In this document: one piece after another, positions 1 to 34,611 of the stretch | How the letters are laid out: the number at the start of each line of letters is the position of its first letter | Numbering within the stretch: position 1 is the first letter of the stretch | From: an uncultured Victivallales bacterium | GTDB lineage: Bacteria > Verrucomicrobiota > Lentisphaeria > Victivallales > UBA1829 | Reading direction: 5' to 3' | NCBI GenBank assembly: GCA_944391115.1 | Contig: CALXSJ010000030.1 | Coordinates: forward strand, 1 to 34,611 | Length of the DNA stretch: 34,611 nt | Notes under the pieces: model-generated | Database searches by the model: none | What the model was told of the DNA's origin: nothing | Seen by the model: only the letters and a program-made list of their open reading frames with translations | Made by a program: the position numbers and the translations under genes

Positions 1-5
1 TTTAG

Positions 6-35
6 AAAACGTGAAAAAACAAAAAAAACGTGAAA
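6..35. repeat. 11-bp direct repeat upstream of the first gene
   Basis: The sequence AAAACGTGAAA occurs exactly twice, at 6-16 and 25-35, 19 bp apart and ending about 43 bp before the first start codon. Tandem half-sites at this distance could bind a regulator, but the tracts are A-rich and no -35/-10 pair is obvious nearby. Confidence 0.35.
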
Positions 36-78
36 TCTGGGGTTCAGTCCCTTGAATTTTACATAACAGGAACAAAAC

Positions 79-1038
79 ATGATTCAGCGACTGTTGATCC
101 TGCTGCTTTTGCTCTGCGGATGCGCCGGAGGGGCAACGGAAATCTCCGACATTTACGGGGACGGATTCCGAAAAAAGAATCAGGAAACTTATTTTGTCAA
201 TGCGGGAGGATTGAAAAAACATTCGGTCTTTCTGGAAAAGGGCGCGGACGGATTTGTATTCCGGTCCCCGCTCTCCTTCCTGTTCCGCGAGGTGCCGGTC
301 AAGGCCGACACCAAATACCGGCTCTCTTTTTCCGCCTGCCAGGAGGGCGCGGAAAGCATGGAGGAAAATCCGGGAATGGCGGAGAAAATTTTTGCGCACC
401 GCGAAAATGTCTTTCCGGTCTGCCGCCTTCAATTTTTCAACCGCGGCAAGAAACGCGTGCCCTCCGATGCGGCGTTTTTTGCCATTCCGTTCGGAAAGAT
501 GAAGGAGCATGTGTTTCTCTTCTACGCTCCACCGGGCGCGGAATCCATGCGTCTGAGCTTCAGCGTTCCGAAAGGGGTCAGCCTCTCCCTTTCCGATGTC
601 AGGCTGCGGGAGGAAACGGAGGAAAAGACCTTGAACATCAATCCCCGTTTCGAGCTCGGTCCATGCAATTATTCCGGAATTTCGGCTTTCAACGACAAGT
701 CCGGGCGTCTGATCGCGGACAGAAACGGCAGGACACTCCTGTTCACCGGCTTTTATGCCGTGACAAACCGTTTCCCGCTGAAAAGCGAAGGACCTTATCT
801 GCTGAAAGTCCGCGGAAGCGGCTATTATAAAAACCGCGTGGATTCCATTCTGACGTTTTATGACGCGGCAAGGAAAAAAACCGGAGCATCTCAGATGATC
901 CGTCTGACTCCGCAAAATCAGGAGACGCTTGTGTTCCGTTTTGTCCGTCCTCAGGATGCGGCTTATGCATCTGTGACGGTCTATCATGCCACGATATCTG
1001 AAATCAGCATAATCCGGGAAGAGGAGGAGAAACGATGA
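79..1038 (+). CDS. Secreted or lipoprotein-type two-domain beta-sandwich protein
   Basis: I do not recognise a named family. The 319-residue product starts with a hydrophobic signal segment ending in LCGC around residue 15, which could be a lipobox, so it is probably exported and possibly lipid-anchored. The body reads as two beta-rich modules. The second begins near residue 183 with TLNINPRFELGPCNYSG. A nearly identical phrase (TLNINPDFSLGKDNYSG) plus a YRLSF...EENP block occur in the 336-residue protein at 14671-15681, so the two are paralogues. The start is supported by AGGA seven bases upstream. The gene overlaps capA by 4 bp (ATGA), so they are co-transcribed. A carbohydrate-binding role is inferred from the fold pattern and from glycoside hydrolase neighbours at both loci. 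Confidence 0.75.
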   Translation: MIQRLLILLLLLCGCAGGATEISDIYGDGFRKKNQETYFVNAGGLKKHSVFLEKGADGFVFRSPLSFLFREVPVKADTKYRLSFSACQEGAESMEENPGMAEKIFAHRENVFPVCRLQFFNRGKKRVPSDAAFFAIPFGKMKEHVFLFYAPPGAESMRLSFSVPKGVSLSLSDVRLREETEEKTLNINPRFELGPCNYSGISAFNDKSGRLIADRNGRTLLFTGFYAVTNRFPLKSEGPYLLKVRGSGYYKNRVDSILTFYDAARKKTGASQMIRLTPQNQETLVFRFVRPQDAAYASVTVYHATISEISIIREEEEKR

Positions 1039-2288
1039 TTCCGGAAAATGTGAATGCGATTTGCCTGCTGGAGACGGAAACGCCGTCTCCGCTTTCCTCC
1101 CCTCATGCGGAAATCCTGATTGGAGGCGATTTCTGCCCGCTCCGGCACTATGAAGCGAAACTTCTGCGAGGGGAAAAGATTTTTGCGGATCCTCTGATCG
1201 GACTCTTCCGCAGCCATGACTTTGCTCTGGTCAATCTGGAAGCGCCTCTCTGCAGCGCGTCCCTGCCGGCGATGAGCCGTCTGGGATTCGGCCTCCGGTG
1301 CGATCCCGGAATCGCGGAGGCGCTGAAGGCTCTCGGCATTTCGGCCGTCGGGCTGGCGAACAACCATATTCTCGATTTTCAGGAGGAAGGACTCTTTCAA
1401 ACACTGGAGGCGCTGGAAAAAGTTTCCATCCCTTATGCGGGAGCTGGAAAAAACCTGGAAGACGCGGAAAAACCGCTGGAAGTCCGCTGCGGTCCTTTGC
1501 GGATCGGCATCTGGATGCTGGCGGAAAAGGAGTTGAACTGCGCGGACCGGCATCGGGCCGGGTCGTCCTTTTTTTCTCCGGAAAGGAATCTGCCCCGCAT
1601 TCCGGAGCTTCGTGCCGGCTGCGACTTTCTCATCGTGTATCTCCATGCAGGGCATGAGTTCACGCGCATCCCGTCTCCGCGCATCCGCTCCGCCTGCCGC
1701 GCCTTGATTGATGCAGGCGCGGATCTGGTGATCGGGCATCATCCGCACATGTTTCAGGGAGTGGAACGGTACGGAAACGGATGGATCGCCTACAGTCTCG
1801 GCAATCTGGTCTTCGATTCCGATTATGTCGCGGCATATCCGGGAACAGACCGGGGGTTCCTGCTCTCCGCCGCAATCGCCCCCCACTGTGTGCGGGAACT
1901 GCGCATAATTCCCTGCAAAATGACTCCCGCTTATCTTGTGGAATCCCTGAATGCGGAGGAATTCCGGGATTTTCAATGCAGGATGAAAAACATTTCGGCG
2001 GCGCTGAAGGACGACGAGACGCATAAAAAGGCATGGGAACAGGAGGTCCGCTACCGCTGGGATACGGAATACCGCCAGATTTTGCGGGACATCTCGCGGA
2101 ATTTTTTCAATCCGGAAAATCTTGATTATGCGCTCCGGACCGGGAACCTGTTTACCTGTCCGACCCACCTGGAAATGTTTCAGGAAATCTGCCGGATGCA
2201 CCTGGAGGGGAAATTGAGCCGAACTCCGGAAGAAATCGCCGTCTCCGCGGCCGATCCCCCTACCCCGCTGGGAACAGGAAATTCATGA
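1035..2288 (+). CDS. CapA-family metallophosphoesterase-like protein
   Basis: 417 residues matching the PGA_cap/CapA family, named for poly-gamma-glutamate capsule synthesis and related to calcineurin-like phosphoesterases. Visible motifs in order: GGDF near 30-33, VNLEAPL near 66-72, GLANNHILD near 107-114, LHAGHEF near 203-209, IGHHPH near 233-238, and SLGNLVFD shortly after. The conserved D, N and H residues needed for a metal centre are present. There is no signal peptide or membrane segment, unlike many membrane-bound CapA proteins, so it probably acts in the cytoplasm. The start follows a strong GAGGAG and overlaps the upstream gene by 4 bp. The substrate is unknown: no capB or capC is nearby, and the context (secreted beta-sandwich protein, GH20-like hydrolase) points to glycan or cell-surface metabolism rather than polyglutamate. 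Confidence 0.8.
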   Translation: MIPENVNAICLLETETPSPLSSPHAEILIGGDFCPLRHYEAKLLRGEKIFADPLIGLFRSHDFALVNLEAPLCSASLPAMSRLGFGLRCDPGIAEALKALGISAVGLANNHILDFQEEGLFQTLEALEKVSIPYAGAGKNLEDAEKPLEVRCGPLRIGIWMLAEKELNCADRHRAGSSFFSPERNLPRIPELRAGCDFLIVYLHAGHEFTRIPSPRIRSACRALIDAGADLVIGHHPHMFQGVERYGNGWIAYSLGNLVFDSDYVAAYPGTDRGFLLSAAIAPHCVRELRIIPCKMTPAYLVESLNAEEFRDFQCRMKNISAALKDDETHKKAWEQEVRYRWDTEYRQILRDISRNFFNPENLDYALRTGNLFTCPTHLEMFQEICRMHLEGKLSRTPEEIAVSAADPPTPLGTGNS

Positions 2289-2357
2289 AAAGCGGAGGCG
2301 GGCGTTCCGTGAGAGAATATCTTCATGCCGGCATTTTTTGAAAGAAGGAGAATGAAC

Positions 2358-3692
2358 ATGCGTCCGCTGCACCTGGATCTGAAGGGAATCATTCCATCTG
2401 AGAAAAAGTTTTTGAAGTGGCTGAACTGGTTCAGGACCCGCGGGTTCGACGCTCTGGTTCTGGAATATGACTGCCGCGTCCCATGGAAAGTCTGGGCCGG
2501 CGCCGGAAGTCCGCTTCTGACGAAAAGCGCGGTGAAACGCCTTGTCGGACATGCGGAAAAACTCGGGTTCGAAGTGATTCCCCTGATCCAGATTCATGGT
2601 CATCTGGAGTGGATTCTGAAGAATCCGGAATACAGTTTTCTGAGAGAAAACGGGAATCTGAACGAACTCTGCCCGTGCCATGCGGAAAGTCTCCCGAAAA
2701 TGCGCCGGTGGATCGACGAGGTCGCCGAACTGCATCCCCATGCGGAGAAAATTCATCTGGGGGGAGACGAAACCTGGCACCTCGGCACTTGTCCGCGCTG
2801 CAGAAAAGCCATTCAAAATGACCCCGCGCGGCGCGGACGCATGGGGCTGTATCTGGACCATGTTTCGGCGCTCTGCCGATATGCGTGGGAAGAAAAGCGT
2901 CTCCGCCCGATGCTCTGGGACGACATGTTCTGCGGCGGCAGTTTCCTTCCGTCTCCCGGCGTTTTTCCGGAAGCAACGATTTTTGTTCACTGGAAATACA
3001 GCGGCAAGGTCACGGACCGTCTTGACCGGATCCGCGGCACAGGATTTGAAGTGTGGGGAGCCTCCGCCATCCGCTGCGCATGGAAGCATCATCACTGGAA
3101 GGCGTTGAATCCGATCGGAGAGCGTCTTGCAAATATCGCGGACTGGGAAAAAACCGGACTTCCGGTGCTTCATACCACATGGGGGCGTCCGAACAACCTG
3201 TGGAATCTCTACGGCCCCTGGGAGGCATTGATTCCGGAATTTACCGCGGCAGGCAGTCCGGAGAAATGGAGCGTCCATCCCTGGCGGTCTTTTGTGCGGG
3301 AACTCGACAACGCCCTGCTCCATGCCGACCGGGAGGCGTTGAAAGAGCTGGCGGACAATGCTCTGTCGCTCCCCTGCGGGGACGCGATGGAGGAGGAAGC
3401 GAAGAACTGGTTCCATCTCGGAATCCGTTATGAACTGCTGCATCTGGAATCTCTGGAACTGTTTCAGACGAAGCGCTGTCTGGCGGTTCTGAACCGATAC
3501 GGCTGCCGTGACAGGAGACGTGCGGCGGAATACAGAGATTTGTCGCGGGAGTGTCAGAGAAAAACAGCCCTCTGGGAACGGGATCTCCTCGGATTCTGGA
3601 GAAGAAATGAATTAAGCGACGAAGCGGAGTATCTGGACACACGTCTGGCCGGGATTTGCCATGGCAAAATCCGGACGCCGGAGGAAAGATAA
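2358..3692 (+). CDS. GH20-like glycoside hydrolase (beta-N-acetylhexosaminidase type)
   Basis: A 444-residue TIM-barrel protein with a GH20-like layout. It opens with LHLDLKG, has IQIHGHLEW near 78-85, and GGDETW near 135-140. The D-E pair there is at the position of the GH20 substrate-assisted catalytic Asp-Glu. GH20 enzymes release terminal beta-linked GlcNAc or GalNAc. No signal peptide is visible, so it should act on imported oligosaccharides. ATG codons at 2325, 2352 and 2358 share the frame. AAGGAG at 2345-2350 sits 7 bases before 2358 but only 1 before 2352, so 2358 is preferred. The gene lies about 70 bp after capA and is probably co-transcribed. The C-terminal third (after about 330) is helical and unrecognised. 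Exact specificity is not deducible. Confidence 0.72.
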   Translation: MRPLHLDLKGIIPSEKKFLKWLNWFRTRGFDALVLEYDCRVPWKVWAGAGSPLLTKSAVKRLVGHAEKLGFEVIPLIQIHGHLEWILKNPEYSFLRENGNLNELCPCHAESLPKMRRWIDEVAELHPHAEKIHLGGDETWHLGTCPRCRKAIQNDPARRGRMGLYLDHVSALCRYAWEEKRLRPMLWDDMFCGGSFLPSPGVFPEATIFVHWKYSGKVTDRLDRIRGTGFEVWGASAIRCAWKHHHWKALNPIGERLANIADWEKTGLPVLHTTWGRPNNLWNLYGPWEALIPEFTAAGSPEKWSVHPWRSFVRELDNALLHADREALKELADNALSLPCGDAMEEEAKNWFHLGIRYELLHLESLELFQTKRCLAVLNRYGCRDRRRAAEYRDLSRECQRKTALWERDLLGFWRRNELSDEAEYLDTRLAGICHGKIRTPEER

Positions 3693-3753
3693 GCTCCGGA
3701 CCGGAAATTTCACCTCATTCACGGGGCGGCGCATCCCGGAAATGAAACGGCCG

Positions 3754-4488
3754 TCAGAGATCGCCTTTTTCCGCCAGTTCCGGGAGGATTGCAAGGATCC
3801 GCGACGCGGTCTCGTGCATTTTTCTCTCCAGAATGCCGGGAAGACTGAGCAGGGAAAGCACTCCGATCAGCCTTCCGTTGAACCGGACCGGAAAGGAGAG
3901 CGTGTCAAAATGATAATCCGCCCGGGGAGAAGCCGAACCGTTCTGAAACGAGTAGCCGTGCCGCCGGTAGAAGGCCAGATTTTCCCGAAACGCGGGAAAG
4001 TGATCCGGACCGACCATGCGCAACTGCTCCTCTTCCGTCAGCTCCGCAAGAAAAATTGTGCTGACCGAAGCGGGTCTTCCCAGCGGGGCGCGGAATCCGA
4101 CTTCGGAAAAAACAACCGCTTCCGAACGGTTTTTGGCCGTGCAGACATTGATGAATTCCGTTCCGTCCCGAATGGAAAACTTGGCCGAAAAACCGGCTTC
4201 CGCGACAATCCGGTTCATCAGCGGCTGAAGCTTGCGGTATTTTTCAAGCCGCAGCCCCGTTTTTTCCGTGATCGCGGCAAGTCCGGCGGCAATGTCAAAA
4301 TGTTTTGCTCCGCGTTTTTCCAGCCAGCCGCGTTCCACAAGCGTGGTCACGATGCGGTAGCAGGTGGCCTGGGGAATATGAAGCGCTTTCTGAAGCTCCG
4401 GCTGCGAAACGGGATCGGGAGCCGCCCCCAGATATTCCATGATGTCGATTGCTTTTTCCAGAATCGGAACAATGTTTTTCTTCTCCAT
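3754..4488 (-). CDS. IclR-family transcriptional regulator of the glucuronate operon
   Basis: 244 residues, the normal length for IclR proteins. A winged helix-turn-helix occupies about residues 5-65, including SQPELQKALHIPQATCYRIV and VERGWLEK. The effector-binding domain follows from about 80 to 240, with the family's PLGRPAS-like segment near 134 and a C-terminal sheet containing FNGRLIGVLSLLSLPG. It is transcribed divergently from uxaC, and the two starts are about 300 bp apart. IclR members such as KdgR commonly control uronate and KDG genes, so repression of uxaC-SDR-uxuA with a uronate intermediate as effector is the likely role. It converges on the GH20-like gene with a 61-bp gap. The assignment to the family is firm; the target and effector are inferred from position. 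Confidence 0.9.
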   Translation of the reverse strand: MEKKNIVPILEKAIDIMEYLGAAPDPVSQPELQKALHIPQATCYRIVTTLVERGWLEKRGAKHFDIAAGLAAITEKTGLRLEKYRKLQPLMNRIVAEAGFSAKFSIRDGTEFINVCTAKNRSEAVVFSEVGFRAPLGRPASVSTIFLAELTEEEQLRMVGPDHFPAFRENLAFYRRHGYSFQNGSASPRADYHFDTLSFPVRFNGRLIGVLSLLSLPGILERKMHETASRILAILPELAEKGDL

Positions 4489-4533
4489 ACGATCTCTCTC
4501 TTACTATGACGCCTGCCGTTTCCTTCCGCCTTT

Positions 4534-4561
4534 ACTATACACTTTTCCTCTTTTTTTTCCA
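4534..4561 (-). promoter_or_regulatory. Putative iclR promoter
   Basis: On the minus strand a TATAGT -10 box (4534-4539) lies 16 bp from a weak TGGAAA -35 box (4556-4561). It sits 46 bp upstream of the iclR start and is back-to-back with the uxaC promoter. Confidence 0.4.
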
Positions 4562-4570
4562 GATTGAGAC

Positions 4571-4598
4571 TTGACAAAATCCTTTTTCCGTTTATAAT
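4571..4598 (+). promoter_or_regulatory. Consensus sigma-70-type promoter of the uxaC operon
   Basis: TTGACA at 4571-4576 and TATAAT at 4593-4598 are both perfect consensus hexamers, separated by 16 bp. Transcription should start near 4605, leaving an untranslated leader of about 180 nt before uxaC. Such a strong promoter implies tight repression. Confidence 0.8.
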
Positions 4599-4606
4599 TT
4601 AATTAA

Positions 4607-4621
4607 GAATTACAATAATTC
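4607..4621. promoter_or_regulatory. Candidate IclR operator
   Basis: GAATT-ACAAT-AATTC is a perfect 5+5 inverted repeat starting about 9 bp after the -10 box, at the predicted transcription start. Its place between divergent iclR and uxaC makes it the best candidate binding site of the adjacent regulator. The link to IclR is an inference. Confidence 0.45.
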
Positions 4622-4637
4622 AATAGAGAATAAAATT

Positions 4638-4776
4638 TTCCGCACAGAGGATGCGGAAGATCGGGGATTTCACCTGCGGCGACCGGCTTGTTCCCCCGGG
4701 ACGGAGCAGGAGTGATAAGGAAAGCGCGAAGCAATCCGCGCGATGCAAAACATCGTACGGTCAACCCAATTTTTTT
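4638..4776 (+). repeat. Structured uxaC leader carrying dispersed repeat copy A
   Basis: The leader contains a perfect 7-bp hairpin (TTCCGCA 4638-4644 with TGCGGAA 4652-4658). From 4683 to 4776 follows a 94-bp segment that aligns without a large gap to 22822-22915. Shared blocks include CCGGCTTG, CGAAGCAAT, GCGATGC and a terminal run of seven Ts. A small CGATG/CATCG hairpin in this copy is matched by GATGC/GCATC in the other copy. It lies wholly inside the predicted 5' untranslated region. Confidence 0.55.
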
Positions 4777-4786
4777 GAATGACAAA

Positions 4787-6145
4787 ATGAAAAATAACTT
4801 TCTTTTGAAAACCGGCCTTGCAGTCCGTCTCTACGAGTCTGCGGGCAATCTCCCCCTGATAGACTGGCACAATCATCTTTCCCCCGCGGACATCGCATCG
4901 GACAAGTCCTGGGACAATCTGACCGAGCTCTGGATCGCTCCGGATCCCTACAAGCACAGGGCCATGCGGATCTGCGGAGTTCCGGAACGTTTCATCACGG
5001 GAGACGCCTCCCCGGAAGAGAAATTCGCGGCCTGGAGCCGGACACTGCCGAAACTCTGCGGCAATCCCCTGTATCACTGGAGCATGCTGGAGCTGGAGCG
5101 TGTATTCGGCATCGACAGAGAACTCAATCCGGATTCGGCGGCGGAAATCTGGCATTGCACCGGGGAATGCCTGAAGGAAAGTGACTTTTCCGCGAAATCG
5201 CTGCTCAGACGCTTCCATGTGGAATATGCCGCCCCCTGCATGCCGATCACGGGAGACACGGAAATTTTCCGGGAATGCCCCGGAATTGTTCCGTCGCTGC
5301 GCGGAGACGACCTGACACGGCCCTCCCGTCAATTGCTGTCGCGGCTCCGGCAGACAACCGGAATCGAAACGGATTCGTTCGATGGATTCATACAGGCTGC
5401 CGCCGTCCGTCTGGACGCGTTCCATGCGGCGGGATGCCGGTTTGCGGACCATGCGCTCGACGGGGGATTCCGCTGGATGGATCCGGCAGGAAAAGAAAAT
5501 GAGATCTTCCGCCGGTATCTTGAAACGTGGGAAACTGACGGACACCTGGAATCCGCCATACTCCTCCGGCTCGCCGGCGAGTATGCGCAACGTGCATGGA
5601 CGCTTCAGCTTCATATCGGCGCGGAACGCAGAACCAGCACGCGCCTGCGCGGAATCGCCGGTCCGACGGGCGGTTATGCGGCCATCGCGCATCCGTGCGA
5701 CATCACATCGCTGACCCGCATGCTGGACAGGATCGAATCCGCTCCCCGCGGGCTGCCGCGCGTGATTCTCTACACGCTGAACCCGGCGGACAACGCTTCT
5801 CTGGCGGTTCTGAGCGGTTCCTACACGGAAGACGGGACAAGCGGCAAGGTCCAGCTCGGACCGGCCTGGTGGTTCTGTGATCACATCCACGGCATGCGTT
5901 CCTGTTTCGAATGCATCGCCGCATATGGGGTGTTGTCGGCATTCATCGGCATGACGACGGATTCACGCAGTTTTCTGTCATTCGTCCGGCACGAATATTT
6001 CCGCCGCGTGTTCTGCGGATGGATCGCGGAGAAAGCGGATGCCGGAGAAATGCCGGAAAACTTCGACGCGCTGAAGGATTTAACGGAACATATTTTTTAC
6101 CGGAATGCGGAAAAACTGACCGGTCAGAAGGACGGAAAGAAATGA
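4787..6145 (+). CDS. uxaC: Glucuronate (uronate) isomerase
   Basis: 452 residues from the chosen start, within the usual 450-490 for UxaC. The enzyme isomerises D-glucuronate to D-fructuronate and D-galacturonate to D-tagaturonate in the cytoplasm. Family features seen: LIDWHNHLSP near 25-33, with the two amidohydrolase-type metal histidines (H28, H30); a DKSWDNLTELWI segment; HWSMLELERVFGI; and a C-terminal MTTDSRSFLSFVRHEYFRR block typical of the family. The frame is open further upstream (ATG at 4688), but that region is leader and repeat sequence, and family members begin near this ATG. No strong ribosome-binding site precedes it. It is the first gene of an operon and overlaps the next by 4 bp. 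Confidence 0.93.
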   Translation: MKNNFLLKTGLAVRLYESAGNLPLIDWHNHLSPADIASDKSWDNLTELWIAPDPYKHRAMRICGVPERFITGDASPEEKFAAWSRTLPKLCGNPLYHWSMLELERVFGIDRELNPDSAAEIWHCTGECLKESDFSAKSLLRRFHVEYAAPCMPITGDTEIFRECPGIVPSLRGDDLTRPSRQLLSRLRQTTGIETDSFDGFIQAAAVRLDAFHAAGCRFADHALDGGFRWMDPAGKENEIFRRYLETWETDGHLESAILLRLAGEYAQRAWTLQLHIGAERRTSTRLRGIAGPTGGYAAIAHPCDITSLTRMLDRIESAPRGLPRVILYTLNPADNASLAVLSGSYTEDGTSGKVQLGPAWWFCDHIHGMRSCFECIAAYGVLSAFIGMTTDSRSFLSFVRHEYFRRVFCGWIAEKADAGEMPENFDALKDLTEHIFYRNAEKLTGQKDGKK

Positions 6146-6993
6146 AAACAAAGAAATTTGCGGACAGAACCGCAGTCGTAACGGGGGCGGGCGGCACGCT
6201 CTGCTCGGAAATCGCACTCTATCTTGCGGAATGCGGCGCCAGAGTCGTCCTGATCGGCCGCACGGAGGAGAAACTCCGGAAAACCGCGGATGTAATTGCG
6301 GAGAGGGGCGGACACTGCTGTATCAAGCCGTGCGATGCAACAGAGGAAGACGCGCTGAAGAAAATTGCGGAGGAAACTTATGACGAGTTCGGCCCCTGCC
6401 GGATTCTCGTCAACGGCGCGGGAGGCAACAACATTGGAGCGCTGACCACCAATCAGGTCTTTGACGAAAGAGAACTTTCCGACGCCGCACCGAAGGAAAT
6501 GACCGGTTTTTTCAATCTCGACATGAAAGTGTTCGCCGAAGTTCTCAAAATCAACACGCTCGGCACCGTGCTCCCCTGCCGGGTTTTCGGACGGCAGATG
6601 GCGGAAGCCGGAGGAGGAGCAATCCTCAACTTCGCCTCGATGAACAGCTACCGTCCCCTGAGCCGGGTGCCGGCTTATGCCATGAGCAAAGCGGCTGTCG
6701 TAAACTTCACGCAGTGGCTGGCAGCCTATTTCGCGCCGGCCCGCATCCGGGTCAATGCGGTCGCCCCGGGCTTTTTCGTCAATGAGCGGAGTGTGAAATA
6801 TCTCTGCACTCCGGACGGCGGACTTTCCCCGCGGGGCAGAAACGTCATGCAGCACACTCCGATGGAGCGTTTTGGAAAGCCGCAGGAGCTCATCGGATGC
6901 GTCGAATGGCTCCTGGACGATGAGAAGGCGGCATTCGTCACAGGGATAACAGTGCCGGTGGACGGCGGTTTTCTGGCATCATCCGGAGTGTGA
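6142..6993 (+). CDS. SDR-family D-mannonate oxidoreductase (fructuronate reductase)
   Basis: 283 residues with the short-chain dehydrogenase signature. TGAGGTLCSEIA near 14-25 is the nucleotide-binding glycine motif, followed by NGAGG near 91-95, a catalytic Ser near 166 and Y179-xxx-K183. The segments GGNNIGALTT, NFASMNSYRPLS and VAPGFF resemble the SDR-type D-mannonate oxidoreductases found in uronate operons (Bacillus YjmF type), which reduce D-fructuronate to D-mannonate with NAD(P)H. Position between uxaC and uxuA supports exactly this step. ATG overlaps the uxaC stop by 4 bp, with GGAAAG just upstream. Gluconate-5-dehydrogenase-like activity cannot be excluded from sequence alone. Confidence 0.85.
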   Translation: MKTKKFADRTAVVTGAGGTLCSEIALYLAECGARVVLIGRTEEKLRKTADVIAERGGHCCIKPCDATEEDALKKIAEETYDEFGPCRILVNGAGGNNIGALTTNQVFDERELSDAAPKEMTGFFNLDMKVFAEVLKINTLGTVLPCRVFGRQMAEAGGGAILNFASMNSYRPLSRVPAYAMSKAAVVNFTQWLAAYFAPARIRVNAVAPGFFVNERSVKYLCTPDGGLSPRGRNVMQHTPMERFGKPQELIGCVEWLLDDEKAAFVTGITVPVDGGFLASSGV

Positions 6994-6996
6994 GAC

Positions 6997-7947
6997 ATGA
7001 AACTGTCCCTGATGCTTCCGGCGAAGAAAAACATTCAGTGGGACACGGCCGCCCAGCTTGGCGTGAAATATGCGGTGACGAAGGCCGCGCCCGAACTGAC
7101 AGGATTGCCCGACCCCTCCGATTTTTCCGCCTTGCAAAGCATCCGCGACCGTTTTGCGGAAGCGGGATTCACTCTTTACGCCCTGGAAGGCGATGAATTC
7201 GACATGCACCGCATCAAACTCGGACTCCCCGGACGCGACGGGGATCTGGAACGCTATCGGAACATGCTCGGGAACATGGGCAGACTCGGAATCAAGCTCC
7301 TCTGCTACAACTTCATGGCGGGAATCGGCTGGTTCCGCACAAAAACCGATCTTCCGGAACGCGGCGGAGCTCTGACCAGCGGATTCAGTCTGCGAGACAT
7401 CGACAACGATCTGCCGCTCCGGATCACGGAAGAGGAAATGTGGCGGAACTACGAATATTTTCTGGATGCCGTCCTCCCGGCCGCGGAGGAAGCAGGCGTC
7501 CGGATCGCGCTCCATCCCGATGATCCGCCGGTATCCCCGCTGCTCGGGTATTCCCGCATTCTGACAAGCGCGGACGCCTTCCGGCGCGTCCTGCAGCTGA
7601 GCCGGAGTCCGGCGCACGGCATCACCTTCTGTCAGGCGACTTTCCGCTGCATGGGAGAAGATGTCTTCCAGCTGATCCATGAATTCGGGGAGAAAATTTT
7701 CTTTCTGCACTTCCGGGATTCCGCCGGGACAAAGGAAAATTTCCGCGAAACCTTCCATGACAACGGTCCGACCGATATGGTGCGTCTTCTCAAATGCATG
7801 GCGGATGCCGCGCCGGACTGTCTTGTGCGCCCCGACCACACGCCGACCATGGCGGGGGAAAGCAATGAAAATGCCGGATACGCCATGCTGGGCAACATTT
7901 TCGCCGTGGGATACATCAAAGGCATTCTGGAGGCATGCGCCCTCTGA
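6997..7947 (+). CDS. uxuA: Mannonate dehydratase
   Basis: 316-residue TIM barrel converting D-mannonate to 2-keto-3-deoxygluconate. Diagnostic segments are HPDDPP (H173), FCQATF (C212), FLHFRD (H238) and RPDH (D280). Their spacing closely follows the Mn-binding His-Cys-His-Asp set known for the Streptococcus suis enzyme. It is shorter than the roughly 390-residue E. coli UxuA, mainly in loops. It begins 3 bp after the SDR stop, so the three genes form one tight operon: glucuronate to fructuronate to mannonate to KDG. KDG kinase and aldolase are not in the window and must be elsewhere. Confidence 0.9.
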   Translation: MKLSLMLPAKKNIQWDTAAQLGVKYAVTKAAPELTGLPDPSDFSALQSIRDRFAEAGFTLYALEGDEFDMHRIKLGLPGRDGDLERYRNMLGNMGRLGIKLLCYNFMAGIGWFRTKTDLPERGGALTSGFSLRDIDNDLPLRITEEEMWRNYEYFLDAVLPAAEEAGVRIALHPDDPPVSPLLGYSRILTSADAFRRVLQLSRSPAHGITFCQATFRCMGEDVFQLIHEFGEKIFFLHFRDSAGTKENFRETFHDNGPTDMVRLLKCMADAAPDCLVRPDHTPTMAGESNENAGYAMLGNIFAVGYIKGILEACAL

Positions 7948-7990
7948 AAAAAACACCCGGGCACTTTTAACAATACGGAGAACGTCAAGT

Positions 7991-8110
7991 ATGAGAAAAT
8001 ACAAACTGGCCGTTATCGGAACAGGCCCCAGAAGCCCGTCTTTTCCGGATCGTCAGGAAAAAAACGGAGAAGCCGGAACGGGAAGGAGCGGAGCCCATTC
8101 CAGCTTCTGA
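7991..8110 (+). pseudogene. Remnant of a Rossmann-fold oxidoreductase N-terminus
   Basis: A 39-codon frame starts with MRKYKLAVIGTGPRSPSF, which looks like the first beta strand and glycine loop of a Gfo/Idh/MocA-type NAD(P)-dependent oxidoreductase, but then runs into unrelated sequence and stops. ACGGAGAAC upstream could be its old ribosome-binding site. Further downstream another frame is briefly open (about 8113-8217) without recognisable motifs. The 335-bp gap between uxuA and the GH42 gene is best explained as an internally deleted oxidoreductase gene. A genuine small protein is possible but less likely. Confidence 0.5.
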
Positions 8111-8282
8111 ATCATAAGGACTGCAATGGATTGGACAGCATCCTGAGCGATGCACATGAACACTCTTCCGGCACAGGCGCATCCAGGCGATTTGTCCGGC
8201 ATGAAAACGATTGAGGAAAGAAAGACGGCAGAAAGATGGTTTCAAAAAACAATCAGCCTGCACTCTAAAGATGGAGCAGAAA

Positions 8283-10415
8283 ATGACAGGTTCGCAATTC
8301 ACCGGAATGCCAGATCAGAAGACGAATCAGTTCTTTTACGGCGGAAGTTATGTCCCGCTCGGGCTCGACAAGCATATTCCCATGAGCGAATGGGAAGACG
8401 GCATGCGGGAAATGAAACGCCTCGGCATCAACGCCTTCCGCGCCTTCGCAGCATGGAACAGAATCGAACGCCGGGAAGGCGTTCCGGATTTCACGGAACT
8501 GGACCGTTCCATGGAGCTGGCGGAAAAATACGGGCTCCGGGTTCTCCTGAATGTGGGAGGGCTTTTCAACAATATCCAGGGATTCCGCCCGCCGCCCTGG
8601 CTGCACTATGTCTGTCACTGCACGCCGCGCATGGAAACGCCGGGGCAGAAGGCGGACGGCGCGGAGCTCATGCTCTGTTCCGATGATCCGGTCCTGCAGG
8701 AAAAGGCGTATGCCTTCATCCGGAAGACCGCCATGCGCTATCGCAGTTCTCCCGCCCTCGAATCCTGGAACGTCTGGAACGAACCGCACGGAGATCCCTG
8801 TTACTGCGAATGGACTCTCCGGGCATTCCGCGTCTGGCTCAGAAACAAATACCGCACTCTGGACGCGCTGAATGAACGATGGGGAACGGTTTTTCCCGTC
8901 GATTTTCCGACATGGGATGACGTGCGTCCTTTTTCGGAACAGTCCCCCTACGCGCATCCCGATCCATGCATGAGACTGGACTTCCTGAACTTCCTGGAAG
9001 ACAATTTCATAGAAAAATTCAACCGGATCGCCTCCATTCTCCGGGAAACGGATCCCCGGCATCCCACGACCTTCAACCTCCAGGGGATCCACGGTCATGA
9101 CATGGACCGTTTTCATGTGGACATTCCGGGAATTTCCGCCTATCTCGAATTGAGCTCCTGGACGCCGCGGGAGGTTCACCTCTGGCTGAATCTCTATCTC
9201 AAGAGCGCACGGACGGGCCGGAAAGCAGAGGAAAAAATCCGCATCATCGAAACGGACAGCGGGGCGCGCCCGTTCGCACGGCGCAGCGGCTGCCCCAGAC
9301 TGGCGGCGGCAAGAGACTGGACCTTCGTCGCACAGGGCGCGGACATGATTCTCTCCTGGATTTACCGGACGCGCATCACGGGAGGCCATGCGCTCCAGGC
9401 TTCCATGACGCGCTGGGACGGCACCACGCCTCCCCGTCTGGAAGCCGCGGCGGAACGCGGACGCTTCATCATCCGCCATCAGAAACGTCTGCTCGGAGCA
9501 TTCCCCTTCCCGGGGCGGTGCGGCATCTTCCACGATACAAAAATGTACCGCTACGCCGCAGTGGAACACTGGCACGGATCCCATGACTTCACAACCAACA
9601 GCCACGACGGGGCATTCATGCTCATGCAGGATGCAGGATATGCGCCGGAATTCATCAATGACGCAATGGTGCTGGACGGACGCTTCCGGCGTTTTCCAGC
9701 CATCGTGCTTCCATTCATGCCTTACATGACGCAGCCCATCGCAGCCGCACTCCGGGAATATGTCCGCGACGGCGGAATCCTGATTGCGGAGGCTCTCTTC
9801 GCTGTGAAAGACGAAAATATGGAACAGTTCTTCCGGAAAACGCCAGGCTGCGGACTGGACGAAGTTCTGGGATTCCGCTGCGCAGACATGCTGTATCTGG
9901 ATTCCCGGAAAGACGGCATCTCTCTCGCAAGCGGGGAAAAGATTCCGGCGGAATATTTCCAGCTCTGCATCGATCCCGGCCCGGGCGCAGAGATCCGGGG
10001 AAACTTTTCCGACGGAAGCCCGGCGATCGTCTCGGCCCGTCATGGAAAAGGGCGGACGTTGTTCTTCGGCAGCCTCGTCACAAGCCGCTACCGGTATCAG
10101 GACACGGTTCTGCGCCGTTTCCTCCGCTCGTTTCTGGAAGATGCCGAGGTCCCTCCCCTGTTCACTCTCCGGAGCGGGGAAAACGCCGATGCGCTCGGCG
10201 TCTATTTCGCCACGAAAAACAGCCGGACGATCGACATTGCGTATCTGATGAATTACAGGGAGGAGCCGATCACCTTTTCCGTGCATCCCGATCCGGCCCT
10301 TCTGGACAAGATCAAAGGCTTCACCGACATTCTGACGGGACGGAAATACGTCAGTCTGACGGACATCCGCCTGGACGACCGTCAGTGCGCCGTTCTCTTT
10401 TCGGAGGAAGCGTGA
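8283..10415 (+). CDS. GH42-family beta-galactosidase
   Basis: 710 residues. The N-terminal TIM barrel shows GGSYVPLGLD near 20-29, a W-x-x-D-x-x-x-M-K-x-x-GIN-x-R segment near 37-53, and SWNVWNEPHG near 161-170. E167 of the NEP motif is the expected acid/base. E323 in IIETDSGA is a candidate nucleophile. A flavodoxin-like trimerisation domain follows (about 400-620; FPAIVLPFMPYMTQ, YVRDGGILIAEA), then a small C-terminal beta domain. No signal peptide is present, so it hydrolyses imported beta-galactosides. ATG 8283 is chosen because GGAG lies 6 bases upstream; ATG 8271 is an in-frame alternative lacking a good site. It is convergent with the fucosidase operon. Confidence 0.82.
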   Translation: MTGSQFTGMPDQKTNQFFYGGSYVPLGLDKHIPMSEWEDGMREMKRLGINAFRAFAAWNRIERREGVPDFTELDRSMELAEKYGLRVLLNVGGLFNNIQGFRPPPWLHYVCHCTPRMETPGQKADGAELMLCSDDPVLQEKAYAFIRKTAMRYRSSPALESWNVWNEPHGDPCYCEWTLRAFRVWLRNKYRTLDALNERWGTVFPVDFPTWDDVRPFSEQSPYAHPDPCMRLDFLNFLEDNFIEKFNRIASILRETDPRHPTTFNLQGIHGHDMDRFHVDIPGISAYLELSSWTPREVHLWLNLYLKSARTGRKAEEKIRIIETDSGARPFARRSGCPRLAAARDWTFVAQGADMILSWIYRTRITGGHALQASMTRWDGTTPPRLEAAAERGRFIIRHQKRLLGAFPFPGRCGIFHDTKMYRYAAVEHWHGSHDFTTNSHDGAFMLMQDAGYAPEFINDAMVLDGRFRRFPAIVLPFMPYMTQPIAAALREYVRDGGILIAEALFAVKDENMEQFFRKTPGCGLDEVLGFRCADMLYLDSRKDGISLASGEKIPAEYFQLCIDPGPGAEIRGNFSDGSPAIVSARHGKGRTLFFGSLVTSRYRYQDTVLRRFLRSFLEDAEVPPLFTLRSGENADALGVYFATKNSRTIDIAYLMNYREEPITFSVHPDPALLDKIKGFTDILTGRKYVSLTDIRLDDRQCAVLFSEEA

Positions 10416-10450
10416 AAGACGGAACAAGCGCCGGCGGCAAAACGGCATAA

Positions 10451-10484
10451 CGCCAGGCGGGGGGGGAATCCCCTCCCCCGGCGC
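10451..10484. terminator. GC-rich hairpin between convergent genes
   Basis: CGCC and GGCG arms flank a run of Gs pairing with CCCCTCCCCC, forming a very stable stem in the 173-bp space between convergent GH42 and GH29 genes. No U-tract follows on either strand, so termination is inferred from position. Confidence 0.35.
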
Positions 10485-10588
10485 AAGACTCTCTGCGGAG
10501 AAACGCATCCCCACATTTCAGATGCCCCGGCTTTCCCGGGAAGGCGTTCCATCTTCCGCGAAGCCGGAATCCGCCGGACAAACCGGAA

Positions 10589-11842
10589 TCACGCCCGTCC
10601 GGTCAGCCAGGCGCCCGGATCTTTTTCCTCTCTCTTCCGGGGCGTGGACTCGAATTCGATCCGCAAAGTCAGAAACGGCGGAACCGGAGGCGCGGACGGC
10701 AGGTTCGCAATGACAAGACGCCCGTTCGAAGCATACTCCACGCAGGGAACGTAATCCGATCCCAGAATGGAAATGTTTTTGACCTTCGCATCCATCAGGG
10801 GAAACACCTTCCGTCCGTCCAGCGGATAGGAATACATGTGATAGTAATAAACATCCCCCTTGCGCGTCCATGCGTAACGGTCCTTCTGAAAATCAATGGA
10901 GGAGGCCCCGTAGATGGATTCGCCGTTCACGTCCATCCATTCTCCGACCTCATGCAGCGTGTGCACCGCTTCGCCGGGGAGAGTCCCGTCCGGAGTGACG
11001 CCGATGTTCACCAGAAAATTCCCTCCCTGCGATACGCAGTCGATCAGATCCTTGATGACCTCCGCCGCAGACCGTGCAAACATATCCGGCGTCCCGCCGT
11101 AATATCCCCACCCCTGCGTCATCGTCTTGCAGCATTCCCAGGGCCGCCGGGGATCCGCCGGAGGAACAATCCGCCCTTCCGGCGTGTCGAAATCCGCCGG
11201 ATCGCCGAGACGGTTGTTGATGACGATCTGCGGCTGAAGGCGGCGGACCTGCTCATTCAGCTGCCTGCCCTGCCAGAAGGCGGGAGCGGTTTCGGCATCG
11301 GTTTTCATATCGTGCGCCAGCCAGAGACCGTCATACCAGAGGATGTCGATCTTTCCGTAGTTGCTCATCAGCTCAATCACCTGTTCATGGCACTGCCTCC
11401 GCATGGCCTCGGCGCTTTTCAGGTCCGTCCGATAGTGAAAATAGCCGGGAAAGCGCCAGTCCATTTCGGAATAATAGAGCCCGACTTTCAGGCCTTCCCC
11501 GCGGCATGCCTCCACATATTCCGCGACATAATCCCGGTGTCCGGGTGAACATTTCACGGACGTGAAGTCCGAAACACGGCTGTCGAACAGGCAGAACCCG
11601 TCATGATGCCTTGCCGTCAGCACCATGTAGCGCATGCCCGCCGCCTTCGCGATCCGCGCCCAGCGCCGCGGGTCGAAGGAGTGCGGATCGAAAGTCGCGG
11701 CAAGTTTCGCATATTCCTCCACGGGGGTTCTCTCGAAAAACATGTTCCACTCCCCCTTGCCGAGCTGCGAATAGCATCCCCAGTGCAGGAACATGCCGAA
11801 ACGGTCGTGCAGGAAGCCGCTGATGTCCGGATTGATGTCCAT
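10589..11842 (-). CDS. GH29 alpha-L-fucosidase
   Basis: 417 residues with classical GH29 features. RFGMFLHWGCYS near 14-25 is followed by the paired histidines in TARHHDGFCLFDS near 77-88, GLYYSEMDW near 121-129, and DILWYDGLW near 166-174, where D171 is the catalytic nucleophile. Later NNRLGD and GGNFLVNIG blocks complete the barrel. A short beta domain follows. It removes terminal alpha-L-fucose from glycans. It is shorter than many secreted fucosidases and lacks a signal peptide, implying action on imported oligosaccharides. AAGGA lies 7 bases before the ATG. It is the last gene of the LacI-led operon and starts 12 bp after the DUF4838 stop. Confidence 0.92.
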   Translation of the reverse strand: MDINPDISGFLHDRFGMFLHWGCYSQLGKGEWNMFFERTPVEEYAKLAATFDPHSFDPRRWARIAKAAGMRYMVLTARHHDGFCLFDSRVSDFTSVKCSPGHRDYVAEYVEACRGEGLKVGLYYSEMDWRFPGYFHYRTDLKSAEAMRRQCHEQVIELMSNYGKIDILWYDGLWLAHDMKTDAETAPAFWQGRQLNEQVRRLQPQIVINNRLGDPADFDTPEGRIVPPADPRRPWECCKTMTQGWGYYGGTPDMFARSAAEVIKDLIDCVSQGGNFLVNIGVTPDGTLPGEAVHTLHEVGEWMDVNGESIYGASSIDFQKDRYAWTRKGDVYYYHMYSYPLDGRKVFPLMDAKVKNISILGSDYVPCVEYASNGRLVIANLPSAPPVPPFLTLRIEFESTPRKREEKDPGAWLTGRA

Positions 11843-11854
11843 GGAATTATCCTT

Positions 11855-14104
11855 TCATTTTGCCAATATGATTTTTGTCATGCTGCCGGGATCATGCACC
11901 TGCCCGCCCTTCCAGACTCCGTTGACCTTGTTCCGGGCGGAATGGTGCAGAAAATGCAGTTTTGCGGAAGCGTTGCGGATGTTCAGTCCCTCCGTCGGGA
12001 CCGTCACAAGCGCATCCCAGGAGCTTTCGTTCTTCCGGACGGAAACCGTCCAGGGATGGCTCCATTTGATTCCGAAGGCTATCGCATTGTATTTCCGCCC
12101 GTCCGTGTCGAATGCCATGTGATAATAGGGAACCGCGGGGTTGGAGGCATCCGTCTGAAGGAAGATCTCCCAGTGTTCCCGGGAGAACATGCTGGCGGGA
12201 TTTTTCAGCGGGAAAGTCACCCCTTCGGCATGGAATTTGAAGAAAAGCGCCTTCCCGTCATGCGCAATCCGGACGGAAACCGGCACGCCGCTTTTCTGTT
12301 TCGGAGCCATGAGATTGAAGAACTCGGAGACCTCGGCGGCATTTGCCCACGCGCCTCCCTCCATCGAAGCAAGCGACGCATCCCGGATCAGCGGCACCGT
12401 CAGGGTTTCCGATTTGACCATGGTCTTTTCGGCCTGCTTCACATAAGACTCGAAAATCTCCAGAATTTTGGAGGCGAAGCGTTTCGAGACCGGATGATCC
12501 GCCTTTGCCACGGCGCTCTGCAAGGCGGCCCGGCAGGCCCGTTCGTTCTTCCGGTCCTGCAGCAGATAGTAGGCGGTGGATTTCACGGCATTGTCATAGT
12601 AGTAGCTGGACGCCCCGTCCGCAAACCAGGTGTCTCTCACGATGTCGAAAAACTTCTTCATCTCCCCCGCCGCGCCGCGGAAGGTCTTTTGCAGATACTC
12701 CTCCCGGAGCGCGTCCACATCCTGATCGGGATTCCAGAGAAGTCTGCATGTGATCCAGAACTCCATGGCAGACAGATATTCGGCATTGTTCTTGTGGATC
12801 CACTCCGAATAAATTCTGAAGATCTTCATCTTCCGCATGATCTGGAGATCCTTCCGGATCACGTAGCTCACCGGTCGCGGATAATCCGCCGCGCAGCCGT
12901 AATATTCATAGACGGAAAAGGAGGAGCAGAGACGGTTCCACTCCCGGAGAGTTTCCAGAACGGAACGGTTGGTGGAGCCGGTGAAATCCTGCTTCATGTT
13001 CTTCCCGATGGGACAGAAGACAATGACGATGTTGTCCTCGATGGCAACCGGCGGCGGAGTCGTGGCGAACATATAGGCGATGGTGGCGATCCTGAAATCC
13101 GGATATTTTTTCCGGACCTCCCGGGCGACGCGGTTCAGCCACAGGTAATACCGGGCGGAAAGAAACTTCTTCTCATTCTCCTTGTATGCAAGAAGTTTTC
13201 CGTCCGGAAGCCGGATCGGCTCCATGCAGGTTTTGCAGGAGCAGGTGATATTGGTGTCCTCCACGCCGATTCCGGCAATTCCGCAGCGCAGTCCGGACTC
13301 GATGCGGTCCCGCATGAAATTCCGCGCGAACTCTTCGGCACCCCCTGGAGCGCTGAAACAGAGATTGGCCTGATAGCCGGGCTTCATCCGTTTCCCGTCG
13401 ACCAGACAGTAGTATTCCGGGTGTTCCGCGGCATATTTTTCCCATGGAAGATAGCGCCAGAGATTGTGGCAGTTGTAATCGTCGTCGGAAAAACCGAAAC
13501 GCTTTCTCGGAGCTTCCGGAGCGTTCGCGCCGTTTGTTTTCAGGCGCAGACAGAAATACTCCGTCCGGGGATGATTGTAATAATATCCGTTGTTGATTCC
13601 CCAGGCGCGTTCCCGGAAGACCGGTTTCTCCCGGTAATCGCTTTTCCCCGCCTTCAGATCTTTCAGGGGAGTGAAAACCCGGTCCATTCCCTCGACAAGG
13701 CAGGGCCAGATGATGTCCGTGTTCTTTTCCAGAAGATCATAAACGGCGAATACGCTCCCGACCGGACGGGCGCCGAAGAGATACAGGTTCTTCCCGTCCG
13801 AACGGACCGCAAAGCCTTCCGAATCCTCCAGAAAGCGGAGATCGCCGGCGAATTTTCCCTCCGCAAAGGCGCGGCCGATATGGATGCCGGTCCGGTCCGG
13901 AGAGGGTTTGCGGACAATTTCAAGCGGAGTTCCGGTGATTTCGCGGACCCAGTAGGAGAGCTGCTCCGCGGCAAACTCCTCCGTCAATCCCGCTTTTTCC
14001 GGAAGAACGATGACCGAGGACGCTTTTCCGTCCTTCACGATGAAAATATCTTCCGCGGACGCAGCGGCGCAGAAAATGCAAAGCAGCAGTGCAATGACAC
14101 ACAT
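11855..14104 (-). CDS. Secreted DUF4838 protein with C-terminal CBM9-like domain
   Basis: 749 residues. A signal peptide (about 1-17, ending AAASA) precedes an alpha/beta N-terminal domain like those before GH67/GH20-type barrels, with LPEKAGLTEEFAAEQLSYWV and a GSVFAVYDLLE segment. The central DUF4838-type region includes CHNLWRYLPWEKYAAEHPEY, GVEDTNITCSCKTC and FRIYSEWIHKNNAEY. The final 170 residues read like a CBM9/DOMON-type carbohydrate-binding beta sandwich (VRIAHDGKALFFKF, PYYHMAFDTDGRKYNA). DUF4838 proteins are thought to be glycan-active, but the reaction here is unknown. Its start abuts the previous stop with no gap (TAAATG), indicating translational coupling. Regulation is presumably by the operon's LacI protein. 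Confidence 0.85.
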   Translation of the reverse strand: MCVIALLLCIFCAAASAEDIFIVKDGKASSVIVLPEKAGLTEEFAAEQLSYWVREITGTPLEIVRKPSPDRTGIHIGRAFAEGKFAGDLRFLEDSEGFAVRSDGKNLYLFGARPVGSVFAVYDLLEKNTDIIWPCLVEGMDRVFTPLKDLKAGKSDYREKPVFRERAWGINNGYYYNHPRTEYFCLRLKTNGANAPEAPRKRFGFSDDDYNCHNLWRYLPWEKYAAEHPEYYCLVDGKRMKPGYQANLCFSAPGGAEEFARNFMRDRIESGLRCGIAGIGVEDTNITCSCKTCMEPIRLPDGKLLAYKENEKKFLSARYYLWLNRVAREVRKKYPDFRIATIAYMFATTPPPVAIEDNIVIVFCPIGKNMKQDFTGSTNRSVLETLREWNRLCSSFSVYEYYGCAADYPRPVSYVIRKDLQIMRKMKIFRIYSEWIHKNNAEYLSAMEFWITCRLLWNPDQDVDALREEYLQKTFRGAAGEMKKFFDIVRDTWFADGASSYYYDNAVKSTAYYLLQDRKNERACRAALQSAVAKADHPVSKRFASKILEIFESYVKQAEKTMVKSETLTVPLIRDASLASMEGGAWANAAEVSEFFNLMAPKQKSGVPVSVRIAHDGKALFFKFHAEGVTFPLKNPASMFSREHWEIFLQTDASNPAVPYYHMAFDTDGRKYNAIAFGIKWSHPWTVSVRKNESSWDALVTVPTEGLNIRNASAKLHFLHHSARNKVNGVWKGGQVHDPGSMTKIILAK

Positions 14105-14674
14105 TTATTTCTCCTTGATTTCAGAAAGTTTGACATTGGAGAGCAGATAAGGCCCCCAGTTGTTTTTCCACGCGCTGACGATATGAAACGTGAACATTGC
14201 CGCCTTCGGAGGCGCTTCGAAGACAAAGGAACGGGCAGTCCATACGGCTGGCGGGAGATCGGCAAGGGTCGCCCCCGGAATGTCCTTCCCTCTTATGGAG
14301 CGGACGATCCCCCAGGAGTCGTCCAGGAACTGGAACGCGGACGGGAATGGCGCTTTCGGGCCCGCGGGATTGTAGTTTTTCAAGTCTTTCGCCCCCAGAT
14401 TGAAAACCTCGAAACTCAGGCGGTAGCGTTTTCCCGGCGTCACGCGGAACGGCCTGGAATCTCCGTATGTCACTTTGGCGAAGGTGCCTTTCCTCCCCTC
14501 GCAGTTGCGGACGAGGGATCCGTAAAACGCCTTCTGGAAATAATCCCGGTAGTTGCCCTGTTCAAAAGCATCCTGCATGAAATAGATTCTTGCCCCGTAC
14601 TGTTCCTCCTCCGGCGCTGCGGACAGAAGAAAAAGGGGAAATACCGTGCAAAGCAGGAAAAACGTCTGTTTCAT
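14105..14674 (-). CDS. Secreted single-domain beta-sandwich protein
   Basis: 189 residues with a clear signal peptide (MKQTFFLLCTVFPLFLLSAA). I do not recognise a named family. The mature part is beta-rich with KRYRLSFEVFNLG, FVFEAPPKAAMFTF and a C-terminal GPYLLSNVKLSEI. The YRLSF phrase is shared with the larger beta-sandwich proteins at 79-1038 and 14671-15681, suggesting one jelly-roll module of the same superfamily. GGAGG lies 7 bases before the start. It overlaps the upstream gene by 4 bp and abuts the DUF4838 gene. Glycan binding is a reasonable inference only. Confidence 0.72.
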   Translation of the reverse strand: MKQTFFLLCTVFPLFLLSAAPEEEQYGARIYFMQDAFEQGNYRDYFQKAFYGSLVRNCEGRKGTFAKVTYGDSRPFRVTPGKRYRLSFEVFNLGAKDLKNYNPAGPKAPFPSAFQFLDDSWGIVRSIRGKDIPGATLADLPPAVWTARSFVFEAPPKAAMFTFHIVSAWKNNWGPYLLSNVKLSEIKEK

Positions 14675-15681
14675 TTCCGGACCTCCCCGGCGTTTGCTTT
14701 TCCGTCACCGACGTCCCGGACGAAACGCAGATATTCGGCGGTTACGTTCTCCAGATAAGGCCGCAGCAGCGTGATGCCTTCGGGCACCACGAAGGAATAG
14801 TTCCCTTCCGTCATCCGGGGGCCGAAAAAGAACGTGCGCGCGAGCTGTCCGGTCCGGCAGTCCGCACGGAGCAGATTGTCCTTGTAGGTGAAAATCAGCA
14901 TGCGGGCATTTCCTTTGGCGTCCTCGCATTTTTTCATCCGGTATTCGAGGCGGATGCCGTCGCCCGCCTTCACCGGGATGCCATCGCCGATCACGCCGGC
15001 ATTGGCGACATGCAGCTGAAATTTTCCCGGAGCGTCGGGAGACGGGACAATCCGCGCCTTATCCGCCCCGTTCCAGCCGGAATAGTTGTCTTTTCCCAGA
15101 GAAAAATCGGGATTGATGTTGAGCGTGGGGGCGGAGTCGATCCGCGTGAATTTCAAATCCCCGATCAGAAGGGCGTCCTCCTTGTTGGCGTTCCGGAACA
15201 CCACTTCGATCGAAGCGGTTCCGGCTGGCGTATGGAACTCCTCGCAGTATCCGCGCTTCCGGCTGCTCATGACAACGTTGAAGAACTGCAGGAAGGTTTT
15301 GGCGGGAGTGACAATCTGCCGTTTCCGATCGCGGAAGACAATCTCCCAGGTCGCCAGCGGCTGGCCGAGGCGCTTTCTGGTCCACGGGGCGAAGAAAAAG
15401 AGCCGTTCATACTGCGGATTCTCCTCAATGACATGCGGTCCCTGAATCTGCGCAAGAAAGGTGAGCCTGTACCGTTCTCCGCCCTTTGCGGGGAACGGCA
15501 GCGTTGTGACCTGATGGAGCGCGCCCGCGGGAAGCGTGAGCGTGCCGTTTGCAAACGCGGCTCCGCCGAGCGGGGAGAAATAAGCGCCGGAGTCCGCCGT
15601 CTTGAATCCGTCGTTCCGGAATTCCTGCGCGCCAAGCGCCAGGACGCCGCATAGCGCTGTCAGTGCCAGAGTTTTCTTCAT
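14671..15681 (-). CDS. Secreted two-domain beta-sandwich protein
   Basis: 336 residues with signal peptide MKKTLALTALCGVLALGAQ. Two beta-rich modules: the first contains ERYRLTFLAQIQG and a VIEENPQ segment, the second starts near 190 with TLNINPDFSLGKDNYSGW. This is a paralogue of the protein at 79-1038. The two share the EENP block, the TLNINP hinge and overall order, though the signal peptides differ. The start follows GGAAAGGATT. It overlaps the 189-residue gene by 4 bp, and all lie between a pseudopilin and a DUF4838 gene, so an extracellular glycan-binding or presentation role is likely. No catalytic motif is visible. Confidence 0.75.
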   Translation of the reverse strand: MKKTLALTALCGVLALGAQEFRNDGFKTADSGAYFSPLGGAAFANGTLTLPAGALHQVTTLPFPAKGGERYRLTFLAQIQGPHVIEENPQYERLFFFAPWTRKRLGQPLATWEIVFRDRKRQIVTPAKTFLQFFNVVMSSRKRGYCEEFHTPAGTASIEVVFRNANKEDALLIGDLKFTRIDSAPTLNINPDFSLGKDNYSGWNGADKARIVPSPDAPGKFQLHVANAGVIGDGIPVKAGDGIRLEYRMKKCEDAKGNARMLIFTYKDNLLRADCRTGQLARTFFFGPRMTEGNYSFVVPEGITLLRPYLENVTAEYLRFVRDVGDGKANAGEVRK

Positions 15682-15758
15682 GAATCAATCCTTTCCATAA
15701 ATTATTGGTTTTTCAGAAAAAATCAATCCCGGATCATGCCATTCGGAAGCAAACATTC

Positions 15759-16487
15759 TCATTCCCACATCTGCTGGGAGTTCGTGCTTAAGCGAGCCAG
15801 GCGCATCTGCGCTTCCGTAAGATTCATCGTCTCGGCGTGCCCGTCGATCATCCCCCAGTTGGCTCGGTTCAGATGGATCATCCCGACCGCCGCGCCGGAG
15901 ACAATATTGTGCCAGCCTCCGACAAACGGATTGGCGGAAGTGGTGTCCTTAAAACTCGCCTTGTTTTCCGTATACAGAAACGTGGTCGCCGGTTTCCGGA
16001 TTCTTCTGCGGTACATCGTGCTTGAGCTCTCCCAGTTCGGGGCGGTGGAGCCGCCGTCTTCATTCCGGGTCGGGGCTGCGGTCGGATTGATTGCAAAATG
16101 CATGAACCAGTATCCTTCCGGCGCCTTGCTGCGGCTCGGGCATTCAAATGCGGTTTTTCCCAGACGGGAGAGATCCCGGATCTGAAGATAGGGAGCCACT
16201 CTCCCCATCCATCCGTTTGTTATGCTTGTCGTTTCCGCGCTGTTCAGCAGATAAGGCGGGAAACAGTCCGAATAATCATCGGCGTAAAGATTGGAGGCGA
16301 GAACAAGGCTCCTCTCGTTCGACATGCAGGAGATCCGCCTCACCGTCTCCTTTGCCTTGTTCAGGGCGGGCAGAAGCATCGAGGCAAGAATCGCAATGAT
16401 TGCAATTACGACAAGAAGTTCTATCAAAGTGAAACGATTTCCGCCCCCGCAGCTGAGACACAGGGCGCACTGCAAATTTTTTTTCAT
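15759..16487 (-). CDS. Type II secretion/pilin-like DUF1559 pseudopilin
   Basis: 242 residues from the chosen ATG, which has AAAGGA 8 bases upstream; an in-frame ATG at 16523 is less suitable. The N-terminus holds the prepilin methylation/cleavage motif [18 protein letters not shown] followed by [12 protein letters not shown], so the leader would be 18 residues and the residue before the cut is Arg (preceded by Asn), not the canonical Gly. The C-terminal half has the DUF1559-type motif with an H...DGHAE ending ([18 protein letters not shown]). Such proteins are abundant in Planctomycetes-Lentisphaerota and occur beside sulfatases and glycosidases. It lies directly after lacI and before secreted glycan-related genes, suggesting a surface or secretion accessory function. 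Confidence 0.85.
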
Positions 16488-16519
16488 CTGTTTTTCCTTT
16501 CTTCTGTCATGCATTCTCA

Positions 16520-17575
16520 TCACGGGATCACTCCTGCATTCTGCCTTCTCCGGTCAATCGAATATCCGGAAAAGCTCTGCAGCGGCAGCTCGCCGCAGGG
16601 TTCGCAGCCGCAGGAACGCCCGACCGAAAGGTAGGGCTGAAGCTCCTCCGGCTCCAGCTTGACAAGAATCTGTCCGCGGATTTTTTCCAGGATCAGTTCC
16701 GTCATTCTCCGCGCCAGCAGGGAAACCGGCTGAACCACAGTCGTAAGCGGAACCGCCAGATAAGGCGCATAGCAGTCGCCGTCATAACCGATCACGGCGC
16801 AATCGTCGGGGACACGGATCCCGTTCCGCATCAGCATGCCGATCAGATTCGCCGCATAATCGTCATTGTTGCAGACCATCGCCGTCAGGCGGTGCTTCCG
16901 GATCATCTCCAGCGTTTCCTCCATCCAGCGGGGATTCTGGAAGGCGTCAATCTCCCACTCCATGGAGTGCTTCAGTCCCGCCTCCCGGAACGCCTTGCGG
17001 TATCCCGCAACCTTTGCGACATTGTAACTGCGCAGAGAGGAAAAACATCCGATCCTCCGGTGTCCGTGGACCTGAATCAGGTGACGCATCGCCAGGAGCT
17101 GGCCGGCTTCAAGCCCCATCCGGATCTCGCCGTCCATGCCGTCAAAATGCAGAAGCGGGATCGGATAGCGGCTGTAACAGGAGTCAAGCTCTTTTTCGCA
17201 GTTGAAAAAGAGCATCCCCTCGACCTTCCGCACGGCCAGGTCATCCATCACGGCAAGCCGCTCCTCCGCCGTGGAGGCGACCCCGAACGCAACCTGATAC
17301 CCCTCCGCGCGCAGCGCGGCGCAGATGTCCGATGGCACTTCGCTGTAAACCAGCGGCATCCGCATCGGAATGACGATTCCGATCATGCCGGAACGCCCCC
17401 CGTTCAGAATGCGCCCCGCGACATTGGGCGTGTAGCCCAGTTCGCGGGAGGCCCGCAGAATCCGCTCCTGCGCGGCTTTCCCGACCTTGTGCAGTCCGGT
17501 CCCGTTGATAACATAGGAAGCTGTGCTGACCGCAACTCCGGCCCGTGCGGCCACATCTTTCAAGGTGACACTCAT
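16520..17575 (-). CDS. LacI-family transcriptional regulator
   Basis: 351 residues. The helix-turn-helix at about 3-50 ([20 protein letters not shown]) and hinge are followed by a periplasmic-binding-protein-like domain ([54 protein letters not shown]). The C-terminal tail contains a small cysteine cluster (SCGCEPCGE) near 329-337, of unknown meaning. It is the first gene of the pseudopilin-DUF4838-fucosidase operon, with 32 bp to the next start. LacI proteins in such positions sense a released sugar and repress the operon. Two CG-centred palindromes around its own promoter point to autoregulation. Confidence 0.93.
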
Positions 17576-17598
17576 TGCATCCTTCTCCGCAGAAATTA

Positions 17599-17612
17599 GT
17601 GAAACGCTTCAC
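17599..17612. promoter_or_regulatory. LacI-type operator O2
   Basis: GTGAAACGCTTCAC has matching GTGAA/TTCAC arms around a central CG, the hallmark of LacI/CcpA-type operators. It lies 24-37 bp upstream of the lacI start and just after the predicted transcription start, a repressing position. Confidence 0.6.
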
Positions 17613-17626
17613 CAGACTCTTTTTCT

Positions 17627-17654
17627 ATTATATTCGGGAAAACGTTTTTGTCAA
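17627..17654 (-). promoter_or_regulatory. lacI-operon promoter with embedded operator O1
   Basis: On the minus strand TTGACA (17649-17654) and TATAAT (17627-17632) are perfect hexamers 16 bp apart. The spacer directly beside the -35 box contains the palindrome AAAACGTTTT (17639-17648), again CG-centred. Occupation of O1 and O2 would block RNA polymerase on both sides of the -10 box. Confidence 0.75.
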
Positions 17655-17770
17655 GTCCCGAATCCGAAAAAAACTGTAATTCATCAAAAAGGAGGGGGCA
17701 GCGATGGCAGGTCCGCGGACCGCGCCGGCATGCACCGGAGGGGATGGGACGGCGTGAAACAGCACAAGAT

Positions 17771-18118
17771 TCAGTCTGCAGGATTCGGGCTGTCTTCCGC
17801 TGGAAGGCTTTCCGAAGCGGAACGGTTCTCCCGCTCCAGCTCTTCGAGAATGATTTCCGCCGGAGTCAGATATTTTTTCCGGTTGTTGCACTCCTTGCAG
17901 CAGGGAACGATATTGCCCTTGACGGAACGCCCGCCGCGGGAAACGGGAACCACATGATCCATGCTCAGCTCGTCCGGCTTGAATTTTTTCCCGCAGTAAT
18001 GACAGATGCCCCGGTCAAGCAGACTGCGCCACCAGGCGCTCTTCCGAAGCTCCCGGGCCTTTTTCCTTTCCCTTGCGACATGGTCCGGGTCTTTGCGTAT
18101 CTCAATCCAGTCCGCCAT
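17771..18118 (-). CDS. HNH endonuclease
   Basis: 115 residues. A basic helical N-terminus (DHVARERKKARELRKSAWW) precedes a zinc-type HNH fold: CHYC at 39-42, SMDHVVPVSRGG near 52-63 with the catalytic H55, and CCKECNNRKK near 73-82. The acidic C-terminus is unstructured. Small HNH proteins of this form nick or cut DNA, and many bacterial housekeeping copies have no known role. It starts 2 bp after the UbiA stop with GGGAG 6 bases upstream, so it is the last gene of the tatD-ubiA-HNH unit. No phage genes are near, so it is unlikely to be a prophage packaging nuclease. Confidence 0.85.
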   Translation of the reverse strand: MADWIEIRKDPDHVARERKKARELRKSAWWRSLLDRGICHYCGKKFKPDELSMDHVVPVSRGGRSVKGNIVPCCKECNNRKKYLTPAEIILEELERENRSASESLPAEDSPNPAD

Positions 18119-18120
18119 GC

Positions 18121-19032
18121 TCAGCTCCCGTAAAATTTCCGCGACGCAAGAACGGCCAGGGGCAGACAGCAGACAACAACAATGCCGCAGACGGGACTCG
18201 CCGGAAGGATCAGCGCCCCCTGCAGAAGAATCAGACTGCGGATCAGGCTCCCGATCCGCTTCTGAACCGCGGCGGGTTCCAGCTTTTCCCCGAACTGCCG
18301 CCATGCCGCAGCGGCGGCAAGGATAAAAAGCAGAAGAAACGCACCGGATACCGGCTGCATCAGGGAAAACGTCATGCCGCCAGTCCATACGGCTCCGGCG
18401 CAGAGCGCCAGAAGCGCGCCGAGAAACATAGGCATCCTCCCCGGACGGCACGGCAGAAGATCGGTTTCACGCCGCGAAGCCAGTGTAATGCCGAAAATGA
18501 AAAGAAAATAGCCGCAGGCAAAGAGAATGCACAGCGTCATGCTCACCGGGGAGATTCCGGGAAGCGCGGCAATCACGCCGAGGCCGAAACTGAGTACGCG
18601 GCAGAGTGCCATCAATGCCGGACTCAGAAGACTGTGACTCCGTCCGCAGTAGTTGTAAAGGAGAATCGTGACAAGAAGTCCCATCATGCCGAAACAGGTG
18701 TACTGTCCGGCAATGGAGATCAGCTCCAGGGCAAGAAAGCAGAGCGCGACAGCGGCAATGGAAGCCGCCTTCAGGGAAATTTCCCCTGCGGGGAGCGGAC
18801 GGTCCGGACGTTCCTTCTCGTCAGTCTTCAGATCCGCAATGTCGTTGGTCAGAAGTCCGAAAGCATAGGCGCAGAGCGCGCCCGCGGCCAGAAATCCTGT
18901 TTTCTCCGGATGCACGGCTCCTCCCGCAAGCAGGAATCCGCAGACCGGATCCCAGGGGGCGGTAAACAGATTCGGAAGGCGCAGAAGACGCCCCCAGGCA
19001 AACATTTTTTCCGTAAAAGTCAGATCCTTCAT
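18121..19032 (-). CDS. UbiA-family integral-membrane prenyltransferase
   Basis: 303 residues with about eight or nine hydrophobic segments. The first Asp-rich motif is clear: NDIADLKTD (63-71, NDxxDxxxD), followed by the family's RPDRPLPAG (76-83). The second Asp motif of ubiquinone-type enzymes is not obvious. These enzymes transfer a polyprenyl group from its diphosphate to an aromatic or glycerol acceptor in the membrane. With no menA or quinone genes adjacent, the acceptor is unknown. The start overlaps the tatD stop by 4 bp (ATGA), with GGAGG 10 bases upstream; an in-frame ATG at 19095 lies inside tatD and is not preferred. Confidence 0.85.
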   Translation of the reverse strand: MKDLTFTEKMFAWGRLLRLPNLFTAPWDPVCGFLLAGGAVHPEKTGFLAAGALCAYAFGLLTNDIADLKTDEKERPDRPLPAGEISLKAASIAAVALCFLALELISIAGQYTCFGMMGLLVTILLYNYCGRSHSLLSPALMALCRVLSFGLGVIAALPGISPVSMTLCILFACGYFLFIFGITLASRRETDLLPCRPGRMPMFLGALLALCAGAVWTGGMTFSLMQPVSGAFLLLFILAAAAAWRQFGEKLEPAAVQKRIGSLIRSLILLQGALILPASPVCGIVVVCCLPLAVLASRKFYGS

Positions 19033-19823
19033 GATGCCGCATCCTCCGGCAGGTTGAAAAAGCGCCGTGCGTTCTCCGTGGTCCGCGCAGCGCACTGTTC
19101 CAGGGAAATCCCTTTGAGAAACGCCAGTTTCTCCGCGATCAGCGGAATGTACCGGGAATGGTTCGGCCTGCCGCGGAACGGAACCGGAGCCAGATAAGGC
19201 GCATCGGTTTCAAGAACCAGACGCTCCAGCGGAATGGAGGAAACCGTCCGGCGGATGTTCTCCGCCATTTTAAAGGTCAGCATTCCGCCGACGCCGAACA
19301 TTGCGCCGACGTCAAGGAACTTTTCCGCATACGCCTCCGTGCCTGCGAAACAATGCAGAAGATACCGTCCGCCAGCATGATGGAAATCCGCCAGCATCTC
19401 GAGGGAAATGTCATATGCCAGAGTCGATCCCTCCCTGTCGCGGCAGTGGATCAAAGCCGGAACGCCAAGCTCCAGAGCCAGGGAGAGAAAAGCGGCAAAG
19501 ACCTTCCGCTGAACCGTGCGGTCGGATGTGTCGTAATAAAAATCCAGACCGATCTCCCCGACGGCGGCAAACTTCTCCCGCGCGGCCAGCTCCCGGAAGA
19601 GTTCCATGCCTTCCGTCATGCCGTCCGCCTCGTGCGGATGCACGCCGGCGGCGAAAAAAACGCCCGGATTTTCCGCCGCAAGCTGCGAAGCCGTCAGCGA
19701 ATCGGCGTAATTTCCCGCGCAGAGAATCAGGGTCTTCACCCCGTCCTCCGCGGCTTCCGCACAATAACGTTTCATGTCCGGGATGAAGTCCCCTGCATGA
19801 AAATGAGTGTCTATGAAAACCAT
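19029..19823 (-). CDS. TatD-family metal-dependent DNase/hydrolase
   Basis: 264 residues, typical for TatD/YcfH. It starts MVFIDTHFH, with metal ligands in DTHFH, GEIGLDFYY, ALIHCRD and the ETDAPYLAP block, and ends with the TTENARRFF motif of the family. These TIM-barrel proteins act as 3'-5' nucleases or deacylases on D-amino-acid tRNA-like substrates. The chosen ATG begins directly at the conserved strand; in-frame upstream starts would add unrelated sequence. It is the first gene of an operon with ubiA and the HNH gene, and is divergent from thiD. Confidence 0.92.
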   Translation of the reverse strand: MVFIDTHFHAGDFIPDMKRYCAEAAEDGVKTLILCAGNYADSLTASQLAAENPGVFFAAGVHPHEADGMTEGMELFRELAAREKFAAVGEIGLDFYYDTSDRTVQRKVFAAFLSLALELGVPALIHCRDREGSTLAYDISLEMLADFHHAGGRYLLHCFAGTEAYAEKFLDVGAMFGVGGMLTFKMAENIRRTVSSIPLERLVLETDAPYLAPVPFRGRPNHSRYIPLIAEKLAFLKGISLEQCAARTTENARRFFNLPEDAAS

Positions 19824-19911
19824 ATCAGTCAACCTGGATGTCATGATCCGCCCGGAAAGCGGCGCTGCGGAAATGCCGCGGCGCATCGCCGGGGAAATGC
19901 AAATGCGGAAT

Positions 19912-19939
19912 AATATAGACGCTCAAGACTTTTCTTCAA
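19912..19939 (-). promoter_or_regulatory. Putative tatD-operon promoter
   Basis: On the minus strand TTGAAG (19934-19939) and TATATT (19912-19917) are spaced 16 bp, the same spacing as the two perfect promoters in this window. The tatD start lies about 80 nt beyond the expected transcription start. The remaining divergent region up to thiD is T-rich without other clear sites. Confidence 0.5.
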
Positions 19940-20133
19940 ACTGGAAAAAGAAAAGTAAAGTTTTTTTCCGTCAGAAAGTTGCGGAAAACCGGGCTTTTCC
20001 CGGCGCACTTCCCGCGCTTGCAGAACGGGGGCTGATTTTCTTTCGTTTTTTTTGCTTTCTCCCCTATGATTTTTCCGGAATGACTCTATCTTACCAACTG
20101 CGGCTTATTTTTTCAAGTCTTGCGGGAGCGGCA

Positions 20134-20988
20134 TTGAAAACCAGAAAACATCATCTTCTCCCGGCGGTCATGACGATTGCCGGAAGCGACAGCGGCGGCG
20201 GTGCGGGAATCCAGGCGGATCTGCGGACATTCGCATGGTTCCGCGTGTTCGGCACATGCGTGCCGACCGCTCTCACCGCGCAGAATCCGCATCGTGTCAC
20301 GGGGATCGAAGCGGTCCGCCCGCACTTCATCGAGCTTCAGATACGGACGGTCATGGAGGAAATCCCCGTCACAGCCGTAAAAACGGGCATGCTCTTTTCC
20401 CGTCCCGTCATTCTTGCGGCGGCACGGGCGCTTGCGGGCTTTCCGGGAGAAATTGTGGTGGATCCCGTCATGATCTCGACCAGCGGAAAAAAGCTTCTGC
20501 TCGATTCCGCGGCGGACGCGCTCCGGAAACACATTCTTCCCCTGGCGACCTGGATCACGCCGAATCTGCCCGAGGCGGAGGCGCTCGCCGGGAAAACAAT
20601 CACGACGCTCGACGACTGCAAACGCATTGCGGCATCCTTCGCCGAACGCTGGAACTGCTCCGTCATCATCAAAGGCGGACATGCCGACGACCGGAACGGC
20701 GCGGACGATCTTGTGTTTCACAACGGAGAATTCCGCCTGTTCCACTCGAAACGCGTTCCTGCGGGAAAAAATGCCGATCACGGAACCGGATGCACCTTCA
20801 GCGCGGCCCTGACCGCCCTCCTCGCGCGGAAAACGCCATGGGAGCAGGCCGTGCTCCGCGCCAAGGCATTTGTTGCGGCGTCTCTCGCCGAGTCCGCAAT
20901 GCTTTCCGATTCCGGGCTTTGCGCCATGTTCCCGCCGGAAATCCCGCTCGCGGAATATGAAAAGACAATCTCCTGCGGAAAGGCATAA
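20134..20988 (+). CDS. thiD: Hydroxymethylpyrimidine (phosphate) kinase
   Basis: 284 residues from a TTG start that has GGGAG 5 bases upstream; the next in-frame ATG (20170) would begin just before the first motif. The ribokinase-fold ThiD features are complete: MTIAGSDSGGGAGIQADLRT near 13-32, VVDPVMISTSG near 108-118, TPNLPEAEAL near 142-151, KGGH near 180-183 and DHGTGCTFSAAL near 215-226, with the anion-hole GTGC. It phosphorylates HMP and HMP-P in thiamine pyrophosphate synthesis in the cytoplasm. No other thiamine gene is adjacent. The amidase gene follows after 4 bp. Confidence 0.92.
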   Translation: MKTRKHHLLPAVMTIAGSDSGGGAGIQADLRTFAWFRVFGTCVPTALTAQNPHRVTGIEAVRPHFIELQIRTVMEEIPVTAVKTGMLFSRPVILAAARALAGFPGEIVVDPVMISTSGKKLLLDSAADALRKHILPLATWITPNLPEAEALAGKTITTLDDCKRIAASFAERWNCSVIIKGGHADDRNGADDLVFHNGEFRLFHSKRVPAGKNADHGTGCTFSAALTALLARKTPWEQAVLRAKAFVAASLAESAMLSDSGLCAMFPPEIPLAEYEKTISCGKA

Positions 20989-20992
20989 GATC

Positions 20993-22156
20993 ATGCCGAG
21001 AAGGATTGACCAGCACACCCCGTTCCGCGGCTCCGCACGGATCCGGCTCTTTCTTTTCCCAGCTCTTCTCTTCTTCTGCGCCCTCTCTCCTGCGGCGGAA
21101 AAGACCTATCAGCCGACCCAGGCGCAGCGCCGCCTGGCGGAACAGCAGCGGCTCCAGAATCAGCGGATCGCGGAAATCCGGCGTCAGAACGCGGAACGGA
21201 ACGCGGCAAAAGCGGCGGCGGCGCAGGCCGCTGAAAAACAAGTGAAAGCAGCAGCCGCGGCGGCTCCGAAACTCCGTTATACCTGGATCAACTCCCAACG
21301 ATATGTCCTGATTCGCGATATCGCAAGATTCTACAAGCTGTCCATGATCCGGACCAAAACCGGAGCCGTCCTGCGCGGATACCGGAAAATTGATCTTTTC
21401 TACAACAAGCGGGCGGCCTCCATTGACGGTATTGCCATCTGTTTCACGTTCGCGCCGCTCCTGCGCGGGGCAAACGGATATCTGCATGAAAAAGATCTGC
21501 TTCTTGTGCTGGATCCGGTTCTGCGCGGAAACGGACTCCCGAAATACCCGGTCCGGACCATCATGATCGATCCCGGGCACGGCGGCACGGACAAAGGCGC
21601 ACCCGGACGAAGCGGACTTCTGGAAAAGAATCTGAACCTCTCCATGGCGCTGAAACTCCGGACCGCGCTGCGGAAACTCGGATTTCAGGTCATCATGACC
21701 AGGGCGGCGGATTTGACACTCTCCCTCCAGGCACGCGCGGATCTCTGTGAAAAATTCCGTCCCGACCTCTTCATTTCCATTCACTGCAACGCCGCCGCGC
21801 AGAAAACGATCAACGGCATTGAGACATTTGCCATGACTCCGGCGGGATGCCCCTCCTCCAGCGATTCCAAACCCTCCAATGCGCGGGGCAGCGGAAATGC
21901 GTTTGACAAAAACAATTACCGTCTCGCCTATGAAATCCAGAAATGCCTGCTCAGAAATACAAAGGCCGAGGACCGGGGCGTCAAACACGCACGCTTTTTC
22001 GTGCTGCGCAACGCATCCTGCCCCGCAGTGCTGATTGAGACAGGCTTCATCTCCAACCAGCGTGAAGGTGCGCTCCTGAACCGCGCGGATTATCAGACAA
22101 AAGTCGTCAACGCCATTGTACGGGGAATTCTGAACTACCGGGCCCTCTGCCGGTAA
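20993..22156 (+). CDS. N-acetylmuramoyl-L-alanine amidase (Amidase_3)
   Basis: 387 residues. A signal segment (about 16-34) is followed by a basic, Gln/Ala-rich coiled coil (about 40-92), a small alpha/beta domain (about 95-175) resembling the copper-amine-oxidase-like or AMIN-type modules of such enzymes, then the catalytic zinc domain. The zinc and catalytic residues are visible: H196 in IDPGHGGTDKGA, E211 in LEKNLNLS, H264 in SIHCNA and E349 in LIETGFISN. It cleaves the stem peptide from MurNAc in peptidoglycan outside the cytoplasm, usually during cell separation. The ATG lies 4 bp after the thiD stop with GGAAAGG upstream; an in-frame ATG at 20957 inside thiD is less likely. Confidence 0.92.
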   Translation: MPRRIDQHTPFRGSARIRLFLFPALLFFCALSPAAEKTYQPTQAQRRLAEQQRLQNQRIAEIRRQNAERNAAKAAAAQAAEKQVKAAAAAAPKLRYTWINSQRYVLIRDIARFYKLSMIRTKTGAVLRGYRKIDLFYNKRAASIDGIAICFTFAPLLRGANGYLHEKDLLLVLDPVLRGNGLPKYPVRTIMIDPGHGGTDKGAPGRSGLLEKNLNLSMALKLRTALRKLGFQVIMTRAADLTLSLQARADLCEKFRPDLFISIHCNAAAQKTINGIETFAMTPAGCPSSSDSKPSNARGSGNAFDKNNYRLAYEIQKCLLRNTKAEDRGVKHARFFVLRNASCPAVLIETGFISNQREGALLNRADYQTKVVNAIVRGILNYRALCR

Positions 22157-22201
22157 GAAGTTTTTCTTTTCCATCCAAGCGATTCCGCCGTTTCCTCCAC
22201 A

Positions 22202-22242
22202 GTTTTCCGCGGGCGGCATCCTCCCATTCCGCCGCGGAAAAC
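22202..22242 (+). terminator. Strong hairpin after the amidase gene
   Basis: GTTTTCCGCGGGCGG (22202-22216) pairs with CCGCCGCGGAAAAC (22229-22242) over 14 bp with one bulged G and a 12-nt loop. It starts 46 bp after the stop codon. The T-run lies inside the stem rather than after it, so it may terminate in both directions or stabilise the mRNA end. Confidence 0.5.
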
Positions 22243-22327
22243 AGTTTGGGAAATCAATTATATGTGATTCGTTTCACAGCAAAATAAAAGAAGAAAAATA
22301 AATTGTTTTTTTATTCACAGAAAATGC

Positions 22328-22355
22328 TTGACATTCTCTTTTTTCGATGTATTAT
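22328..22355 (+). promoter_or_regulatory. Orphan promoter of the structured RNA candidate
   Basis: TTGACA (22328-22333) and TATTAT (22350-22355) are 16 bp apart. No open reading frame follows, and the predicted start (22361-22363) coincides with the first base of a closing stem, as expected for a small RNA gene. Confidence 0.6.
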
Positions 22356-22361
22356 AACCCC

Positions 22362-22523
22362 ATAACCTCTGTTCTCCACCCATTCGTGGGGACGCGGGCG
22401 ATCAAAGATGATTCAAACAGAAGCACAGTTTACTCCCTCTTCTGACTTCTGTCGGCATCCATCTCCTGCACCTGCCGGGGAGCCGGGGTTATTCGACACT
22501 GCCGCGTCACCCGCGCGGCAGTG
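22362..22523 (+). ncRNA. Rod-shaped small RNA candidate, possibly 6S RNA
   Basis: The ends of the proposed core pair exactly: ATAACC (22362-22367) with GGTTAT (22487-22492). Inside, CTCC (22374-22377) pairs with GGAG (22479-22482), GCGGG with CCTGC, GATG (22407-22410) with CATC (22456-22459) and ACAGAAG (22417-22423) with CTTCTGT (22446-22452), giving a long rod with internal loops. A perfect 10-bp hairpin (22497-22506 with 22514-22523) follows and could end the transcript. A promoter is positioned to start it at base 1. A rod with a central open region is the 6S RNA shape, but I see no diagnostic primary sequence, so the 6S label is a guess. A mobile or regulatory RNA is the alternative. Confidence 0.4.
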
Positions 22524-22551
22524 CATTTCCATCCGGTCATACGCGAAATGC
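22523..22551 (+). other. Additional hairpin downstream of the RNA candidate
   Basis: GCATTTC (22523-22529) pairs perfectly with GAAATGC (22545-22551) across a 15-nt loop. It shares its first base with the preceding 10-bp hairpin, so the two are either alternative or stacked. Confidence 0.4.
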
Positions 22552-22651
22552 GCCTGACCATCCGCCGCGGCTCTGCCCCCTCCCCTTTCCCGCAGGGATT
22601 CTTTTACCGTTCCGTCATCAGAAGCGAATGAGCCCCCTGTGCAGATCACGC

Positions 22652-22677
22652 GGGCAGGACTGACTGGAAAGCACGAA
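22652..22677. repeat. Partial dispersed repeat, copy C
   Basis: This 26-bp stretch (GGGCAGGACTGACTGG onward to CACGAA) is identical at 22 of 26 positions to 22843-22868 inside copy B and also resembles the middle of copy A in the uxaC leader. Confidence 0.5.
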
Positions 22678-22713
22678 TTATAATTTACAGAGCAAATTAT
22701 TTTTTTTATTACG

Positions 22714-22838
22714 GAAAAATGCGCAAGCATTTTTCGCGGGGTCAAGGGCCCTCCGGCCCTTGGCGCGGTCCAGCGGCGAAACGCTGGGCGTGCGAAGCAC
22801 GAAATCCCCCGCCTCCGGCGGCCGGCTTGCGCAACCGG
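22714..22838. other. Run of consecutive small hairpins
   Basis: Perfect stems follow one another: GAAAAATGC/GCATTTTTC with a GCAA loop (22714-22735), CAAGGGCC/GGCCCTTG with a CTCC loop (22743-22762), CCAGCG/CGCTGG (22770-22787), CGTGC/GCACG with a GAA loop (22789-22801), CCGCC/GGCGG (22809-22821) and CCGG/CCGG (22822-22838). No coding frame explains it. The spacing of 1-8 bases between stems suggests one folded RNA or a palindromic repeat cluster. Confidence 0.65.
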
Positions 22839-22915
22839 ACAGCGGCAGAACTGACAGGAACGCACGAAGCAATTCCGGGCGATGCGGTGCATCACGGGAT
22901 TAAACTGATTTTTTT
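22822..22915. repeat. Dispersed intergenic repeat, copy B
   Basis: A 94-bp segment matching copy A (4683-4776) at the same length, beginning CCGGCTTG and ending in seven Ts. Internal GATGC-GGT-GCATC forms a hairpin where copy A has CGATG/CATCG. Confidence 0.6.
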
Positions 22916-22920
22916 AAAAC

Positions 22921-22958
22921 GAAAAAACGGGAAAGTCCCGCGGGGGATTCTTTCCCGT
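22921..22958 (-). terminator. Intrinsic terminator of the TIM-barrel gene
   Basis: Read on the minus strand, ACGGGAAAG and CTTTCCCGT form a perfect 9-bp stem followed by a TTTTTTCGTTTT tail. It lies just beyond the stop codon of the 22980-23777 gene. Confidence 0.8.
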
Positions 22959-22979
22959 TCCATGTATCGTTCCGCAACC

Positions 22980-23777
22980 TTATTTGTTGCCTGCGGCAAG
23001 TCCGTTTTCGGTCATGAACTTATAGCTCATTTCAATGGCCTTGTACATCTCCGTGTCACAGTAGTCAAGTTCCACGACGATCGTCTCGACGGAGGCGGGC
23101 GCGCTTTCGACCAGCTTCCGGATCGGAAGGGTCCCGGTTCCGAGCGGCATCAGGTCGATCTTCATGTCAAGGAGCCCGTTGACCATTTCACCGCCGCCGG
23201 CTTTCTGCTTGCAGACGCCGTCCTTCATGTGCAGGAGGATGGTTCTGTCGGCAAAAATCCTGAGCATTTCAACCGGATCCTCCGTTCCCTTGTTCGTGGA
23301 CCAGAAGGAATCGATTTCAAACTTCACGTTCGGGCAGAGTTCCGCGAAAATCTCATATTTGAGCTTTCCGTCAATGCGTTCGAATTCCCAGTAGTGGTTG
23401 TGCTGGAAAAGCGTATAGCCGTTGCGGGCGAAAAATTCCTGCATTTTGCTGGTGGTCTCGGCGGTTCTCTTGATGGCGTCAAGATCCTTGAAGTCATCGG
23501 GACCGTATCCGCAGACAATGGTCTTGAGTCCGAGCGCATCGGCAAGCTCCATGCATTCGCCGAGGTTGTTGCCACGGGCCCAGGGGGAATGGGAGGAATA
23601 GATTTTCATGCCGAGGTCTTCGACGATTTTCTTCAGCTCGGATGGCCTCAGATTCCAGAATCCGGCGGGCTCGACACCCTTGTAGCCGATTTCCGCTACT
23701 TTCTTCAAGACTGCGACAAAATCATCCTTCGCATAGTCCCTCAGCGAATAAAGCTGAACTGACAACGGTTTGAGCAT
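22980..23777 (-). CDS. Xylose-isomerase-like TIM-barrel sugar isomerase/epimerase
   Basis: 265 residues of the AP-endonuclease-2/xylose isomerase-like fold. It opens LSVQLYSLRD and contains VEPAGF near 35-40, FQHNHYWEFE near 125-133, FEIDSFWS near 153-160, LLHMKD near 181-186, PLGTG at 211-215 and VVELDYC near 234-240, giving the usual acidic and His metal ligands. Members interconvert keto- and aldo-sugars or act on inositol-type substrates; the substrate here is not deducible. AAGGAG lies just before the ATG. It is divergent from an AraC regulator, with shared repeats in the intergenic region, so it is probably AraC-controlled and monocistronic, ending at a clear terminator. Confidence 0.85.
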   Translation of the reverse strand: MLKPLSVQLYSLRDYAKDDFVAVLKKVAEIGYKGVEPAGFWNLRPSELKKIVEDLGMKIYSSHSPWARGNNLGECMELADALGLKTIVCGYGPDDFKDLDAIKRTAETTSKMQEFFARNGYTLFQHNHYWEFERIDGKLKYEIFAELCPNVKFEIDSFWSTNKGTEDPVEMLRIFADRTILLHMKDGVCKQKAGGGEMVNGLLDMKIDLMPLGTGTLPIRKLVESAPASVETIVVELDYCDTEMYKAIEMSYKFMTENGLAAGNK

Positions 23778-23799
23778 GGTGAATACTCCTTGTTTTTTG

Positions 23800-23895
23800 T
23801 TGACTTTTATTTGACTAAAAGTATCCTGATGTATAAATTATATCATACTATCGCGGGGAAAACAATTGACGGAAAGTATTTTTTATTGACTTTTA
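23800..23895. promoter_or_regulatory. Symmetric repeats between the TIM-barrel and araC-type genes
   Basis: TTGACTTTTA occurs exactly at 23800-23809 and again at 23886-23895. The first copy is also half of a perfect inverted repeat, ACTTTTA (23803-23809) with TAAAAGT (23816-23822). One set lies just past the isomerase transcription start and the other just before the araC start codon, flanking the divergent promoter region as expected for AraC half-sites or a loop. Confidence 0.5.
23837..23865 (-). promoter_or_regulatory. Promoter of the TIM-barrel isomerase gene
   Basis: Minus-strand TTGTTT (23860-23865) and perfect TATAAT (23837-23842) are 17 bp apart. The start would be near 23830, giving a leader of about 50 nt that includes the inverted repeat at 23803-23822. 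Confidence 0.6.
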
Positions 23896-23897
23896 CT

Positions 23898-24716
23898 ATG
23901 AAAGAGCGCCAGGTAAAGCTGATGCGCGTGGGCTTCTTTGCCTGCGCCAATGTCACACGGGTCACACCGACAAGGGTCTCCCCTTCCTTCGAATGCGTCG
24001 AGATTCTGACGGGAGGAAAACTTTTCTTCGAATTGAACGGTGAATTCAAACTCTTTGAACGCGGAGCGGTTTTCTGGCACAGCGCGGGCGAAGACACCAT
24101 CTGCGAAACCGACGCCGGAGATCCCTACCGGTGCATCGTGTTCCATTTCAGGGTCTCCGACGGCTGCCGCCCCGGTCCCCGCGTCAGCATCTGGGATTCC
24201 ACCGACTCCGCCGTCGATTTCGCCTCCGAATGTCACAAGGCGTTTCACGCAGGAAATGCCGACATGGAAGCGCTCTCCGATTACGCGTATTCCACCATCC
24301 GCTGGAAATCCTCTCCGCACCGCTCCCCTGCGGAAATTGCCTTTCCGGAGCCGCTGAAACGGGCGCTCGGCTACATTCAGGAACATTACGCCTCTCCAAT
24401 CGATCCCGAACACATCGCGGAAAAATCGAATTTGAGCCGTCCCTATCTCTTTTCCCTTTTCCGGGAGTATATGAAAACCACGCCGTATCATTATATTCTC
24501 CGGCAGCGGATCGGCAAAGCGAAACTGCTGCTTTCCGGCGGATTGACGCCGATCAAGGAAATCGCGCCGCTCTGCGGATTCGACTCCCTGGAGGTTTTCT
24601 ACCGCCAGTTCAAGAAGGAAACCGGCCTGACCCCCGCGGATTACCGGAAAAAGTACTCGGCATATCCGGAATCCTGGGACAGGATATGTTCACTGCGAAG
24701 ACATCTGAGGAAATAG
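23898..24716 (+). CDS. AraC-family transcriptional regulator
   Basis: 272 residues from the chosen ATG. An N-terminal cupin-like sensor (about 10-110; FECVEILTGGKLFFELNGEF, GDPYRCIVFHF) precedes a C-terminal pair of helix-turn-helix motifs: IAEKSNLSRPYLFSLFREYM and the conserved IKEIAPLCGFDSLEVFYRQFKK block, ending TGLTPADYRKK. An in-frame ATG at 23922 has a better AGG upstream and is possible. The frame stays open upstream to 23790, but that part is promoter sequence. It is divergent from the sugar isomerase gene and likely activates it in response to a sugar. Confidence 0.9.
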   Translation: MKERQVKLMRVGFFACANVTRVTPTRVSPSFECVEILTGGKLFFELNGEFKLFERGAVFWHSAGEDTICETDAGDPYRCIVFHFRVSDGCRPGPRVSIWDSTDSAVDFASECHKAFHAGNADMEALSDYAYSTIRWKSSPHRSPAEIAFPEPLKRALGYIQEHYASPIDPEHIAEKSNLSRPYLFSLFREYMKTTPYHYILRQRIGKAKLLLSGGLTPIKEIAPLCGFDSLEVFYRQFKKETGLTPADYRKKYSAYPESWDRICSLRRHLRK

Positions 24717-24775
24717 ACAGAGCCGCATCGGCAAACACATCTGTCCGAAATCCGCGAATGCCCGTGCGCCGTCAT

Positions 24776-25666
24776 TCAGAATCGCGGGGTCTTCCGCATG
24801 AACCGGGATGTTTCATCATGAAAACGGGAACGGTAGCGGCAGCGCCGGCAGAGTTCCTCGGAAGCGCATCCGCGGGAAAACGCGCGGCGCATCGCATTGG
24901 CCCTGCTGTTGGAAAGGATGGTCCGGAGCGTTTCCCGGTTCGCATCTCCGAGACGGATTGCTCCGTCGCGGTCAAGACAGCACGCCGTAACCTGTCCGTC
25001 CGCCAGCACGGCAAACTGCCGCCGGAGACCGTGGCAGAACACGGGGCCGGGAACGGGAGAAGCATGAAGATCCGGCCAGTCAAACGGCCTGTCGAAATGC
25101 AGGGAAACACGTTCCGCGGGATGAAGGACTGCGGGAGTTCCGGCTTCGGGCGGTTCACACCTCGCGCCAAAATATTCCCCGATCCGCGCAAGACTCTCCG
25201 CTGCGGAGGGACTCCCCTCCATGCCGAGATTCCAGAAGCGGTAGTTTACATGCAGCGCGGGAAGACGCCGCAGCGCTTCGGTTGTAAAAGCCAGAATCTC
25301 ATCCAGATGCCCGTCGGAAAGTCCGCTGTGCATGGAAACATTGATCTGGCGGAAATCCCCCGGAAAAAGGGCTTCGGCGTTCGGAGAGGCAAAAAGCGTG
25401 CCGTTTGTGGTAAGCCCCATCGCCAGATTCCGCTTCGCGGCATCGCGTATCAAATCCGGAAATTCCGGGTGAAGCAGAGCCTCCCCCATCACATGGAGGT
25501 AGGCGATTCCGGCAAGAGAGGCCGTTTCGGACGCGAGACGCTGAAACAGTCCGCGCTCCATGAAACGCGGTTCCCGGATTGTCCCGGGACAGAACGGACA
25601 GTTTCCGTTGCAGACGTTCGTGAGCTCCAGATAGGCGGCGCGGAACGCCTTGCGGCGATTCACCAT
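24776..25666 (-). CDS. Radical SAM protein with SPASM-like C-terminus
   Basis: 296 residues. The radical SAM cluster motif is CNGNCPFC (C19, C23, C26, CX3CX2C), followed by the GGE-like VMGEALLHPEF and LTTNGTL segments. The C-terminal region has further cysteines (FCHGLRR, ACCLDRDG, GCASEELCRRCRY) that could hold an auxiliary Fe-S cluster as in SPASM domains. Such proteins modify peptides, sugars or proteins; no precursor peptide is evident nearby. The ATG at 25666 has AGGGA 6 bases upstream and overlaps the tyrA stop by 7 bp; an ATG at 25684 is possible. It is the last gene of the frr-GT-tyrA unit and converges on araC. Confidence 0.85.
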   Translation of the reverse strand: MVNRRKAFRAAYLELTNVCNGNCPFCPGTIREPRFMERGLFQRLASETASLAGIAYLHVMGEALLHPEFPDLIRDAAKRNLAMGLTTNGTLFASPNAEALFPGDFRQINVSMHSGLSDGHLDEILAFTTEALRRLPALHVNYRFWNLGMEGSPSAAESLARIGEYFGARCEPPEAGTPAVLHPAERVSLHFDRPFDWPDLHASPVPGPVFCHGLRRQFAVLADGQVTACCLDRDGAIRLGDANRETLRTILSNSRANAMRRAFSRGCASEELCRRCRYRSRFHDETSRFMRKTPRF

Positions 25667-26523
25667 TTCTTTTCCCTGCGCCATTCCTCGATCAGAGTCT
25701 TTCCGAGCCCGAACTCGCGCTCGAATCCGTCGAAGTCGTCGTTCTGGATCATGCGCTTCATCAGCGTGCAGCGCTCCTCGTAGGAGTTAATCGCCTCGAT
25801 GACGGCGGTCTTGTTGTGGGAGATGATGTCCCGCCACATCCGGGGAGAGGACGCCGCCACGCGGATCGTGTCGCGGAATCCCGAAGCGCAGCCGGCGAAC
25901 CGCTGTTCCTTCACGATCGGATCGGGCTCGTCCAGCACGCTCAGCGCGAGCGCGGAGGATACGATATGCGGCACATGGCTGGTGTGCGCGACCAGCAGAT
26001 CATGCGCGGCGGAATCAATCCGGAAAATCCTTCCGCCGACGCTCTCCCACATCGCCTCGACCATTTCCAGAGCCTCGGCATCGGTTTTATAAGGCGGCAC
26101 GATGAACACCGTGGCGTTGCCGTAGATGCCGGGCACCATCGCCTCGGGACCGGATTTCTCCGTTCCTGCCATCGGATGGCTTCCGACGAAGCGGATTCCC
26201 TCGGCAAGCGCGGCCTTTTCAATGCATCCTTTCACGCTGCCGATGTCTGTAACGATCACATTTTCCTCTTTCATCAGATCCGCATGTTTCTGAAGATATT
26301 CAATAATCGTCGGCACGGGAAGGCAGATCACGGCGACGTCCGCCTCTTTCAGGAGCTCTTCCGCAGTGGAGCAAAACGAATCCAGCACGCCATTCTTCAG
26401 CGCCCAGACGCCGACTTCGCGCCGCCGCGCCCATCCGATCCGGCGGTAACGGCCCTCCGGCAGACTCGCCGCGAGAGAAGCTCCCAGCATGCCGACACCG
26501 ATGATTCCGATTGTTGTTTTCAT
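25660..26523 (-). CDS. tyrA: Prephenate dehydrogenase
   Basis: 287 residues, the size of monofunctional TyrA. It has a Rossmann motif GVGMLG (9-14), AVICLPVPTIIEYL near 64-77, TDIGSVKG near 92-99, and the catalytic-His block GSHPMAGTEKSG (H116). The helical C-terminal dimerisation domain includes HTSHVPHIVSSALA and FRDTIRVAASSPRMW. It oxidatively decarboxylates prephenate to 4-hydroxyphenylpyruvate with NAD+ in tyrosine synthesis. No ACT regulatory domain is present. The start overlaps the glycosyltransferase stop by 4 bp. Arogenate dehydrogenase activity is the alternative. Confidence 0.92.
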   Translation of the reverse strand: MKTTIGIIGVGMLGASLAASLPEGRYRRIGWARRREVGVWALKNGVLDSFCSTAEELLKEADVAVICLPVPTIIEYLQKHADLMKEENVIVTDIGSVKGCIEKAALAEGIRFVGSHPMAGTEKSGPEAMVPGIYGNATVFIVPPYKTDAEALEMVEAMWESVGGRIFRIDSAAHDLLVAHTSHVPHIVSSALALSVLDEPDPIVKEQRFAGCASGFRDTIRVAASSPRMWRDIISHNKTAVIEAINSYEERCTLMKRMIQNDDFDGFEREFGLGKTLIEEWRREKKW

Positions 26524-28373
26524 TTCCGACCATCCTTATCCGAGGCGAATTCCTCAATCAAAGTCGCGACCAGCTCGCATGGCACTGTTTTTCCGTCGAC
26601 CTGAGTGCGCCCGTAATCGCGCAGGGTGTCGAAACACAGCTGAGGATCCCCCTGCACATTCCGGATCCTCAGGCTGATCTGCACATTCTCCGCATTGCCG
26701 GGCGGCGGAATCGGGATCGTGACAGGACTTTCCGTCACAGTGAGCACCTGCCGGCCGTTCACTTCCATCTGAAAGGAAAAGTCTGTTCCCGCCACAGGGA
26801 ACTGCAGGGTCAGACGCTTGATCCGCGCACCCTGGCCGCTGCGGGGAAGAAGAAAGTTTTTTTCAATTGTCATTCCGTCCTGAAGCGCCATCGTCCCCCA
26901 TCCGCCGCGGATCCTCTGCACATGATCCTGAATCAGGATCCGCGCATCATCCAGCGGACTGACCGTCCCATGCGGCCGGAGGAAACGCATCAGCACCGGT
27001 TCATACGTCCCGGAATAAGCCGGATAAACGACATAGGCAAACAGCAGCGCTGCAATCATAATCAGCAGGAGATGCAATACACGCCGCGTCTTCAGCATCC
27101 CCGGAATCTGCGCGAGAAATACGCCGCCGCTGACGCAAAGCAGAGGAATCACAGGCACACGGAAGCGCGCAAGGATGTAAAATGCGCTCACGGAGAAGGC
27201 GTAAAACAGAAGGAACCCCCAGAGCAGCAGGAACTGTTTCCGGCGCAGAAACATGCGGCGCCGGAATCCGCTGAATCCCCCCGCCAGCGCCAGCGCCAGC
27301 AGGAACCCGGTCGGCAGGAAATGCAGCGTCCGCATCAGGGAGCTTTTCCGTGCGTTGTATTCCGTAATATTGTTCGGCCATTCCGCAGAATCCCAGAACA
27401 GAAGGAATTTATTGAACTGAAGTTCCAGAAACGCGCCCGGCTCACGCCGGAACCACTCGAACATCCGCGCGGGAATGGAAACACTCTTTTCCGTTTTCAT
27501 CCACGCTTCATAGGTCGGCGGATAAGGAATGTCCAACCCCCCCGGCGCGGACTCCGGATTGTTGCCGATGCAGAGCACCGCGCCACCCGCGGTGGAAGGA
27601 CCGCAGAGTTTTCCCGTCCGGAACGAGTTATAGGCGGCAAACGGCAGCTGCGGAAGAATCGCGAACATCAAAAACAGCAGGAGCGGAAGCAGCGCCTTTT
27701 TCCAGTTCGCGCGCCATACGTAAAACGCGGCAAAGACAACCGGTGGCAGAAAACACCATGTGTTGCCGCGTGTCAGAACGGAACATCCCAGAACAAATCC
27801 GGCAAGCCCCCAGAAAAGCAGTTTCCGCTTCCGAAGCGCAAGAAGCAGGAGAAAAAAAAGAAGCACGATCCAGAAGGCCTGAAGCGTTTCCAGGAGCGCG
27901 TAAGGCGTGAAATAAATCAGAATCGCAGACAATGCGCAGAGGAGTGCGCTCCACAAGCCGGCTTTCCGCCCTGCGGTCACCGCTCCGGCAAGCCCCGCTA
28001 GATACACGGCCGCCCCTCCAAGAAGACTCTGCACGGCAATCAGGATCCATGGACTCGTCGAGAAAAAGCGGCAGAAAGGCAGCAAGACCGAATAATAGAA
28101 CGGCTGATAATAAAATGTGTCCGGCAGTTTTCCATTCAGGATGGCGTCGGCAAGCGCGCAGTAAGTCGCCATGTCGGTGATGGAAGAAGGAGCATAAACG
28201 GCGGAATCGGCGGCTGCAAGCTGCGCGGAAACCAGGAGCCGGATCAGAAACCCGGCGCCGGAAATCAGCAGAAGCAGACGGAAAAACCGTGCAGACGGAA
28301 AAACCGCCCTGCCCTGCCGGACGGAACGGTTTTTCCTGAAAGACGGAATACTTTCTGAAGGAGATCGTTTCAA
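26520..28373 (-). CDS. GT-C family glycosyltransferase, GT39/ArnT-like membrane protein
   Basis: 617 residues. A short basic N-terminus is followed by about ten to twelve hydrophobic segments between residues 25 and 440. The first extracytoplasmic loop holds ITDMATYCALADAILNG, with acidic residues at the position of the GT-C catalytic Asp. YILARFRVPVIPLL near 397-410 is typical of the PMT/ArnT class. A soluble C-terminal domain of about 150 residues follows. Such enzymes transfer sugars from polyprenyl-phosphate donors to lipids or proteins on the outer face of the membrane. The start is TTG, overlapping the frr stop as TTGA; the next Met lies beyond the first membrane segment. Donor and acceptor are unknown. 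Confidence 0.8.
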   Translation of the reverse strand: MKRSPSESIPSFRKNRSVRQGRAVFPSARFFRLLLLISGAGFLIRLLVSAQLAAADSAVYAPSSITDMATYCALADAILNGKLPDTFYYQPFYYSVLLPFCRFFSTSPWILIAVQSLLGGAAVYLAGLAGAVTAGRKAGLWSALLCALSAILIYFTPYALLETLQAFWIVLLFFLLLLALRKRKLLFWGLAGFVLGCSVLTRGNTWCFLPPVVFAAFYVWRANWKKALLPLLLFLMFAILPQLPFAAYNSFRTGKLCGPSTAGGAVLCIGNNPESAPGGLDIPYPPTYEAWMKTEKSVSIPARMFEWFRREPGAFLELQFNKFLLFWDSAEWPNNITEYNARKSSLMRTLHFLPTGFLLALALAGGFSGFRRRMFLRRKQFLLLWGFLLFYAFSVSAFYILARFRVPVIPLLCVSGGVFLAQIPGMLKTRRVLHLLLIMIAALLFAYVVYPAYSGTYEPVLMRFLRPHGTVSPLDDARILIQDHVQRIRGGWGTMALQDGMTIEKNFLLPRSGQGARIKRLTLQFPVAGTDFSFQMEVNGRQVLTVTESPVTIPIPPPGNAENVQISLRIRNVQGDPQLCFDTLRDYGRTQVDGKTVPCELVATLIEEFASDKDGRK

Positions 28374-28930
28374 ACCTTCATCAGCTCCTTTTCCTTTTCC
28401 TCGGCAAGTTTGTCGATGTTCGCGATGTAGGAGTCGGTCATCTTCTGGATTTTGTCCAGCACATTCTTGAGTTCGTCCTCGGTGATCTCGGAGGCTTTCT
28501 GAGCTTTCTTCGCGGCCTCATTGGCATCGCGTCTCGCGTTGCGGACGGCGACGCGCGCCTCCTCTGTGCGCGCCTTGACCTGTTTGGCCAGGGCGATGCG
28601 GCGGTCCTCACTCAGCGGAGGAATCGGAAGGCGGACGATCTTGCCGTCGCTGACCGGAGAAATTCCGATGTTGGAATTGATGATCGCCTTTTCGATCGCA
28701 TGAACGGCGCTCTGATCCCAGGGCTGGATCGCAATGGTGCGGGCGTCCGGGGTGGACAGTCCGGCGATGTCGCGAAGCCTTGTATTCGTTCCGTAATACT
28801 CGATCATGAGGTTTTCCACCAGAACAGTGGAAGCTTTTCCGGTCCGGATCGCGGCGATGTCGTTCTTCATCGCCTCTTCCGCATTCATCATGCCTTCTTC
28901 CATGGTGTCGAGGATGTCTTCAATGGCCAT
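28370..28930 (-). CDS. frr: Ribosome recycling factor
   Basis: 186 residues, the standard RRF length. Family blocks are all present: MEEGMMNAEEAMKNDIAAIRTGKAS, YYGTNTRLRDIAGLSTPDART, the AIQPWD and IEKAIINSNIGI segments, IPPLSEDRR near 103-111 and a long C-terminal helix EEARVAVRNARRDANEAAKKA. It splits post-termination ribosomes together with EF-G. AAGGAG lies 8 bases before the ATG. It is usually next to pyrH; here a TIM-barrel gene sits between them. Downstream it overlaps a glycosyltransferase gene. Confidence 0.97.
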   Translation of the reverse strand: MAIEDILDTMEEGMMNAEEAMKNDIAAIRTGKASTVLVENLMIEYYGTNTRLRDIAGLSTPDARTIAIQPWDQSAVHAIEKAIINSNIGISPVSDGKIVRLPIPPLSEDRRIALAKQVKARTEEARVAVRNARRDANEAAKKAQKASEITEDELKNVLDKIQKMTDSYIANIDKLAEEKEKELMKV

Positions 28931-28965
28931 TTCCAGATCTCCTTTTTTTATTTATGTGTAAACAT

Positions 28966-29850
28966 TCAATTCAAAATCGAACGAAAGGTTTCCGCAATCC
29001 GCTTGACAGACAACGTCTGAGGGATCGTCCGCACCTCGGTCTGAAGAGAGATCAGCCGGGGAGCGCTGCGCAGCTCCGCAATCTGCTTTTTCCAGTCAAT
29101 CCGCCCTGTTCCGGGAAGCTGATGAGCGTCGCTGTAACCGTCATTGTCATGCAGGTGGAAAGTCACGATGTAAGGTTTCATGACTGCAAAGGAATCAGCG
29201 GTTTCCCCGATTCCCTCCCACCATGCATCAGAAATCTCTTCGAAATATTTCGACTGGTCCTTTCCGGGGAACGGCGACATCAGGCAGGCGTGTCCGGTAT
29301 CGAAACAGCAGCCGATGCACGGGGAGTCGAAGGCGGAAACAAGCCCGGCCACCTCGGCGGCGGAATTCGGCGGCTCATAACTGTTTTCGACCGCGATGAT
29401 AATGCCGAGCTTCTCGGCTTCCGGCAGCAGCTGTTCCAGTGCGTCCGTCGCCAGTTCGCGCAGACGCTTCATCGGAATATGCTCAAACACCCAGCTGTAA
29501 GCGCCGACATGCATGGTATAGGTCCTGCATCCCGCGTCGACAGCATAGGCCATTGCCGTTTTATGATCCTCGATCATGCCTTTGCGCCGGGCCATGTCGG
29601 AACAGTTCAGATCGAAAGCCGCTCCCCAAGGCGCATGGACGGCTCCGAGCCGGATTCCCGCCTTCCTTGCCATTGTCATCAAGGGCGCGAAAAAAGCCGG
29701 TTCCCGCAGGATTCTCGTCATCCAGACATGGCTGAACACCAGATGCTCCACTCCATTCGCCTTAAATTCGGCAAAAACGTTCGGAATCATCACATCGGGC
29801 ACATATTGCCAGGAATAATAACCGAACAGCGGCACATCAGTCGTTGACAT
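28966..29850 (-). CDS. TIM-barrel sugar phosphate isomerase/epimerase between pyrH and frr
   Basis: 294 residues of the xylose-isomerase-like superfamily. Putative metal and catalytic residues are E155 (AVENSYEPP), D184 and H187 (FDTGHA), H232 and D235 (FHLHDNDG), H243 and E272 (LQTEV). This full set suggests an active epimerase or isomerase of the tagatose-epimerase or hydroxypyruvate-isomerase-like type; the exact substrate is unknown. AAGGAG lies 9 bases before the ATG. It starts 80 bp after pyrH and ends 35 bp before frr, all on the same strand, so it is likely co-transcribed with translation genes. Confidence 0.87.
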   Translation of the reverse strand: MSTTDVPLFGYYSWQYVPDVMIPNVFAEFKANGVEHLVFSHVWMTRILREPAFFAPLMTMARKAGIRLGAVHAPWGAAFDLNCSDMARRKGMIEDHKTAMAYAVDAGCRTYTMHVGAYSWVFEHIPMKRLRELATDALEQLLPEAEKLGIIIAVENSYEPPNSAAEVAGLVSAFDSPCIGCCFDTGHACLMSPFPGKDQSKYFEEISDAWWEGIGETADSFAVMKPYIVTFHLHDNDGYSDAHQLPGTGRIDWKKQIAELRSAPRLISLQTEVRTIPQTLSVKRIAETFRSILN

Positions 29851-29930
29851 CAGGTCGATCTCCTTTTTCCACCTTCCAGCAGCGGGATTTCAATTTACAC
29901 CCATCTCCTTGATTTCGCAAGCCGGAAACG

Positions 29931-30653
29931 TCAGCTGACGACGGTTCCGACGGAATAATCTCCGGAGAGGACCTTGCAGAGCGCGCCGTCCTCGGAAAAA
30001 TTGAAGACGATGATGTGCAGATTGTTGTCCGCGCAGAGGGAAAACGCCGCGGAATCCATCACCGCATAGTGCCCGGAGAGCGCCTCCTGGAAAGAGAGTC
30101 TGTCGAACTTGATTGCGCTTTTGTCCTTCATCGGATCGGCGGTATAAATCCCGTTTACCTTGGTGGCTTTCATGACAGCCTGACAACCGGTCTCCAGCGC
30201 GCGCAGCGCGGCTGTGGTATCCGTGGTAAAGAATGGCGCACCTGTTCCCGCGGCGAAAATCACAAGTTCTCCGCGGGAAAGCTGTTCCATTGCCTCTTCC
30301 CGGTCAAAACGTTTCGCGAAAGGCTCCATCGCGACCGCACAGTGGACATGACACTTCACACCGGCCTGCCGGAAGGCATCCTTGAGACAAAGCGCATTCA
30401 TCACGGTTGCGAGCATTCCCATATGGTCGGCGGTCACGCGGTCCATTCCGCCTTTCGAACCGGCGAGACCGCGCCAGAGATTTCCCGCGCCGACAACCAG
30501 CGCGACCTCCACGCCCATGTCAAGAGCCTCCTTGATCCTGGCCACCACGTCCGTGACAGCCTCCCGGGAAAATCCATGCGCCTGCGTTCCTTTCAGAGCC
30601 TCCCCGCTGATTTTAAGAAGCACCCGTTTATATAAAAGCTTTGATTCCGACAT
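29931..30653 (-). CDS. pyrH: UMP kinase
   Basis: 240 residues, matching the E. coli enzyme in length. It begins YKRVLLKISGEALKG near 8-22, then VALVVGAGNLWRGLAG near 50-65 (P-loop-like anion hole), MDRVTADHMGMLATVMNAL, FFTTDTTAALRALE and KATKVNGIYTADP near 168-180. It phosphorylates UMP to UDP with ATP and is a hexameric cytoplasmic enzyme of pyrimidine synthesis. The ATG at 30653 has AAAGG 6 bases upstream; upstream in-frame sequence is promoter. rpsB and tsf, the usual upstream neighbours, are absent here. Confidence 0.96.
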   Translation of the reverse strand: MSESKLLYKRVLLKISGEALKGTQAHGFSREAVTDVVARIKEALDMGVEVALVVGAGNLWRGLAGSKGGMDRVTADHMGMLATVMNALCLKDAFRQAGVKCHVHCAVAMEPFAKRFDREEAMEQLSRGELVIFAAGTGAPFFTTDTTAALRALETGCQAVMKATKVNGIYTADPMKDKSAIKFDRLSFQEALSGHYAVMDSAAFSLCADNNLHIIVFNFSEDGALCKVLSGDYSVGTVVS

Positions 30654-30681
30654 AACGCGCCTTTCTTTTTTTATTTTGGGT

Positions 30682-30709
30682 AAAATACAACAGAAAAGCA
30701 AATTCGCAA
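30682..30709 (-). promoter_or_regulatory. Putative pyrH promoter
   Basis: Minus-strand TTGCGA (30704-30709) and TATTTT (30682-30687) with a 16-bp spacer, 29 bp upstream of the pyrH start codon. Confidence 0.45.
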
Positions 30710-30818
30710 AGCGGGGCTCTAAAAATTTCCGTTTTTTCCATGACAAAACTTCATGCTGATATTCGGATATCATAATATATTATAATGATGACACACATCT
30801 CTGCCAAGGAGTTGCTGA

Positions 30819-30935
30819 ATGGTTATGTCAACTGCAATTGCGGAAGTGCGTGCGCGGGACTCTCATCGAATCCGGAAACCGGGAAATGTGAAACAGCTAT
30901 ATCTGCAAAGAGGAAGTCATTCAAGGAACGCCAAT
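30819..30935 (+). pseudogene. eno: Probable decayed 5' fragment of an enolase gene
   Basis: From ATG 30819, with AAGGAG 7 bases upstream, the frame reads MVMSTAIAEVRARD, which matches the start of enolases (STAIVDVRARE). Enolases continue EILDSRGNPTVE. Here LIESGN appears in another frame and then VKQLYLQRGSHSRNA returns to the first, resembling the enolase V-YL--GS-SRAA block. Similarity stops near 30935 and T-rich sequence follows. Small indels and loss of the remaining gene indicate a remnant. The resemblance is judged by eye only. Confidence 0.4.
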
Positions 30936-30962
30936 TTTTTCTCATTTTTTTTCTTTTCAGAT

Positions 30963-30990
30963 TTGACTTTTACGGAACAGCATGTAATTT
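30963..30990 (+). promoter_or_regulatory. Putative tRNA-Phe promoter
   Basis: TTGACT (30963-30968) and TAATTT (30985-30990), 16 bp apart, end 15 bp before the tRNA. This gives a short leader. Confidence 0.45.
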
Positions 30991-31005
30991 ACACTCCTAT
31001 TCAGT

Positions 31006-31081
<76 letters not shown>

Positions 31082-31095
31082 TTTTTTGTCTCTTT

Positions 31096-31124
31096 GCCGG
31101 ACGGACACACCGTTCGGCTTTTTT
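31096..31124 (+). terminator. Intrinsic terminator of tRNA-Phe
   Basis: GCCGGACGG (31096-31104) pairs with CCGTTCGGC (31110-31118) over 9 bp with one G-T pair and a 5-nt loop, followed directly by six Ts. It begins 15 bp after the tRNA. Confidence 0.88.
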
Positions 31125-31932
31125 ATTTCCCTGTTTTGCGCATTGATTTTTCAATAGCTTGCAAAATCAGAGAAAAACGGCGATTCTCCGTTTTCCACCA
31201 TCCCCAATGCAGATTCCCTGATTCTCCGGCAAATTCTCCGTTTGCCTCATGTTCATGTCCGGGACACCTGGATTGGTGCAGTGTACACAGAATTCTAGGC
31301 TTGGCCTTTGAGCCCAGCTGAAATTCCGCTTTTTATTTTCCCGCTGCAACAGTCTGCAAACTCCATCGCAAGACAGAATGACCGGAGTATTTTTCAAAAC
31401 AGGCCGAAAAATCAGTTTTTCTGCTTAGATCGCGGAATAAAGCACCCCCATCTTGAGTGATTTGAAAACTTCGTCTTTTTGAGGTAGAGAGAAGATTTCT
31501 GAAAAACCTCAAAATGGTCGAGCATTTTCAAAATTCTCTACCGAGCGGTCTTTGGGTCTGTTTTTTCATTTTGGGGATAAATTTGAGCTCAACTCGCGTT
31601 TTGCCCGAAAGCGGAGAATCTCCACGTTTCTCTTATGAAGGTGTGTTTCAGCCCCTCTCCCGGTAATTTCTCCGGGGGAGTAAAAGACCGGTATTTTGGT
31701 CCGGAAAGCATTTGTCGGAAGAAATACACGTCAAAAAAAACGACCTTGGATCATCATTTTTTCTCTGTCATGCATTCATTTTTCGATCTTCTCTTGAAAT
31801 AACGTTCTGGTTATCAATGAATAAAACAAAAATATACTGACAGAAGACGTTTGTTCGAAAACACAAGAGGTCTACCCCTTATTCGCCCAATTCATAACAA
31901 CGTCTTTTCGGCTCAGAGAATTTTTCGAGTTT
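31125..31932. other. Long stretch without a recognisable gene
   Basis: About 800 bp with no convincing coding frame on either strand. It holds three direct copies of ATTCTCCG (31183-31190, 31221-31228, 31233-31240) and one inverted copy (31612-31619), an AAAATG/CATTTT inverted repeat (31511-31528), and a GC-rich hairpin around 31656-31680. It separates the tRNA from IS debris and probably represents decayed sequence. Confidence 0.5.
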
Positions 31933-32011
31933 TGCGGTTGGCCCCGAAAGCTGGACAACTTGACTTGGGGTAAAATGTCCGTTAAATTAACCTGAAAAGG
32001 GAGGGCGTTCT

Positions 32012-32167
32012 ATGAAAAAGTCATATAACTCCAAATTCAAAAGCCGCGTAGCATTGGAAGCGCTGCGGGGAGAATTGACGGATGCTGAGATCGCGAAAAA
32101 ATATCAGGACCATCCGAATCAGGTCCAGCGGTGGATTTCTAGGAGAAACCGGAGATTTTCAAATTGA
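32012..32167 (+). pseudogene. Truncated IS3 orfA
   Basis: Starts MKKSYNSKFKSRVALEALRG and includes the helix-turn-helix ELTDAEIAKKYQDHPNQVQRW typical of IS3-family OrfA. After codon 43 the frame runs into sequence aligned to orfB and stops at 32167 (51 codons). GGGAGGG lies upstream of the ATG. It is non-functional as a transposase because the catalytic orfB is mostly missing. Confidence 0.8.
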
Positions 32168-32499
32168 ATCAAGGGAGCCAGTTTACCAGTCCGGAGTTCG
32201 TGGCGAAAGTTTGGGATCATGGCATTCTGATCCGCATGAAGGGGCGGGGACGCTGTTTGGATCATGTAAAAAAGGGGCGCTTCTGGTGGGCATTGAAATA
32301 TGAGGACATCAAAATTAAAGAGTATATCAGCTTGCCGCAGCTCCGTTTCGGTGTTCAGCATTATGTGAATTTTTACAATTCCAGACGGATTCATTCGGCT
32401 CTCCAATATCGGACGCCGGATGAAGTCTATTTCGGAACTTGCAATCGGCATTCAATGGGATATCGTAAACCAAAGGTCTTTACACCAATCTTTTCATAA
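32168..32499 (+). pseudogene. 3' fragment of IS3 orfB (DDE integrase) with lost active site
   Basis: It encodes the C-terminal third of the rve-type transposase, nearly identical in frame to copy 2 over LPQLRFGVQHYVNFYNSRRI and YRTPDEVYFGTCNR. The second catalytic Asp (SDQGSQF in copy 2) reads LNQGSQF here, and the catalytic Glu segment DNAKMERFW reads DHVKKGRFW, so Asp and Glu are both lost. The upstream part including the first Asp is deleted. The junction with orfA lies around 32141-32155. Confidence 0.85.
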
Positions 32500-32527
32500 A
32501 AGTTGTCCACCCAAGGGGAGAGGCGCA

Positions 32528-32787
32528 GACCGTCGTTACAAAAAGGCGGGCGTGCTCTTCTTCGGTCTGGAATCCGCCGAACACCGCCAGATGGATCTTT
32601 TTGCGGATCACGGAAACGCGGAAAAACAGGATCGCTTATCGGTGGCGATGGATGAAATCAACCGGCGTTTCGGCCGGGGAAGTCTGTTCCATCTTGCGAA
32701 GGGATCAAGAGGCCCTGGACGATGAAGCGCGAGATGCTGACCCCGTCTTATACCACCGACTGGAATCAGCTCCCGGAAGTGAAATAA
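32528..32787 (+). pseudogene. umuC: 3' remnant of umuC (DNA polymerase V catalytic subunit)
   Basis: Directly after the IS end the frame reads RRYKKAGVLFFGLESAEHRQ and then DRLSVAMDEINRRFGRGSLF, which matches the UmuC little-finger/C-terminal region. After AKG near 32700 the frame shifts by one base to continue IKRPWTMKREMLTPSYTTDW and NQLPEVK, the normal UmuC ending, with stop at 32785-32787. The polymerase domain is missing and does not appear upstream of the IS. The gene is therefore truncated at the IS boundary and frameshifted, and cannot make an SOS polymerase. The family match rests on the YKKAGV, DEINRRFGRG and MKREMLTPSYTT motifs. Confidence 0.8.
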
Positions 32788-32793
32788 GCAGAT

Positions 32794-32812
32794 TGCCCCG
32801 GCTGCGGGGGCA
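32794..32812 (+). terminator. Hairpin after the umuC remnant
   Basis: TGCCCC (32794-32799) pairs with GGGGCA (32807-32812), 6 bp after the umuC stop. No U-run follows, so it is only a possible relic of the umuC terminator. Confidence 0.3.
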
Positions 32813-32905
32813 TACTGAACTGAGTAACTTTCCGAAAACGACCTCAACCTCCTTGGGGAATGTGCACAAATTATCGGATATTATCAGCGGATAGTAGCGA
32901 TGTAG

Positions 32906-34031
32906 TTATATATTACAAAAATCAAGAAAAGGGATATTACTTTCGGGGATTTGGTTTAATTCATCTCGGTATTGGGCACGTATAGTTTGATTTAAGGAAT
33001 AATCATTTATTAAAAATCTTAAGCATCGACACAAAAGCGTAGTATGTCTTGGATCTTTAGAATGTTGTTCTTTTAGTGTTTTATACGCTATCTTATATTT
33101 TCCCTCAGCATAAAGTATCATACTATTTAATAATATTTTGTCTTCATTTTTTGATTTAAATTTGTTATTTATTTTTGTCATAAAATCATATGCCATTTTC
33201 AAGTTATTCCCTTCAATACAAATGACTACAGCCATAAAATATGCAGAAAAACTATTGGATCTTATTTGAATGGCTTTATCTATAGTTTCTATTGCTTTAG
33301 CTGTTTGACCTTTTTTCGTCTCACATTCAGCTTTCCGAATTAAGTAGTAAAAATTAGTTTCCCCTTCAGCTATTTTCCGCTCTTTCAAAAGATCTTCTGC
33401 ATGGGAAATTTCTCCAAGTCTAAGATAAATTCGAATTGCATAGTCAAGAATCAGGGGTGTTTTATATCTATCCATTTCAATTGCATTTTCAATCGCAGGA
33501 ACCGCATTGTCCATATCATTTTGGTAAAAATAACAGATCGCCAACTCTCTATAAATTGAACTTTCTGTACGGCCAAGCTTTTTTGAAAGCTCATAATATG
33601 CTATCGCTTTTTTATAGTCATGTTGTTTCCTAGCACAGAACCCCTGTAGATAAAACAACTCTTTTCTTGGTAAAAGATCAGGGGGATTGTCTAATATTCC
33701 CTGAGCTTTTTCATACTTTTCATCGTGGATTAAGGCTTTTATGTACAATATCAAAATAGTTAGGTTTTTAGTTATAAGCTGCATAGATCGATCACAGACG
33801 TTTATAATATAATCATATTCTTCCGCAGTATATTTCTGCCGGATGACGGCTACCAAATCCTGAAGAAACAGTATCGTTCTATTTTTTAAATAATCGTTAT
33901 CTGTGGCAAAGGCAATCTTAGCAAGTAACCGAAAAGCATTTAAATCATTATTTTTTTCTTGTATGTATACTAAAATCTTTTGGGCATAATCATTCAAATC
34001 AGCAATATTGACATCGCCATAAAGTTTTTTT
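32906..34031 (-). pseudogene. TPR-repeat protein gene, 5'-truncated by an IS
   Basis: The product is almost entirely alpha-helical tetratricopeptide-type repeats (for example ELFYLQGFCARKQHDYKKAI, YRELAICYFYQNDMDNAV, AKAIETIDKAIQIRSNSFSA), about 363 residues from the first possible start, a TTG at 33997. Coding-like sequence (KKLYGDVNIADLNDYAQKI) continues upstream of that TTG without a stop right up to the IS end at 34032, so the natural N-terminus has been lost. No good ribosome-binding site precedes the TTG. The gene is visibly AT-rich, unlike all other genes in the window, suggesting horizontal acquisition. TPR proteins mediate protein-protein contacts; the partner is unknown. A functional shortened protein cannot be excluded. 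Confidence 0.7.
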
Positions 34032-34611
34032 TGCGCCTCTCCCCTAGGTTGGACAACTTTTATTAAAAGATTGGTGTAAAGACCCTTGGTTTACTATATC
34101 CCACTGTTTGCCGATTGCAAGTTCCGAAATAGACTTCATCCGGCGTCCGATATTGGAGAGCCGAATGAATCCGCCTGGAGTTGTAAAAATTCACATAATG
34201 CTGCACACCGAAACGGAGTTGCGGCAAGCTGACGTACTCTTTTATTTTGATGTCCTCATATTTCAATGCCCACCAGAAACGCTCCATTTTTGCATTATCC
34301 AAACATCGTCCACGTCCGTCCATGCTGATCTGAATGCCATGGTTCCGGAGTTCCGTTACAAACTCCGAGCTGGTAAACTGGCTTCCTTGATCCGAATTAA
34401 AAATCTCCGGTTTCCCGTAGGAATCCATTGCCGTTTTTAACGTTTCAACACAATGAAAAGCGTCCATTGTATTCACTACGTTATAAGCCAGGACCTTGCG
34501 GCTGAACCAGTCGACAATTCCAATCACAAATGCCCGATGACCGGCAACCGCCGTGTAAGTAATGTCCGTACTCCATACCTGATTCGGACGCTCTATCTTG
34601 CATTTGCGCAG
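34032..34611 (-). mobile_element. IS3-family element, copy 2, cut by the window end
   Basis: Its terminus at 34032 reads TGCGCCTCTCCCC and then TGGACAACTT (34050-34059), matching the right end of copy 1. It is oriented opposite to copy 1. The coding part is intact as far as seen; the left end lies outside the window. Confidence 0.88.
34063..34611 (-). CDS. IS3-family transposase OrfB (rve integrase core), partial
   Basis: The 182 visible residues run from the window edge to the stop. The DDE triad is complete: Asp in WSTDITY (residue 16 of the visible part), Asp in NSDQGSQFTS, and Glu in CLDNAKMERFWW. HYVNFYNSRRIHSALQY and TPDEVY near the end are typical of IS3 OrfB. No frameshift is seen, so this copy may be active, and it is a plausible source for copy 1. 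An ATG at 34527 is internal; translation should begin upstream of the window, possibly by programmed frameshifting from orfA. Confidence 0.9.
   Translation of the reverse strand: MRKCKIERPNQVWSTDITYTAVAGHRAFVIGIVDWFSRKVLAYNVVNTMDAFHCVETLKTAMDSYGKPEIFNSDQGSQFTSSEFVTELRNHGIQISMDGRGRCLDNAKMERFWWALKYEDIKIKEYVSLPQLRFGVQHYVNFYNSRRIHSALQYRTPDEVYFGTCNRQTVGYSKPRVFTPIF

Follow-up and report, generated by a model that had tools for sequence, protein, structure and literature searches.

A probable Rex-controlled small RNA gene with C-rich loops in a genus of Lentisphaeria, a candidate functional analogue of RoxS/RsaE

The small RNA (sRNA) RoxS of Bacillus subtilis is repressed by Rex; it contains four C-rich regions and occludes the Shine-Dalgarno sequences of the ppnkB and sucCD mRNAs (PMC5419742). 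Rex senses NADH; it is bound and repressing at low NADH and is released at high NADH (PMC5419742). Our literature search returned no Rex-controlled sRNA besides RoxS/RsaE (Bacillus subtilis, Staphylococcus aureus), and no paper devoted specifically to the sRNAs of Lentisphaeria. RsaE is an Rfam family. In enterobacteria, the sRNAs Spot 42 and CyaR are controlled by CRP, the consensus of which, TGTGA-N6-TCACA, also occurs as a palindrome at the locus described here.

The locus lies in a 34,611-nt stretch of an uncultured Victivallales genome (the window; this genome is G000, and G001, G002 and G003 are the other three species of the genus, class Lentisphaeria). The RNA unit extends over about 22262-22530, from the palindrome at 22263 to the tail of a hairpin at about 22530. 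The initial annotation proposed a promoter-driven, ORF-free structured RNA resembling 6S RNA; the structured RNA is supported, whereas the resemblance to 6S is not, as there is no match to RF00013. The two upstream operator sites and the almost invariant C-rich loop had been missed. We consider it probable that the locus encodes an undescribed Rex-repressed, NADH-induced, free-standing and trans-acting sRNA that works through its C-rich loops and is functionally analogous, but not homologous, to RoxS/RsaE.

The promoter (22328-22355, + strand) comprises a -35 box TTGACA (22328-22333) and a -10 box TATTAT (22350-22355) separated by 16 bp, just as first described. It carries 11 of the 12 consensus bases and is the sole promoter-like site on the + strand of the intergenic region 22160-22980. 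Read off the alignment, the spacer is 17-18 bp in G002 and G003. Judging from the position of the -10 box, the RNA would start at about 22362, which gives a candidate sRNA of about 165-170 nt. No conserved ORF is present in any frame across the four species, in agreement with the protein-free character originally assigned to the segment.

All parts of the fold lie on the + strand. The structured rod (22362-22492) is supported by compensatory changes and by the folds of the four species. Its closing helix P1 pairs 22362-22377 with 22477-22492, belongs to the predicted fold and contains one double-change pair; the closing stem of the initial annotation, ATAACC/GGTTAT (22362-22367/22487-22492), is recovered there in the minimum-energy structure. 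The 5' strand also carries a side hairpin (22378-22393; CCCA-UUCG-UGGG in G000) that varies in sequence and length among species. Helix P2 (22394-22398 with 22471-22475) is kept, with one mismatch in G003, and three double-change pairs each are found in P3 (22406-22410 with 22460-22464) and P4 (22417-22423 with 22446-22452, ACAGAAG/CTTCTGT). The inner pairings reported earlier, GATG/CATC and ACAGAAG/CTTCTGT, likewise belong to the minimum-energy fold; GATG at 22407-22410 pairs with CATC at 22460-22463 or, alternatively, with CATC at 22456-22459. The rod ends in a C-rich terminal loop of 13 nt, UUUACUCCCUCUU (22429-22441), in which one base differs in one of the four species and which is the putative main pairing region. 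A second C-rich stretch, UCUCCUGCACC (22462-22472), is almost invariant and mostly unpaired, and constitutes a putative second pairing region. All four species share the block GAAGCACAGUUUACUCCCUCU without a single difference, even in its stem bases. Downstream of the rod, a GC-rich hairpin with a CATTTCC tail (22497-22530) is kept in all four species as the proposed terminator. Its arms, CACTGCCGCG and CGCGGCAGTG (22497-22506/22514-22523), enclose the loop TCACCCG and form the perfect 10-bp hairpin noted previously, which is also part of the minimum-energy fold; two one-sided changes occur among the four species. Since the hairpin is followed only by the U-poor CATTTCC in this genome (CATTTTT in G001), we infer rather than read off the terminator role.

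Single-sequence folding of the G000 rod plus hairpin gave z = -3.99 relative to shuffles, and of the rod alone z = -1.62. Because the rod was thus only weakly better than shuffles, the pairings first listed could not decide the matter by themselves. The G003 rod folded alone reached z = -6.4. In a blind MAFFT alignment of the four species, RNAalifold identified 5 pairs changed on both sides. When the rod was aligned by hand on its structure, 142 of 155 cells were paired and there were 8 such pairs, distributed over P1, P2, P3 and P4; both alignments thus contain compensatory changes. The consensus energy of the hand-made alignment was -62.8, compared with -28.5 ± 3.8 for 500 column shuffles (z = -9, 0/500). 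This alignment omits one A of G002 in the unpaired part beside P1, with no effect on any counted pair, and its figure leans towards the fold because the structure was in view during alignment; the blind result and the G003 fold are free of that flaw. Structure beyond chance, for which the single sequence provides moderate support, is confirmed by the comparison of species.

A search of 61 genomes, the organism's own and those of relatives, found the segment as a single copy in all four species of the genus, the other three being 92, 76 and 82% identical to the G000 segment over the aligned parts. Conservation is thus measured on four sequences, all from draft assemblies. Two further hits, L005 and L006, were discarded as short chance matches whose surroundings lack similarity. 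Except in the closest pair of species, similarity drops off on both sides of the unit, and the four species display three different gene neighbourhoods: G000 and G001 have an amidase and a sugar-isomerase-like gene next to the unit, G003 has ilvC and a sugar-binding protein, and G002 has an SGNH hydrolase and uxuA. As the neighbours differ between species, the RNA appears to be a free-standing gene. Outside the genus, model R1 returned nothing better than weak matches (18-22 bits, most of them to the GC-rich hairpin), both in 137 genomes of the order and, under laxer filters, in 36 genomes of the family, so that the RNA family was not extended. Exact loop 17-mers in unrelated GTDB genomes were rejected as chance occurrences with flanks that do not fit the model, and the RNA was not found in the viral contigs and phages searched. 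Directly downstream of the RNA, at 22681-22880, lies a dispersed composite intergenic repeat with copies 75-93% identical at other loci of G000 and also in G001 and G003; in G003, a copy is located upstream of the RNA rather than downstream. Elsewhere in the window, a TPR-like protein gene (32906-33997) sits between two oppositely oriented, integrase-like ORF pieces that resemble each other (32164-32499, + strand; 34063-34527, - strand), possibly two insertion-sequence copies.

Two predicted Rex operators on the + strand precede the promoter. The distal one, ATGTGATTCGTTTCACAG (22262-22279), is kept in all four species and ranks first in the window with 22.3 bits; the proximal one, TTGTTTTTTTATTCACAG (22303-22320), is degenerate and ranks second with 13.1 bits. 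The ranking covers the + strand positions of the window, with a matrix built from nine rex, hyd and pck sites only, the RNA sites being left out. All four species keep the two operators 41 bp apart; the proximal site ranges from near consensus in G002 (21.8 bits) to weak in G001 (6.6 bits). The upstream palindrome TGTGA-N6-TCACA, kept in all four species, occurs 3 to 5 times per genome, compared with 0 to 2 times for a reversed control (palindromes being listed on both strands). Its other promoter copies lie upstream of rex (all four species), of a NuoE/HoxE-like operon (three species) and of the gene for GTP-PEPCK (two species), while the few remaining copies fall within coding regions. The rex gene is identified by NF003995 (215 bits, cut-off 126) and by the Pfam domains Put_DNA-bind_N and CoA_binding. 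Because most of the other copies precede these genes, the palindrome is assigned as a Rex operator. The published Rex consensus is TTGTGAAW4TTCACAA (PMC2883068); the distal operator has 3 mismatches to TTGTGAA-N4-TTCACAA in G000 and is closer to it in G001, G002 and G003. Both hyd and pck likewise have a second operator, at distances of 159 bp and 79-80 bp, respectively, which makes paired sites look like a habit of this Rex regulon. The genus thereby shows a small, well-defined regulon of rex, the NuoE/HoxE-like operon and GTP-PEPCK (in G000, C5 99395-99410, C24 10291-10306 and C27 32564-32579). The RNA gene shares with these genes the operator motif, often paired, but its product is an RNA instead of an enzyme.

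Predicted Rex operators, fold and conserved loop are thus combined in one single-copy unit in all four species; promoter, operators, fold and loop are conserved, and the operator motif is identified by the genes that share it. A regulatory sRNA is indicated, because the gene carries the operators of a redox repressor and its most conserved part is the C-rich loop at the end of the rod. Transcription, Rex binding, a repressing instead of an activating effect, mRNA pairing and the physiological role are our inferences. At low NADH, Rex, as an NAD+/NADH sensor, would bind the two operators just upstream of the promoter and repress the sRNA. By analogy, the sRNA would be made when NADH accumulates, Rex being released as at its other targets (rex, the NuoE/HoxE-like operon and GTP-PEPCK). 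The rod would then display the loop and the second C-rich stretch for pairing with G-rich ribosome-binding sites, and the translation of the mRNAs concerned would change in such a way as to rebalance NAD+/NADH.

The 6S identity suggested initially, in which the RNA would bind RNA polymerase in place of a promoter, accords with the size, the rod-like shape and the closing stem, and the genome's own 6S is unaccounted for, as RF00013 has no match elsewhere in it. The RF00013 check nevertheless drew a blank here, across the whole genome and in all 119 genomes sampled from the class, whereas control genomes match, and a scan of the RNA + strand found no match to any Rfam family, even at E up to 5. 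A 6S RNA is characterized by a large central bubble that mimics an open promoter; here, there are only an internal loop of 7 x 6 nt and the variable side hairpin, internal loops are small and variable, and the conserved open part is the C-rich terminal loop. Moreover, 6S is widespread, while this RNA was restricted to one genus in our searches and its gene has the predicted operators of a specific repressor, so that we regard a 6S-like function as very unlikely. Independently of this locus, the class-wide RF00013 blank (119 genomes) means that 6S is either absent there or too diverged for the Rfam model. Equally improbable is a cis-acting leader (riboswitch or attenuator) in which the rod and the ensuing terminator-like hairpin govern a downstream gene. 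In G003, a sugar-binding-protein gene does lie about 125 bp downstream in the same orientation, but the gene that comes next is convergent in G000 as well as in G001, three of the four species differ in their neighbours, and no conserved alternative anti-terminator pairing is present. Slightly less credible still is a coding role, be it as the gene of a small protein or as a dual-function RNA: a frame with the C-terminal end STVYSL(F/Y)-stop spans the loop in all four species, yet in G003 it has no ATG, GTG or TTG start, the longer G000 frame lacks a start in G003 and is interrupted by a stop in G002, synonymous positions are equally strongly conserved, and no frame with a start kept in all four species was found. 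We attach as little weight to a CRP-type site, which would make the RNA a catabolite-controlled sRNA like Spot 42. The motif does equal the CRP consensus, and some neighbouring genes are sugar-related; as in Spot 42 and CyaR, the TGTGA-N6-TCACA site lies ahead of the promoter. However, no cNMP-binding domain was found in this genome (5% missing), while 10 of 14 control genomes match, the HTH_Crp_2 matches are weak and the one inspected reads as a GntR-like regulator. With the motif's other promoter sites at the rex, NuoE/HoxE-like and pck genes, it belongs to Rex, and the genome has neither a CRP-type protein nor Hfq among its detected genes.

The strongest competitor, although a distinctly minor one, accepts control by Rex and has the RNA act by protein binding, as a sponge or scaffold, through the almost invariant loop and the conserved stem instead of by mRNA pairing. 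The identity of the four-species block extends into the stem, beyond what a seed requires, Hfq was not found in this genome, and no conserved target emerged either from the genome-wide search with the loop or from the leaders of the Rex regulon. The former used the complement of the 13-nt loop, that C-rich region only, as an exact wobble pattern and gave matches at chance level; the latter showed no significant pairing with the RNA. In G001, a Ser/Thr kinase gene has its Shine-Dalgarno sequence covered by a 16-bp wobble match of the loop (G001:C5 52085-52097; duplex -32 kcal/mol); this match occurs in one species only and was rejected as a target, being absent from the orthologues in G000, G002 and G003. 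On the other hand, the RNA has two separate unpaired C-rich stretches with complementarity to Shine-Dalgarno-like sequence, a typical feature of sRNAs that act by pairing, RoxS among them (PMC5419742). Given the lack of Hfq, mRNA pairing would need another chaperone or none.

Under the preferred reading of a Rex-repressed pairing sRNA, the locus resembles RoxS/RsaE in having an sRNA gene with a Rex operator (here predicted, two sites by matrix), in its almost invariant C-rich unpaired regions and in lying away from rex in a central-metabolism setting (PMC5419742). In contrast, the fold is not shared, as this RNA is a long rod with one terminal loop; its two operators lie upstream of the promoter, whereas RoxS has one just downstream of the start; and the organism belongs to a different phylum, with a genome in which Hfq was not detected. 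The scan of the RNA strand against Rfam release 15 detected no similarity to RoxS/RsaE, neither at the gathering score nor with E relaxed to 5. If the reading holds, an RNA of a distant phylum that is non-homologous to RoxS/RsaE would suggest convergence. It is conceivable, at somewhat less than even chances, that Bacillota and Lentisphaerota evolved Rex-controlled C-rich sRNAs independently of each other, as a convergent NADH-sensor-to-sRNA design that tunes NADH-producing pathways, in this case without Hfq and with a tandem-operator promoter. A CRP-like palindrome may, more generally, be a Rex operator in genomes without CRP. The alignment of the four species can serve as the seed of a new RNA family. 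If the proposed circuit is correct, the link between Rex and sRNAs would extend from one case to a distant phylum, and the circuit would be immediately testable.
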